From contig NZ_KI632511.1 in assembly GCF_000504285.1 (NCBI RefSeq), positions 1,237,372 to 1,301,371 on the forward strand: 64,000 bases of DNA, written 5' to 3'. This document shows positions 1 through 64,000 of this stretch, in pieces. Within the stretch, counting starts at the first letter, position 1, and every line of letters starts with the position of its first letter. The notes under the pieces were generated by a model. That model did not search any database and was not told the DNA's origin. It saw only the letters and a list, made by a program, of their open reading frames with translations. The stretch is from Actinospica robiniae DSM 44927. Lineage in GTDB: Bacteria > Actinomycetota > Actinomycetes > Streptomycetales > Catenulisporaceae. The translations under genes and the position numbers were made by a program.

Positions 1-839
1 CCGCCGCCACCGACGCGTCGAGCGTGCGCAGGAACGGCACGATCCCGTTCGACCGGCCGTTGGTGCTCCGGATCAGCGCGCCGCGCGAGCGCACCCGCGA
101 GAACGCGATCCCGATGCCCCCGGCGAACTTCGAGAGCCGCGCGACCTGGTGGTAGCGCGCATAGATGGAGTCCAGCTCGTCACGCGGAGAGTCGACGAGG
201 TAGCAGGAGGACATCTGCGTGTGCCGCGTGCCGGAGTTGAACAGCGTCGGCGAACTCGGCAGGTACGCCAGCGACGACATCAGCCGGTAGAACCCGACCG
301 CCTCCTCCACCGTCCGCGAGAGCCCGCACGACACGCGCAAGAGAAAGAACTGCGGAGTCTCGATGACGTCCCGGGCCACCGGGTGGCGCAGCAGGTAGCG
401 GTCGTAGACGGTCCGCAGCCCGAAGTACTCGAAGCGCAGATCGCCGGCTGCGTCCACCGCCGCATCCAGCTCCTCGGCATGCGCCTTCACGAACGCGGCC
501 GTCTCGTCCCCGATCAGGCCCTCGGCGTGCCCGAGCGCGATCGACGCGCTGAAGCCGTCGGCCCCATGCGCCGCCGCCTCGTCCGCGACGACCTCGGACA
601 GCAGCCGCGCGGCCAGCTTCGAGTACTGCGGCTCCTCCCCGATCAGCTCCGCCGCGCACTGCACCGCGAGCCGGACCGCCTCCGCCCGGTCGGCGCCCTC
701 GTTGAGCCCGCCGAGCGTCTTGCGCACCACCCGCGCCGGATCGACGTCGGGCAGATCCCGCGCCCACCGCGCCACCGCGTCCTCGACCTGCCCGACCCGC
801 CCGGCTTTTTCGATCTGCCCGACCTGCCCGACCGTCACT
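1..839 (-). CDS. nrdA: Ribonucleoside-diphosphate reductase alpha subunit, class I (5' part, runs off the left edge)
   Basis: The catalytic subunit of class I ribonucleotide reductase makes deoxyribonucleotides from NDPs with a beta partner that would lie beyond the edge. About 279 N-terminal residues are visible. The stretch SSCYLVD followed by LSKFAGGIGIAFSRVRSRG and a TNGRSNGIVPFLRTLD segment is the R1 active-site barrel signature; the Cys of SSCYLVD matches the redox-active cysteine of the family. I start it at a GTG (839-837) because a GAGGAG ribosome-binding site lies 6 bases upstream and the N-terminus then reads MTVGQVGQIEKAGR. An AdoCbl riboswitch precedes it on the same strand, which matches the B12-repressed class Ia nrdABS arrangement known from Streptomyces coelicolor, where a B12-dependent class II enzyme takes over. 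Class Ia rather than Ib or II is inferred from that context. Confidence 0.9.
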
Positions 840-1004
840 GCTTGCTCCTCGCGCGTCCGAAGTACGGTCCGCAGCACACGCGGGGCACACGACGAGCGGG
901 TGGAACGGATCAGCGGGCAGCACGAGAAGACGCCCCGTCGGTTCCGACACGCCGTCAGCCGACCCACGCGGCTCCGGACGGCCGCGCCCGGGGACGGACG
1001 CGGC

Positions 1005-1232
1005 ACCGCTGGCAGGTCTTCGGACTCGCGGGCACCCGGATCCGGACGAAGCCGGAAAACCCCGGAATCTACTGGCCGTCACTTCCCAGGCTGCGCGTGC
1101 GCGACGCGGGCACCCAGTGTGTACGACGGCGGTCGTTCCCACTCACCGCTGCGGGGCAGTCCCGGACTCACACCGGGTTCCCTCTTTCCTCGGCCGCCCC
1201 TGAGGATCGGCCGAACCAGCTGCGTCAGACAC
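1005..1232 (-). ncRNA. Cobalamin (AdoCbl) riboswitch in the nrdA leader
   Basis: On the minus strand the leader contains GGGAACCCGGTGTGAGTCCG followed by GGACTGCCCCGCAGCGGTG, the usual P3/J core of cobalamin riboswitches. About 100 bases further is GAGTCCGAAGACCTGCC, which is the B12 box. The order and spacing fit the RFAM cobalamin family. It ends about 165 bases before the nrdA GTG, so the expression platform (865-1000) can act on termination or translation. Expected action: high AdoCbl shuts down class I reductase. The boundaries are approximate to about 15 bases. Confidence 0.92.
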
Positions 1233-1280
1233 CATATCTTGTAGCCGCACGAAAGTCACACCCAACATGTCGGGCTCGCC

Positions 1281-1907
1281 TCAGGATTCGACGACCGTTC
1301 CGAGCGTCCGCTCGACTCTCCCCAGCACCCGCTCGATCGTCTCCCGTTCCTCCCCGACGGGCGCCACGTACGCCAAAACCGCGCGCGCCGCCGCCACCCC
1401 TAGCGTCCGCGCGATGACCCATGCGGCGAGGTACTGAGACGCGAGACACCCGCCCGCCGTGGCCACGTTCCCGTCGGCGTGGAACGGCTCGTCCAGCACC
1501 TTCACATCGCAGGCCTCGACGAACGGCCGGCTCTTCGAATCCGTGCAGACCGGCCTGTCCCCACCGACCAGGCCGAGCCGCGCCAGCACCAGCGCGCCAG
1601 AACACTGCGATCCGATCAGCTGGCGTTCCGGATCGAGGCGGAGGGTGCTGATCAACCCGTCGTCCGCCACCACGTCCCGCGTCCTCACCCCGCTGCCGAT
1701 CAGCACCACGTCCGCGTCGGTAACGAACTCCAGCGGCCGCTGCCCCCGCACCTCGACGCCGTTCATCGACGTCACCACCGGACTCGGCGTCGTGATGAAA
1801 GCCGCCAAACCGTCATTTCCGCACCGATTGATCAGAGCGGAGGCGATGAAGCTGTCCAGCTCGTTGAACCCGTCGAAGGTCACCACCGCCACCCGCGTTC
1901 CGTCCAT
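1281..1907 (-). CDS. DJ-1/PfpI family protein
   Basis: A 208-residue single-domain protein. It begins MDGTRVAVVTFDGFNELDSF, a typical DJ-1/PfpI first strand with the acidic residue after the FDGF turn. The nucleophile elbow reads GSQCSGALVLARLGL, placing a Cys in the expected position after about 100 residues. Families with this form include glutamine-amidotransferase-like proteins, isonitrile hydratases and the N-terminal half of GlxA regulators; no AraC helix-turn-helix follows, so it is not a regulator of that type. The open frame extends to 2225 but the extension has no character and would overlap the divergent LCP gene, so I use the ATG at 1907. It faces away from the LCP gene. Exact substrate unknown. 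Confidence 0.8.
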   Translation of the reverse strand: MDGTRVAVVTFDGFNELDSFIASALINRCGNDGLAAFITTPSPVVTSMNGVEVRGQRPLEFVTDADVVLIGSGVRTRDVVADDGLISTLRLDPERQLIGSQCSGALVLARLGLVGGDRPVCTDSKSRPFVEACDVKVLDEPFHADGNVATAGGCLASQYLAAWVIARTLGVAAARAVLAYVAPVGEERETIERVLGRVERTLGTVVES

Positions 1908-2067
1908 GCCGCGAGTCTCGCCCGACCCGAAGCCGCACGTCGCGGGCCAATCGACACCCAGTGGACTTGCCCCGGCAACCGGAGCTCCATACTCCGGCGT
2001 CGTCACAGGCGAAGATGACGGGCTTGAACAGCCTTGAACAGGCGAATGGGTGGGGTGGGAGCGGCAC

Positions 2068-3744
2068 ATGCACGGGCGCGATGACACATACGTCAACCGG
2101 GATCCGGACCTCGACGAGATCGACCCGCCCCTACGTTCCCGCAGCTCAGCCGGCCAGAACCCCCGCCGTGCCGCCCAGTCCAACCGCCCCAACCGCCGCC
2201 GCGGCCGTAGCAGCCGTAGCGGCAAGCGCAGGGCGCTAAGATACGTCGGTTTCTCCCTGGCCGGGCTGCTGGTCGCGACCGCGGGCGTGGGCGGCTACGT
2301 CTACGTCCACCTCAACGGCAACATCAAGTCCAGTTCGCTGCTCCCCAACGACGTGACGCAGGCCCCGGAGATACCCGACCAGTTCGGCCGCACCGCCATG
2401 AACATCCTGCTGCTCGGCAACTCCGCCCGCCTCGACGCCGCGGACTGCCACCTGGGCGGAGCCTGCGACGACACCGAGTCCACCGCGGACACCCTCATGG
2501 TCATGCACGTGGCGGCCGACCGCTCGAACATGACGATCATGTCGATCCCCCGCGACTCGATCGTGGACCTGCCCTCCTGCGCCCACGCGACCAGAGGCCT
2601 GATGAACGCCGCCCTCAGCGGCGGCCCGTCCTGCGCGGTGCAGGCCGTCAACGACCTCACCGGCCTCACGATCGACCACTTCATCGAGATCGACATGTCC
2701 GGCGTGGTCACCATGTCCAACGCCCTCGGCGGCGTGCCGGTCTGCGTGACCAACAACATCTACGACTCGTACTCGCACCTGAAGCTCCCCAAGGGGACGA
2801 GCGTCATCCAAGGCCAGCAGGCACTCGCCTGGCTGCGCACCCGCCACGCCTTCCCCGACGAGCGCTACCGCGAGCAGGCCCAGCACATGTTCCTGGCCGC
2901 GCTCTTCCGCAAGCTCTCGGCGAACGAGTCCCTCACCCACGTCAGCACGCTGTATTCAGTGGCCGACGCGGCGACCAAGTCGCTGACGGTGGACCCGAAG
3001 CTCTCCTCGATCACGAGCCTGCTCTCCCTCGCCCAAGAACTCGGCAAGGTACCCGCGAACCGGATCACCATGCTCTCGGTGCCGACGGACGACTACTCGG
3101 GCACCAACGCGGCCTGGAAAGAGCAACTCCAGTTCTCCCAGCCGGCCGCCGACCAGATGTTCGCCGCGATCAAGTCCGACACGTCGTACACGTCCGGGTC
3201 GAAGGCGGGCAGCGGCGACGGAACTGGCAGCGGGAGCGGAAGCGGCAGCGGTAAGGCAGGAGCTTCCGCGACGGCGTCCTCAGCGGGCGGCGCGTCCACC
3301 AGCGGCCCGAACGCCGCCAACGTCGTCACGTCCACCGTCCACGCAGTGGTGGAGAACGGCAGCGGCCAGAACGGCCGAGCCGGTGCCATCGCCCAGGTAC
3401 TCGTGAGCGCCGGCTTCACCAGCGCCAACATCATCCCCCAAACCGCCGCCGTGCGCGCCACCACGGCTCTGTACTACCCCTCCAACCGCGCCGACTCCGC
3501 CGCCGCAGTCGCCCAAGCACTCGGCATACCGAGCTCGTCGATGCACGAATCAGCGGACTACACCCAGGTCACCGTGGTGATCGGCCAGGACTGGAAGACC
3601 GGGGACATGTTCAGCACGGCCACGTCGTCAGGAGGCGCAGGCGGCAGCTCCACCGCCGTAGCGTCCTCCGCACCGCTGAGCTCGCACGAGACGAACGCCG
3701 GCGACAGCAACGCATGCATGGCGGTCCAGAAGCCTGAGTGGTGA
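2068..3744 (+). CDS. LytR-CpsA-Psr (LCP) family wall-polymer ligase with LytR_C domain
   Basis: About 558 residues. A basic cytoplasmic tail (residues 1-50, rich in Arg and Asn) is followed by one membrane helix (roughly 52-75, YVGFSLAGLLVATAGVGGYV). The LCP domain (about 110-350) shows DTLMVMHVAADRSNMTIMSIPRDS, with the conserved Asp and Arg that bind the polyprenyl pyrophosphate, and a later WLRTRHAFPDERYREQAQ block. A Gly/Ser linker then leads to a LytR_C domain (about 425-515, VHAVVENGSGQNGRAG). LCP enzymes transfer glycopolymers such as teichoic acids or arabinogalactan from a lipid carrier to peptidoglycan outside the membrane. I chose the ATG at 2068 with GGGAG 8 bases upstream; a GTG at 2050 in the same frame is possible. 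Confidence 0.9.
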   Translation: MHGRDDTYVNRDPDLDEIDPPLRSRSSAGQNPRRAAQSNRPNRRRGRSSRSGKRRALRYVGFSLAGLLVATAGVGGYVYVHLNGNIKSSSLLPNDVTQAPEIPDQFGRTAMNILLLGNSARLDAADCHLGGACDDTESTADTLMVMHVAADRSNMTIMSIPRDSIVDLPSCAHATRGLMNAALSGGPSCAVQAVNDLTGLTIDHFIEIDMSGVVTMSNALGGVPVCVTNNIYDSYSHLKLPKGTSVIQGQQALAWLRTRHAFPDERYREQAQHMFLAALFRKLSANESLTHVSTLYSVADAATKSLTVDPKLSSITSLLSLAQELGKVPANRITMLSVPTDDYSGTNAAWKEQLQFSQPAADQMFAAIKSDTSYTSGSKAGSGDGTGSGSGSGSGKAGASATASSAGGASTSGPNAANVVTSTVHAVVENGSGQNGRAGAIAQVLVSAGFTSANIIPQTAAVRATTALYYPSNRADSAAAVAQALGIPSSSMHESADYTQVTVVIGQDWKTGDMFSTATSSGGAGGSSTAVASSAPLSSHETNAGDSNACMAVQKPEW

Positions 3745-4447
3745 TCGGACGGGGCGGCGGGCTGAGGCGGGACGGGACGGGACGGATGCAAGGGCGTTGA
3801 TTGACACGCGGCGCCCCTGCTCCGTTCCCGCGACATCGCAACCCCGTTACCCCGTTACCCCGCTACGCCTTAGCCGCGACTCGCGCCTCCTCGCACAACC
3901 AACCGCACTGCCCGCTCCGCTGCAAGGCCGTGTCACTGCGTCGCAGCGTCTCCCCGTCATCCCGCATTCCACGTCGTCCCGTCGCCCCGCATGCCTTCTC
4001 CCCACCCTGTCTCCATGTCGACGGCGTCCCGCACGACGCTGATCTCACCACTCCACGGTACGCATCCACCCATCCCCAAAATGCGTATCGCCCTGTCCCG
4101 GTGCTTGCGCACCGGGACAGGGCGATTACTGGGCAGCAGCGCCGGGCTAACGGACCAGCGCTATCGCGCCGCTCCGCCACCCTGCTCTCGCTCAGCCCGC
4201 TCCGAAACTTAGGCGTCTCTCGGCGTCCCTCGCTCAGTCGCTCCCTGGCTCGAGCATTCCCTGACTAAGCCGGCCCTCGCTTGGCCGTTCCCTCGGCTAG
4301 CCGATCCCTCGCCAAGCCGCCGGGCTTCCCTAGCCGCTGGGCATTCCTGGCCGCTGGGGGGCCTGCCAAGCCGCCGGGCTTCCCTCGCCGACAGCCCTGC
4401 CAAACCGCGGACCGGTCCCCCAAGCCGCCATTCCATTGCCTAGTCGC
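3745..4447. other. Intergenic region with a strong hairpin and short GC repeats
   Basis: No convincing gene. It separates the convergent LCP gene and argG. It holds the perfect hairpin at 4088-4125, and in 4260-4440 a degenerate repeat field in which AAGCCGCCGGGCTTCCCT occurs twice (about 4314-4331 and 4370-4387) with several CTAGCCG/CCGCTGG variants. Function unknown. Confidence 0.6.
4088..4125. terminator. Perfect 17-bp stem-loop between convergent genes
   Basis: Arms 4088-4104 and 4109-4125 pair perfectly around a TTGC loop. It lies between the 3' ends of the LCP gene and argG, so it can end transcripts from both sides. No long T-run follows, as is normal in actinomycetes. Confidence 0.75.
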
Positions 4448-7221
<2,774 letters not shown>

Positions 7222-7363
7222 CGCAGAGGCCGAACGAGCCGGCCCCCGCCCGCGTCTTTCCCTCCCGACCGACCCGGCCTCCGCAGCTCGAAGCCGTGCG
7301 CGGGCGCCGGATAGCGGAAGGAAGGAAGATCGACTGACGTGTGGTAAGGTTTTCTCACGTCAA

Positions 7364-7438
7364 GGGCGATTGGCTCAGCGGGAGAGCGCTTCCTTCACAC
7401 GGAAGAGGTCACTGGTTCGATCCCAGTATCGCCCACCA
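7364..7438 (+). tRNA. tRNA-Val (CAC)
   Basis: A full cloverleaf can be drawn. The acceptor GGGCGAT pairs with ATCGCCC. The D arm is GCTC/GAGC. The anticodon stem CTTCC/GGAAG encloses TTCACAC, anticodon CAC. The T arm is ACTGG/CCAGT with loop TTCGATC. The CCA end is encoded. It reads GTG valine codons. Confidence 0.97.
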
Positions 7439-7455
7439 GCATTACTGCAGTTCAG

Positions 7456-7491
7456 AGGCCATGATAACCGTCAAAGTTATCATGGCCTTTA
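7456..7491 (+). terminator. Terminator after tRNA-Val
   Basis: Perfect 13-bp arms AGGCCATGATAAC (7456-7468) and GTTATCATGGCCT (7476-7488) with a 7-base loop, followed by TTT. It lies 18 bases after the tRNA. Confidence 0.85.
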
Positions 7492-8112
7492 TGCTTTCTG
7501 CTCCCCGTTTTCACCGCTCCCCGCGCTCCCCGGGGAGCAGGGCGGGGAGCAGACCAGATAAGTGCTCACCTGCGGCTTCGCGTCGTCAGTTTTGCCAGTC
7601 GGATTCTGTTCAACCGTCCTCAACTGACCGGGCTGCGTGATCCGCGCACCGGAGGAACTCGGTCGTCACCCGCGATGCGGAGCCGTGGACCGTCTGGGTC
7701 CTCTGCACAGCGTCGGAAAATCCTTCATTCGCTGATGATTCGCCAGCAAGGTATGGGGTGAACTCTTCCGCGTTGGTCGCCGCGACGCGTTCCGGCGTGA
7801 CGTCTCGGCACGTCGGGCGGGACGGCAATTAGGTCAGTGGATTTCTATCGCGTCTCGTGATGCAATCTTCGCGGCGATAGCGGGTTTGCAGTTAGGTGCC
7901 AGTTGGGCGCAGTTGATCGATCGGCCACTGTCGGCGATGCCTGCCCTCACACGGGCACCTGGCCCAACGGGCGGCAACTACCGTCCAAGTGCCGCCAACA
8001 GTGGCCCAACGGGCCGGAACGGGGCTTCTGCGCGGCCTGGCTGCGTGAGCGTTCCATGGTGACGGCGTGACGGCGTGACGGACCCAAGGCCTTCGCAAGA
8101 AGCTGAGTTGTT
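7492..8112. other. Non-coding flank of the tRNA, start of a decayed mobile region
   Basis: No open frame has family character or a ribosome-binding site. The word GGCCCAACGGGC occurs twice (about 7962 and 8004). I looked for a copy of the tRNA 3' end as an attachment site and saw none in the window. Confidence 0.5.
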
Positions 8113-8500
8113 CTAGACGTCCGCTTTGGTGAGGTGGAGTAGAGCGGGGATGAGGTGGGGGTTGCGGGCGTGTTTGCGCAGGCCGGAGGCTATGTTGGTC
8201 CATCCGGCCAGGCGCAGGGCGCTGATGGCGAGGTTGCGCAGGCCGGCCAGGGCGCGTGGGAGGTTACCGGTGGAGGCACGGCGCGCGTCTTCGCGCAAGG
8301 CGACGTCGCGCACATAATGGACTTGGTTCTCGATCGCCCAGTGGGCACGGACGTACCCGGCTATCTTCGCCGCTCCCGCGCGGAGCGGCGGGAGGCTGGT
8401 GACGATGTAGACCACTTCCTTCGCGACGGGCAGCCCGCTGTCCAGGTCGCAGGTGTACCGGGTGATGGGCCAACGGGCGACCCATTGTCGCTGAACCACT
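8113..8500 (-). pseudogene. ISAs1-family transposase, C-terminal fragment
   Basis: The minus frame ending in TAG at 8113 encodes KEVVYIVTSLPP, RAHWAIENQVHYVRDVALRED and LRNLAISALRLAGWTNIASGLR. These are the last 120 or so residues of the DDE transposase of ISAs1 elements; WAIEN carries the third catalytic acid (Glu). The N-terminal two thirds, with the first two catalytic Asp residues, is missing. The frame loses similarity near 8500, close to where the IS3-type fragment begins. Confidence 0.8.
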
Positions 8501-8613
8501 CCACGCCTACGGGCAATCCAGGGCGGCAATCGTGCAGATCGGGCGTTTCCCCGGAGGTGTGAACACCCGGGCACTAGATCTTGAGGATCTGGGAGAACGG
8601 AGTCCCTGTGGGG

Positions 8614-8919
8614 ATGAAGCACTACCCGCCGCAGTTCAAGGCCGATGCGGTGGCGCTGTATCGCTCGAGGCCGGGCGCTTCCGCGGCCCAGGTCGCACGC
8701 GATCTGGGCATCTACCGGGCGACGCTGCTCTCCTGGATCAATGCGGCCGGCGAGCCGGACGAACGCGCTCACGGCAGTGCCGGTGATGCCGGGACATCGG
8801 CCGGCTCGTCGGTCCAGGCGGAGAACCGGGCGCTGCGCCGGAGGGTGGCCGAACTCAAGGAGGAACGCGAGATCCTGCGCCGGGCGGCAAAGTATTTCGC
8901 GGGCGAGACGAAGTGGTGA
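8614..8919 (+). CDS. IS3-family transposase OrfA
   Basis: A 101-residue helix-turn-helix protein: MKHYPPQFKADAVALYRSRPG and VARDLGIYRATLLSWINA form the HTH_Tnp_1 fold, followed by a leucine-zipper-like coiled coil (AENRALRRRVAELKEEREILRRAAKYFAGE). It is the DNA-binding part that normally fuses to OrfB by -1 frameshifting. It looks intact but has no functional partner here, so it is probably inert or acts as a repressor. Confidence 0.88.
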   Translation: MKHYPPQFKADAVALYRSRPGASAAQVARDLGIYRATLLSWINAAGEPDERAHGSAGDAGTSAGSSVQAENRALRRRVAELKEEREILRRAAKYFAGETKW

Positions 8920-9105
8920 GCAGCCGATTCCAGTTCGTCGCCGACCACCGCAGCGCCTACGGCGTCAAACGGCTGTGCCAGGTCCTCGGCGTCTCCCGGC
9001 CCCCGGTGGCAGAACGCCGCCGAGACCAGAGCCGCGAAGGCGGCCGCGGACGCTGTATTGGCCGAGCGGATACGTGCGATCCACACCGCCTCGGCCCGTT
9101 CATAG
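8913..9105 (+). pseudogene. IS3-family transposase OrfB, frameshifted N-terminal fragment
   Basis: The frame from 8913 reads SSRFQFVADHRSAYGVKRLCQVLGVSRPP, the OrfB N-terminus. Near 9005 the similarity moves to another frame, WQNAAETRAAKAAADAVLAERIRAIHTASARS, and then stops. A small deletion plus truncation before the integrase core explains this. Confidence 0.8.
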
Positions 9106-9752
9106 GTCCTTTTCGTGCCGCGATCGTGCCCGTGCCCGTGCCCGAGCAGGTGGACGTGTCCGCCTGCGCGGCCGGTACGGCGACGATGGACGGCGTGGCC
9201 GCAGAGCCGACCGCAAGGACCGCCGCAGCGCGCGCGGCGGAGTCTTCGAGTCATTGCTTTGAGCGAGGAGCGAAGCCGGGTGGGTGGGCGAGCCCGGTTC
9301 CACAAGCGGTTCCATCGCTCGGGACCATGCCGGAACCTTGCCCGCGACTCAAGTGCCAGCCGGGTCGACCAAGCGGCCGGGGACCGCAGGACTCACGGGA
9401 CAGCGCAGGTCAAAACCCTGACCGAGTCAGCCGTCGGAAGGCCGCGAAGGCTCAATCTACTGAAACTTACACATGGCAGCACCATGCTGCGATAAGAGTC
9501 GGAAACTTCTGCCCACCCATCGAGTGTCCGCCTGCGCTTCGGCGTTCTGGCCACGCAGGGGGATAGTGCGCCGCTGCCTCGGAAGTGAGCACCATGGAGT
9601 GAGTTGACCTCGCGCGGCGCGCGCCTGAAAGTGTCAGAATAGATCTGATTTATTAGCCGACCATCCTGAAGCCATCTGCAGTGCAGCCTGAGCAATCGGC
9701 CGCCCTGAGCGCTGCATGCGTCGACGATAAGTCATACCCATGAGGAGAATCC
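9106..9752. other. Intergenic region upstream of the GH95-like gene
   Basis: No gene recognised. Towards the right it has near-matches to the GAAANTTTC word: GAAACTTAC at about 9470 and GAAAGTGTC at about 9627, each with one mismatch, 100-280 bases before the GH95-like start. Confidence 0.45.
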
Positions 9753-12700
9753 ATGCCCGTGCACCACTGGCGCCGCACGCTCAGCGCCGCTCTGACAGTG
9801 GGCCTGGCCCCGCTGCTGCTCGTCTCAGGCACCCTCACCCAACCCGCAGCCGCCGCCACCGGCACGACCGCCTGGCAGAACGGCTCCTTCGCACTGAACA
9901 CCGGCGCGGTGGTCTCGCGCTCCGATGTCGTGCTCGGCAAGGCGAATACCTCGAGCACTCAGTTCCTCCCGCTGGGCAACGGCTCGCTCGGGGTCTCGGC
10001 TTGGGCCGCGGGCGGCTTCACCGCTCAGCTCAACCGCAGCGACACCATGCCCAGCCGCCTCTCCCCCGGCCAGGTCGTCATCCCCGGCCTGTCGGCGATG
10101 ACCTCCGCGTCGAACTTCTCGGGCATCCTCGACCTCTACGACGGCGTGCTCGTCGAAGCCGGAGGCGGTATGACCCTGCGCGCCTGGGTGCCCGCGGGCA
10201 AGGACGAGCTGATCGTCGACGTCACCGGGGCGAACCCGAGCACCCGGCAGACCGCGACGCTGGGTCTGTGGAGCGGCCGCGGCCCGTCCGCCGCCGCCTC
10301 CGGTGCGGTGGGCACGCTCTCTCAGACCTGGGTCGACAATTCCCAGACCGGCTCGTCCGGACAGACCTTCGGCGCGATGTCAGCCATCACCGCCGGCGGC
10401 CAGAACGTCACCGCCTCCGTCACCAGTTCCACGCAGGTCCAGGTCGCCTTCAACCCGAACAGCAACGGCTCCTTCCGCGTGGTCGTCGCCGCACCGAAGT
10501 GGACCGGCGGTAACGCGGCCAGTACCGCCACCAGCCTGATCGGCTCCGACGCCACTGCGACCAGCGCCTCCCTGCTGGCCGGCCAGACCACGTGGTGGAA
10601 CTCCTACTGGGCGAACAGCGACCTGGTCGAAGCCTCCTCATCGGACGGCTCCGCTCAGTACATGGAGAACCTGCGCACGCTCTACCTCTACTTCGAGGCC
10701 GGATTGATGCACACGGGGACCTACCCCGGTTCCCAGGCGGGCCTCGCGGACCTTTACGCCTTCGACAAGGACCAGCAGGACTGGTACCCGGCCGGCTATT
10801 GGCTGTGGAACCTGCGCGGGCAGATCTCCGCGAACCTCTCGTCCGGCAACTTCGCGCTGAACCTGCCGATCTTCGACATGTACCTCAACGACCTGCCCGC
10901 CATCGAATCGTGGACCGGCGCGCAGATGAGCGGCAAACCGGGCGCCTGTGTGCCGGAGACCATGCGGTTCAATGGAAACGGCTACTACAACGGCGGCGGC
11001 ATCACCAACGACGCCTCGTGCGCCACAGCCTCCAGCCCCGGCTTCAACGCCGAGACGATCACCAGCGGCGCCGAGATCGCCCTCTGGATCTGGCAGCAGT
11101 ACCAGGACACCGGCAGCATCAGCTTCCTGCAGAAGTACTACCCCGTCCTCGAGCAGACCGCGATATTCCTGCTGAGCTGGCAGTCCGTCGGTTCCGACGG
11201 CAAACTGCATGCGGTCGCCAACGCCCACGAAACCCAGTGGGCCGTGCAGGATCCGACCACCGACATCGCCGCCGACCAGGCGCTGTTCCCGGCCGTCGTG
11301 AGCGCCGCCACCCTGCTCGGCACCGACTCCTCCCTGGTCGCCCAGCTCAAGACCGCCGAAGGGCAGATCGAACCCTACGCCCGCACCGACGCCGGCTCGC
11401 ACAGCCAACTGCTGACGAGCTCGTCCGACTCCGCGGGCACCGACGTCATCGGCAACTCGTACCAGCCGACCGCGGCCACCCACAATGTCGAGAACCTCGG
11501 CCTGGAGCCGGTCTGGCCCTATGGCGTCATCGGCGACTCGACCACCGTCGGCGGCGACAACCTGACAGCGCTGGTGGACCGCACCTACAACTCCCGGCAG
11601 TACGTCAATAACCCGGACTGGACCTATGACTCCGTCGACGCCGCCCGCCTCGACATGGGCTCCCAGGTCGCTTCCGATCTGGCGGCGAGCACCGAGAGCT
11701 ACCAGGTCTACCCCTCCGGCCTGGCCGCATGGAACCCGTCCCAGGTCGACGAGCCCTATATCGAGCAGGACGCGAACGTCGCCGTCACCCTGGACGAAGC
11801 TCTGGCCACCGACTACGACGGCACCGTGCGCTTCGCGCCCGCATGGCCGTCCAGCTGGAGCGGAGCAGGCAGCGTACAGATCCAGGGCGGTTCGAAGGCC
11901 GACGTCCAAGTCCAAAACGGCCTCGTCACCACCGCCGCCATCCAGGCGGCCGCGACCAGCACCCTGACCGTCCGCAACCCGTGGGCCGGCCAGCAGGCGG
12001 AAGTGGTCAACGGCGCGAGCGGCGCAGTCGTCGTCAGTGCCACGTCGGCCTCGACTTTCACCGTCCCGGTGACAGCCGGATCCTCCTACCTGGTCGAAGA
12101 GGTCTCCAATCCCACCACCGCACTGCCCTTCGCCGCGGTCGGCGGAAGCGAACCCACCGCTGCCAAACACCTGGGCGGCAAGGTGCAGATCGGCCTCGAC
12201 GGCAACCCTCCGCCGATCCTCGGCGGCACCGGCAGCGGCGGCAACACCGTGACCGTGAACAGTCCCGGCAACCAGACCTCGACGGTTGGCACGTCTATCA
12301 GCGGCCTGCAGATCTCCGCCTCGGACTCCGCCTCCGGGCAGACGCTGACCTACACCGCCACCGGCCTGCCGGCCGGACTGTCCGTCAGTGCCTCCGGTCT
12401 GATCACCGGCACGCCCACCGCGGCGGGAACCTCCACGGTCACCGTCAGCGCGACCGATTCCACCGGCGCCGGCGGATCAGCCACCTTCACCTGGACCGTC
12501 AGCGGCGCGACCGGCGGGGGCAGCACCGGCGCACTGCATGCGGTGGGCGCGGGCAAGTGCCTGGACGACCCGAACTCGACCACGACGCAGGGAACGCAGC
12601 AGCAGATTTATGACTGCAACGGCCAGGCCAACCAGACCTGGACCCACAGCTCCGCCGGAGCGTTGAGCCTCAGTCTCTCCGGCACCACCCTCTGCTTGGA

Positions 12701-12917
12701 CGCCAACGGTGCGGGTACCACTGCCGGCACCAAGGTGATCCTGTGGTCGTGCAACGGCCAGAGCAACCAGCAGTGGACCTTCAACTCCAACGGCACCATC
12801 ACGGGCGTCCAATCAGGCCTCTGCCTGGACGTCACCGGCGCGGGCACCACCGACGGCGCACTCGTCGAACTGTGGACCTGCACCGGCGGATCCAACCAGC
12901 AGTGGAGCCTCGGATAA
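9753..12917 (+). CDS. Secreted GH95-like glycosidase with Ig-like and ricin-type (CBM13) domains
   Basis: 1054 residues. A Sec signal peptide (residues 1-36, ending PAAAAT) precedes an N-terminal domain with LPLGNGSLGVSAWAAGGFTAQLNRSDTMPSR, as in DUF5703/GH95-type proteins. An (alpha/alpha)6 catalytic region follows (about 270-690, with HETQWAVQDPTTDIA and NVENLGLEPVWPYG). Then come a small all-beta domain, a putative-Ig repeat (about 830-920, GLPAGLSVSASGLITGTP) and a ricin trefoil (about 928-1054) with QW motifs. GH95 enzymes act on alpha-L-fucosides or alpha-L-galactosides, both found in hemicellulose and rhamnogalactuan side chains. The family placement is from motifs only; the substrate is uncertain. 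AGGAG lies 6 bases before the ATG. Confidence 0.8.
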   Translation: MPVHHWRRTLSAALTVGLAPLLLVSGTLTQPAAAATGTTAWQNGSFALNTGAVVSRSDVVLGKANTSSTQFLPLGNGSLGVSAWAAGGFTAQLNRSDTMPSRLSPGQVVIPGLSAMTSASNFSGILDLYDGVLVEAGGGMTLRAWVPAGKDELIVDVTGANPSTRQTATLGLWSGRGPSAAASGAVGTLSQTWVDNSQTGSSGQTFGAMSAITAGGQNVTASVTSSTQVQVAFNPNSNGSFRVVVAAPKWTGGNAASTATSLIGSDATATSASLLAGQTTWWNSYWANSDLVEASSSDGSAQYMENLRTLYLYFEAGLMHTGTYPGSQAGLADLYAFDKDQQDWYPAGYWLWNLRGQISANLSSGNFALNLPIFDMYLNDLPAIESWTGAQMSGKPGACVPETMRFNGNGYYNGGGITNDASCATASSPGFNAETITSGAEIALWIWQQYQDTGSISFLQKYYPVLEQTAIFLLSWQSVGSDGKLHAVANAHETQWAVQDPTTDIAADQALFPAVVSAATLLGTDSSLVAQLKTAEGQIEPYARTDAGSHSQLLTSSSDSAGTDVIGNSYQPTAATHNVENLGLEPVWPYGVIGDSTTVGGDNLTALVDRTYNSRQYVNNPDWTYDSVDAARLDMGSQVASDLAASTESYQVYPSGLAAWNPSQVDEPYIEQDANVAVTLDEALATDYDGTVRFAPAWPSSWSGAGSVQIQGGSKADVQVQNGLVTTAAIQAAATSTLTVRNPWAGQQAEVVNGASGAVVVSATSASTFTVPVTAGSSYLVEEVSNPTTALPFAAVGGSEPTAAKHLGGKVQIGLDGNPPPILGGTGSGGNTVTVNSPGNQTSTVGTSISGLQISASDSASGQTLTYTATGLPAGLSVSASGLITGTPTAAGTSTVTVSATDSTGAGGSATFTWTVSGATGGGSTGALHAVGAGKCLDDPNSTTTQGTQQQIYDCNGQANQTWTHSSAGALSLSLSGTTLCLDANGAGTTAGTKVILWSCNGQSNQQWTFNSNGTITGVQSGLCLDVTGAGTTDGALVELWTCTGGSNQQWSLG

Positions 12918-12929
12918 CCCACGGTCCGT

Positions 12930-12964
12930 CCTGCCCGGCCGGTGCCCAGCATCGGCCGGGCGGG
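12930..12964 (+). terminator. Hairpin after the GH95-like gene
   Basis: Arms CCTGCCCGGCCG and CGGCCGGGCGGG (one G-T pair) with an 11-base loop, 13 bases after the stop codon. The convergent GH51 gene ends just downstream. Confidence 0.7.
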
Positions 12965-13020
12965 TGCGGAACGCCAGGCTTGTGCGCAACACCTGGCGGC
13001 AGCCGAACATCCATGCTCAT

Positions 13021-14526
13021 TTACTGAAGGGCTATGGCCGTCCAGGACACCGCCGGCAGTTCGATAGTGAGCACGCCGTCGGCGAGCGTCGCGCTCTTGT
13101 TGGCGGATGGGGTCACCCGGTGTTGATCGGTGAGCGTGTTCTTCGCGTACACATCCGAATCGGCAAGGGTGACCGCTTCGACGATGCGCTTCGACCCGAG
13201 GCTGCGCACGTCGATTGTGATCTGTGCCGCCTCCGTCTGGTCGCGGTTGACGAGGAAGAGCGCGGCCCGGTTCTCGTCCACGGTCGCGACGGCGTCGATG
13301 ACGGAGGCCTCGCCGTGGCGCGCGGTGTCGTAGCTCGGCGCCTGGATGACGGGCCGGATCACCTCGCCCGAGGCGAGCCGGCTCGTGATCGAGAACGGGT
13401 AGAACGTCGTCTGCCGCCAGGCCGGGCCGCCGGGCTCGGTCATGATCGGCGCGATCACGTTGACGAGTTGGGCGAGCGAGGCCGAGGTGACGCGGTCGCT
13501 GCGCTTGAGCAGCGTCATCAGTAGGTTGCCGACGACGACGGCGTCCGCGACCGAGTAGACGTCCTCGAGCTTGCGCGGGGCGGAGGGCCATCCGCCGTCA
13601 TCGCCGGGCTGCTCGGACTCCATGTGCTCCTTGAGGTACCAGATGTTCCACTCGTCGAAGGAGATGTTGATCTTCTTGTTCGAGCGTTTCTTGTACCCGA
13701 CATGGTCGGCGGTCGCCACGACGGTGTCGATGAAGAAGTCCATGTCGAGCGCCGAGGCGAGGAAGGAGCCGAGGTCGCCGCCGTGCTCCTGGTAGTAGGC
13801 GTGGCAGGAGATGTAGTCGACGTGATCGTAGCTGTGCTCGAGTACCGTGCGCTCCCAGTCGCCGAAGGTCGGCATGCCGGAGCCGGAGGAGCCGCAGACG
13901 ACGAGTTCGAGATCTTTATCAGCCATCTTCATCGCGGCGGCGGTGCGGGCGGCGAGCCTGCCGTAGTCCTCGGCCGTCATGAACCCGGTCTGCCACGGGC
14001 CGTCCATCTCGTTGCCCAGGCACCACATGCGCACGTTGTGCGGGTCCGGAGTGCCGTTGGCGATGCGCAGGTCCGAGAGCGCCGTGCCGGACGGGTGGTT
14101 GGCGTACTCGAGCAGATCGAGCGCGGGCAGGATGCCCCTGGTGGCGATGTTGACCGCAAGCATCAGCTCGGAGTCGGTGAGCTTGAGCCACCTGGCGAAC
14201 TCGTCCAGCCCGACCTGGTTCGACTCGAGCGAGTGCCAGGCGAGGTCGCGGCGCACCGGGCGCTTCTCGCGCGGGCCGACCGAGTCCTCCCAGCGGAAGC
14301 CGGAGACGAAGTTGCCGCCGGGGTAGCGGACGGTCGTACTGCCGAGCTCTTTGACGAGCTCGACGACGTCCACGCGGAACCCGTCCTCGTTCGCGCTCAG
14401 GTGTCCCGGCTCGTAGAGCCCGTTGTACACGCAGCGGCCGAGGTGCTCGACGAACGAGCCGAAGGTGCGGCGCCGGACAGGGGCGATGACGGCGCGTCGG
14501 TCGAGTGCGATGTGGGCGCGGGGCAA
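13021..14526 (-). CDS. GH51 alpha-L-arabinofuranosidase (intracellular)
   Basis: 501 residues, no signal peptide. It releases alpha-L-arabinofuranose from arabino-oligosaccharides in the cytoplasm. The acid/base Glu is in WCLGNEMDG (residue 173) and the nucleophile Glu in ISFDEWN (residue 292); the N-terminal TFGSFVEHLGRCVYNGLY block and the C-terminal beta domain complete a full-length GH51. The start is a TTG at 14526 with GAGGAAGGA 8 bases upstream, and MPRAHIALDRR matches GH51 N-termini. It is the second gene of an operon with the ThuA-like gene (56-base gap) behind TTGCGCAA operators. Confidence 0.95.
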   Translation of the reverse strand: MPRAHIALDRRAVIAPVRRRTFGSFVEHLGRCVYNGLYEPGHLSANEDGFRVDVVELVKELGSTTVRYPGGNFVSGFRWEDSVGPREKRPVRRDLAWHSLESNQVGLDEFARWLKLTDSELMLAVNIATRGILPALDLLEYANHPSGTALSDLRIANGTPDPHNVRMWCLGNEMDGPWQTGFMTAEDYGRLAARTAAAMKMADKDLELVVCGSSGSGMPTFGDWERTVLEHSYDHVDYISCHAYYQEHGGDLGSFLASALDMDFFIDTVVATADHVGYKKRSNKKINISFDEWNIWYLKEHMESEQPGDDGGWPSAPRKLEDVYSVADAVVVGNLLMTLLKRSDRVTSASLAQLVNVIAPIMTEPGGPAWRQTTFYPFSITSRLASGEVIRPVIQAPSYDTARHGEASVIDAVATVDENRAALFLVNRDQTEAAQITIDVRSLGSKRIVEAVTLADSDVYAKNTLTDQHRVTPSANKSATLADGVLTIELPAVSWTAIALQ

Positions 14527-14582
14527 CGTACTGGTCCTTCCTCACGGGGTTGGCGAGCTCTGCTGGGCGCAGGGCGCCGGGT

Positions 14583-15251
14583 TCAGCGGCTGGCCCAGAG
14601 CAGTCCGCGTTCGACGATGGTGCGGATCTCGGGTATCTCCAGCGTCGGCGCATAGTGGCCGGGGGCGCACCCGAAGACACGGCCGGCTCCCCATCTACGG
14701 GTCCAGATCGCCGGGACCGTCACCGGGTCGGACCACGGGTCGCCGGCACGGGCCGGAATCGTCGTGGTGGCCAGCACGTCGTTGTAGGCGTCGGACAGCA
14801 CCCAGAACTGGTTGTCCACGACCGCGACCTGCGCGGGCAGGTCCGCGATGATCTCTCGATCGCGGGAGGCCTGGTCGCATGCGATGGAGTGCCGGTGGAT
14901 ATTGCTCGACTGGGCGACGTATCGGGCGCCGGTGAGCTGGAGATACGTCGGGGAGTTGCCGAAGGAGTCGACGATGCCTTTGTGCCAGCCGACGTATCCG
15001 GCTCCGGCCTCGACCGCGTCGCGCAGGCCGGCGATCTGGTCATATGTGGGTGAGCCCGTGGTCCAGCACTGGACGATGAGATCCGTCCTGGCCATGAGCA
15101 CGGCGTGGGTGAAGACGTCGAGGTCGTTCGACACCGCCACGACGTAACCGTGGCCTTGGAGGAACGCGATAAGGCTCCCGGCAACCCTGGCCGGGGCGTA
15201 GCCCTTCCAGCCTCCGCGCACGACGAGCACACGCTTGGGGACCGGGGACAT
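14583..15251 (-). CDS. ThuA-like domain protein (first copy)
   Basis: 222 residues. It reads KRVLVVRGGWKGYAP, LMARTDLIVQCWTTG, GAGYVGWHKGIVDSFG and a C-terminal VPAIWTRRWGAGRVFGCAPGHY, a ThuA-like fold related to class I glutamine amidotransferases but without the catalytic Cys triad. ThuA proteins accompany sugar dehydrogenases; in rhizobia ThuA/ThuB convert trehalose through a 3-keto form. It is closely similar to the protein at 43094 in the keto-sugar operon. I start at the ATG at 15251 with GGGAGAA upstream. One TTGCGCAA site lies 16 bases before the ATG, overlapping the leader, so repression by the divergent LacI protein is likely. Confidence 0.85.
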   Translation of the reverse strand: MSPVPKRVLVVRGGWKGYAPARVAGSLIAFLQGHGYVVAVSNDLDVFTHAVLMARTDLIVQCWTTGSPTYDQIAGLRDAVEAGAGYVGWHKGIVDSFGNSPTYLQLTGARYVAQSSNIHRHSIACDQASRDREIIADLPAQVAVVDNQFWVLSDAYNDVLATTTIPARAGDPWSDPVTVPAIWTRRWGAGRVFGCAPGHYAPTLEIPEIRTIVERGLLWASR

Positions 15252-15266
15252 CGCTTCTCCCATATC

Positions 15267-15274
15267 TTGCGCAA
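15267..15274. promoter_or_regulatory. TTGCGCAA operator (thuA-GH51 side)
   Basis: Perfect 8-bp palindrome just before the thuA-like ribosome-binding site, 104 bases from its partner at 15371. Candidate site for the divergent LacI-family protein. Confidence 0.65.
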
Positions 15275-15370
15275 CTCTGAGGCCGGCTGCGGTCGGGCGC
15301 GAAGGTGGCTCGCGCAGGGACAGGCTTGGAACGATACAGCCGCCGCGGAGAGTCAGGCCAGGGGGTAAAG

Positions 15371-15378
15371 TTGCGCAA
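15371..15378. promoter_or_regulatory. TTGCGCAA operator (lacI side), overlapping a likely -35 box
   Basis: AAAG-TTGCGCAA-CAA lies 29 bases upstream of the lacI ATG. TTGCGC (15371-15376), an 18-base spacer and CATACT (15395-15400) form a plausible promoter whose start would be at the ATG at 15407, so binding would block the -35 contact. Confidence 0.6.
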
Positions 15379-15406
15379 CAAATGCCGCGCGCTGCATACT
15401 CGCGGC

Positions 15407-16471
15407 ATGACGCAGCGCGCATGGCGCAGACCGCCTGGATCGCCGACGCTCACCCAGATCGCCCGAGCCGCGGACGTGCCGGTGCCGGTGGTCTCGAAGG
15501 TGCTCAACGGGCGCAGCGACGTCTCGGCGTCGGTGCGCGAGTCCGTCGCCGAGCAACTCCGGCTCGCCGGTTACACCCCGGCCCCCGTGAAAGCTTCCGC
15601 GCCGGCCGCGCTGCTCGACCTCGTGGTCTCGGCCGTGGAAGGCACCTGGGCGAACGTCATGCTCTCCGGGATCGAGGGCGCGGCGGCGGAGACCGGCCTC
15701 GACGTGGTCGTCGTGCTCGCGCGCGAGGGCGTGCCGGAGGAACGCGACTGGGTCCAGCGCCTGATCGACCGCGGCAGCAGGGGCGCGGTGCTCGCCCTGG
15801 TCGCGCCGACCGCCGCCGAATACCGCCGGCTGCGGGCGGGCGGCGTTCAGCTGGTCGCCCTCGACCCGCACAAACCGATCTCCGGCGCGATCCCGACCGT
15901 GGGTGCGAGCCATTGGACCGGCGGCAGGCAGGCCGCGGAGCATCTGATCGCCCTGGGGCACGGCCGTTTCGCGGTCGTCGCGGGAACGCCCCGCCACCAG
16001 TACAGCCAGGCCCGGGTCGACGGATTCCGCTCGGCGCTCATCGCCCACGGCCTGGCCGGCGACACACTCGAGGTGGGTTACGGCGACTGGCGCCGCAGCG
16101 GAGCGGCCGAGGCCGCGCGGGCCCTGCTCGACCAGCCGGACCGGCCGACCGCGATCTTCGCCTGTTCCGACCGGATGGCGCTCGGCGTCTTCGACGCGGC
16201 CGTCGAGCGGGGCCTGCGGGTCCCGGGCGATCTGAGCGTCGTCGGGTTCGACGACCTCCCCGAGGCGCGCTGGCTCAGCCCCGGGCTGACCACGGTCCGC
16301 CAGCCGGTCCGCGAGATGGCCGAACTGGCCGCCCGTACGCTGCTGCGTCTGATCGACGGGGAGCAGCTCCAGGTACCCCGGGTCGAACTACAGACCCGGC
16401 TGATCGAAAGGGGGAGCACCTGCGCCCACCGCGTAAGCACAGGTGCTCCCGGGACGGATCCGGGCCGCTGA
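15407..16471 (+). CDS. LacI-family transcriptional regulator (proposed TTGCGCAA-binding repressor)
   Basis: 354 residues. The N-terminal helix-turn-helix reads TLTQIARAADVPVPVVSKVLNGRSDVSASVRESVAEQL, followed by the hinge helix and a periplasmic-binding-protein-like effector domain (LDLVVSAVEGTWANVMLSGIE, ACSDRMALGVFDAA, VVGFDDLPEARWLSPGLTTVRQP). It is divergent from the thuA-GH51 operon. I use the ATG at 15407; no Shine-Dalgarno is present and the promoter suggests a leaderless mRNA. A TTGCGCAA pair sits in its promoter and the same pair recurs at the operon starting at 40896 and at the GH93 gene, so these are its likely regulon. The ligand is probably an arabinose-containing oligosaccharide or a product of it (inference). 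Confidence 0.92.
   Translation: MTQRAWRRPPGSPTLTQIARAADVPVPVVSKVLNGRSDVSASVRESVAEQLRLAGYTPAPVKASAPAALLDLVVSAVEGTWANVMLSGIEGAAAETGLDVVVVLAREGVPEERDWVQRLIDRGSRGAVLALVAPTAAEYRRLRAGGVQLVALDPHKPISGAIPTVGASHWTGGRQAAEHLIALGHGRFAVVAGTPRHQYSQARVDGFRSALIAHGLAGDTLEVGYGDWRRSGAAEAARALLDQPDRPTAIFACSDRMALGVFDAAVERGLRVPGDLSVVGFDDLPEARWLSPGLTTVRQPVREMAELAARTLLRLIDGEQLQVPRVELQTRLIERGSTCAHRVSTGAPGTDPGR
16412..16450. terminator. Hairpin at the 3' end of lacI
   Basis: Arms GGGAGCACCTG (16412-16422) and CAGGTGCTCCC (16440-16450) pair perfectly. It lies inside the last codons of the LacI frame, between convergent genes. Confidence 0.55.
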
Positions 16472-16502
16472 GCCTGGATCGGGTGAACCGCGACCGGTCA
16501 GC

Positions 16503-21360
<4,858 letters not shown>

Positions 21361-21646
21361 GTCAGAGCCCTTCCCAAGGCATCGGGCAAGGCCTGGGAGC
21401 CGGGTGGGCTGCGGCTCGCAGGCGAAGCAGAATATGTATGACTCTTCAGGCACCGGCTCAGCTTCCGGCTGCGGCTACGCCGCGATAAGTAGGAAACTCT
21501 CAGCCACGTGATGTGTCAAGATGTCCGGAGAGGTAGCTTCCTCGTGTTGGAAGTCGTTGGAAAGCTTGGGAAAATCGGCACCCGGGGCCTCACTGTCCGG
21601 CCATGCGCGAGCGTTCGGCGAGCTTGGCTCGATGAGTCGGACTGAT

Positions 21647-21657
21647 TGAAATTTTCA
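21647..21657. promoter_or_regulatory. GAAANTTTC operator
   Basis: TGAAATTTTCA, a perfect palindrome of the GAAANTTTC word that, as I recall, is known from Streptomyces xylanase promoters. Confidence 0.55.
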
Positions 21658-21777
21658 GGCTCGTCCGGCCGTTTCGACGCACGCCGGCTCCGACGAGTGA
21701 CCGCGGCCCGAACGGTTCGATGTTTGATCACCGCGAGATTGACCGGGTGAGCGCCTGGTCGTAGGATCCGCACGGGC

Positions 21778-21797
21778 CGAACCGCAGAATCGGTTCG
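21778..21797. promoter_or_regulatory. Variant CGAAYCGRTTCG operator
   Basis: CGAACCG (21778-21784), six bases, CGGTTCG (21791-21797); the right part AGAATCGGTTCG differs from CGAATCGGTTCG at two positions. It lies about 250 bases upstream of the GH54 start. Confidence 0.45.
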
Positions 21798-21848
21798 ATC
21801 ACCGGCACACCTTTCCAGCGCGGGCGTTGACACCCGGATCCGGCAGTC

Positions 21849-21871
21849 CGATATCAACGTCCGTGATATCG
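21849..21871. promoter_or_regulatory. Unassigned 8-7-8 inverted repeat
   Basis: CGATATCA, seven bases, TGATATCG: perfect arms, about 175 bases before the GH54 ATG. No regulator can be assigned. Confidence 0.4.
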
Positions 21872-22043
21872 CGGCCTGCGACGGTCCGGTCTCTCACTCG
21901 TCTCATCAGCGGTAATCTCGTCGAGTCAGTACTCGCCTGCGCCGTGTCGGCGACCGCAAATCAGATGAGTCTGATACTAGCTCGCGCTACGCCGATCAGT
22001 GCATCTCCCATCCAAGAACATCCCTGCGAGGACGGAGGGCTTA

Positions 22044-23558
22044 ATGTCCTTGATCCCCCTGATCAGGCGGCGCACGCGCTTGCTCGCCGCGAGCCTGCTC
22101 GCGGTGGCGATCGCCGTACCGATCTCCGCCATCACCACCACGGCCGACGCCTCGGCGACGACCGGCGTGGTCGCCGCCGCGGCAACGGCGCTGCCGTGCG
22201 ACATCTACGCCAGCGGCGGCACCCCCTGCGAGACCGCCCACAGCACCACGCGCGCCTTGTTCGCGTCCTACAACGGACCGCTCTACCAGATCCAGCGCGC
22301 CTCGGACGGCAGCTACCTCAACATCAGCGTCACCGCGGCGGGCGGAGTGGCCAACGCCGCGCCGCAGACCTCGTTCTGCGCCGGCACCACCTGCACGATC
22401 ACCAAGATCTACGACCAGACCGCCAACCACAACGACCTGCCGATCTCCTGGGGCGGCTACTGGAAGGGCCCGGGCCCCAACGGCGCGGACGTCGGCGCGA
22501 ACGCGATGGCGCTGCCGCTCACGATCGGCGGCTCCACCGCCTACGGCGTCAAGGTCAGCCAGGGCGTGGGCTACCGGGTCGACAACGCCAAGAACGTCCC
22601 GACCGGCTCCGCGCCCGAAGGCGTGTACATGGTGACGTCGTCGAACTACGTGGACCAGTACTGCTGCTTCGACTACGGCAGCGGCGAGAACTCCCACACC
22701 GACACCGGCAACGCGACGATGAACGCGATCGAGTTCGGCACCGCGTGTTGGCTCGGCGGGTGCACCGGCCCCGGCCCCTGGGTCGAGGCGGATCTCGAGA
22801 ACGGGATGTACAGCTCGAACACCGGCCCGAACTCCTCGAGCTACCAGGGCGTCAACTTCCCCTTCGTCACCGCGATGGAGAAGAACAACGGCACCAGCAA
22901 CTTCACCCTCAAGTACGCCAACGCCACCAGCGCCGGCCTCACCACCGGCTATTCCGGCTCGCTGCCCAAGGGCTACTCCCCCATGAAAACCGACTCCTCG
23001 ATCCTGCTGGGCACCGGCGGCGACAACAGCAACAGCGGCATCGGCGAGTTCTTCGAAGGCGCTGTCACCGCCGGGTACCCCTCCGACGCCACCGAAGCCG
23101 CCGTGCAGGCCAACATCGCCGCCGCCGGGTACTCCTTCGGCGGCTCGAGCGGGGGCGGCGGCACCTCGGGTGCACTGCACGCGGTCGGCGCCGGCAAGTG
23201 CCTGGACGACCCGAACTCCACCACCACCGGCGGCACCCAGCAGCAGATCTACGACTGCAACGGCCAGGCCAACCAGCACTGGACCCACACCTCCTCCGGC
23301 CAGCTCACCCTCACCGTCAACGGCACCACCGAATGCCTCGACGCCAACAACAACGGCACCGCCAACGGCACCAAAGCCATCATCTGGACCTGCAACGGCG
23401 GCACCAACCAGCAGTGGGACCTCAACTCCAACGGCACCGTCACCGGAGTCCAATCAGGGCTCTGCCTGGATGTGACCGGCAAGGCCACCACCGACGGCGC
23501 CCTCGTCGAGCTGTGGGCCTGCAACGGCGGCACCAACCAGCAATGGACCCTCAGCTAG
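22044..23558 (+). CDS. Secreted GH54-type alpha-L-arabinofuranosidase with ricin trefoil (copy 1)
   Basis: 504 residues. A signal peptide (MSLIPLIRRRTRLLAASLLAVAIAVPISA) precedes the arabinofuranosidase-B catalytic domain (about 45-370). Marks are PCDIYASGGTPCETAHSTTRALF, KIYDQTANHNDL, DQYCCFDYGSGENSHTDTGNATMNAIEFG (the Glu of NAIEFG matches the GH54 nucleophile) and GIGEFFEGAVTAGYPSDATE. A Gly/Ser linker and a ricin trefoil (about 375-504) end the protein. The enzyme removes arabinofuranose from arabinoxylan or arabinan outside the cell. The ATG at 22044 has GGAGGG upstream; an earlier in-frame ATG at 21999 would spoil the signal peptide. Confidence 0.92.
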   Translation: MSLIPLIRRRTRLLAASLLAVAIAVPISAITTTADASATTGVVAAAATALPCDIYASGGTPCETAHSTTRALFASYNGPLYQIQRASDGSYLNISVTAAGGVANAAPQTSFCAGTTCTITKIYDQTANHNDLPISWGGYWKGPGPNGADVGANAMALPLTIGGSTAYGVKVSQGVGYRVDNAKNVPTGSAPEGVYMVTSSNYVDQYCCFDYGSGENSHTDTGNATMNAIEFGTACWLGGCTGPGPWVEADLENGMYSSNTGPNSSSYQGVNFPFVTAMEKNNGTSNFTLKYANATSAGLTTGYSGSLPKGYSPMKTDSSILLGTGGDNSNSGIGEFFEGAVTAGYPSDATEAAVQANIAAAGYSFGGSSGGGGTSGALHAVGAGKCLDDPNSTTTGGTQQQIYDCNGQANQHWTHTSSGQLTLTVNGTTECLDANNNGTANGTKAIIWTCNGGTNQQWDLNSNGTVTGVQSGLCLDVTGKATTDGALVELWACNGGTNQQWTLS

Positions 23559-23600
23559 CGGTCGGCGCGCCTCACGAGACTGCCTATATGTAGAGTCCGT

Positions 23601-23635
23601 CGAGCGCCGAGAGGCCCCTGGCCTCTCGGCGCTCG
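23601..23635. terminator. Bidirectional terminator
   Basis: Perfect 15-bp arms CGAGCGCCGAGAGGC and GCCTCTCGGCGCTCG with loop CCCTG, midway between two convergent genes. Confidence 0.85.
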
Positions 23636-23653
23636 ATTCCGTGCGGGGGCGCA

Positions 23654-25486
23654 TCACTGAGGGCTGAAGTCCTGGTTCGTCCCGGCGGCGTTCTTGCACG
23701 GCCACTGATCGAACTGCTGGCCCAGGTTCGACCCGGCGCCGTAGACATCGAGGCAGAGCCCGCTGTTCTGGTTGCGGAACTCGTAGCTTCCGTCAGACTG
23801 CGCGATCGGCTGCCACAGGCTGGCCGCCGCGCCGTTGACCGGCTCCTGGACGATGTCCGCGACGCCCTGGGCGGTGGAGCCGCCGGAGACGGCCACGTCC
23901 TGGCCGGAGTTCTCCGCCTGCAGTTCACCGTAACCGCCGGAGACCGGCACGAACTGGAACTTCTGGTTGTTCTGGCCGTTGCAGGTCCACTGGTCCACGA
24001 CCGCGCCGGCGCTGCCCGAGTTGCCGTAGACGTCCGCGCAGAGGCCGTCGCTGCCGACGACGAGCTGGTGGTAGCCGGAGGGATATCCGGCCGCCGTGGA
24101 GCCCGCGGGCGTGAGGTAGATCGCGAACGCGTCGTGCGAGGCCTGGAAGGTGAACGGGACGGTGATGCTGCCACCGCTGACGCTCACGGTCTGGCTGGAG
24201 ACCGTCAGCGGCGCGGTGAGCGGGGCCTGGTCGGGAATACGCTGAACCGTGACGTTGACCTGCCCGCTGCCGCCGAGCCACGAGACGGCGGAGAATCCGC
24301 TGAAGGTGACCGAAGCCGAGCCGGTGTAGCCGTTCGAGTCGCCGACGATGGCCACGGCCCGCTTCGCCGAGCTGTCCTCCGACGCGGAGATCGCGGTGCT
24401 GCCGACCTGGCCGGAGGTGGAGACCAGCGTGCCGGTCATATCGGCGTAGTCGCGCATCGCCCACCAGTTGCCCGTGGGCTCCCAGACCCCGTTGACCTGA
24501 GTCAGGACTCCGGTGAGGTTCGGAGTGACGCAGCACACCCAGTTGCCGCGCATCGCGTTGGTGTACCCGGACTGCGCGAACCGCGCGAGGTACCAGGCGG
24601 TGACCCCCGCGGTCTGGCGATCCGCCGGCTGGTACTCGTTCGCCGACAGCGGGACAGCAGGGATCCCCGCGGCGGACAGGTCGCTGTTGATGGCCTGGGA
24701 GACGGTCACGGGGTCGTCGACGTCGCCCTCGTCATGGTTGGTGATCATGTCGGGGACGGTGCCGGCGCTCTTGACGTGGGCCAGGAAGGTCTGCCACTGG
24801 CTCTGCCTGCTCTGCGGGGTGTAGGCGAAGTCCGGTCCGACGATCTGCGCGTTCGGGGCGATGCGCCGGATCTCCTTGTAGGCGGTGTCCCACATCTGGA
24901 AGTACTGGGTGGTGTTCACCCCGCGCGGCCAGAAGACGGAGATGTCCGGCTCGTTGAAGATGTCGTAGGCGAACTTGAGGCCGGTGGCCTGGAGCGCGCC
25001 CACGGTCGCGTCGATGAACGAGACCCAGTTCGAACAGTTGCCGTTGTCGCACGGGTAGACCGTGTTCGAGGGCTGGCCGCCGTTGAGGCCGTACAGGTCG
25101 CTCAGCAGCATCTGATACTGGGCGTGATACGGGGCCTGCGTCAGCCGCTTAGCCTCGGCCACGATCGAGTTCACATCGGCCTGAGTCGCCGAGCCGTAGG
25201 TGTAGTTGTCCTTGACCCAGCCGCCGGAGAACCAGCCGCCGCCGCGGAACGCGGTGATGTTCAGCGGCTGCAGGTACTGGTCGGCCGGCTGGGTGCCGTC
25301 CTCGCTGATGCCGTAGAGGAAGCCCTCACCGACACCAGTCGACGCGCCGCGGGTCGCGGACAGGTCGACGCTGAGGGACTCGCCCGCCGCGGCGTGGCCG
25401 GTGGTCGGCGTCAGGGTGGGCAGTGCCAGGGCGAGGGCCGCGGCGGCGGCCAGGGCCAGGGGGAAGGTTCGAGCACGTATACGCAA
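23654..25486 (-). CDS. Secreted clan-A (GH39-like) glycosidase with ricin trefoil
   Basis: About 610 residues. The TIM barrel carries a likely acid/base Glu in YDIFNEPDISVFW (about residue 180) and a likely nucleophile Glu in LSANEYQP (about 285), the GH-A pattern seen in GH39 and relatives; I am not certain of the family. A beta domain (about 350-460) and a ricin-type trefoil (about 470-610) follow; this trefoil differs from the shared module of its neighbours. Start: the frame opens with a GTG at 25516, but the only strong ribosome-binding site, AGGAGG, lies 9 bases before a TTG at 25486. From there the protein starts MRIRARTFPLALAAAAALALALP, a clean signal peptide, so I choose the TTG. CGAAYCGRTTCG-type sites lie upstream. 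Confidence 0.8.
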   Translation of the reverse strand: MRIRARTFPLALAAAAALALALPTLTPTTGHAAAGESLSVDLSATRGASTGVGEGFLYGISEDGTQPADQYLQPLNITAFRGGGWFSGGWVKDNYTYGSATQADVNSIVAEAKRLTQAPYHAQYQMLLSDLYGLNGGQPSNTVYPCDNGNCSNWVSFIDATVGALQATGLKFAYDIFNEPDISVFWPRGVNTTQYFQMWDTAYKEIRRIAPNAQIVGPDFAYTPQSRQSQWQTFLAHVKSAGTVPDMITNHDEGDVDDPVTVSQAINSDLSAAGIPAVPLSANEYQPADRQTAGVTAWYLARFAQSGYTNAMRGNWVCCVTPNLTGVLTQVNGVWEPTGNWWAMRDYADMTGTLVSTSGQVGSTAISASEDSSAKRAVAIVGDSNGYTGSASVTFSGFSAVSWLGGSGQVNVTVQRIPDQAPLTAPLTVSSQTVSVSGGSITVPFTFQASHDAFAIYLTPAGSTAAGYPSGYHQLVVGSDGLCADVYGNSGSAGAVVDQWTCNGQNNQKFQFVPVSGGYGELQAENSGQDVAVSGGSTAQGVADIVQEPVNGAAASLWQPIAQSDGSYEFRNQNSGLCLDVYGAGSNLGQQFDQWPCKNAAGTNQDFSPQ

Positions 25487-25547
25487 AAAAAGTCGCCTCC
25501 TGTGGGGTGCGGCCACGGCGTCGGCACGGCCGACAGCCGGGCCCGGC

Positions 25548-25601
25548 CGAACCGGTTGCGCTGATCCGCACTTAGCGAATCGGTTCGCGCAATCGGTTCG
25601 A
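25548..25601. promoter_or_regulatory. Cluster of CGAAYCGRTTCG-type operators
   Basis: CGAATCGGTTCG (25576-25587) fits fully. GCAATCGGTTCG (25589-25600) and CGAACCGGTTGC (25548-25559) are two-mismatch variants. All lie 60-115 bases upstream of the clan-A glycosidase start. Confidence 0.6.
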
Positions 25602-25752
25602 CCGGGATGTTACGACCGACGCCGAAGGCGGTCAATGGCCTGTTGCCGATGAATCAGCACACGGCAACTCAGCAGGCCCGTGAGATTAACCCTCGCCGTG
25701 TTCGCCCGGGCCGCGGCGCGACATGCCGGACTCAGGCGGCACGCAAGGCCGT

Positions 25753-25764
25753 CGAACCGGTTCC
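25753..25764. promoter_or_regulatory. CGAAYCGRTTCG-like site
   Basis: CGAACCGGTTCC, one mismatch, just after the GH10 stop codon and about 270 bases upstream of the clan-A glycosidase. Confidence 0.35.
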
Positions 25765-25775
25765 TTGAGTACCGG

Positions 25776-26165
25776 TCAGCTGAGGGTCCATTGCTGGTTG
25801 GTCTGGCCGTTGCAGGTCCAGAGTTCGACGAGGGTGCCGTCGGTGGTGGCCTTGCCGGTCACATCCAGGCAGAGCCCTGATTGGGTGCCGGTGACGGTGC
25901 CGTTGGAGTTGAGGTTCCATTGCTGGTTGGTCTGGCCGTTGCAGGGCCAGATGTCGACCTTGGTGCCGTTGGCGGTGCCGTTGCCGTAGGCGTCGAGGCA
26001 GTCGGTGGTGCCGTTGACGGTGAGGGTGAGTTGTCCGGAGGAGGTGTGGGTCCAGTGCTGGTTGGCCTGGCCGTTGCAGTCGTAGATCTGCTGCTGGGTG
26101 CCGCCGGTGGTCGTCGAGTTCGGGTCGTCCAGGCACTTGCCGGCGCCGACCGCGTGCAACGCACC
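25776..26165 (-). repeat. Ricin module, arm A of a near-identical inverted pair
   Basis: Encodes GALHAVGAGKCLDDPNSTT onward. Against 28855-29243 the protein differs by one residue (NQHW versus NQRW) over about 130, and the DNA by only a few bases as far as I can compare by eye. Confidence 0.8.
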
Positions 26166-27278
26166 ACTCGTACCGCCACCGGGAGGCGGCGAGCTCGAGG
26201 AGGATCCGCCACCGCCGCCGAGAGCGGCCAGCGTCGAGGTGAACGCAGGCTTGGGCTGGTAGTTGCTGTCGTACATCGTGGCCGCGCCCCACCCGGAGAA
26301 GGTGCCCGGGATCCATGAGTCGGCGTCGCCCACGCCCCACTGCGAGATGCCCACGCAGCGGGAGACGGCCAGGCAGTCCCGGACGACGGTGGCGTAGTCC
26401 GTCGCCTGCTGCTGCAGGTTCGCGCTGGAGGCCGGCGTCTGGATCCGGTCGTCGAGCTCGGTCACGGCCACGTCCAGGCCGAGGTTGGCAAAGCGCTGCA
26501 TGTTCGCCTGCATGTCGGAGGGGATCTGGCCGACGATGAAGTGGCTCTCGAAGCCGATTCCGTTGAGCGGCACGCCCTGCGAGAGCAGCGACTGGGCGAG
26601 CGAGTACATCGCGTTGCTCTTCGCGTTCTCGCCTTCGATGCTGTAGTCGTTCAGGTACAGCTTGGCGTTGGGGTCCGCGGCGTGCGCGGTGCGCAGGGCG
26701 TCAGCGATGTAGCCCGAGCCCATCGCCTTGTAGAACGGATCCGAGACGAGCGAGCCGTCGCCGTTGAACGGCTCGTTCACCACATCCCACGAGTAGACCT
26801 TGCCCTTGAAGTGGCTGACCTCGGTGGTGATGTGGGACTCCATGGCCCCTTGGACCTGATTGGTCGGCAGGCTCGAGACCCAGGAGGGCAGCTGGTTCTG
26901 CCACACCAGGTTGTGCCCCCGCACCTGCATGCCGTGCGAGGACGCGAAGGAGACGATCCCGTCGCCCCCGCTGAAGTTGTACGACCCGTTCGAGGGCTCG
27001 GTGGCGTCCCACTTCATCTCGTTGCCCGGGGTGACCATGTCGAACTGCGTGGCGGCCAGATTCGTGATGGTCGAGTTGTTGACCATGTTGCCGGTCAGCT
27101 CGGTGCCGAAGTACCGGCCGCCGTCGGCGGAGGCTGCCGCCTTGAGCGTGCTGCCGGCCGCTGTGGCCGGCCCGGCCGTCACCACGGCGAACGCGGTGGC
27201 GGCGGCCACCGCGGTGGCGAGCGCCGCGAGCGCGCGCGGCCCGCCGCGTGAACGGGTCAGTGATCTGAGGAAAGACAT
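25776..27278 (-). CDS. Secreted GH10 endo-1,4-beta-xylanase with ricin trefoil
   Basis: 500 residues. Signal peptide 1-41 (ending GPATAAG), GH10 barrel about 43-350, Gly/Ser/Pro linker, ricin trefoil about 371-500. The acid/base Glu is in WDVVNEPFN (residue 169) and the nucleophile Glu in VAVTELDDR (residue 274); RGHNLVWQNQLPSWV and IGFESHFIVG are standard GH10 blocks. It cuts the xylan backbone internally. Start ATG at 27278 with GGAAGG upstream. Its ricin module is nearly identical at DNA level to that of the GH54 gene at 27717, in the opposite orientation. Confidence 0.96.
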   Translation of the reverse strand: MSFLRSLTRSRGGPRALAALATAVAAATAFAVVTAGPATAAGSTLKAAASADGGRYFGTELTGNMVNNSTITNLAATQFDMVTPGNEMKWDATEPSNGSYNFSGGDGIVSFASSHGMQVRGHNLVWQNQLPSWVSSLPTNQVQGAMESHITTEVSHFKGKVYSWDVVNEPFNGDGSLVSDPFYKAMGSGYIADALRTAHAADPNAKLYLNDYSIEGENAKSNAMYSLAQSLLSQGVPLNGIGFESHFIVGQIPSDMQANMQRFANLGLDVAVTELDDRIQTPASSANLQQQATDYATVVRDCLAVSRCVGISQWGVGDADSWIPGTFSGWGAATMYDSNYQPKPAFTSTLAALGGGGGSSSSSPPPGGGTSGALHAVGAGKCLDDPNSTTTGGTQQQIYDCNGQANQHWTHTSSGQLTLTVNGTTDCLDAYGNGTANGTKVDIWPCNGQTNQQWNLNSNGTVTGTQSGLCLDVTGKATTDGTLVELWTCNGQTNQQWTLS

Positions 27279-27716
27279 GTGGGTTCCTTCCCAGGTGAGT
27301 CACCTGTGGGATACGGCTCACCCGCCCACCGCGCTATGGCGTCGAGGCGCCGCGAAAGGGGCGTGTGACGGGATGACTCGGCGCGCTGGGCGCCGAACGA
27401 TGCAGCACCGGCACTGCGGGACCGCCCGGCATGCGGCCCCTGACCCGGGCTGTGGGAAGCAGGAAACTCGCCCGACACACGGACGTCAAGCCCTCATGTA
27501 AGTTTCATGAGGACTCATGGGCTCACCTCGCGTTTCCCTGCACACTTGGCGGAGCGTCGAACCGGTTGCGTCCGTCTCTCTTGACAACCCCCGCCCGCCG
27601 GGTGCACCGTCTCCCCTCGCAGCACCCCCGGGGTCTTCCTCGGCCTCCGGCCCACCCGCGAAGCCGAGTTGTTAACGCTAACAATCACTGTGCCCGATCT
27701 ACCAGGAAGGCAACCG
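27279..27716. promoter_or_regulatory. Divergent promoter region GH10 / GH54 copy 2
   Basis: 438 bases without a gene. Sites seen: GTAAGTTTC (27499-27507, one mismatch to GAAANTTTC), CGAACCGGTTGC (27558-27569), a TTGACA-like hexamer at 27581 and the TTGTTA-N4-TAACAA repeat at 27669. Confidence 0.5.
27669..27684. promoter_or_regulatory. TTGTTA-N4-TAACAA operator, LacI/XylR-like
   Basis: TTGTTAACGCTAACAA with perfect 6-bp arms, 33 bases before the GTG of the GH54 gene. It resembles the GTTAGCGCTAAC class of LacI-family operators. Confidence 0.5.
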
Positions 27717-29243
27717 GTGAGACCACTTCCGCTCCACCTCACCCGCGCCCGCAGCGAGCGCACGCGGCCGCCCGGCCGGCTCCGCACGCTCGGCCGGATG
27801 ACCGCCGCCGCGGCGCTCGCCGCGGCGGCGCTGACCGGCTACACGATCACGGCGGGCACCGCTCAGGCGGCGTCGCAGGGTCCGTGTGACATCTACGCGG
27901 CGGGTGGTACGCCGTGTGTGGCGGCGCATTCGACGACGCGGGCGTTGTACGCGGCGTACAACGGGAACCTGTACCAGGTTCGGCGCTCGTCGGACAACGC
28001 CACGTTGAACATCGGTGTGACCTCGGCCGGCGGCTATGCGAACGCGGCGGCGCAGGACTCGTTCTGCGCGGGCACCTCGTGCGTGATCACCGAGATCTAC
28101 GACCAGTCCGGGCGCGGCAACAACCTCACCGACGCCCCGGCCGGCGGCGCGCAGCCCGGGCCGGACAAGCTCGCGGTGGCCAACGCCGCACCCACCACCC
28201 TGGGCGGTCACGAGGCGTACGGCGTCGCGATCGTCCCGGGCACCGGCTACCGCGACGACGCCACCAACGGCATCGCCACCGGCGATAACCCCGAGTCCGA
28301 GTACGCGGTCCTCGACGGCCAGGACTACAACGGCGGTTGCTGCTTCGACTACGGCAACGCCGAGACGAACAACAACGACGATGGCAACGGCACCATGGAG
28401 GCCATCTACTTCGGCAGCATCAAGGTCTGGGGCTACGGCGCCGGCAACGGCCCGTGGATCATGGCCGACATGGAGAACGGCCTGTACTCCGGCCGCAATG
28501 CCGGGTACAACGCGAATGACCCGACCACGAACTACCGCTACACCACCGCGATGATCGAGGGCGGCGCCAACCAGTGGGCCATCCTCGGCGGCAACGCCCA
28601 GTCCGGCACGCTCGCCACCGACTACAGCGGCGCGCGGCCCAACGTCTCGGGCTACAACCCGATGAAGAAGCAGGGCGCGATCATCCTCGGCATCGGCGGC
28701 GACAACAGCGACGGCGTCGACGGCACCTTCTACGAGGGCGTCATGACCACCGGCTACGCCTCCGCCGCGACGGAGGCTGCGGTGCAGGCGAACATCGTCG
28801 CGGCCGGGTACGGCAACGGCAGCAGCGGTGGCGGCACCGGAGGCAGCAGCACGGGCGCGCTGCACGCGGTCGGTGCGGGCAAGTGCCTGGACGACCCGAA
28901 CTCGACGACCACCGGCGGCACCCAGCAGCAGATCTACGACTGCAACGGCCAGGCCAACCAGCGCTGGACCCACACCTCCTCCGGACAACTCACCCTCACC
29001 GTCAACGGCACCACCGACTGCCTCGACGCCTACGGCAACGGCACCGCCAACGGCACCAAGGTCGACATCTGGCCCTGCAACGGCCAGACCAACCAGCAAT
29101 GGAACCTCAACTCCAACGGCACCGTCACCGGCACCCAATCAGGCCTCTGCCTGGATGTGACCGGCAAGGCCACCACCGACGGCACCCTCGTCGAACTCTG
29201 GACCTGCAACGGCCAGACCAACCAGCAATGGACCCTCAGCTGA
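27717..29243 (+). CDS. Secreted GH54-type alpha-L-arabinofuranosidase with ricin trefoil (copy 2)
   Basis: 508 residues. After a long basic n-region and signal peptide (ending GTAQAAS) comes the catalytic domain with PCDIYAAGGTPCVAAHSTTRALYAAYNGNLYQVRRSSD, EIYDQSGRGNNL, GCCFDYGNAETNNNDDGNGTMEAIYFG (Glu of MEAIYFG matching the nucleophile) and GTFYEGVMTTGYASAATE. The trefoil is about 380-508. I start at the GTG at 27717, 6 bases after AGGAAGG; an upstream TTG in frame lies inside the TTGTTA operator and is unlikely. Likely acts with copy 1 on different arabinose linkages (inference). Confidence 0.92.
   Translation: MRPLPLHLTRARSERTRPPGRLRTLGRMTAAAALAAAALTGYTITAGTAQAASQGPCDIYAAGGTPCVAAHSTTRALYAAYNGNLYQVRRSSDNATLNIGVTSAGGYANAAAQDSFCAGTSCVITEIYDQSGRGNNLTDAPAGGAQPGPDKLAVANAAPTTLGGHEAYGVAIVPGTGYRDDATNGIATGDNPESEYAVLDGQDYNGGCCFDYGNAETNNNDDGNGTMEAIYFGSIKVWGYGAGNGPWIMADMENGLYSGRNAGYNANDPTTNYRYTTAMIEGGANQWAILGGNAQSGTLATDYSGARPNVSGYNPMKKQGAIILGIGGDNSDGVDGTFYEGVMTTGYASAATEAAVQANIVAAGYGNGSSGGGTGGSSTGALHAVGAGKCLDDPNSTTTGGTQQQIYDCNGQANQRWTHTSSGQLTLTVNGTTDCLDAYGNGTANGTKVDIWPCNGQTNQQWNLNSNGTVTGTQSGLCLDVTGKATTDGTLVELWTCNGQTNQQWTLS
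28855..29243 (+). repeat. Ricin module, arm B of a near-identical inverted pair
   Basis: See the partner module at 25776-26165. The two arms face each other across about 2.7 kb that holds the GH10 and GH54 catalytic domains. Confidence 0.8.
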
Positions 29244-29287
29244 CGCCCTGAAGGCTCAGCAGCAGACAGTCACCTCCCGCCGTCCCG

Positions 29288-31039
29288 TCATCCAGTGCCG
29301 GGGCGGCAGGAGGTGTCCACTGGCCGCATCGCCGCCTCGGCGAGGATGAGGTAGCTGCTCGCCGTCCACGTGTAGGCGCGGTCGCGCAGACCGGACCCAG
29401 ACACGGCGTCGAAGTTCTCCGCGAACCCGGAGACCTCGCACAGACGGCGGAACCGGGCGCTCACGGTGTCGGCGAGCCGTACGTGGCCGGCGCGGCGCAG
29501 CCCGTCTTCGATCAGCACGGTGGAAGGAGCCCAGATCGGTCCCCTCCAGTACCCGTCGCTCCGGTAGTGCGGTGAGTCGACCGGTTCGGTGGCCGGGCCG
29601 TGCTCGGTCAGGTGCCGGGCGACCCGTTGCGCGAGGGCGGTATGGATCGACGCGGGCAGGTGTTCGCCGAGGACGATGGGAATGACGTCGAGCAGACTGT
29701 CGCTCAGCTGGAGCAGGCCGGTCTCGGCCATGCGGGCGCCGAAGGCCTCGCCGGTCCATAGCAGGTCGATCATGGCCCGCAGCAGTTCGTCGCCACGGGC
29801 CTGCCACGCCTCGGCGAGCTGGTGCTCGCCGAGGTCGCCGGCGAGCTTCGCCAGTTGTCGCATCTGGAGAACGAGCAGGGCCGAGAGATCGGCGCTCTCG
29901 ACCAGGCGGGCTTGGTCGAAGGTGGTGGCGTTGTCCCAGCCGCTGTCGTTGCCGTGGTGGTAGTGCGGGAGCGGGGAGCCGGGGGCGCGCCGACCCAGCC
30001 AGTACTCCGTCCAGCGCGCGAGCATCGTGTAGAGGCTCTTGGCCTCGGGCGCGTCGGCCGGCCCGGTGCGCGCGCACAGCCGCGCCGCGGCCCAGCCGTG
30101 GACGGGAGGCTTGACGTAGTTGTAGAGGACTTCCGAATGCGTGACGGAGTCGGGCAAGGCACCGAAAGGGTCCTGATGGTCGAACGGGAGCTGGAACTGA
30201 TGCCAGGCGAGCTCCGGGGCACCCTCGGCGAGGGCGAGGGCGTTGAAGCAGTGATCCCAGCTCCAGACCTTGTCCATCCAATGTTTTGACATGAGGATGG
30301 ACGGCCTCGTCACGAAGCCGGCCGGGCTGACGGCGGCCGACCACAGCACATACGCGGCCAGCTCCGCCGCCGGAGTACTCGGGCCGCGCCAGGGCGCGAC
30401 GCGCTCGAGGAAGTCGGCGAAACTCTGCGCGGCACGCTGCCGGATCGCTTCGAACGAATCGTCCGTCCGGTAAGGCGGCCGGGCGGCTTCGTACTCCTCG
30501 ATGGCGACCTCCCACCCCGGCGAAGCGCCGTCGGACGCGGTGATCGTCACCGAGCGAGCCGCCGCGCCCAAAGCCTGCCCGCCGACGATCGACGCCTCGC
30601 CGCGCAGAACCGTGAGCCGGTAGCGCCTCCCGGTTTCGTAGCTGGTGAAGACGAACGCGCCGTCGACCGGGTCTCGGTAGAGGTAGGTGCCGGTGAACGG
30701 CGTGAGCTCAAGGGCCGTAGCCGTGATGCGCAGGCCGAGGCCGTTGCCGCGCAAGCGCACTGTATCTGTGCGCTCATAGGCGGCGTCGATGCGCGATCCG
30801 GTGCCGACCCAGCTCAGTTGGGAAGGTGTGGCCTCCAGCTGAACCACGGCAACGCCGTCGGATGCCGTCAGCGGCTGGAAGCGGAGCACGGCGTGCATCC
30901 CCTGCTGATGCGAGACCAGGTGGACGTGCTCGCTGGAGCGGGCATTGCCGATGACCGGCGAGAGCGCGAGCCAGGATCCGAAGTGGCTGAACGGGATCTC
31001 GTGGACGTCGAAGCTCGGGCCGGGCGGGGTGAAGGTCAT
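29288..31039 (-). CDS. GH63-like (alpha/alpha)6 glycosidase, intracellular
   Basis: 583 residues without a signal peptide. An N-terminal beta domain (1-190) leads into an alpha/alpha barrel with ILMSKHWMDKVWSWDHCFNALALAEG, where the WSWDH Asp fits the GH63/MGH1-like acid, and YWRGPIWAPSTVLIEDGLRRAG near the end with the matching late motif. Families of this type hydrolyse alpha-linked gluco- or mannosides, but many members are uncharacterised. It is the last gene of the sugar ABC operon, one base after the MalG-type permease, so it most likely processes the imported oligosaccharide. Confidence 0.78.
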   Translation of the reverse strand: MTFTPPGPSFDVHEIPFSHFGSWLALSPVIGNARSSEHVHLVSHQQGMHAVLRFQPLTASDGVAVVQLEATPSQLSWVGTGSRIDAAYERTDTVRLRGNGLGLRITATALELTPFTGTYLYRDPVDGAFVFTSYETGRRYRLTVLRGEASIVGGQALGAAARSVTITASDGASPGWEVAIEEYEAARPPYRTDDSFEAIRQRAAQSFADFLERVAPWRGPSTPAAELAAYVLWSAAVSPAGFVTRPSILMSKHWMDKVWSWDHCFNALALAEGAPELAWHQFQLPFDHQDPFGALPDSVTHSEVLYNYVKPPVHGWAAARLCARTGPADAPEAKSLYTMLARWTEYWLGRRAPGSPLPHYHHGNDSGWDNATTFDQARLVESADLSALLVLQMRQLAKLAGDLGEHQLAEAWQARGDELLRAMIDLLWTGEAFGARMAETGLLQLSDSLLDVIPIVLGEHLPASIHTALAQRVARHLTEHGPATEPVDSPHYRSDGYWRGPIWAPSTVLIEDGLRRAGHVRLADTVSARFRRLCEVSGFAENFDAVSGSGLRDRAYTWTASSYLILAEAAMRPVDTSCRPGTG

Positions 31040-31040
31040 G

Positions 31041-31859
31041 TCAGTCCTTGACGGCGCCGGCGGTGACGCCGGCGGTGACGTATTTCTGGGCGACGATCAG
31101 GAGGATGGACGCCGGGATGGAGGCGACGACGGCGGTGGCCATGATCGCGTTCCATTGCTGGTCGTTGTTGCCGATGTAGTGGTAGATGCCGAGCGTGATC
31201 GGCTGACGGCCTCCGGCGCCGTCGAGCGTGGAGGCGAAGACGAAGTCGGACCAGGCCCACAGGAACGTGAACAGGGATACGGTGACGACCGCGTTGCGGC
31301 TGACCGGCAGCACGATCGACCAGAAGGTGCGCAGTCGGCCGGCGCCGTCTGTGAGCGCGGCCTGGAGGAGTTCGTCCGGGATGCCGGTCATGAACGCGGT
31401 GAAGATCAGCACGGCGAAGGGCACGGCGATGGTGGAGTCGGCGATGACCAGGCCGGGGATCGTGTTGATCCGGCCGGTGGAGAGCAGGATCGCGTAGAAC
31501 CCCATGGCCATGATGATCCCGGGGATCATCTGCGCGACGAGCAGCGCGAAGCTGAGCACCCCGCCGCCTCGTGGGCGCAGCTTGGCCAGCGAGTATCCGG
31601 CCGGCGCGGCGATCACCAGGGTGAGGGCCACCGTGGCGAGCCCGATCAGCAGGCTGTTGCCCAGGTAGGGCAACTGCTGGCTGACCACCGCACGGTAGCC
31701 GTCGAGCGTGCCGTCGAGCGGGAAGAGGTTCGGCGGGCTCTTGCGCAGATCCCGGTCCGTGGTGAAGGACGCGTTGACCATCCAGTAGACCGGAAAGAGC
31801 ATGGTGCCGGTCAGGACGACGCCGATCGCGGTCTTCACGCGTTTGCGAGCGCGCGTCAT
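31041..31859 (-). CDS. Sugar ABC transporter permease, MalG type
   Basis: 272 residues with about six membrane helices. The EAA loop reads LLQAALTDGAGRLRTFWSIVLPVSRNAV, the contact site for the ATPase. The N-terminal TGTMLFPVYWMVNASF and TTDRDLRKSPPNLFP are usual for carbohydrate permease 2. The start overlaps the stop of the MalF-type gene (ATGA), so translation is coupled. No ATPase gene is nearby; actinomycetes commonly share one MsiK-type ATPase between sugar transporters. Confidence 0.93.
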   Translation of the reverse strand: MTRARKRVKTAIGVVLTGTMLFPVYWMVNASFTTDRDLRKSPPNLFPLDGTLDGYRAVVSQQLPYLGNSLLIGLATVALTLVIAAPAGYSLAKLRPRGGGVLSFALLVAQMIPGIIMAMGFYAILLSTGRINTIPGLVIADSTIAVPFAVLIFTAFMTGIPDELLQAALTDGAGRLRTFWSIVLPVSRNAVVTVSLFTFLWAWSDFVFASTLDGAGGRQPITLGIYHYIGNNDQQWNAIMATAVVASIPASILLIVAQKYVTAGVTAGAVKD

Positions 31860-32773
31860 GTCCGCTGCCTCCGCTGGACTCGGATGTAGATGAGCCCTGC
31901 GATCAGGGCCATGATGACGAGCAGGTTGGCCACGGCGGCGCCGGTGCCGAAGGCGGGCAGCAGGTTGCCGAAGCCGAGCCGGTAGGACCAGGTGGCGAGC
32001 GTGGTCGAAGAGTCGACGGGGCCGCCCTTGGTCATGATCCAGATGATGTCGAAGACCTTGAGGGTGTAGACGAGGCCGAGCAGCAGCGTGATCGCCGAGA
32101 CCTGGCGCAGCAGCGGCCAGGTCACCTTGGCGAACCGGGACCAGCTGCCTGCGCCGTCAAGAGCGGCTGCTTCGTAGAGCTCCTGGGGAATGCCCTGCAG
32201 GCCGCTGTAGAGCAGGACGAGATTGAACGGGACGCCGATCCAGACGTTGGCGATGATCACCGAGGGCAGCGACCACTTCGGCGAGGTCAGCCAGTCGACC
32301 GGACCGATGCCGATGGAGTGCAACGCGTAGTTGACCACGCCTGAGCCGCTGTCGAGCATCCAGGCCCAGGTCGAGGCGGAGACGATCAGCGGAAGCAGCC
32401 ACGGAACGAGGAAGAGCGCCCGCAACGTCGCGGAAAGCGGGAAGTGCTGCACGAAGAAGACCGCGAGCGCCAACCCGATGGTGAACTGGAACGCGAGTGA
32501 GACGAGCGTGAACACCAGCGTGTGGATGAGGGCCGGGGTGAACGTCGGGTCGTGCAAGACGGCGTTGTAGTTGGCGAGGCCCGTGAACGGTGCGCCGCCG
32601 TGGACGAACGAGTAGACGGTGTAGTCGCGCAGACTCAGATCGAGGTTGCGGTAGAGCGGATAGGCGTAGAACGCCGCGAGGTAGACGGTCACGGGCGCCA
32701 GGAACGCCCACGCGGCGCGCTGGGTACCGCGCGGGCCGGCGCCGGAGCGCCGGCCGCGAGGTTCTGTCGGCAT
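31856..32773 (-). CDS. Sugar ABC transporter permease, MalF type
   Basis: 305 residues, six or so membrane helices (AWAFLAPVTVYLAAFYAYPLYRNL first). The EAA loop is LYEAAALDGAGSWSRFAKVTWPLLRQV. I use the ATG at 32773 with AGGTG upstream; a GTG at 32782 is three codons earlier. It follows the binding-protein gene by 15 bases and overlaps the MalG-type gene by 4. Confidence 0.93.
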   Translation of the reverse strand: MPTEPRGRRSGAGPRGTQRAAWAFLAPVTVYLAAFYAYPLYRNLDLSLRDYTVYSFVHGGAPFTGLANYNAVLHDPTFTPALIHTLVFTLVSLAFQFTIGLALAVFFVQHFPLSATLRALFLVPWLLPLIVSASTWAWMLDSGSGVVNYALHSIGIGPVDWLTSPKWSLPSVIIANVWIGVPFNLVLLYSGLQGIPQELYEAAALDGAGSWSRFAKVTWPLLRQVSAITLLLGLVYTLKVFDIIWIMTKGGPVDSSTTLATWSYRLGFGNLLPAFGTGAAVANLLVIMALIAGLIYIRVQRRQRT

Positions 32774-32788
32774 GTTCGGCACCTGGAT

Positions 32789-34087
32789 CTACTTGCCGCC
32801 GGTGGCGGCCGACGCCGCGCTCTGTGCCGAGGCCAGTGCTGAATTCGGCGAGGCCGAACCGCTCAGCGCCGACTGGACCGCGGTCCACAGCTGCTGGGAG
32901 ATCTTCGGGTAGTTCGTGCCCAGGTCGTCCCCGGTGCGCGCCTTGCCCGCCTGCACGGCTGTCACCCACACCTTGAGCGCTGCGTCTGCGGAGACCTGCT
33001 TGCTCTGTACCGCGCTGCTCGCCGCGACGTAGGAGAGGGTCGTGTCGGTGGCGTAGGCGTTGTCCGCGGAGGTGAGACAGGCCACAATCTTCTCCGAGGT
33101 GGCATAGCGGGAGGAGTTCGACTGCTGGGGAACGGTGACGAACTCCCCTCCTGTGGGCACTGGCGCCGCGCCGCCTGACTGCGCGGGGATCGGGATGATG
33201 CCGTAGGGGAACCCGGCCTTGGCGGCGTTCGCCAGCTGCCAGGTGCCGTTCTCGCTGAAGGCTGTGTTCCCGGCGGCGAACTGCTGCCAACTGGTGGTCT
33301 GGGTGTCGTTGATGACCGAACTGGTGGCGTATCCGTCCTTGAGCCAACCGGTCCACAGATTCAGCGCAGCCACGGCTTTCGGGGAGGCGAGGTCGGTCAG
33401 ACCCGCGCCGGATCCCCAGAACCAGGGTTCGAACTGGAAGCTGCCCTCCTCGGTTCCGATGGCGGAGAACGTGATGCCGGTCTTGCCGATCGCCTTGACC
33501 TTGCCCAGCGCGGCGGTCAGCGTCGACCAGTCGGTGACGGTGCCCGGGTCGACGCCCGCGGCTTTGAGGATGTTCTTGTTGTAGTACAGGGCCAGCGTGT
33601 TCGCGCCGATCGGGACACCGTAGGTCTTGCCCTGATATTCGCCGGCGCCCATGAGGTTGGCCTCCACCGCGGAGGTGTCCAAGTGGTTCTGCGAGGTGTC
33701 GGTGAGGACTCCGGCTTCCGCGAGCGTGGAGACCACCGGGTTGTCCACGATCAGCACATCCGGCGAGACGCCCTGCTGGGCGGCGAGCAGCACCTTGCTG
33801 GTCAGATCAGTGGTGTCGTAGGCAGTGCGCTTGACCGTCACGCCGGCCTGGGTTCCGCAGGTGGAAAGCAGGCGCACCCAGTCGGAGGTGTTGTCGAACT
33901 GGGGGTACGGGTCCCACACCGTGTAGGTGCCCGTCGCGGAGCCGGAGCCGGAGCCGGAGCCGGAGGCCGATGACGTCGAGCAGGCTGTCGCGGATGTCGC
34001 GGCCAGGAGTACGGATATGGACAAAGCAGTGATGCGGCCGCGGGCGTGGTGCCCGCTTGCCGTACTCGTCGTTGAGATCTCTTCCAC
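32789..34087 (-). CDS. Sugar-binding lipoprotein of an ABC importer
   Basis: 432 residues, family 1 extracellular solute-binding protein. The lipobox is in LLAATSATACSTSS, so the mature protein is anchored by a lipidated Cys. The mature part starts after a Ser/Gly linker with GTYTVWDPYPQFDNTSDWVRLL and includes DVLIVDNPVVSTLAEAG and PWFWGSGAGL. I choose the GTG at 34087 with GAGGA 6 bases upstream; the longer frame to 34261 would run through the operator palindrome. First gene of the ABC-GH63 operon, divergent from a LacI gene. The ligand is probably a pentose oligomer, judging only from context. Confidence 0.9.
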   Translation of the reverse strand: MEEISTTSTASGHHARGRITALSISVLLAATSATACSTSSASGSGSGSGSATGTYTVWDPYPQFDNTSDWVRLLSTCGTQAGVTVKRTAYDTTDLTSKVLLAAQQGVSPDVLIVDNPVVSTLAEAGVLTDTSQNHLDTSAVEANLMGAGEYQGKTYGVPIGANTLALYYNKNILKAAGVDPGTVTDWSTLTAALGKVKAIGKTGITFSAIGTEEGSFQFEPWFWGSGAGLTDLASPKAVAALNLWTGWLKDGYATSSVINDTQTTSWQQFAAGNTAFSENGTWQLANAAKAGFPYGIIPIPAQSGGAAPVPTGGEFVTVPQQSNSSRYATSEKIVACLTSADNAYATDTTLSYVAASSAVQSKQVSADAALKVWVTAVQAGKARTGDDLGTNYPKISQQLWTAVQSALSGSASPNSALASAQSAASAATGGK

Positions 34088-34154
34088 GGCGCATCCTCGA
34101 GTTCGTCGGTGAACAGGTGACGTGCGCTCGCCGGCGAGGCGAGTAGAGCTCGGA

Positions 34155-34181
34155 TCGAACCGATTCGCCGAATCGGTTCGA
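34155..34181. promoter_or_regulatory. 27-bp perfect palindrome, double CGAAYCGRTTCG operator of the ABC operon
   Basis: Arms TCGAACCGATTCG (34155-34167) and CGAATCGGTTCGA (34169-34181) around one C. Each arm is itself a CGAAYCGRTTCG core. It sits 68 bases upstream of the binding-protein GTG. Confidence 0.75.
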
Positions 34182-34285
34182 CTGAAGTTACGCGCCGTCG
34201 GGGATCGCGTCAAGAGCGCTCTTCGCCATCGAATTCGGGGCGATCTCGTTGACCTGCGCACGCTTCCAGAACTACGCTGCGGCGA

Positions 34286-34297
34286 CGAATCGATTCG
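34286..34297. promoter_or_regulatory. CGAATCGATTCG operator of the lacI gene
   Basis: Perfect palindrome extended by A and T to 14 bp, 38 bases before the lacI ATG at 34336. Suggests autoregulation. Confidence 0.7.
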
Positions 34298-34335
34298 TTT
34301 TCGTGCCAGTTCGCGGGCCGCGCTCAGGGAGCTAG

Positions 34336-35352
34336 ATGAACATCGGGGAGATCGCCCGCCGGGCCGGCGTCTCGCGCAGCACCGTCTCGTACGCGCTCAG
34401 CGGCAAGAGGCCCGTCTCGCCGGAGACCCGAGCCCGGATCCAGCAGGTCATCGAAGAGTTCGACTACCGCCCGAACGCCGCGGCGCGCGCGCTCAAGGAA
34501 GGGCGCACCCGCACGATCGGGCTGTTCATCCCGCCGCCGGCCCGCCGGCTGACGTACATGCAACTGGAGTTCGTCGCCAGTGTGCTCGAGGCCGCCGCGC
34601 AGGAGGACCTCGACGTCCTCGTCTCCCCCTCCGGCGATCTGCAGGAGCACACCTTCAACCGGCTGATCGACGGCCGCCGGGTCGACGGGGTGATCCTGAT
34701 GGAGATCAAGCTCTCGGATCCGCGCGTCCCGCGCCTGCAGAAGGCGAACATGCCGTTCGTCACGATCGGCCACACCGCCCAGCCGGACGGCACCTGGTGG
34801 GTGGACGTCGACTACCAAGGCCTGGTCGGGCGCTGCGTGCAGCATCTGGCCGACCTCGGCCACCGCGAGATCGCACTGATCAACCGATCCACCGAGCTGC
34901 TGGCCGGCGGATACGGCCCGGGCCTGCGCGCTCGCGAGGGCTTCGGGGACGCGGTCTCGCGCTGCGGCGTCACAGGCGTCGAATACCCGTGCGGGGACGA
35001 CGTGCGAAGCGGCGACGCCTGCATGGAGCGCATCCTGCAGGAAAGGCCTGAGGTGAGCGCGGCGGTGACGGTGAACGAAGCGGCTCTACCCGGCTTCCAG
35101 CGCGCGCTGCACCGGGCCGGGCTGAGCGTTCCGCGGGACTTCTCCCTGATCGGCGTGGCCGCTCAGTACTGGGCGGAAGAGTTCCACCCGCCGCTGACCT
35201 CCGCCGACGTGCCCGCAGCCCAGATGGGTGCGGAGGCGGTCAGCCTGCTGTCCGAGCACATCGCCGACCCGGCGGCTCCGCCGCGCCACCTCCTGCTCTC
35301 TCCGCCCATCTCTCTGCGGGAGAGTGTCTCCCGCGCTCCGACCCGGGACTGA
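34336..35352 (+). CDS. LacI-family regulator of the sugar ABC operon
   Basis: 338 residues. The helix-turn-helix is MNIGEIARRAGVSRSTVSYALSGKRPVSPETRARIQQVIEEFDYRPNAAARALKEG with a normal hinge; the effector domain has LEFVASVLEAAAQEDLDVLVSP and DGVILMEIKLSDPRV. ATG at 34336 with AGGGAG upstream. Divergent from the ABC-GH63 operon with CGAAYCGRTTCG palindromes between the two. Variants of that word also precede the clan-A glycosidase, GH54 genes and SGNH esterase, so this protein may control several arabinoxylan genes (inference). Confidence 0.93.
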   Translation: MNIGEIARRAGVSRSTVSYALSGKRPVSPETRARIQQVIEEFDYRPNAAARALKEGRTRTIGLFIPPPARRLTYMQLEFVASVLEAAAQEDLDVLVSPSGDLQEHTFNRLIDGRRVDGVILMEIKLSDPRVPRLQKANMPFVTIGHTAQPDGTWWVDVDYQGLVGRCVQHLADLGHREIALINRSTELLAGGYGPGLRAREGFGDAVSRCGVTGVEYPCGDDVRSGDACMERILQERPEVSAAVTVNEAALPGFQRALHRAGLSVPRDFSLIGVAAQYWAEEFHPPLTSADVPAAQMGAEAVSLLSEHIADPAAPPRHLLLSPPISLRESVSRAPTRD

Positions 35353-35363
35353 CGCCGCTTCGT

Positions 35364-36140
35364 TCAGCGGCCCAGCCACCCGCCGTCAACGGGGATGAGC
35401 GCGCCGTGGACGTAGTCGGACGCGGGTGCGGCGAGGAAGACGGCCACGCCGCCGAAGTCCTCGGGCGCGCCCCAGCGCCCGGCCGGGATGCGTTCAAGGA
35501 CTGCGGCGTTGCGCACGGGGTCTTTGCGCAGCGCCTGAGTGTTGTCGGCCGCGACGTGGCCGGGCACGATCGCGTTCACGTTCACCCCGCGCCCGGCCCA
35601 TTCGTCGGCCAGGGCCCGGGTCAGTCCGGCAATGCCGGATTTCGCAGCGGTGTATCCGGGGACGTTGATGCCGCGCTGGAAGCTGAGCAGGGATGCGGTG
35701 AAGATGACCTTGCCATGGCCTCGCGCAAGCATGGCGCGCCCGATCTCCCGGGTGAGCTGGAACCGGCTGGTCGGATCTACCCTCAGCACGTGGTCCCAGT
35801 CCGCGTCGGAGTGTTCGGCGGCCGGGGCGCGGGCGATGGTGCCAGCGTCGTTGACCAGGATGTCGACGGGGCGTTCGAGCGAAGTGAGATTCCCGGCGAG
35901 GCGCGTGACAGCTTGACGGTCGGCGAAGTCGCAGCGCAGGGAGGTGAAGCCGCGTCCGGCTGCGCGTACAGCGTGTCCGACGGCGCTTTCGCCCGACTCG
36001 ATGTGGGCGCTGACGCCGATAATGTCGGCTCCCGCGTGCGCGAGCGCGGTGGCGGTGGCCAGCCCGATGCCCCGACGCGCGCCGGTGACCACGGCGAGTT
36101 TGCCGGACAGGTCGAAGCTGACGGCGGAGTCCAGGCTCAT
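35364..36140 (-). CDS. SDR-family oxidoreductase
   Basis: 258 residues, classical short-chain dehydrogenase. It has VVTGARRGIGLATA (the TGxxxGIG cofactor motif), NDAGTIARAP, the catalytic Ser in FTASLLSFQ, YTAAKSG (YxxxK) and a PVDGGWLGR end. Similar to KduD/gluconate 5-dehydrogenase types acting on sugar acids, NAD(P)-dependent. Its ATG overlaps the stop of the MDR gene (ATGA). Part of a GntR-linked sugar-acid or polyol operon. Confidence 0.9.
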   Translation of the reverse strand: MSLDSAVSFDLSGKLAVVTGARRGIGLATATALAHAGADIIGVSAHIESGESAVGHAVRAAGRGFTSLRCDFADRQAVTRLAGNLTSLERPVDILVNDAGTIARAPAAEHSDADWDHVLRVDPTSRFQLTREIGRAMLARGHGKVIFTASLLSFQRGINVPGYTAAKSGIAGLTRALADEWAGRGVNVNAIVPGHVAADNTQALRKDPVRNAAVLERIPAGRWGAPEDFGGVAVFLAAPASDYVHGALIPVDGGWLGR

Positions 36141-37168
36141 CGCGCGCCTCCGCAGTCGATGAGGACCTTCATCACGCCGGGGCCTGTTTCGAGCGTTGAG
36201 AAGGCGTCGGCCGCGCGTTCGATGGGCTCGATGCGCGAGATCAGCGCGGCTGCCGGGATCTCGCCGTCGGCCAGGAGCCTTGCCGCGGCCTCGAAGTCGG
36301 CACGCTCGTAGAGCCGCGCTCCGATCAGCGTCAACTCCCGCCAGAAGAACCGGTGCAGAATCACCGGGCGCGGATACGGATGAATGGCGACCTGTACGAG
36401 CCGGCCGCGGGTGGCGAGTGAGTCGACCGCTGTAGTCACTCCGGCCGCCGCGCCCGAGACTTCGAAGGCGACTTCCGTACCGGCTCCTCCGCTCCAGGCG
36501 GCCACCTCTGCGGCGACATCGCTGCCGACGGGGTCGAGCACCGACAGGTCGAGCTTCTCGGCGACCGCGCGCCGGTGGGGGTCGGGCTCGACCAGGATGA
36601 CGTGTGCTCCATTTCGGCGGGCGACGAGTGCGATCAGCACACCGATCGGTCCTGCGCCGACGACGAGCGCGTGCTCGCCGGGCTCGAGGCCCGCGCGCGT
36701 GACGTCGTGGATGGCCACTGCGGTTGGCTCGACCAGGGCGGCGTGGTCGAGTGGCAGAGCCGCAGGTAGGTCGATCAGGGTGGAGACGGGAACGTTCCAC
36801 GAGCCCTGCATCGACCCGGGCGCGTCGATGCCGAGGAATACGAGATTGTGGCAGATGTGGCTGTGCCCGGCGCGGCAGGCCGGGCAGGTGCCGCACCAGG
36901 CCAACGGCATGACGGTGACCGGGTCGCCGATCGCGCGGCCCTCGACCCCTTCGCCGATCGCGGCGACCCGGCCGGACATCTCGTGGCCGAGCACGGCCGG
37001 GGTGCTCACCCGCGCGTCCATCTCGCCGTGGAAGATGTGCAGGTCGGTGCCGCAGATGCTGGTGTAGGCGACGTCGATGCGCACCTGCCCGGGACCGGGC
37101 GGGGCGAGCACGGCATCGTCGACGACGATCGTGCGGGCTCGGGTGTAAGCGGCCCGGCGGGGGTTCAC
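36137..37168 (-). CDS. Zinc-dependent alcohol/polyol dehydrogenase (MDR family)
   Basis: 343 residues. Catalytic zinc ligands are in SICGTDLHIFHG and LGHEMSGRV, structural zinc cysteines in CGTCPACRAGHSHIC, and the Rossmann motif is VVGAGPIGVLIALVARRNGA. Such enzymes oxidise polyols, sugars or aldonates (sorbitol-, arabitol- or threonine-dehydrogenase-like). GTG at 37168 with AAGGAG 7 bases upstream. It overlaps the SDR gene downstream and the small ORF upstream, so all are coupled. Confidence 0.92.
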   Translation of the reverse strand: MNPRRAAYTRARTIVVDDAVLAPPGPGQVRIDVAYTSICGTDLHIFHGEMDARVSTPAVLGHEMSGRVAAIGEGVEGRAIGDPVTVMPLAWCGTCPACRAGHSHICHNLVFLGIDAPGSMQGSWNVPVSTLIDLPAALPLDHAALVEPTAVAIHDVTRAGLEPGEHALVVGAGPIGVLIALVARRNGAHVILVEPDPHRRAVAEKLDLSVLDPVGSDVAAEVAAWSGGAGTEVAFEVSGAAAGVTTAVDSLATRGRLVQVAIHPYPRPVILHRFFWRELTLIGARLYERADFEAAARLLADGEIPAAALISRIEPIERAADAFSTLETGPGVMKVLIDCGGAR

Positions 37169-37419
37169 GCGTCTGCTCCTTCGAAGGGGCTGCGGTAGGA
37201 CAGGACGTTCGCGCGCAGGTCCAGCGCGAGTGTCAGCCGGATGCGAGTCGAGCGAGGTAGGTTCACTTGCAGCCAAGGCCCGGCGGCCCGGATGCTCGCG
37301 GTACTGACCTGCGGGGCGCGGTGGCCGTAGTCGTGTAAATCGCCGATCCAGGAATCGTCGTCGCAGATGGTGTACTCGACCGAGCGGATGGCGTGCTCGG
37401 CGAAGGCCCCGGCCTGCAC
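37165..37419 (-). CDS. Conserved-looking small protein, possibly frameshifted at its 5' end
   Basis: 84 residues from a GTG at 37419, ending in a GTGA overlap with the MDR gene. It reads QAGAFAEHAIRSVEYTICDDDSWIGDLHDYGHRAP and VNLPRSTRIRLTLALDLRANVLSYRSPFEGADA. Codon third positions are strongly G/C, and this bias continues upstream in the same frame to about 37525 (PGSARADIDPNATVVDLVDLDPTHSRTLI) before a stop near 37540. A good ATG (37543, MRKKFFRGTE) lies in a neighbouring frame, so either a single frameshift broke the gene or the true start is the GTG. I do not recognise the family. It contains one TTA codon. Confidence 0.5.
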   Translation of the reverse strand: MQAGAFAEHAIRSVEYTICDDDSWIGDLHDYGHRAPQVSTASIRAAGPWLQVNLPRSTRIRLTLALDLRANVLSYRSPFEGADA

Positions 37420-37543
37420 GATCAGGGTTCTGCTGTGCGTCGGGTCGAGATCGACCAGGTCGACGACCGTCGCGTTCGGGTCGATATCCGCCCTCGCGCT
37501 GCCCGGGACGGCGCTCGGTGCCTCTGAAGAACTTCTTTCTCAT

Positions 37544-37828
37544 GAGCAACTTCACTACGTCGTGGGACCCGCCTGACTGGCGGACTGACTGCCGAGATAT
37601 GTACGACTCATGTGCAGGCCGCGAGCTTGGCGAGCGGGGCACATACTCACCTCGCACGCCGGATCAGGGTTCTGGCCCCTAATCAGAGCGCGATAACGCC
37701 GCCGCGTCAAGAGATGCGCCACAATGAGTCAGACTTATCTTGCTCATGATCGGCCGCCACTTGTATGCTCCATCCCACGGAGTGATCGGTCATACTTCCC
37801 TGTGGGACCCGATTGAGGAGGAGATCCG
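37544..37828. promoter_or_regulatory. Divergent promoter region of gntR and the MDR/SDR operon
   Basis: No gene. ATGAG-N14-CTCAT (37723-37746) and an opposite GACTCAT at about 37606 may form a GntR-type operator; this is weak. Confidence 0.35.
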
Positions 37829-38566
37829 GTGGACGACGGGACTGCTACGGCGCCAGGTGCATACCGGCCGGGGTACGAGCGCGTGGCCGAGCAGATCCTC
37901 GAACTGATCGCCCATACCGGTCTGCGTCCCGGAGACCGGATGCCGACCGAGAACGAGCTCGCCGCTCAGCTCGGCACCGGCCGCACCGTGGTGCGCGAGG
38001 CGGTGAAGATCCTCTCGGCTCTCGGCCGGGTCCGTGCCCAGAAGGGCCGCGGACTGTACGTGGCCGACGACGAGGGGATGCTCGGCACCACCAGCTGGGA
38101 AGGCTTCTTCCTGCCGACCGACCTCGACCACGTCTACATGCTCTTCGAGTTCCGCAGGGTGCAGGAGTCCGCCGCCAGCGCTCTCGCCGCCACCCGGGCC
38201 ACCCCACCTGAGCTGCAGGCGATCGAAGCCGCGGCCGAGATGTGCCGCGAGGGACACGCCGCCGGCGACGCGGACCTGTGGACCCAAGGCGACGACCGCT
38301 TCCACCTGAGCATCGCCGCAGCCGCGCACAACCCGTTCCTCGTCTCGGCGGTGCGCGAAGCCCGCCGGCTGCTCAAGCAGTCAAGCACCATCGGCCTGCA
38401 GGGCACACTCGGCGGCCACGTCGAGGGAGCGCTGGAAGAACATGCCGCGATACTCCAGGCCATCCGCAGCGGCGACGCCGAAGCGGCCGCGCACGCCGCG
38501 ACGGTCCACCTCGACAACACCCTCGAGGACTATCGACGGGAGATCCAGCGGCGCGTCTTCGGTTAG
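37829..38566 (+). CDS. GntR-family regulator, FadR/FCD subgroup
   Basis: 245 residues. The winged helix reads VAEQILELIAHTGLRPGDRMPTENELAAQLGTGRTVVREAVKILSALGRVRAQKGRGLYV. The all-helical FCD domain follows with FEFRRVQESAASALAA, DDRFHLSIAAAAHN and HAAILQAIRSGDAEAAAHAATVHLDN, carrying the Asp/His residues that usually bind metal and a carboxylate ligand. GTG at 37829 after GAGGAGGAG. Divergent from the MDR/SDR operon, which it probably represses until an aldonate or uronate appears (family knowledge). Confidence 0.93.
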   Translation: MDDGTATAPGAYRPGYERVAEQILELIAHTGLRPGDRMPTENELAAQLGTGRTVVREAVKILSALGRVRAQKGRGLYVADDEGMLGTTSWEGFFLPTDLDHVYMLFEFRRVQESAASALAATRATPPELQAIEAAAEMCREGHAAGDADLWTQGDDRFHLSIAAAAHNPFLVSAVREARRLLKQSSTIGLQGTLGGHVEGALEEHAAILQAIRSGDAEAAAHAATVHLDNTLEDYRREIQRRVFG

Positions 38567-38892
38567 GGGCTCAGCCCACCAGTCCACTCCTGGTCCGCAG
38601 CGCGATCATCACCTCAGTCCCGTCCGGCTGCCCGCTCGGATCGGCAGCCCGCTGTTCGCAGTGCACGCCCTGCGATGACAGCCCTTGTAGATAGAACGCC
38701 ACGGCGCACCGAGATGGGATGTGCCGACTCGGCGCGGACCGTGCCGATGGACGAAGCTGCCAAGAACGCGTCGAAAATTCAAGCGCCACAAGCGTCCGGC
38801 CTGACGGTGGACAACCCGTACCGGCACCGAAGAAGCAGCTCAGTGGGCCGTCATAGCCAGACCTCCGCGGTGCCCTCTCCAGCAGTAAGCTG

Positions 38893-38903
38893 TGAAACTT
38901 TCA
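38893..38903. promoter_or_regulatory. GAAANTTTC operator, distal
   Basis: TGAAACTTTCA, perfect palindrome, 246 bases before the GH10-CBM2 ATG. Confidence 0.55.
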
Positions 38904-39011
38904 GAGCCGTAGCCCCCCTTTCCCGGCCGCTTGACGGCGAGCCTCTTTCGGCCCGTCAGGACATCCCATCGGCCTGACGCGGTGGTATGCCGCCCTACCC
39001 GGCCGAGATGG

Positions 39012-39022
39012 CGAAAGTTTCG
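39012..39022. promoter_or_regulatory. GAAANTTTC operator, proximal
   Basis: CGAAAGTTTCG, perfect palindrome, 127 bases before the GH10-CBM2 ATG and 119 bases from the distal site. Confidence 0.6.
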
Positions 39023-39138
39023 AGCATCGGTCGTTGAGGTTTCGGTCGACCTTTGACACACTCCACGACGCGAGCGCCCCGGGCCTCGCGTCTCAGCCGT
39101 CTTCGTCCGCGCTGCGCGGACGAGAAAGGTGAACACCC

Positions 39139-40665
39139 ATGGGTATCGACAGCGATATCAGATCTTCGAGCAGCCGTCGGCTGCGAGCTCGCCTCGCCGC
39201 CGCGACAGTAGCCGTCGTCGCCATGACCACCGGCGCCGTCGTCGTGCTGGCCGGCAGCGCGTCCGCGGCGACCACGCTGGGCGGAGCCGCCGCGACCAGC
39301 GGGCGGTACTTCGGCGTCGCCGTGGGCCAGGGCGACCTGAGCAACTCCTCCGCCGCCAACCTGGCCGGCTCCCAGTTCAACATGGTGACCCCCGAGAACG
39401 AGATGAAGTGGGACACCATCGAGCCGTCCAACGGCTCGTACAACTTCGGACCGGGCGACGCGATCGTCAACTTCGCCACCTCGCACGGCGAGCGGGTGCG
39501 CGGACACAACCTGGTCTGGGAGAACCAGCTGCCGTCCTGGGTCACCAGCCTGCCGACCAACCAGGTCAAGGCCGCGATGGAAGCGCACATCACCGCCGAG
39601 GTCAGCCACTACAAGGGCAAGATCTACGCCTGGGACGTGGTCAACGAGCCGTTCAACGACGACGGCACCTACCGGCAGGACGTGTTCTACAACGCCTTCG
39701 GCGGCGGCGAACAGTACATCGCCGACGCGATCAACACCGCGCACGCGGCCGACCCGAGCGCGAAGCTCTACATCAACGACTACAACATCGAGGGCTCCGG
39801 CGCGAAGGCCAACGCCATGTACACCCTCGCCCAGCAGCTGCTGCAGGCGGGCGTGCCGCTCAGCGGCATCGGCTTCGAGAGCCACTTCATCGTCGGGCAG
39901 GTCCCCTCCAGCCTGGCCTCGAACATGGCCCGCTTCACCGCACTCGGCCTGGATGTGGCGATCACCGAGCTCGACGACCGCATGCCCACCCCGGCCAGCA
40001 GCGCCAACCTCACCCAGCAGGCCACCGACGACGCGAACATCGTCAAGACCTGCCTGGCCAACGCGCACTGCCCCGGCGTGACGCAGTGGAACATCAGCGA
40101 CGCCGACTCCTGGGTGCCCGGCACCTTCTCCGGCTACGGCGCCGCCACCCTGTTCGACAGCAACTGGCAGCCGAAGGCCGCCTACACCTCCGTCCTCAAC
40201 GCCCTGAACGCCGGCGGCGTGCAGCCGAGCAACTCCCCCTCGGCATCCCCGTCCGCCAGCCCGTCCAGCTCCCCGTCCGCCAGCCCGTCCGCGTCGCACT
40301 CGAGCAGCCCGTCGAGCAGCCCGTCGAGCTCGCCGACCGGCTCGTCCAGCTGCAAGGTCAGCTACAGCATCTCCAGCCAGTGGGGCGGCGGCTTCGGCGC
40401 CAACATCATCCTCACCAACCTCGGCAACCCGATCAGCAGCTGGACCCTGACCTGGTCCTTCGGCGCCGGCCAGACGATCACCCAGCTGTGGAACGGCAGC
40501 TACACCCAATCCGGCGCGAACGTGAGCGTCAGCAACGTCTCCTACAACGGCTCCATCGCCACCGGCGCCACCACCACCTTCGGCTTCAACGGAGCCTGGA
40601 ACAACAGCTCCAACCCGGTGCCGACGAACTTCGCACTCAACGGCGCAGCCTGCACCACCGGCTGA
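39139..40665 (+). CDS. Secreted GH10 endo-1,4-beta-xylanase with CBM2
   Basis: 508 residues. Signal peptide 1-43 (ending GSASAAT), GH10 barrel about 46-355, a Ser/Pro linker (about 360-405) and a C-terminal CBM2 (about 407-508, [23 protein letters not shown] to NGAACTTG with exposed Trp). Acid/base Glu in WDVVNEPFN (170), nucleophile Glu in VAITELDDR (278). Its barrel is close to that of the GH10 at 25776 but the binding module differs, giving one xylanase directed by CBM13 and one by CBM2. AAAGGTG lies upstream of the ATG. Confidence 0.96.
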   Translation: MGIDSDIRSSSSRRLRARLAAATVAVVAMTTGAVVVLAGSASAATTLGGAAATSGRYFGVAVGQGDLSNSSAANLAGSQFNMVTPENEMKWDTIEPSNGSYNFGPGDAIVNFATSHGERVRGHNLVWENQLPSWVTSLPTNQVKAAMEAHITAEVSHYKGKIYAWDVVNEPFNDDGTYRQDVFYNAFGGGEQYIADAINTAHAADPSAKLYINDYNIEGSGAKANAMYTLAQQLLQAGVPLSGIGFESHFIVGQVPSSLASNMARFTALGLDVAITELDDRMPTPASSANLTQQATDDANIVKTCLANAHCPGVTQWNISDADSWVPGTFSGYGAATLFDSNWQPKAAYTSVLNALNAGGVQPSNSPSASPSASPSSSPSASPSASHSSSPSSSPSSSPTGSSSCKVSYSISSQWGGGFGANIILTNLGNPISSWTLTWSFGAGQTITQLWNGSYTQSGANVSVSNVSYNGSIATGATTTFGFNGAWNNSSNPVPTNFALNGAACTTG

Positions 40666-40706
40666 ACAGGCACAGTCCTGGTCTCGGGTAGCCCCTGATC
40701 GAGCCC

Positions 40707-40745
40707 GCCGGTGGCGAGCAGGCATGCCACTTGCTTGCCACCGGC
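40707..40745 (+). terminator. Hairpin after the GH10-CBM2 gene
   Basis: Arms GCCGGTGGC (40707-40715) and GCCACCGGC (40737-40745), with further inner pairing, about 40 bases after the stop. Confidence 0.6.
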
Positions 40746-40783
40746 ATTCGACGCCACGTCAGGTCGCCGCGACCGCAGCAAGT

Positions 40784-40791
40784 TTGCGCAA
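40784..40791. promoter_or_regulatory. TTGCGCAA operator, distal site of the keto-sugar operon
   Basis: AGT-TTGCGCAA-CTT, 86 bases centre to centre from the proximal site. Confidence 0.65.
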
Positions 40792-40869
40792 CTTTTGACT
40801 CTGTTGCTCGAGTGACCGCCGTTGTATGGTCTCCGTACTTCAGCAGATTCTTCCACTGGCTACAAAAAG

Positions 40870-40877
40870 TTGCGCAA
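40870..40877. promoter_or_regulatory. TTGCGCAA operator, proximal site of the keto-sugar operon
   Basis: AAG-TTGCGCAA-AGT, ending 18 bases before the first ATG of the operon. Confidence 0.65.
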
Positions 40878-40895
40878 AGTTTGGGTGATAGCAGC

Positions 40896-42077
40896 ATGTC
40901 GACCCTCCGCATCGGCCTCGTCGGCCACGGCTTCATGGGGCGGATTCACTCCCATGCCTGGCAGACCGTGAGCCGGGCGTTCGATCTTCCGCTGGACCTG
41001 GAGCAGACCGCGCTCGCCGGCCGGGACGCCGACCGTGTCGAGCGAGCCGCGAGAAGCTGGGGCTGGGCGTCCGCAGAGACGGATTGGCGCCGCCTCGTCG
41101 AACGCGATGACATCGATCTGATCGACATCACGACCCCGGGTGCCCTGCACGTCGAGATCGCTCTGGCCGCATTGGCCGCCGGCAAGCACGTGCTCTGCGA
41201 GAAGCCGCTGGCGAACACACTCGCGGAGGCCGAACGGATGACGGCCGCCGCGGAATCCGCTGCCCGGCAAGGGATCCGATCCATGGTCGGGTTCAACTAC
41301 CGACGCACCCCCGCCCTCAGCCTCGCTCGCGACATGGTGGCCGAAGGCCGACTCGGCGAGATCAGGCATGTGCGAGCGCTGTACCTGCAGGACTGGATCA
41401 ACGATCCGGACTTCCCGCTGGTCTGGCGTCTGCGCAAGGAGGAGGCGGGATCCGGGGCACTCGGCGACCTGGGGGCACACCTGATCGACCTCGCCGCCTT
41501 TCTCACCGGCCAGCGCATCAGTGGCCTGAGTGCGCTGACGCGCACGTTCATCGACGAGCGACCCCTGGCGGCATCATCCTCCGGCCTCGCCGGGGTCGGG
41601 CAGGCTGAGCGCGGGCGCGTGAGCGTGGACGACGCGGCGGTGTTCTTCGCTACCTGCGAAGGCGGAGCGATCGCGACCTTCGAGGCCACCCGATTCGCCC
41701 CCGGACGCAAGAACGCCATGCGTATCGAGCTCAACGGGTCGAAGGGCAGCGTGGCCTTCGACTTCGAGAGCATGAACGAGCTGCAGTACTACGACGCCAC
41801 CGCGGTGAGCACGCACGCGGGCTTCGCCCGGATCCTCGCGACCGAACCGCAGCATCCGTACATGGAGGCGTGGTGGCCCCCGGGCCACGGCCTGGGCTAC
41901 GACCACACGTTCACCAACCAGATGCGCGATCTGGTGATGGCGATCGCGAGCGGCGAGCCTCCCACACCCTCGTTCGCCGACGGGCTCTACGTACAGCGCG
42001 TGCTGAACGCCGTGGAGACGAGCGCGCAGTCGGGTTCCGCCTGGGAACCCGTCGCGAACAAGGAGGAGACGTCATGA
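40896..42077 (+). CDS. Gfo/Idh/MocA-family oxidoreductase (first)
   Basis: 393 residues. Rossmann motif GLVGHGFMGRIHSHAW, then DIDLIDITTPGALHVEIALAALAAGKHVLCEKPLANTLAEAE with the EKP motif that contacts cofactor and substrate, and a C-terminal sheet domain with GDLGAHLIDLAAFLTG. These enzymes oxidise or reduce sugars, often at C3, with bound NAD(P). ATG at 40896; the upstream part of the open frame covers the operators and is not translated. First gene of a five-gene operon; its stop overlaps the next ATG. Confidence 0.92.
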   Translation: MSTLRIGLVGHGFMGRIHSHAWQTVSRAFDLPLDLEQTALAGRDADRVERAARSWGWASAETDWRRLVERDDIDLIDITTPGALHVEIALAALAAGKHVLCEKPLANTLAEAERMTAAAESAARQGIRSMVGFNYRRTPALSLARDMVAEGRLGEIRHVRALYLQDWINDPDFPLVWRLRKEEAGSGALGDLGAHLIDLAAFLTGQRISGLSALTRTFIDERPLAASSSGLAGVGQAERGRVSVDDAAVFFATCEGGAIATFEATRFAPGRKNAMRIELNGSKGSVAFDFESMNELQYYDATAVSTHAGFARILATEPQHPYMEAWWPPGHGLGYDHTFTNQMRDLVMAIASGEPPTPSFADGLYVQRVLNAVETSAQSGSAWEPVANKEETS

Positions 42078-43081
42078 CCCGACCCATCACACTGTTCACC
42101 GGCCAGTGGGCCGACCTCCCGCTCGAGCAGGTGTGCCGACTCGCTGCGGAGTGGGGCTACGACGGGCTGGAGATCGCCTGTTGGGGCGACCACTTCGAGG
42201 TGGACCGCGCATTGGCCGAGCCGTCCTACATCGCAGATCGCAGAGCCCTGCTGGCCGAGCACGGGCTCGAGGTGTACGCGATCTCCACGCACCTGGTGAG
42301 CCAAACCGTGTGCGACGCCATCATCGACGATCGACACAAGGCCATCGTGCCGGCGCGCATCTGGGGCGATGGCGAGGCCGAAGCGGTCAGGACGCGCGCC
42401 GCCGCCGAACTCGCCGACACCGCGCGCGCGGCCGCGGCGCTCGGGGTCGAGACCGTCATCGGCTTCACCGGATCGCCGATCTGGCACTACCTCGCCATGT
42501 TCCCGCCGGTCGCCCCGGAGGTCATCGACCGCGGATACGAGGAGTTCGCGCGGCGGTTCAACCCGATCCTCGACGTCTTCGACTCGGTCGGCGTGCGCTT
42601 CGCCCACGAGGTGCACCCCAGTGAGATCGCCTACGACTACTGGTCCACCGCGCGCGCCCTGGACGCGATCGGCCGCCGCCCGGCGTTCGGTCTCAACTTC
42701 GACCCGAGCCACTTCGTCTGGCAGGACCTCGACCCGGTCGGCTTCCTCTACGACTTCAAGGACCGGATCTACCACGTGGACTGCAAGGACGCCGCCAAGC
42801 ACCTCAACGGCCGCAACGGCCGGCTCGGCTCGCACCTGCCTTGGGGCGATCCGCGCCGCGGCTGGGACTTCGTCTCCACCGGACACGGCGAGGTCCCCTG
42901 GGAACGGGTCTTCCGCATGCTCAACTCGATCGGTTACGACGGCCCGATCAGCGTCGAATGGGAGGACGCCGGCATGGAGCGCCTCGTCGGCGCCCCGGAG
43001 GCGCTCGGTTTCGTCCGACGGCTCGCCGCCATCGAACCACCGCAGGCCTCCTTCGACGCCGCCTTCGCCCAGAACGACTGA
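42074..43081 (+). CDS. Sugar phosphate isomerase/epimerase-type TIM-barrel protein (AP endonuclease 2 family)
   Basis: 335 residues. It has the xylose-isomerase-like barrel with likely metal ligands in RFAHEVHPSE (Glu), LNFDPSHFVWQ (Asp and His), YHVDCKDA (His) and ISVEWEDAGM (Glu). Relatives act as isomerases, epimerases or, in gut and soil bacteria, as the lyase partner that cleaves 3-keto-glycosides made by a Gfo/Idh/MocA enzyme. AGGAGGAG lies just upstream of the ATG, which overlaps the preceding stop codon. The pairing with dehydrogenases on both sides supports a keto-sugar role (inference). Confidence 0.88.
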   Translation: MTRPITLFTGQWADLPLEQVCRLAAEWGYDGLEIACWGDHFEVDRALAEPSYIADRRALLAEHGLEVYAISTHLVSQTVCDAIIDDRHKAIVPARIWGDGEAEAVRTRAAAELADTARAAAALGVETVIGFTGSPIWHYLAMFPPVAPEVIDRGYEEFARRFNPILDVFDSVGVRFAHEVHPSEIAYDYWSTARALDAIGRRPAFGLNFDPSHFVWQDLDPVGFLYDFKDRIYHVDCKDAAKHLNGRNGRLGSHLPWGDPRRGWDFVSTGHGEVPWERVFRMLNSIGYDGPISVEWEDAGMERLVGAPEALGFVRRLAAIEPPQASFDAAFAQND

Positions 43082-43093
43082 AAGACGAGAACC

Positions 43094-43762
43094 ATGGCTC
43101 AGCCGAAGAAGCACGCCCTCATCGTGCGCGGCGGGTGGTCGGGGCATGCCCCGGTCGAGGCGACCGCGCTGTTCATCCCGTTCCTCGAGGAGCACGGCTA
43201 CGACGTAGCCGTATCCGATGAGCTCGAGGTATACGCGGACACCGACGTCATGGCGCGCACGGATCTGATCCTGCAGTGCTGGACGACCGGCTCGCTCACT
43301 CCGGAGCAGCTGCTCGGTCTGCGCACCGCAGTCGAGTCCGGCGCGGGATTCGCCGGCTGGCACGGCGGCATCGTGGACGCGTTCCGCGCCACGCCCGAAT
43401 ACCTGCACATCACCGGCGGACAGTTCGCCGCGCACCCGTGCGACATCCACGAATACCCGATCGATCTCGTGCCGGCCCGCACCGAGCACGAGATCGTCCG
43501 TGGCCTGCCCGAGACCTTCACCGTCGAGGACGAGCAGTACTGGGTGCTGTCAGACCCCGGCAACGACGTGCTGGCCACCACCACCATCCCGGCGCGCGAC
43601 GGCGACCGGTGGCCGGGGCCGGTCACCGTCCCGGCGATCTGGACCCGCGGGTGGGGATCGGGTCGGATCTTCGTGTGCACGCCGGGCCATCACCTTCCGA
43701 CGCTGGAACGCCCAGAGATCCGAACCGTGGTCGAAAGGGGCCTGCTGTGGGCGAGCCGTTGA
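43094..43762 (+). CDS. ThuA-like domain protein (second copy)
   Basis: 222 residues, same length and order of blocks as the protein at 14583: KKHALIVRGGWSGHAP, VMARTDLILQCWTTGSL, GAGFAGWHGGIVDAFRATPEYL, DIHEYPIDLV and VPAIWTRGWGSGRIFVCTPGHH, ending TVVERGLLWASR like the first. Here the HGG and HEYPI residues usual for ThuA are kept, while the first copy has HKG and HRHSI. Probable partner of the dehydrogenases in keto-sugar turnover. Its 3' end overlaps the next gene by 16 bases. Confidence 0.88.
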   Translation: MAQPKKHALIVRGGWSGHAPVEATALFIPFLEEHGYDVAVSDELEVYADTDVMARTDLILQCWTTGSLTPEQLLGLRTAVESGAGFAGWHGGIVDAFRATPEYLHITGGQFAAHPCDIHEYPIDLVPARTEHEIVRGLPETFTVEDEQYWVLSDPGNDVLATTTIPARDGDRWPGPVTVPAIWTRGWGSGRIFVCTPGHHLPTLERPEIRTVVERGLLWASR

Positions 43763-44832
43763 ACGTCGGCGTGATCGGCGCGGGAAACATCAGCGGCGCC
43801 TACCTCCGGACACTCGAGACCTTGCCGCTCCTGCGGGTCGCCGCGATCGCCGACCGGGATCCGCGGCGCGCGGCGGCCGCGGTGGCGCAGGTCCCGGGCG
43901 CGCGAGCAGCAACGCCCGAGGACATTCTCGGCGACAGCGACATCGACATCGTGCTGAACCTGACGCCGCCCGCAGCCCATGCACAGATCGCGCTCGCCGC
44001 GATCGCGGCCGGCAAGCACGTCTACGGGGAGAAACCGCTCGCAGCGAGCCGGTCCGAGGCGGCAGAGATCTGCGACGCGGCGGTCAAGGCCCGGCTACGC
44101 GTCGGATGCGCGCCGGACACGGTGCTGGGCACCGGTATCCAGACCGCCCGCGCGAGCATCGAGCAGGGCCTGATCGGGACACCGACCTCGGCCATCGCGG
44201 TCTTCACGTGCTTCGGCCACGAGCGGTGGCACCCGGACCCCGAGTTCTACTACCAGCCCGGCGGCGGACCCCTGCTCGATATGGGCCCGTACTACCTGTC
44301 CGCGCTCGTCCACATGCTGGGTCCGGTGAGATCCATAACCGGCGCCGCAAGCCGACCCCGGCCGGAGCGAACCATCGCCTCCGGACCGCGTGCGGGCACG
44401 ACGTTCCCGTCCAGCATCGACACGCACGTCACCGCCGTTCTCGAACACGAGAGCGGAGCGCTCACGACGCTGGTCATGAGCTTCGACGTGTTGGCCTCCC
44501 GGGCTTCCAACATCGAGGTGCACGGCACCGGCGGATCGCTCGTCGTCCCGGACCCGAACCATTTCGACGGCGAAGTGCTGCTGGCCTCTCCCGGAGTCAG
44601 CGGATGGCAGGCATTACCTCCGTCCGCCGGGTACGTCGAAGCGGCCAGGGGATACGGGCTGGCCGAAATGGCTCAGTCCATCGGCGAGGACCGCGCTCAC
44701 CGCTGCTCCGCCGACCTGGCGTACCACGTACTCGACTGCGCGCACACCCTTCTGCAGGCATCACAGGAGCACACGACGCTCGACGTGACAAGCCGCTGCG
44801 ACGTACCGCCGCTGGTACCACTGAGCGGCTGA
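43747..44832 (+). CDS. Gfo/Idh/MocA-family oxidoreductase (second)
   Basis: 361 residues. NVGVIGAGNISGAYLRTLE is the dinucleotide motif, GKHVYGEKPLAASRSEAAEICDAA the EKP block, and GGGPLLDMGPYYLSALVHMLGP the C-terminal domain start with the usual metal-free active-site residues. It is only distantly related to the first dehydrogenase and is of the shorter type, so the two probably use different substrates or run opposite half-reactions (oxidation before, reduction after cleavage). GTG at 43747 with AAAGGGG upstream, overlapping the thuA-like gene. Confidence 0.9.
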   Translation: MGEPLNVGVIGAGNISGAYLRTLETLPLLRVAAIADRDPRRAAAAVAQVPGARAATPEDILGDSDIDIVLNLTPPAAHAQIALAAIAAGKHVYGEKPLAASRSEAAEICDAAVKARLRVGCAPDTVLGTGIQTARASIEQGLIGTPTSAIAVFTCFGHERWHPDPEFYYQPGGGPLLDMGPYYLSALVHMLGPVRSITGAASRPRPERTIASGPRAGTTFPSSIDTHVTAVLEHESGALTTLVMSFDVLASRASNIEVHGTGGSLVVPDPNHFDGEVLLASPGVSGWQALPPSAGYVEAARGYGLAEMAQSIGEDRAHRCSADLAYHVLDCAHTLLQASQEHTTLDVTSRCDVPPLVPLSG

Positions 44833-44886
44833 TCCCCACCTTTCACCCCCACTTGTGACAATGACGACACATCAGGGAGCTTTATC

Positions 44887-46191
44887 ATGATGAAAAGATC
44901 ACGCCGGGCGACGGCTGTCGCCATCGGCTTGGGCATGGCATTGGCCGCCACCGGCTGTGCCGGCAGCAGCGGCGGCGGCAGCGACAACGGCGGCAGGTCG
45001 TCCGGCGGCCAGGTCACGTTGACGTTCTGGGAGAACGCGACGACCGGGCCGGGCGCACAGTACTTCCAGGACGCCGCGAAGGACTACCACGCGCTGCACC
45101 CGAACGTCACGATCAAGATCCAGGCGATCCAGAACGAGGACCTCGACGGAAAGCTGCAGACCGCGCTCAACTCGAACTCGATGCCGGACATCTTCCTGCA
45201 GCGCGGCGGCGGCAAGATGCAGGCCATGGTCGACGCCGGCCAGATCCAGCCGCTGAACCTCACCGCGACGGACAAGGCGAACGCGAGCGCCGCGGCGGTC
45301 GCGGGCAACACGATCGACGGCCAGGTTTACGCGATGCCGACGGACACCCAGCCCGAGGGCATCTACTACAGCAAGAATCTGTTCCAGCAAGCCGGCATCA
45401 CCGCGACGCCGACGACGATCGACGAGCTCGAAGCCGACGTGGCGAAGCTCAAGAAGATCAACGTCGCGCCGATCGCGGTCGGCGCGAAGGACGCCTGGCC
45501 TGCCGCGCACTGGTACTACAACTTCGCCCTGCGCGAGTGCAGCCAGAACACGATGACGAGCACGGCCAAGACGCTCAAGTTCACCGACCCGTGCTGGACC
45601 AAGGCTGGGGACGACCTGGCCACGTTCCTGAAGGTCGACCCGTTCGAGAAGGGCTTCCTGACGACCTCCTCACAGCAGGGCGCCGGCTCCTCGGCGGGCA
45701 TGATCGCCAACCACAAGGCGGGCATGGAGCTCATGGGCACCTGGGACCCCGGCGTGATCGCCAGCCTGACCCCGAACCAGAAGGCGCTGCCCGACCTGGG
45801 CTGGTTCCCCTTCCCCGCCGTGCCCGGAGGCCAGGGCGACCCCGGCGCTCTGATGGGCGGCGGAGGCGGCTACTCGCTCTCCAAGAACGCGCCGAAGGAG
45901 GCCTTCGGCTTCCTCGAGTTCCTGGTGACCAAGGACCAGCAGGAGGCCTACGCCAAGGCGTTCGACACGATTCCGGTGAACTCCGAGGCGCAGAGCGCCG
46001 TCACCGACTCTTATAACATCTCGGCGCTGCAGGCGTTCAACAAAGCGGCCTACACCATTCAGTTCCTTGACACCGAGTACGGCCAGAACGTCGGTAACGC
46101 CATGAACACCGCCGTCGTGGCTCTGATGGCCGGCCAGGGCGATGCCGCAGGCATCGTCTCGGCCACCAACGCCGCCGCCGCGAAGGGCTGA
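44887..46191 (+). CDS. Sugar-binding lipoprotein of an ABC importer, no permeases nearby
   Basis: 434 residues, family 1 solute-binding protein. Lipobox in ALAATGCAGSSG; mature part begins QVTLTFWENATTGPGAQYFQDAAKDYHALHPNVTIKI, with DIFLQRGGGKMQAM and GMELMGTWDPGVIASL. ATG at 44887 after AGGGAGC. It is 54 bases after the second dehydrogenase and is followed by a strong terminator, so the operon ends without permeases. It could dock on the permeases at 31041-32773 or on others outside the window. Confidence 0.92.
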   Translation: MMKRSRRATAVAIGLGMALAATGCAGSSGGGSDNGGRSSGGQVTLTFWENATTGPGAQYFQDAAKDYHALHPNVTIKIQAIQNEDLDGKLQTALNSNSMPDIFLQRGGGKMQAMVDAGQIQPLNLTATDKANASAAAVAGNTIDGQVYAMPTDTQPEGIYYSKNLFQQAGITATPTTIDELEADVAKLKKINVAPIAVGAKDAWPAAHWYYNFALRECSQNTMTSTAKTLKFTDPCWTKAGDDLATFLKVDPFEKGFLTTSSQQGAGSSAGMIANHKAGMELMGTWDPGVIASLTPNQKALPDLGWFPFPAVPGGQGDPGALMGGGGGYSLSKNAPKEAFGFLEFLVTKDQQEAYAKAFDTIPVNSEAQSAVTDSYNISALQAFNKAAYTIQFLDTEYGQNVGNAMNTAVVALMAGQGDAAGIVSATNAAAAKG

Positions 46192-46225
46192 GCCCCCGTC
46201 GGCCGCGCTTCTTGCGCGAGTACGA

Positions 46226-46256
46226 GTGCCGCACTGCATATCAGGCAGTGCGGCAC
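46226..46256. terminator. Bidirectional terminator after the binding-protein gene
   Basis: Perfect 12-bp arms GTGCCGCACTGC and GCAGTGCGGCAC with a 7-base loop, between convergent genes. Confidence 0.85.
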
Positions 46257-46269
46257 CTCGTCGCGCGCC

Positions 46270-47403
46270 CTACCCCTGTGAACGCGGCGGGGCCGTCGAT
46301 GTTCGAACGACCAGGCTCGGCGCGACCGTCAGCCGCGGCGCGGTCGACGCCGACGGCCGTGCGCCCGGGCCCGTCGCGCGCACGATTTCCATGAGCGTCG
46401 AGAGGGCGTGTCGGCCGAGTTCGTCGAAGGCCTGCCGGACGGTGGTGAGAGGCGGGCCGATGAACTCCGCCTCGGGGATGTCGTCGAACCCGACCACGCT
46501 CACGTCCTCCGGCACGCGCACACCCGCCTGCTGGAACGCGCGGACGAGCCCGAGTGCGGCGTGGTCGTTGGCGCAGAAGACCGCGGTGATCGGATCGGCG
46601 TCCTCGTGGATCCGCGGCACCAGTTCACGGCCGAGCGCGTAGCCCGAGCGGGCGGACCAGTCGCCTCCGTACACCGGCTCGGCGACCGGCGCACCACGCT
46701 CGAGCAGGGCGCGCCGCCACCCGGCTTCACGCTCCTGCGCCTCGAGCCACAGCCGGGGACCGGCGACGTGGTGAACGGTGCGATGCCCGAGGTCGAGGAG
46801 GAACGAGGTGGCCTGCGCGGCACCGGCTTCGTTGTCGACGGCCGCCGAGGCCACGCCGGCCTGGGTACCGCAGCCGACCGCGACCAACGGGATGTCCGAG
46901 GGCACCTGGCCGAGCGCGCGCACGGCGCTCGACTGCGGAGCTATCACGATCAGCCCTTCCACAGCCTGGTCGCGCAGCCGGTCCACGGCGTCGAGCACCG
47001 CCCGCCGGTCCAACGAGGAGAGCGCGGCGACCATGACGAAATAGTCGAGGTCTTTGGCGGCCTGCTCGATCCCGTACAGCATCGAGGCCGGCCCGTAGAG
47101 CGTCGTGTTGAAGCTGACCACGCCGAGGGTCCGGGACTTCCTCGTGACGAGTGCACGCGCGGCCACGTTCGGCCGATAGCCCATCTCCTTGATGACCTCG
47201 AGCACGCGATCGCGGGTGGCCGGCTTCACGTTGGGGTGGTCGTTCAGGACCCTCGAGACGGTCTGGTGCGAGACGCCCGCGAAGCGCGCCACGTCCGCCA
47301 TCCGCGGGGCCCGTCCGTCCGGTCTTCCGCCGGCCGAGGCAGGCCGCGGACGGGCGGTGGCCCCGTTCTGGACGGACGAGGGTGCTGATTCGGGCGAAGC
47401 CAT
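46270..47403 (-). CDS. LacI-family transcriptional regulator (third)
   Basis: 377 residues. A disordered N-terminal tail of about 34 residues precedes the helix-turn-helix MADVARFAGVSHQTVSRVLNDHPNVKPATRDRVLEVIKEMGYRPNVAARAL; the effector domain reads SRTLGVVSFNTTLYGPASMLYGIEQAA and VFCANDHAALGLVRAFQQAG. The ATG at 47403 has GAGGAAGG 12 bases upstream. Its target is unclear: the TTGTTA-N4-TAACAA repeat at 27669 or a site outside the window are candidates, because no new palindrome was seen in its own promoter. Confidence 0.9.
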   Translation of the reverse strand: MASPESAPSSVQNGATARPRPASAGGRPDGRAPRMADVARFAGVSHQTVSRVLNDHPNVKPATRDRVLEVIKEMGYRPNVAARALVTRKSRTLGVVSFNTTLYGPASMLYGIEQAAKDLDYFVMVAALSSLDRRAVLDAVDRLRDQAVEGLIVIAPQSSAVRALGQVPSDIPLVAVGCGTQAGVASAAVDNEAGAAQATSFLLDLGHRTVHHVAGPRLWLEAQEREAGWRRALLERGAPVAEPVYGGDWSARSGYALGRELVPRIHEDADPITAVFCANDHAALGLVRAFQQAGVRVPEDVSVVGFDDIPEAEFIGPPLTTVRQAFDELGRHALSTLMEIVRATGPGARPSASTAPRLTVAPSLVVRTSTAPPRSQG

Positions 47404-47885
47404 GGTCGAAAGTGCCTTCCTCGCGAGGGGATGCGCTGTCGCAGTGTGGTGATGGTGATGCGGCACGAGCCCCGGACGCATCCGGGTGATGTTGTAGCGC
47501 GAGCTCCCCGGCACCGTCCAGCGTGCAGATACCCGTTTTGCCCGCCGCGAGCCGCCTATTGATGGGATGACTGTTCGCGAACGCCGCAGGACTATCGAAG
47601 CACATTTATGAAATTTCCACTATCCCCCCGTCGGCCACCCGCCCGAAGTGACCCACCGGCAGCCGACTTCACCCCAGTTGGCAGCGGATCGCGAAGACAG
47701 GCGCCTGCCTCCGCTCGTGGCGCGGCGGCTTCACTTCCTAACGGACGCCGGCCCGGCTTGGCATGTTCCCATCTGGCGATGCGCCGCGAATCAGCCGGGC
47801 TCATCCCATCACTCACGCCAGCCCTCTCCTGCTCGGCTTTGGATGTCGACGCTAACGGCCGCCATTCCTCCTCGGAGCGTGCACC
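47404..47885. other. Intergenic region between lacI and the GH62 remnant
   Basis: No gene. GAAATTTCC at 47610-47618 resembles the GAAANTTTC word without the spacer base. Confidence 0.4.
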
Positions 47886-48191
47886 GTGCGTCTTCTGCGT
47901 CATCGTTCGTGGCAGGCCGGCGGCAGCGCCGCCGTGCCGGCCGCCGCCGGTTGCCAGCTCTCCTACACCGTCACCAGCCAGTGGCAAGGCGGCTTCGGCG
48001 CGAACGCCACCGTCACCAACGCCTCCTGCGACGGCGGCGGTGAGTCGATCCGCACCCACAACCAGACGCCCACGATCGACCCCTGCGACATCGAGCACCT
48101 GTACCAGAGCCCGGCTCCCGGCTCGAACCAGAGCTACCACCTGCTGCCCTGGCGGATCGGCCCGGCCACCGTGACGGACCCGGCCTGCTGA
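47886..48191 (+). pseudogene. Collapsed CBM2-GH62 arabinofuranosidase gene
   Basis: A 101-codon open frame joins the first part of a CBM2 (GCQLSYTVTSQWQGGFGANATVTNA) directly to the last 40 or so residues of a GH62 enzyme (IRTHNQTPTIDPCDIEHLYQ and YHLLPWRIGPATV). The intact gene at 51336-52796 has the same two ends ([24 protein letters not shown] and [19 protein letters not shown]) with about 400 residues between. An in-frame internal deletion is the simplest explanation. The reading frame survived, so a mini-protein could still be made. Confidence 0.8.
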
Positions 48192-48693
48192 TTCAGGGCA
48201 AGACCGGGGCCTCGTCTGACAGGGGCTCGGTGTCGTCGCCGCGGTCGTCCAGCACATCGGGGACGGCCGCGGCAACGTGCGCGAGATGTCTCCTGAGCCA
48301 TGTCTCCGTCGTGTTCACGCGCATCAACGCCGCCGCCTGAGCGAGAGCGGCGTCACCGGCCGCCAGCGCGTCGTAGCCGGGGTACATCATGATGCCCGGA
48401 TCTCGTCGCGGCGCACGGCCAAAGGGTCACGTAGCTGCCGACCCCTGCTCAACCGAAGCATCGTCAGTGCAAACGCATACCGCAGATCGTCGCGCTTCCA
48501 CTTGCAGGTCTCTGCAAGGTGTGACGGCGACATCGGGAGGAGCGACTTCCCGTCGTGCACGCGCGAGACGATTCGCGAGGCTGCCCCTTGCTCCGCTTGC
48601 TCACGCGGGCCGCCGCACGCCCCGACCGAGAACCGCTCCCACCCATCACCCTGGCCGACGTCCTCGACATCGGCCAGGGTGATGGGTGTGCGG
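48192..48693. other. Intergenic region with terminator
   Basis: A minus-strand 65-codon frame (48193-48390) has no recognisable family and no clear start signal. The right end holds the long hairpin at 48640-48688. Confidence 0.4.
48640..48688 (-). terminator. Perfect 19-bp terminator of GH54 copy 3
   Basis: Arms CACCCATCACCCTGGCCGA and TCGGCCAGGGTGATGGGTG with an 11-base loop, 5 bases past the stop codon of the minus-strand gene. Confidence 0.9.
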
Positions 48694-50169
48694 CTAGTTC
48701 AGGGTCCATTGCTGGTTGGCGCCGCCGTTGCAGGCCCAGAGTTCAACGAGGGTCCCGTCGCTGGTGGCATTGCCGGTCACGTCCAGGCAGAGGCCTGATT
48801 GGACGCCGGTGGCGGTGCCGTTGGAGTTGAGGTTCCACTGCTGGTTGCTCTGGCCGTTGCAGGTCCAGATGATGGCCTTGGTGCCGTTGGCGGTGCCGTT
48901 GCCGTTGGCGTCGAGGCAGAGGGTCGAGCCGCCGACGGTGAGGGTCAGGGCCCCGGCGGAGGTGTGGGTCCAGTGCTGGTTGGCCTGGCCGTTGCAGTCG
49001 TAGACCTGCTGCTGCGTACCCGTCGTCGTGGTCGAGTTCGGGTCGTCCAGGCACTTGCCCGCACCCACCGCGTGCAGCGCGCCGGACGAGCCCGAGGTGC
49101 CGCCCCCACCGCTGCCGTATCCGGCGGCGACGATGTTCGCCTGCACGGCGGCGTCGGTGGCGTCCGACGGGTAGCCCGCGACGATCGCGCCCTCATAGAA
49201 CGTGCCCTGGCTCAGGTTGCTGCCCGTCGCGCAGCAGTCGCCGCCGCTGCCGAGGATGACCGCGCCCTGCTGGTGCATCGGGTTGTAGCCGGGCGGGAGG
49301 CTCCCGTTCCACAGCGTCGTCAGGCCGCCTGATTGGGCGTTGCCGCCCTTGATCGCCATCTGCGTGGTGCCGTTGTTCTTCAGCATCGCGGTGACGTAGC
49401 TGTTGGTGAACGCGCGCTGGCCGGAGTTCCAGGACTGGCTGCCGCCCGAGAAGAGCCCGTATTCGAGGTCGGCCTGGACCCACGGGCCCGATCCTGAGCA
49501 GCCGCCGAACCAGCAGCTCGTGCTGAAGTTGATCGCGTCCATCGCGCCGGCGCCGTCGGCCTTGCGGTCGGTCTCGCTGTTGCCGTAGTCGAAGCAGCAG
49601 CCGCCGTTCACGTGCGTGCCGGAGGTGACCATGTAGGCGCCCTGCGGGCTGCTGCCCTTGGGTATCCCCGACGACGAGCCGTTGTGCCAGTAGCTGTTGC
49701 CCGGGTTGACGTACAGCGAGTAGACCTTGCTGCCCCCGACCGTCAGCGACTCGCGGGTCGCACTCGCCGGCGTGTCGTCGCCACCTGCTCCCCCGCTGCC
49801 CTGGTAGGCCAGGTCGTTCCCGTGTCCGGACTGGTCGTAGATGATCGTGATGACGCATGAGGTGTTCGCGCAGAAGGCATCCTGGGCCTGGGCGTCGGCG
49901 CTGCCGCCGACGGTCGACACGCCGATGTTCGCCGTCGTGCCGTCGGACGAGCGCCGCACCTGGTAGAGCGCCCCGTCGTAGGCCGCGTACAGCGCCCGGA
50001 CCGTGCTGTGCGCCGCGACGCACGGCGTGCCGCCCGCCGCGTAGATGTCACACGGACCCTGCGACGCGGCCTGGGCCGTCCCCCCGGCGACCGCCGCGCC
50101 GACGAGGGCGCCGAGCAGCACGGCGAACACCGTCCCCAGCCCGGTGAGTCTCTGTCTTCCCCTATGCAT
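48694..50169 (-). CDS. Secreted GH54-type alpha-L-arabinofuranosidase with ricin trefoil (copy 3)
   Basis: 491 residues. Signal peptide to GTAQAAS, then PCDIYAAGGTPCVAAHSTVRALYAAYDGALYQVRRSSDG, IIYDQSGHGNDL, GCCFDYGNSETDRKADGAGAMDAINFS and GTFYEGAIVAGYPSDATD, and a trefoil (about 362-491). The block equivalent to the nucleophile motif NAIEFG of copy 1 and EAIYFG of copy 2 reads DAINFS here, with Asn-Phe-Ser instead of Glu/Tyr-Phe-Gly; depending on which residue aligns with the catalytic Glu this copy may have altered activity. ATG at 50169 after GAGGAAG. A perfect CGAATCGATTCG lies 320 bases upstream. Confidence 0.9.
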   Translation of the reverse strand: MHRGRQRLTGLGTVFAVLLGALVGAAVAGGTAQAASQGPCDIYAAGGTPCVAAHSTVRALYAAYDGALYQVRRSSDGTTANIGVSTVGGSADAQAQDAFCANTSCVITIIYDQSGHGNDLAYQGSGGAGGDDTPASATRESLTVGGSKVYSLYVNPGNSYWHNGSSSGIPKGSSPQGAYMVTSGTHVNGGCCFDYGNSETDRKADGAGAMDAINFSTSCWFGGCSGSGPWVQADLEYGLFSGGSQSWNSGQRAFTNSYVTAMLKNNGTTQMAIKGGNAQSGGLTTLWNGSLPPGYNPMHQQGAVILGSGGDCCATGSNLSQGTFYEGAIVAGYPSDATDAAVQANIVAAGYGSGGGGTSGSSGALHAVGAGKCLDDPNSTTTTGTQQQVYDCNGQANQHWTHTSAGALTLTVGGSTLCLDANGNGTANGTKAIIWTCNGQSNQQWNLNSNGTATGVQSGLCLDVTGNATSDGTLVELWACNGGANQQWTLN

Positions 50170-50781
50170 GCTTTCTTCCTCACTGTGAGAAGGATGTCCG
50201 GTTGCGACCGCCCTCGGTCGAAGCTTTCATGCGGCGCTCGAGCGGCGCGGCAGCGCCGTGTGTCTTTGTGTTCGAAACTGACAAGTGGATCACGTGACGT
50301 CCCTGGCGCAACACGGGCCGCGCCGCGCGTGCGGCCGTGATCCTCGCCGTCAGTCAGTACCTGGAATGCGTCTGGAGCGTTGGTGGGTGAGAACCGGATC
50401 GCGCGATCGATTCGCTGGGATATTAGGGCTCTGGGTGCCCATCGTCAACGGATGTAACCGGGAGGCGGCGCAGTGCGCTGCCGCAGCTATCGAATCGATT
50501 CGTAGAAAAATCGGGGTGGTGCGGCCTGCCCGGGCCGGTCGCGCCGTGACTCTCGGATGCCGCGCAGAGACCTGCCACAGCCCGCGCACACATTGTGTGA
50601 ACGCGTGCGTTGTGGCAGCTGCCGCGGCTTCAATACGTTTGATCGTGTGACCGACTCTTCCGCGAGCGCGCTCTGGTGGGAGCCGGGCCGTGGGCGCGGA
50701 CTCATCAGCGTCTTCGATGATGCGGACCAGTCTCCTGTGTTGGACAGGCGTATCCGAGGCGGCGCGACTGCGCCGGGATGC
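50170..50781. promoter_or_regulatory. Upstream region of GH54 copy 3
   Basis: About 610 bases without an intact gene. Sites: GAAGCTTTC (50220-50228, one mismatch to GAAANTTTC), a half-match GCGATCGATTCG (50403-50414) and CGAATCGATTCG (50491-50502). Confidence 0.5.
50491..50502. promoter_or_regulatory. CGAATCGATTCG operator
   Basis: Perfect 12-bp palindrome, identical to the one before the lacI gene at 34336. Confidence 0.65.
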
Positions 50782-51045
50782 TCGCCGTAGGTGCCGCTCT
50801 GCTTGACCAGCTTGATCGTGTGGCTGCCTGAGGCGAGCCCGATGATCGTGACCAGGGCGGCCTGGGCCATTCGCTGACCGGAAGTGGCGGCGCTGACCGT
50901 CTATCACGAGCCGTCGACGCACACCGCGACGTTGCCCTCGTCGTTGTTCGGTTCGGACAGGACGATGATGCCGCTGCCGTTGAACGTGTAGCTGGCCGAG
51001 ACGCCGTTGTTGCCGGTGGCATGCACGTCGTTCGAGAAGTCGCCG
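50782..51045 (-). pseudogene. Remnant of a carbohydrate-binding beta-sandwich domain with two tandem stop codons
   Basis: One minus frame reads GDFSNDVHATGNNGVSASYTFNGSG, IIVLSEPNNDEGNVAVCVDGS, then TGA TAG (50906-50901), then TVSAATSGQRMAQAALVTIIGLASGSHTIKLVKQSGTY. It matches the C-terminal beta-sandwich often seen on secreted actinobacterial glycosidases. Both halves are in the same frame, so nonsense mutations rather than a frameshift broke it. No catalytic domain is attached. Confidence 0.7.
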
Positions 51046-51269
51046 TCACCGCGGCCCGCGCCGGCGTCCTCGGCGGCCTCGGCCTCTGACCCGGCGGTCG
51101 AGGCCGACGGCCGCAGCGCTCACTGCCAGCAGCCAGCACGCCTTCGAAAAAATCAACAGCACTCACCAGAGCACGGGCGTGGTGCGTCAAAGAGCACGTA
51201 CGCACCAAATCAGCTGCCGTGATCGGCGAATGACCATCAGGACCGGGATGCCGAAGGCTGATGACAATG

Positions 51270-51314
51270 CCGCCGTGGCGGGCCGGACGCACTCAGTCCG
51301 GTCCGCCACGGCGG
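51270..51314 (-). terminator. 19-bp terminator of the GH62 gene
   Basis: Arms 51270-51288 and 51296-51314 pair with a single G-T pair and a 7-base loop, about 20 bases after the GH62 stop. Confidence 0.88.
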
Positions 51315-51335
51315 CACCTGTCGTCGATCAGCGGG

Positions 51336-52796
51336 CTAGTGTTGCAATGTCAGCAGTGCGGGCCGCCATGGGAGCTGGTCGTAGGAGCCGCCGGCGCTCG
51401 GATCCTTGCCCTGGTAGAGGAACTGCAGGTTGCAGGGGTCGATGGTCATCGTCTGGTCCGGGTTGTTGCGCACCAGGTCGCCGTGGCTGATGTCGTTGGT
51501 CCAGGTGGCACCGCTGTTGGCCTTGCCCGCGAACGGGCTGCTCTCGCTGGTGGCCTGCGGGGTCCAGGAGCCGCTCAGGCTGGTGGCCGTGTACGAGCGG
51601 AAGTAACGGTATCCGCTGGCGCCGATCGCCTCGACGATCATGAGGTACTGGTTCTGGCCCTGGACCTTGTAGACCTCGACCGCCTCGAACAGGTTGTACT
51701 GCGAGTCGCTCAGAACCGTCGTGTACGACGTCCCGAAGCTGCCGGGGAAATTGCCGATCGGCATGCTCGCCCGGTAGATGTTGCCGTTGTCGCCGGCGAA
51801 GAACAGGTACATGTTCGTGCCGTCGCCGATCAGGGTCTGGTCGATCGGGCCGGTGCCGGAGTTGGCGATGCTCCCGGTGAACAGCGCTTGCTGCGACGAC
51901 CAGCCGTTGGGGTTGGTCGGATCGCTGGAGGTGCGGTAGCTGAACGGCCAGGCGCCCCATTGGGATGCCAGCACCCAGATGTTCTTCGGCGCGAAGTAGA
52001 ACAGCGTGGGAGCGACCGCGGCCTGGCTCATGCCGGTCTGGGTGGCCGAGGCCATGTCGGACCAGTTGGTGAAGGGGCTGAAGGCCATCGAGCCGTAACC
52101 CGATCCCGATGACGAGACGTTCGACGCGTAGACGATGTGCTTGCCGTTGTAGACGACGTCGGTGAAGTCCTTGAGCGAGACCCAGCCGCTCTGCGGCGTC
52201 GCCAGCGGGCCGGTCGACGTCCAGTGGTAGGTCGACGGAAGGGCGCAGGTGCCGCCCGTCCCCGTCGACGACGCCGAGGGTGAGGCAGAGGGCGTCGAGC
52301 TGGCCGACGCCGACGGGCTGGTGCTGGGGGTCGCGCTCGGCGTGGATGAGGCGCTGGGCGTGGGAGTACCGCCTCCGACCGAGCCCGTGCAGGTGGTGCC
52401 GTTGAGACTGAAGGAGGAGGGAACGGGGTTGCTGCCGCTCCAGGAGCCGTTGAAGCCGAGGGCCGTGCTGCCTCCGGTGCCGATCGACCCGTTGTAAGAG
52501 GCGTTGGTGACGGTGACATTGCCGCCGCTCTGGGTGTAGCTGCCGTTCCACAGCTGCGTGATGCTCTGTCCCGCGGTGAAGGACCAGGACAGGGTCCAGG
52601 CGGTGATGGGGCCGCCGAGGTTGGTGATGGACAGGTTCGCGCCGAACCCGCCGCCCCATTGGCTGCTGATCGTGTAGGAGACCTGGCAGCCGGCGGCTGC
52701 TTGGGCGGCGGGCGTGGCGGCCACGGTCATGCCGGCGGCGGCGAGCACGGTGACCGTTCCGGCGGCCAGCCATGGTCGACGATCGAAAACTCTCAA
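51336..52796 (-). CDS. Secreted GH62 alpha-L-arabinofuranosidase with N-terminal CBM2
   Basis: 486 residues. Signal peptide ([35 protein letters not shown]), CBM2 (about 36-136), Ser/Thr/Pro linker (about 140-180), GH62 five-bladed propeller (about 183-486). GH62 blocks are [28 protein letters not shown] (first Asp), [22 protein letters not shown] (second Asp) and [12 protein letters not shown] (catalytic Glu). It removes arabinose from singly substituted arabinoxylan. The start is a TTG at 52796: AGGA lies 7 bases upstream and the signal peptide begins exactly there; the frame before it overlaps the SGNH gene's terminal region without character. Confidence 0.94.
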
Positions 52797-52896
52797 GGTG
52801 AATCCTGCCTTCGGGTCGAGGAGGTCGGACAGCGCGCCCGTCGGGGCGGACGCGGAACCGAAGTGGCTGACGTGCTCCGCGCGGCCGTTCGCTTGT

Positions 52897-54487
<1,591 letters not shown>

Positions 54488-54866
54488 TCAGCTACAGGTC
54501 GCGCCGCCGAGCGTGAGAGCAGCGGGGCTGGAGTCGTTGCTCGTCCAGGTGCCCAGCAGGACGCAGCTGCCGAACCGGCAGGCGGTGCCCCAGTAGATCG
54601 CGTTCATCGTGGCGTTGCCGGTGTCCGTGTTCGAGGTTTCCCCGCTGCCGTAGTCGAAGCAGCACCACTGGTTGACCTGCTTGGAAGAGATCACCATGAA
54701 TATTCCTTCGGGTGGTGAACCGGTGGGGCGCCCTTCGCCTCCGGTGGGGCGCCCTTCGCCGCGCCGGTGCGATACCCGACGCCCGGGACACCTCGATCCC
54801 GTAGACGCAATGCCCACCGATTGCGACAGGCAGTGCGGCGGCGCCCGCCGGCTGCTCGCGGAGCCG
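54488..54866 (-). pseudogene. Broken GH54-type arabinofuranosidase fragment
   Basis: One frame carries LPVAIGGHCVYGIEVSRASGIAP, matching LPLTIGGSTAYGVKVSQGVGYR of copy 1. After a frameshift another carries EGIFMVISSKQVNQWCCFDYGSGETSNTDTGNATMNAIYWGTACRFGSC, matching the catalytic centre of copy 1. The break lies at two copies of a 19-base word (54721-54739 and 54742-54760). The end, SSPAALTLGGATCS, looks more like the tail of a CBM2 than of GH54, so a fusion is possible. Confidence 0.75.
54721..54760. repeat. 21-bp tandem duplication inside the GH54 pseudogene
   Basis: CGGTGGGGCGCCCTTCGCC occurs twice, separated by TC, giving a 21-base period. Confidence 0.85.
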
Positions 54867-54900
54867 GGGCGTCATGGCGACGCAATCGAACCACAGGCTC

Positions 54901-54911
54901 CGAAACTTTCG
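54901..54911. promoter_or_regulatory. GAAANTTTC operator upstream of GH11
   Basis: CGAAACTTTCG, perfect, 246 bases before the GH11 GTG. A second, looser CGAAATCTTTCCG lies near 55035. Confidence 0.6.
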
Positions 54912-55156
54912 ATTTGGGCCCGAAATTCATCAATTTTTTCGGGGCTTTTATGCCGATTAAGACATCACTGGATCTTCTTATTCTTCACTCTTGTCACTGT
55001 AGACACATCAGCCCCATTAGCTGATCTTGATGCATCTCGAAATCTTTCCGAAACCGATTGACAGGTGTCGTCCGGGATTCAACACTCCCCGTTGAAACCG
55101 TCCGGCCCTACTCCGGGCGGCCTGGGCAAGACCCTGAAGTCAGGAGGCACACGTCC

Positions 55157-56209
55157 GTGCACACCCTCGCAAGTCTCCCTAGACCGCGCAGCGGAGGCAG
55201 CCGGCTGCGGCTGTTGCTCGGCCTCATCGTGGCCATGATCACGGCCATCGTGGTGCCCTGCGGCGCCGCGAGCGCGGCGACCACCATCTGTTCGAGCCAG
55301 ACCGGCACGAACGGCGGCAACTACTACCAGATGTGGACCAACGGCCAGGGTTCCGCGTGTATGACGCTGAACTCCGGCACCAGCTACTCCACCAGCTGGA
55401 GCAACGTCGGCGACTTCGTCGACGGCGTCGGCTGGAACCCGGGCAGCAAGCAGACGATCAACTTCAGCAGCAGCCTCAACGCCTCCGGCACCACCCTCGT
55501 CTCGCTCTACGGCTGGTCGACCAACCCTCTGGTCGAGTACTACGTAGAGGAGAACTACACCGGCTCGCCGAACACGGCGGGCACCTACATGGGCCAGGTC
55601 AGCAGCGACGGCGGCACCTACAACATCTACGAGCACCAGCAGGTCAACCAGCCCTCGATCCAGGGCACGACCACCTTCGAGCAGTACCTGGCCATCCGCA
55701 CCTCGCCGACCAGCAGCGGCACCATCACCTTCCAGAACTTCGTCAACGCCTGGTCGAGCCACGGCATGAACCTGGGCTCGATGAACTACCAGATCATGGC
55801 CACCGAGGCCTGGGGCGGCGGCAGCGGTAACGCCAGCGTGTCCGTGGGCACCGGCGGCGGAAGCGGCGGCGGAAGCGGCGGCGGAAGCGGCGGCGGCGGC
55901 GGTGGCGGCGGTGGCGGTGGCGGCGGTGGCGGTGGCGGCTCCAGCGGCTGTACCGCCACCCTGTCGGCCGGAACCGTCGGCAACAACTGGTACAACCTCA
56001 ACGTCAACGTAAGCGGCTCCAACAACTGGACCGTGACCATGAACATGGTCTCGCCGTCCGTCGTCTACTCGACCTGGAACGTCTCCGCCACCTGGCCGAG
56101 CCAGTACGTGATGGTCGCCAAGCCGAACGGAAGCGGAAACAACTTCGGCGTGACGATATCCACGAACGGCACATGGACCTGGCCATCAGTCAGCTGTAGC
56201 ACTTCCTAG
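55157..56209 (+). CDS. Secreted GH11 endo-1,4-beta-xylanase with C-terminal binding-like domain
   Basis: 350 residues. Signal peptide 1-41 (ending CGAASAAT), GH11 jelly roll about 43-220, a long poly-Gly linker (about 221-265), and an 85-residue C-terminal domain (CTATLSAGTVGNNWYNLNVNVSGSNNWTVTM to WPSVSCS) with paired Cys and several Trp. I do not recognise that domain as a named CBM. Nucleophile Glu in PLVEYYVEENY (residue 127), acid/base Glu in IMATEAWGG (217). I start at the GTG at 55157, 9 bases after AGGAGG; an upstream in-frame start at 55058 lacks such a site. Confidence 0.93.
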   Translation: MHTLASLPRPRSGGSRLRLLLGLIVAMITAIVVPCGAASAATTICSSQTGTNGGNYYQMWTNGQGSACMTLNSGTSYSTSWSNVGDFVDGVGWNPGSKQTINFSSSLNASGTTLVSLYGWSTNPLVEYYVEENYTGSPNTAGTYMGQVSSDGGTYNIYEHQQVNQPSIQGTTTFEQYLAIRTSPTSSGTITFQNFVNAWSSHGMNLGSMNYQIMATEAWGGGSGNASVSVGTGGGSGGGSGGGSGGGGGGGGGGGGGGGGGSSGCTATLSAGTVGNNWYNLNVNVSGSNNWTVTMNMVSPSVVYSTWNVSATWPSQYVMVAKPNGSGNNFGVTISTNGTWTWPSVSCSTS

Positions 56210-56476
56210 GCCAGAGGCCGCACCGGCACCCGCCACCGAGCCGGCATCGGGCTGGGCAAGGGAACGCAGCGCATGCATCAGGCGAGCCCCCGCGGCCAGG
56301 CCCGGCACCCGTCGGGTCGGATCGCGGGGGCTCCGGCGTCGCGCGGTGGCGGCGGATGGGCGCGTGACGCAACGGAAACGCCGGTTCTACGCGAGATCAA
56401 CACGCTGATCATCCTCGCCGAACGGTGCTGCGCCCTGCGCGCTGGCCGTGCGCCGAAGAGGCAGCAGGCTGATATG

Positions 56477-56484
56477 TTGCGCAA
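56477..56484. promoter_or_regulatory. TTGCGCAA operator, distal site of GH93
   Basis: ATG-TTGCGCAA-CTT, 120 bases centre to centre from the proximal site. Confidence 0.65.
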
Positions 56485-56596
56485 CTTCTCAGCCTAGCTC
56501 CGCACTTCCCATCGATGTATCGTGCCAGTGACTACGCATTTTGGAGCGGAAGCCGCCCCGCAAGAGCCGTTTCCGCACTCCTCCAGTTCATCAAAG

Positions 56597-56604
56597 TTGC
56601 GCAA
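56597..56604. promoter_or_regulatory. TTGCGCAA operator, proximal site of GH93
   Basis: AAG-TTGCGCAA-AAA, 35 bases before the GH93 ATG. Confidence 0.65.
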
Positions 56605-56639
56605 AAAGAAGTGGAAACAAAGGCGAGCGAAGGAGAACC

Positions 56640-57839
56640 ATGGAGAATAGTCGAGCAGATGATGCGGCCGAGCGCCCTGCGCGCCTGACCCGCCGGGCGT
56701 TGCTCGGGACCGGGGGCGCCGCGGTCGCGGCGCTGTCTCTGGGCGCAGCGGGGACAGCGGCTGCGGCCTCGACGAGCTCCGGCACCTCGCGGGGCGAGGC
56801 GCCTTTCGGTCCGGTCACGGTGACCGACCCGGGATCCGGCGCTTCGTACGCGCGAGCCGTACGCCTCGGCGACGGGCGGCCGGGCGGATCGCGAACGTTC
56901 CTGGCGACCTTTCAGCAGTTCGATCCGAGCAGGCCGGGCGGGTTCGAGATCTTCCGCAGCGACGACGGCGGCCACACCTGGGATCAGCGGGGCAATGTGC
57001 CCGACGACGGCGACCCCGGAAAGATCTGGCTGCAACCGTTCCTCTACGAGTTGCCGCGCGCCTTCGCCGGCCTGCCGAAAGGCGCGGTGCTGTGCGCCGG
57101 CAACGCGCTGGATTCCTCGAGCACCCGGATCGTGCTGTACGCGAGCCTCGACCGTGGCCAGAACTGGCGGTACCTGAGCACAGTGGCGGTGGGCGGCCCG
57201 CCCAACCCGACGAACGGCAACACGCCCGTATGGGAGCCGTTCCTGCTGCTGCACCGCGACCGGCTCGTCTGCTACTACTCCGACCAGCGAGACCCGAGAT
57301 ACGGACAGAAGCTGGCGCATCAGACCAGCAGGGACCTGCGCCACTGGGGCCCGGTCGTCGACGACGTCGCCAGCCCGGAGTACAGCCAGCGGCCCGGCAT
57401 GATCACCGTCGCACAGGTGCATCGCAACCTTTGGATCACGACCTACGAGTTCGGCGTCTCGGACACCTACTACCCCGTGCGCTACAAGCTCGCCCCGGAC
57501 CCGGAGTCCTTCGGCTCCTCCCCCGCCCTGGAACTCCTCGACCAAGACGGATACGCCCCGTCCGCCGCCCCGACCGTGACCTGGTCGGACTCCGGCGGCC
57601 CGCACGGCACCATCATCTTGAGCGCCAACAGCGACCAGGACTTCTTCACCAACTCCGCCCTCGGCGATCCGGGCAGGTGGACCCGGTTGTCTTCCCCGAT
57701 GCCGAGGGGCTACAGCCGATACACCATCCCGCTGACCGACTCGGGATCGTGGCACCAGCCCGGCCTCGTCTTCGTCGTGACCGGCGCACCCTACGCCGAG
57801 GACGCGCCGATCCAGGCGGGCGTCATACGGCTGGGCTGA
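56640..57839 (+). CDS. Tat-exported GH93-type exo-alpha-1,5-L-arabinanase (BNR propeller)
   Basis: 399 residues. A twin-arginine signal (ARLTRRALLGTGGAAVAALSLGAAGTAAAAS) suggests folded export. The propeller has FEIFRSDDGGHTWDQRGNVP, IWLQPFLYELPRAFAGLPKGAVLCAGNAL, RIVLYASLDRGQNWRYLS and NTPVWEPFLLLHRDRLVCYYSDQRDPRYGQKLAHQTS, the pattern of GH93 exo-arabinanases and related sialidase-fold proteins. It would release arabinobiose from the chain ends of arabinan. ATG at 56640 with AGGAG 4 bases before. A sialidase role is less likely because the Arg triad context and neighbours do not fit. Confidence 0.85.
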   Translation: MENSRADDAAERPARLTRRALLGTGGAAVAALSLGAAGTAAAASTSSGTSRGEAPFGPVTVTDPGSGASYARAVRLGDGRPGGSRTFLATFQQFDPSRPGGFEIFRSDDGGHTWDQRGNVPDDGDPGKIWLQPFLYELPRAFAGLPKGAVLCAGNALDSSSTRIVLYASLDRGQNWRYLSTVAVGGPPNPTNGNTPVWEPFLLLHRDRLVCYYSDQRDPRYGQKLAHQTSRDLRHWGPVVDDVASPEYSQRPGMITVAQVHRNLWITTYEFGVSDTYYPVRYKLAPDPESFGSSPALELLDQDGYAPSAAPTVTWSDSGGPHGTIILSANSDQDFFTNSALGDPGRWTRLSSPMPRGYSRYTIPLTDSGSWHQPGLVFVVTGAPYAEDAPIQAGVIRLG

Positions 57840-57875
57840 GCTTGCCGATGCGACCGGCGCCTCCCACCGTCCCAA

Positions 57876-57932
57876 CGGCGCTCCGGTCGAACCGTGGACC
57901 TGCAACGACGGCGGCATCTGCAGTGAAGCCCG
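57876..57932 (+). pseudogene. Remnant of a ricin-repeat sequence
   Basis: GGCGCTCCGGTCGAACCG followed by TGGACCTGCAACGACGGCGG is close to the [17 protein letters not shown] coding stretch of the intact modules (for example near 12858). It lies between the GH93 and GH3 genes and is not in a coding frame of either. Confidence 0.5.
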
Positions 57933-57998
57933 GGAGAGCGCCCGTGCCGGCGCTCCGAAATCCGGCACCTTGGCATGCCCACCTGACACGGAGTCGAT

Positions 57999-60900
57999 AT
58001 GACCCACACCCACTGGGCGCGGCGAAAGGCGGCGCTTTGCGCCGCCGCGCTGCTGGCGTCCACCCTCACCTCGGCGGTCGCCGCCCCACCGGTCGCGTCC
58101 GCGGCCGCGGGCAGCGCGGTGCCCGTCTACCTCGACACGCACTATTCCTTCGCCGAACGCGCCGCTGACCTGGTCTCGCGGATGACGCTGACCGAGAAGG
58201 TGCAGCAGTTGCACACCAGCAGCGCTCCCGCGATCCCGCGCCTGGGCGTGCAGGAGTACACGTATTGGAGCGAGGGCCAGCACGGCATCAACACACTTGG
58301 CGCCGACTCGAACAACGGCGGCGTGACCGGCGGCGTGCACGCCACCAGCTTCCCGACGAATCTCGCCTCGACGATGACCTGGGACCCCGCGCTGATCTAC
58401 CAGGAGACCACGGCCATCTCCGACGAGATCCGCGGCGAATTGGACAAGTCCCTGTGGGGCACCGGCCAGAACAACATCGGCCCGTCCGCAAGCGACTACG
58501 GCTCCCTGACCTACTGGGCGCCGAACGTCAACCTCGACCGCGACCCGCGCTGGGGCCGCGCCGACGAGGCTTTCGGCGAAGACCCCCACCTCGTCAGCCA
58601 GATGGCCGGCGCGTTCATCGACGGATACCAGGGCCAGACCCTGGCCGGCACGCAGACGACGCCGTACCTGAAGGTGGCGGCGACCGCGAAGCACTTCGCG
58701 CTCAACAACAACGAGAACAACCGGCACGCCGACTCCTCCGACGCCAGCGACACCGACATCCGCGACTACTACACCGCCCAGTTCCGTAGCCTGGTGGAGG
58801 ACTCGCACGTCGCCGGCCTGATGACGTCTTACAACGCCATCAACGGCACCCCGTCGCCTGCCGACACCTACACCACCGACGCGTTGGCGCAGCGCACTTG
58901 GGGATTCGACGGCTACATCACCTCCGACTGCGGTGCCGTCGGCGACATCAGCGCCCCGACCAGCCACGACTGGGCACCCTCCGGCTGGACCAACTCGGTC
59001 GTGAACGGCACCGCGACCTGGACGAACAACGCGACCGGCGCGCAGATTCCGGCCGACGCGGGCGGACAGGCGTATGCGCTGCGCGCGGGGACCGACGTCA
59101 ACTGCACCGGTGGCGACGCCACGGTCGGCAACATCGAGGCCGCGATCAAGGCCGGGATCCTCAGCGTGGGCGTCATCGACCATGCTCTGGTCCAGTTGTT
59201 CACCGTGCGCATGGAGACGGGCGAGTTCGACCCGCCGAGCAAGGTTGCTTACACCCGGATCACCAAGGCGCAGATCGAGAGCCCGGCCCACCAGGCGCTG
59301 GCCGAGAAGGTCGCCGCCAACTCCCTCGTGCTACTCGAGAACGACCCGCTGCCCGGCACCTCCGCGACCCTGCTGCCCGCGAACGCGGCCGCGCTGAAGA
59401 ACGTCGTCATCGTCGGGGACCTTGCCGACGCGGTCACCCTCGGCGGCTACTCCGGTGACCCGAGCCTGCAGGTGAACGCCGTGCAGGGCATCACCGCCGC
59501 CATCAAGGCCGCCAACCCGGACGCGACCGTCACCTTCGACGCCTGCTCCACCTCCACCACCGCCACCACCCCGGCCGCCTGCTCCGCTCAGACCCTGGCC
59601 GCGATCAAGACCGCGGACCTGGTCGTGGTGTTCGCCGGCACCGACGCGAACACCGCCGGAGAGGGAAACGACCGCATGAGCCTCGCCATGCCCGGCAACT
59701 ACGATTCCCTGATCAGCCAGGTCGCCGCCGTCGGCAATCCGCGCACGGTACTGTCGCTGCAGACCGACGGTCCGGTGGATATCGAAAACGTCAAGAACGA
59801 CTTCCCCGCCATCGTCTACAGCGCTTACAACGGCGAGAGCCAGGGGGCCGCGCTGGCCGACGTCCTGTTCGGTAGGCAGAACCCGAGCGGGCACCTCGAC
59901 TTCACCTGGTACAAGGACGACTCGCAACTCCCGTCGATCCACAATTACGGCCTGAGCCCCGCGGACACCGGCGGTCTGGGCCGCACCTACCAGTACTTCA
60001 CCGGCACCCCGAGCTACCCGTTCGGTTACGGCCTGAGTTACACCGGCTTCTCCTACTCCAAAGTCCACGCCTCACGGGGCGCCGATGCCAACGGCAAGGC
60101 CGTAGTGCAGTTCGACGTGACCAACACCGGCGCCACCCCCGGCGCGACCGTCGCGCAACTCTACGTCGCCGCTCCGGCCGTGTCCGGCGTACAGGTGCCG
60201 GCCAAGCAGCTCGAGGGCTTCGTCAAGACCAGGGTGCTCAAGCCCGGTCAGACCCAACACCTGTCCATCACCGTGAACGTCTCCGACCTCGCCGGGTGGG
60301 ACGAACAGCACCAGAAGAACGTCGTAGACGACGGCACCTACACCCTGGACTTGGCCACCGACGCCACCGACACCGTGGCCTCATCGCCGCTTCGGGTCAC
60401 CGGCGCGATCACCCCGCGCGTCCAGTACGTGACTGTGCAGCCCGACCAGGTCGTCTTCGCCCCCGGCGACCGGCTCGATCTGACCGGTCAGAATCCGTGG
60501 ATCGCCGACGACACCGCGCAGGCCGCGCAACACCAGAGCGCTGACGGCATCGTCGAGGCCGTCGACAACGACGAGTCCTTCGCTAACCTCGCCGCCGAGC
60601 ACGTCAGCTACAGCAGCGACAATCCCGCGGTGGCGACGGTCAGCCGCGACGGCATCGTCACCACGCGCGGCGTCGGAGCCGCGACGATCAGCGTGACCAT
60701 AGACGGCGTCACCGGCTCCACACCGATCATCGTGACCGAGCCGCTCTCGATGACCGCCCCGTCCGTTGCCGTTCCCGGCGCCGACTTCTCCGTGACCGCC
60801 ACAACGGCGAACCCGAGCGGCGGCGAAACCCTGCGGCAAGCCGGCTTCAGCCTCACCGCTCCGGACGGATGGACCGTCACCCCGAGCACACCCGCCGACT

Positions 60901-61634
60901 TCCCGACCGTCTCCCCCGGCCGGACCATCACCACCACGTGGACGGTTTCCGTTCCCGCAGGAGCCACACCCACGCAGAGCGCCCCTGCTTTGACGGCACA
61001 GCTCAACTTCACCGACAGCGCCGGCAAGCACAGTGAGAGTAGCGGCACGACGCTCTCGATCCCCTACTCGTCGATCACCGCGGCCTACAACAACCCCGGG
61101 GTCAGCGACGACTCGGACACGGCCGCAGGCAACCTGGACGGCGGCAACGCCAGCTTCTCCGCCCAAACGCTCGCGGCCGCGGATCCGAGCCTCACTCCCG
61201 GGGCCACCTTCACCCATGACGGGCTCACCTTCACCTGGCCCGCCGCCGCCGCAGGTACGCAGGACAACATCGTCGCGACCGGCCAGACCATCCCCGTCTC
61301 CGGCACCGGATCGACCCTGGGCATCATCGGCACGGCCGACTACGGCGCCGCGTCCGGCACCGCGGTCATCACATACTCCGACGGCACCACCCAACCATTC
61401 AGCCTCGCCTTCAACGACTGGTGGACCAACGCCGCCGCGCCGGGTGGCGACGTGCTGACCACCCTGCCCTATCTCGACAACGCGAACGGAGCGCAGCACA
61501 ACCAGGTCAGTCTCTACGCGGCCACGGTCGCGCTGACTCCCGGCAAGACCATCGAGTTCCTGACCCTTCCCGATGTCGGGGCCGCTCTGATCAACCAGAC
61601 CGCGATGCACATCTTCGCCGTGTCCGTCGGCTGA
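57999..61634 (+). CDS. Secreted multidomain GH3 glycosidase (beta-xylosidase/glucosidase type)
   Basis: 1211 residues, longer than the usual 700-900. Signal peptide 1-36; GH3 barrel about 45-410 with RDPRWGRADEAFGEDPHL, KVAATAKHFALNNNENNRH and the nucleophile Asp in FDGYITSDCGAV (310); GH3 alpha/beta sandwich about 430-680 (VVVFAGTDANTAGEGNDRMSLAMPGNY, PSYPFGYGLSYTGF); a fibronectin-like domain to about 800. Then come an Ig-like Big_2 repeat (ADGIVEAVDNDESF to GVTGSTPIIV), a NEW3-type domain and a C-terminal beta domain (about 1030-1211). Such proteins cleave beta-xylosides, beta-glucosides or arabinosides. CGGAG precedes the ATG. Confidence 0.92.
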   Translation: MTHTHWARRKAALCAAALLASTLTSAVAAPPVASAAAGSAVPVYLDTHYSFAERAADLVSRMTLTEKVQQLHTSSAPAIPRLGVQEYTYWSEGQHGINTLGADSNNGGVTGGVHATSFPTNLASTMTWDPALIYQETTAISDEIRGELDKSLWGTGQNNIGPSASDYGSLTYWAPNVNLDRDPRWGRADEAFGEDPHLVSQMAGAFIDGYQGQTLAGTQTTPYLKVAATAKHFALNNNENNRHADSSDASDTDIRDYYTAQFRSLVEDSHVAGLMTSYNAINGTPSPADTYTTDALAQRTWGFDGYITSDCGAVGDISAPTSHDWAPSGWTNSVVNGTATWTNNATGAQIPADAGGQAYALRAGTDVNCTGGDATVGNIEAAIKAGILSVGVIDHALVQLFTVRMETGEFDPPSKVAYTRITKAQIESPAHQALAEKVAANSLVLLENDPLPGTSATLLPANAAALKNVVIVGDLADAVTLGGYSGDPSLQVNAVQGITAAIKAANPDATVTFDACSTSTTATTPAACSAQTLAAIKTADLVVVFAGTDANTAGEGNDRMSLAMPGNYDSLISQVAAVGNPRTVLSLQTDGPVDIENVKNDFPAIVYSAYNGESQGAALADVLFGRQNPSGHLDFTWYKDDSQLPSIHNYGLSPADTGGLGRTYQYFTGTPSYPFGYGLSYTGFSYSKVHASRGADANGKAVVQFDVTNTGATPGATVAQLYVAAPAVSGVQVPAKQLEGFVKTRVLKPGQTQHLSITVNVSDLAGWDEQHQKNVVDDGTYTLDLATDATDTVASSPLRVTGAITPRVQYVTVQPDQVVFAPGDRLDLTGQNPWIADDTAQAAQHQSADGIVEAVDNDESFANLAAEHVSYSSDNPAVATVSRDGIVTTRGVGAATISVTIDGVTGSTPIIVTEPLSMTAPSVAVPGADFSVTATTANPSGGETLRQAGFSLTAPDGWTVTPSTPADFPTVSPGRTITTTWTVSVPAGATPTQSAPALTAQLNFTDSAGKHSESSGTTLSIPYSSITAAYNNPGVSDDSDTAAGNLDGGNASFSAQTLAAADPSLTPGATFTHDGLTFTWPAAAAGTQDNIVATGQTIPVSGTGSTLGIIGTADYGAASGTAVITYSDGTTQPFSLAFNDWWTNAAAPGGDVLTTLPYLDNANGAQHNQVSLYAATVALTPGKTIEFLTLPDVGAALINQTAMHIFAVSVG

Positions 61635-61935
61635 CGACGGCAAAGGGCCGTGGCGGGCCGGGCAGAGCATGCGTCCGGCCCGCCACGTCCGGCCCCGAAC
61701 AGGTGGGGGCGGGCGAGCCGAGAGGCACCCGCGTTCATCCGTGTGACGGCCAAAGGAGGATGATCACGCCCTGCTTGCACCGGCAGCCGGGGTTGTTCGA
61801 TCGGCCTCGAACAGACTTACCGGAACCCGGACGCCGACGGCCGCGACCCAGACCCACTCGTTCCGGCGCCGCGCGCACCTGCGAACGGACGGTCCCGATC
61901 TACCAGCGCAGCGTGCGCCTTTGCTCGAATGCGGT
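61635..61935. other. Intergenic region between convergent GH3 and GH36 genes
   Basis: 301 bases. It holds the terminator at 61649; nothing else recognised. Confidence 0.5.
61649..61687 (+). terminator. Terminator of the GH3 gene
   Basis: Perfect 13-bp arms CGTGGCGGGCCGG and CCGGCCCGCCACG with a 13-base loop, 15 bases after the stop. Confidence 0.85.
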
Positions 61936-64000
61936 TCATGGCGATGGGTTCACGCCGATCGGTGCGAACTGTTCCTCCTCGTCGGGTCCGAGCCGCCGCA
62001 GGTGGATCATGGTGCTCGCCTGGTCGCCCGTCGGCAGGTCGAGGGGCAGCCCCCGAGCCAGCAGTACGGCTCCGTGGTGCACACGACCGGAGTCGGCCTC
62101 TCGATAGCGGGCCCGTGGATCGAGGGCGCGCAGCGGCAGGGCCGGGTCCGCCCGGCCGAAGCGGCGGGATCTCAGGAAGGCGAGCACGACGATCTCGGAT
62201 TCATCGGACGCGACGTATTGGACGGCGGTCAGCGCGTCGCGGCCCGGCGTCCCGAGCCGGTACTGTGTCCCGTGCTGAATCAGTGGCCTGAGTACCTTGT
62301 AGCGTGCGATCAGTGTTCCGAGGCGCGAGAGCTCAGCCTCGTCGCACGCGGCGAGGTCGAGGCCGACGCCGAGTACGCCGGCCGCGGCGACGTGGAACCG
62401 CTGATCGAGCGGGCTCTCCCGTCCGGTCCACGGGTTCGGTGATGCCGTGATCCACGCGCCCATGGTCTGCGCGGGGTAGACCTGCGTGTATCCGTGCTGT
62501 ATCTCCAAGCGGTCGACGGCGTCGGTGTTGTCCGAGGGCCAGACTTGATCGGTGCGCACGAGCATCCCCAGGTCCACGCGTCCGCCGCCGCTCGAACAGT
62601 TCTCGATACGCAGTGCGCGATGGTCGGCGCGCAGCCGGTCGAGGATCGTGTAGAGGTTCTCGACATACGCGGACCACAGACGGTCGTCCGCACGCTCGTC
62701 GAGCGGGCCGACTTCGGTCAGCGGCCGGTTCATGTCCCACTTGAGGAAGTCGATCTCGTTGTCGCGCAGCAGGCGGTCGATCGTCGCGTGCACCCATGCG
62801 GCTACGGCGGGACGGGCGAGGTTGAGCACGTGCTGTCCGCGTATTCGGGTGCGGTGGCGGTGCGGGCGATGGATGATCCAGTCCGGGTGCGCCCGGTAGA
62901 GGTCGCTGTCCGGGTTGGCCATCTCCGGCTCGACCCAGAGCCCGAACTTCATGCCGAGGCCGTGCACGTGCTTGATCAGAGGCCTGAGTCCATCGGGGAA
63001 ACGTTCGGGATTCGGCGCCCAGTCTCCGAGTCCCGCAGTGTCATCGACGCGCCGGCCGAACCAGCCGTCGTCCATGACGAACAGCTCCACGCCGATCTGG
63101 GCAGCCCGGTCGGCGAGTGCCATCTGCGCATTGAGGCTGACCTCGAACCCCGTCGCCTCCCACGAGTTGTAGAGCACCGGGCGCAGCTCCAGCGGGTGCT
63201 TCAGAACATGTGCACGGACGTACTCGTGCCAGGCGCGGCTCGCGCCGCCGAAGCCGCCTTCGGTGTACATGCCGACGCTGACCGGCGTCGACAGCTCCTC
63301 GCCTGGTTCGAGCAGGCGGGATTCAGCACCGTGGCCCGACCCGAGGGAGAGCGACACCCGATCGCTCGGCATTCGCTGGGCAAGGATCTGCCAGTTTCCA
63401 CTCCAGGCGAGCGCGGTGCCGTAAACCGCACCCTGGTCCTCGCTCGCAGTACCGTCGTCGATCATCGCCCACGGGTTCGCGTGGTGGCTCGTCACGCCGC
63501 GCCTGCTGCCGAGGGCGGTCTCACCGTGGGCGAGTGGCGCGCGCTGCAGTCGGCCCTCGCCGTTCCACTGGCCGTAGGCATGGCTGAGCCGGTAGTCCGG
63601 AAGTTCGGGCAGGACCCAGGTGGCGGAGTCGGCCCGGACGACCTCGATTGGCGTCTCGGAACCGGTGTGACGCACGGTCAGGTGACGTTCGATGGCCGGA
63701 CTTCCGGCGCGCACGCGGTATATGGCTTCGACGGTGAGCGGGAAGAAGGAGTCCTCGAAGCTCAGGACGAGTTCGTCGTCGGTGAGGCGGTGGCGGGTGT
63801 ACCGCAGATCGAGATCGCGCGCGCCGTCGGCGAAACGGACCTGGAGACCGGCATGGCCGTAGCGCGCTTGCCCGGCCGGGCTCAGATCCAGTACGCCGTC
63901 GCTCGGAACCTCGCAACTGCGGGAACGCGCAGGGGGATACTCGAGCAGTGAGACGGCCTGTTCGACGGTCAGTGCGCGCCCCCAGTGCAGGCTGTAGAGG
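61936..64000 (-). CDS. GH36 alpha-galactosidase (5' end beyond the right edge)
   Basis: About 688 C-terminal residues are visible; the open frame continues to the window edge with YSLHWGRALTVEQAVSLLEYPPARS, so only the first few dozen residues are missing. GH36 marks are LYNSWEATGFEVSLNAQMALADRAAQIGVELFVMDDGWFG, KFGLWVEPEMANPDSDLYRAHPDW, the nucleophile Asp in IDFLKWDMNRPL and the acid/base Asp in VWPSDNTDAVDRL, plus ENCSSGGGRVDLGML. No signal peptide can be judged. It removes alpha-galactose from oligosaccharides such as those from galactomannan or arabinogalactan. Confidence 0.96.
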   Translation of the reverse strand, partial: LYSLHWGRALTVEQAVSLLEYPPARSRSCEVPSDGVLDLSPAGQARYGHAGLQVRFADGARDLDLRYTRHRLTDDELVLSFEDSFFPLTVEAIYRVRAGSPAIERHLTVRHTGSETPIEVVRADSATWVLPELPDYRLSHAYGQWNGEGRLQRAPLAHGETALGSRRGVTSHHANPWAMIDDGTASEDQGAVYGTALAWSGNWQILAQRMPSDRVSLSLGSGHGAESRLLEPGEELSTPVSVGMYTEGGFGGASRAWHEYVRAHVLKHPLELRPVLYNSWEATGFEVSLNAQMALADRAAQIGVELFVMDDGWFGRRVDDTAGLGDWAPNPERFPDGLRPLIKHVHGLGMKFGLWVEPEMANPDSDLYRAHPDWIIHRPHRHRTRIRGQHVLNLARPAVAAWVHATIDRLLRDNEIDFLKWDMNRPLTEVGPLDERADDRLWSAYVENLYTILDRLRADHRALRIENCSSGGGRVDLGMLVRTDQVWPSDNTDAVDRLEIQHGYTQVYPAQTMGAWITASPNPWTGRESPLDQRFHVAAAGVLGVGLDLAACDEAELSRLGTLIARYKVLRPLIQHGTQYRLGTPGRDALTAVQYVASDESEIVVLAFLRSRRFGRADPALPLRALDPRARYREADSGRVHHGAVLLARGLPLDLPTGDQASTMIHLRRLGPDEEEQFAPIGVNPSP

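Follow-up and report, generated by a model that had tools for sequence, protein, structure and literature searches.

A paired palindrome as the probable looping operator of a LacI-family regulator of thuA-Gfo/Idh/MocA genes in actinobacteria, with local additions in Actinospica robiniae

Introduction

Among the systems closest to the one described here is the gal operon of Escherichia coli, in which two operators are located at -60.5 and +53.5, 113 bp apart, and repression is optimal at spacings of 103, 113, and 123 bp (PMC4693257). An actinobacterial LacI regulator, BxlR, is linked to xylobiose and to the operator 5'-CGAANxTTCG-3' (PMC12772271). In the LacI regulons collected in RegPrecise, sites are as a rule even palindromes with a central CG, and the spacings of tandem sites peak at 13, 22, and 32 bp (Ravcheev et al. 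2014, PMC4052901).

Here, a stretch of 64,000 nucleotides from Actinospica robiniae DSM 44927 (contig NZ_KI632511.1, positions 1,237,372 to 1,301,371), referred to as the window and numbered from its first letter, was analyzed with respect to the eight-letter palindrome TTGCGCAA and the LacI-family gene starting at 15407. Our literature search found neither a report of TTGCGCAA as a LacI operator nor a description of a LacI group of the 15407 type. We consider it likely, judging from sequence comparison, that TTGCGCAA is the invariant operator core of the 15407 repressor, that its paired operators act by looping the promoter, and that the regulon has been extended in Actinospica.

Results

The window contains exactly six copies of TTGCGCAA and no others, and all of them were found at the positions listed in an earlier note on this DNA (15267, 15371, 40784, 40870, 56477, and 56597); the start-to-start spacings of 104, 86, and 120 bp given there for the three pairs were reproduced as well. 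Shuffling of the window gave a mean of 0.56 copies (the note, assuming 68 percent GC, had put the chance figure at about 0.6 per 64 kb), and six copies were reached in none of 100 shuffles (probability of at least six copies about 2e-5), while the three-pair pattern did not arise from six random positions in 200,000 trials. The view that the sites belong to promoters and not to coding DNA is borne out, as all six are intergenic and just upstream of genes: one pair lies in the thuA1-lacI intergenic region, one before an operon of Gfo/Idh/MocA genes (op2), and one before a GH93 exo-arabinanase gene. The statement that lacI itself lies between the members of a pair was mistaken, since the pair sits in the thuA-lacI intergenic region, and the AAAG/CTTT flanks that adjoin the TTGCGCAA core had been overlooked.

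Genome-wide, the bare word was found 79 times in 9.92 Mb, which is about the chance rate, and enrichment of the bare 8-mer was thus rejected. By contrast, the 9.92 Mb genome has no more than four exact pairs with a spacing of 78-134 bp, three of them within the window, as compared to about 0.03 chance pairs expected among 79 random sites. The genome scan proposed in the earlier note hence speaks for the pairs but not for the word as such: with bare TTGCGCAA at chance level, it is the pair that constitutes the signal. The fourth pair (genome positions 1,834,196/1,834,302) is located between a duplicate of lacI, 92% identical in protein and 91% in coding sequence to the lacI at 15407, and a GH51 gene. 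Despite divergence of the two duplicated intergenic regions, each has retained its two operators, the left operon's -10 box, and the lacI promoter. The sequence AGTTGCGCAA occurs at ten places outside the four pairs, nine of which are without an A-rich flank; for the lone copy at 9,888,199, which has a GAAG flank, no partner was found within its 3 kb locus. A large island of hemicellulose degradation genes (window 13021-63714) comprises GH10, GH11, GH51, GH54, GH59, GH62, GH93, GH3, and GH36 members, many of its enzymes carrying ricin-type lectin or CBM2 modules, with an argininosuccinate synthase-like gene (4448-6049, minus strand) at its edge. This island is partly duplicated about 540 kb away (locus L031, 1844-18972), the duplicated portion including GH51-lacI, GH10, GH54, GH62, and a second LacI gene (93% identical).

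In the thuA1-lacI divergon, operator copy 1 (TTGCGCAACTCT, 15267-15278, minus strand) is an exact match located 16 bp upstream of the thuA1 start, with its AAAG-type flank facing into the pair. Operator copy 2 (AAAGTTGCGCAA, 15367-15378, plus strand), likewise an exact match, includes the hexamer TTGCGC (15371-15376), which is also the probable -35 box of lacI and is followed after 18 bp by the probable lacI -10 box CATACT (15395-15400, plus strand), a match to the consensus; this -10 arrangement after TTGCGC is common to most orthologs. The probable -10 box of the thuA1/GH51 operon, TATCGT (15331-15336, minus strand, in TGTATCGT), is located inside the pair. The first gene of this left target operon is thuA1 (14583-15251, minus strand), assigned to the ThuA domain by Pfam search, and the gene for a GH51 alpha-L-arabinofuranosidase (13021-14526, minus strand; ArfA equivalog by NCBIfam NF051901 at 684 bits, cutoff 625) probably belongs to the same operon. 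All promoter calls given here are consensus matches, not mapped transcription starts.

A comparable layout was found at the two other loci. Before op2, the upstream operator (TTGCGCAACTTT, 40784-40795, minus strand, exact match) starts 41 bp from the probable -10 box TATGGT (40825-40830, plus strand), and the downstream operator (AAAGTTGCGCAA, 40866-40877, plus strand) stands at about +33 from the inferred transcription start. The genes of op2, all on the plus strand, encode a levoglucosan-dehydrogenase-like Gfo/Idh/MocA oxidoreductase (gfo1, 40896-42077), a xylose-isomerase-like TIM-barrel protein (PF01261, 42071-43081), ThuA2 (43094-43762), a second Gfo/Idh/MocA oxidoreductase (gfo2, 43756-44832), homologs of which follow thuA in the core operon of other genera, and, probably as the last gene, an ABC sugar-binding lipoprotein (44887-46191), the last four being assigned by Pfam. 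The first of these enzymes is not an LgdA equivalog, as its NF052479 score of 364 bits lies below the equivalog cutoff of 650 bits. The gene of a second LacI protein (46270-47514), whose HTH is canonical and strong, adjoins op2, and a duplicate of it (L031, 15854-16990) is found near the second lacI divergon. At the GH93 gene, the upstream operator (TTGCGCAACTTC, 56477-56488, minus strand) and the downstream operator (AAAGTTGCGCAA, 56593-56604, plus strand) are both exact matches, and the probable -10 box TATCGT (56518-56523, plus strand) is again 41 bp from the upstream operator start. The secreted GH93 exo-arabinanase (56640-57839, plus strand) gave no Pfam match and was identified by its similarity to the solved exo-arabinanases 2w5n, 2ydt, and 3a71 in the PDB (E 2e-72 to 5e-73).

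The candidate binder of these sites, encoded at 15407-16471 (plus strand), has the architecture of the LacI/GalR family (PF00356 at 27.5 bits, cutoff 27; PF13377 at 145.5 bits), with an N-terminal HTH in a DNA-binding domain of residues 14-58 followed by a periplasmic-binding-protein-like sugar-binding core, and its nearest folds are RbsR, CelR, CcpA, and PurR. The canonical hinge-helix motif (YxPNxxARxL-like), which in this family follows the HTH and inserts into the center of the operator, is absent from all orthologs, in which the linker is variable or Arg-rich, and in the predicted structure the linker residues 60-66 have a pLDDT below 50 and form no helix. The hinge of LacI proteins may be disordered when DNA is absent. 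Moreover, several related actinobacterial LacI paralogs also have no hinge-helix motif, and the lack of this motif thus does not exclude membership in the LacI/GalR family. Many related actinobacterial LacI homologs (L145-L170) show the same lack, their linkers being rich in Arg (e.g., GYRRRG), and a larger LacI clade may be characterized by hinge loss. Additionally, no lac-type C-terminal tetramerisation helix was seen, as the protein ends shortly after the core and its last 13 residues are disordered in the model and unconserved among orthologs, which means that a loop would need dimer-dimer contacts of the GalR kind.

A GTDB scan performed by protein motif, not by DNA, yielded 22 orthologs of the 15407 protein in at least ten actinobacterial genera (Actinospica, Catenulispora, Embleya, a Propionibacteriaceae MAG, Pseudactinotalea, Occultella, Antribacter, Promicromonospora, Microbacterium, and Glycomyces). 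The scan of related genomes that the earlier note had recommended came out in favor of its proposal, an exact pair being present upstream of lacI in all 22. In 21 of the ortholog genomes the lacI pair is the only one found at a spacing of 72-102 bp, and in the remaining one, that of A. durhamensis, it has a spacing of 105 bp. Among the family relatives, two orthologs (90% and 74% identity) carry the pair, and the exact site was found at none of 25 paralog loci. Two further orthologs with the pair, one of them apparently a known Occultella, and one ortholog with a single exact site came from a sample of 395 genomes of the class; 26 more distant homologs in that sample had no site. Overall, the exact site was found at none of 51 loci of LacI paralogs with up to 49% identity. 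Homolog sequences were re-extracted by tblastn, and the conclusions do not rest on a tree. Two homologs from the same order (L155 and L158), weakly supported in the clade, have no site, and their recognition region is changed (SKVLRGGTDVS). In one Catenulispora MAG, it is op2 itself that lies divergently beside the ortholog, and the pair occupies the space between the two; no site was found at the op2 homologs of seven Catenulispora genomes without the ortholog, nor at a GH93 homolog in a genome without it. Counting against the association, A. durhamensis possesses the ortholog, yet the gene of its Gfo1 homolog (65% identical) is not preceded by a site. It is mainly this co-occurrence of the pair with the orthologs (22 of 22, as against absence at 51 of 51 paralogs) from which we infer that the 15407 protein very probably binds TTGCGCAA, as the earlier note had supposed.

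Over 52 sites, the full operator consensus is AAAGTTGC|GCAACTTT, a 16-bp palindrome in which the search itself imposed the central eight bases, the six flanking positions closest to them being 59-79% conserved; it follows the family rule of an even palindrome with a central CG. An inward-pointing, asymmetric operator was rejected as a general feature, as the inner and outer flanks match CTTT equally (2.79 versus 2.73 of 4; 52 sites). The flanks do point inward in all four Actinospica pairs, and the asymmetry is a lineage-specific departure from the symmetric site. A lacI -10 hexamer stands 16-18 bp behind the lacI-proximal TTGCGC in the majority of orthologs, so that operator and lacI -35 box coincide. 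Furthermore, all four Actinospica pairs, and the pairs of most orthologs, have a consensus promoter bracketed by both operators. Measured from the start of the upstream operator, the -10 box follows at 41-43 bp in Actinospica, Catenulispora, Embleya, and Promicromonosporaceae; for most Glycomyces and Occultella the figure is 50-53 bp, a shift of about one helical turn. As to the downstream operator, most genera have its start near +22/+23, and in Actinospica it ranges from +33 to +67. Across orthologs L086-L107, the downstream operator was seen to stay near +22/+23 while the distance from the upstream operator to the -10 box shifts by about one turn.

The pair spacings cluster at 75-77, 86-88, 97-98, and 104-106 bp, near one helical turn apart, in addition to the 86 bp of op2 and the 120 bp of GH93. 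Twelve lineage-collapsed values share a helical phase at 10.5 bp with R = 0.82 (p about 1e-4 against a uniform null, with lineages taken as independent, which they are not fully), and the values of 104-106 bp (Actinospica divergons) and 120 bp (GH93) are off the main phase by 2-3 bp in either direction. Due to this incomplete independence, the phasing is good though not decisive support for looping. Taken with the geometry of promoters bracketed by two operators, it makes it plausible that the pairs act through looping.

With regard to the genes controlled, homologs of thuA and gfo2 are found together at 19 of the 22 ortholog loci. Outside Actinospica the partner of lacI is usually thuA followed by a Gfo/Idh/MocA gene, and in the other genera the lacI/thuA-Gfo/Idh/MocA divergon is the only target found. 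Sampled neighbors of the ortholog loci are for the most part unrelated genes of the housekeeping type, e.g., those for RecA, RNA polymerase, and topoisomerase, and ABC sugar-transport genes follow lacI at some loci. Judged by this conservation, the core target is the thuA-Gfo/Idh/MocA operon and not arabinan genes, whereas GH51 and GH93, which provide the link to arabinan, are local additions in this Actinospica genome. Together with the mostly housekeeping neighbors, this makes a core response to a sugar handled by ThuA and Gfo more likely than one to arabinan, and the earlier proposal of a response to arabinan products finds no support as the core function. In Pseudactinotalea (L089 and L093) the lacI ortholog keeps the pair (97-98 bp), although neither thuA nor gfo homologs were detected next to it; in L089, an aminoglycoside-2''-adenylyltransferase-like gene lies on the divergent side and an ABC sugar-transport set after lacI.

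Discussion

From the sites, their pairing, their conservation with the regulator, the promoter positions, and the periodicity of the spacings, all of which are read from sequence, binding, repression, looping, and a sugar inducer can be proposed to act as follows. In the absence of inducer, one 15407 dimer would occupy the upstream operator, starting in this genome about 41 bp before the -10 box, and another the downstream operator at about +33 to +67. The two dimers, with the promoter between them, would probably touch, so that the short intervening DNA is looped and the promoter shut, in a manner resembling GalR at E. coli gal. At the lacI divergon, where the lacI-proximal operator is also the lacI -35 box, the same binding would repress the gene of the regulator itself. 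The ancestral target would be the thuA-Gfo/Idh/MocA operon divergent from lacI, and in the Actinospica strain the regulon would have come to include GH51 (in two copies, the divergon having been duplicated), the levoglucosan-dehydrogenase-like operon, and GH93. The inducer would most likely be a substrate or intermediate of the ThuA/Gfo pathway.

The same protein might also bind both sites without forming a loop, the upstream site hindering RNA polymerase or serving the divergent lacI promoter and the downstream site acting independently as a roadblock; in the divergon, the two sites would then simply serve two promoters. This is in line with the position of each divergon site close to one gene start, with the coincidence of the lacI-proximal site and the lacI -35 box, and with the fact that no tetramerisation helix is evident. 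We nevertheless regard it as unlikely, if worth keeping in mind, as a single promoter is bracketed by two sites at op2 and GH93 as well, neither of which is a divergon, and as the spacings shift between lineages by steps of about 10-11 bp, which independent action of the sites would not need. A role of the 15407 regulator as activator would be suggested by the upstream site at a near-constant distance before weak -35 boxes, namely 41-43 bp from operator start to -10 box in all four Actinospica promoters, the -35 hexamers of which are poor. It is quite improbable, since the second site inside the transcribed leader of every target and the other site covering the lacI -35 box both point to repression, and since Promicromonosporaceae promoters of the same layout have good -35 boxes (TTGATC-N17-TATCAA).

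Binding of TTGCGCAA by another regulator, for instance the second LacI protein of the window, is a still fainter prospect. Its gene adjoins op2 and a paralog is found near the second lacI divergon, but the pair accompanies the 15407 orthologs at 22 loci, only a few of which showed a nearby homolog of the second LacI (31-46% identity), and Pseudactinotalea has the pair even though neither a thuA nor a gfo homolog was detected next to its lacI. Finally, sites without function, present only by chance or by inheritance through duplication, would agree with the chance level of the bare 8-mer genome-wide and with the origin of one of the four pairs as a duplicate of another (coding sequences 91% identical). 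Their exact conservation in 22 loci of many families, with diverged DNA between them, effectively refutes this explanation, and only about 0.03 chance pairs are expected in this genome.

Looping of the promoter by the 15407 repressor is thus the reading we prefer, and a broader one may be put forward tentatively, although we hold it to be doubtful: the regulators could form a hinge-less actinobacterial LacI subfamily that obligatorily loops via two long-spaced, phased operators, one of which doubles as the -35 box of the regulator gene, that senses an intermediate of the ThuA/Gfo pathway (3-keto-sugar type), and that has been re-used in Actinospica for arabinan-degrading enzymes. The putative regulator-operator assignment equips this LacI group with a site defined precisely to 16 bp and with a looping-type geometry that is conserved, and knowing the inducer would give a lead to the substrate on which the products of the thuA-Gfo/Idh/MocA genes act. 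Moreover, the near-whole-turn changes in spacing across genera amount to a phasing experiment done by nature, one in which the looping protein would be a LacI member without tetramerisation helix or recognizable hinge motif, and the Actinospica strain is a clear example, within one genus, of hemicellulose enzymes being drawn into a local regulon.

In comparison with described systems, op2 resembles the levoglucosan genes lgdA-lgdB1-lgdB2-lgdC (PMC7676230, PMC10066097) in combining an LgdA-like Gfo/Idh/MocA protein, a PF01261 protein, and a second Gfo/Idh/MocA protein. It differs from that pathway in the low LgdA-like score (364 versus the cutoff of 650) and in carrying ThuA, no mention of which was found in the levoglucosan paper searched for it. 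Like BxlR, the 15407 protein is an actinomycete LacI-family regulator that would control hemicellulose genes, whereas operator word and core target differ. The even palindrome with central CG, autoregulation (predicted here), a local regulon, and sites upstream of start codons are shared with the LacI regulons of RegPrecise (Ravcheev et al. 2014, PMC4052901); in contrast to the tandem spacings reported there, pairs of 75-120 bp are conserved here in one ortholog group. The closest parallel in geometry is GalR at gal, a member of the same LacI/GalR family with two 16-bp operators flanking the promoter about 8-11 helical turns apart, where phasing matters (PMC4693257). Unlike in gal, the operator here is an even palindrome with a central CG, the -35 box of the divergent lacI is itself an operator, and the operator spacing varies between lineages by approximately whole turns. 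Taken all together, this LacI regulon is new but of a known type, and its long, phased operator pair is unusual.
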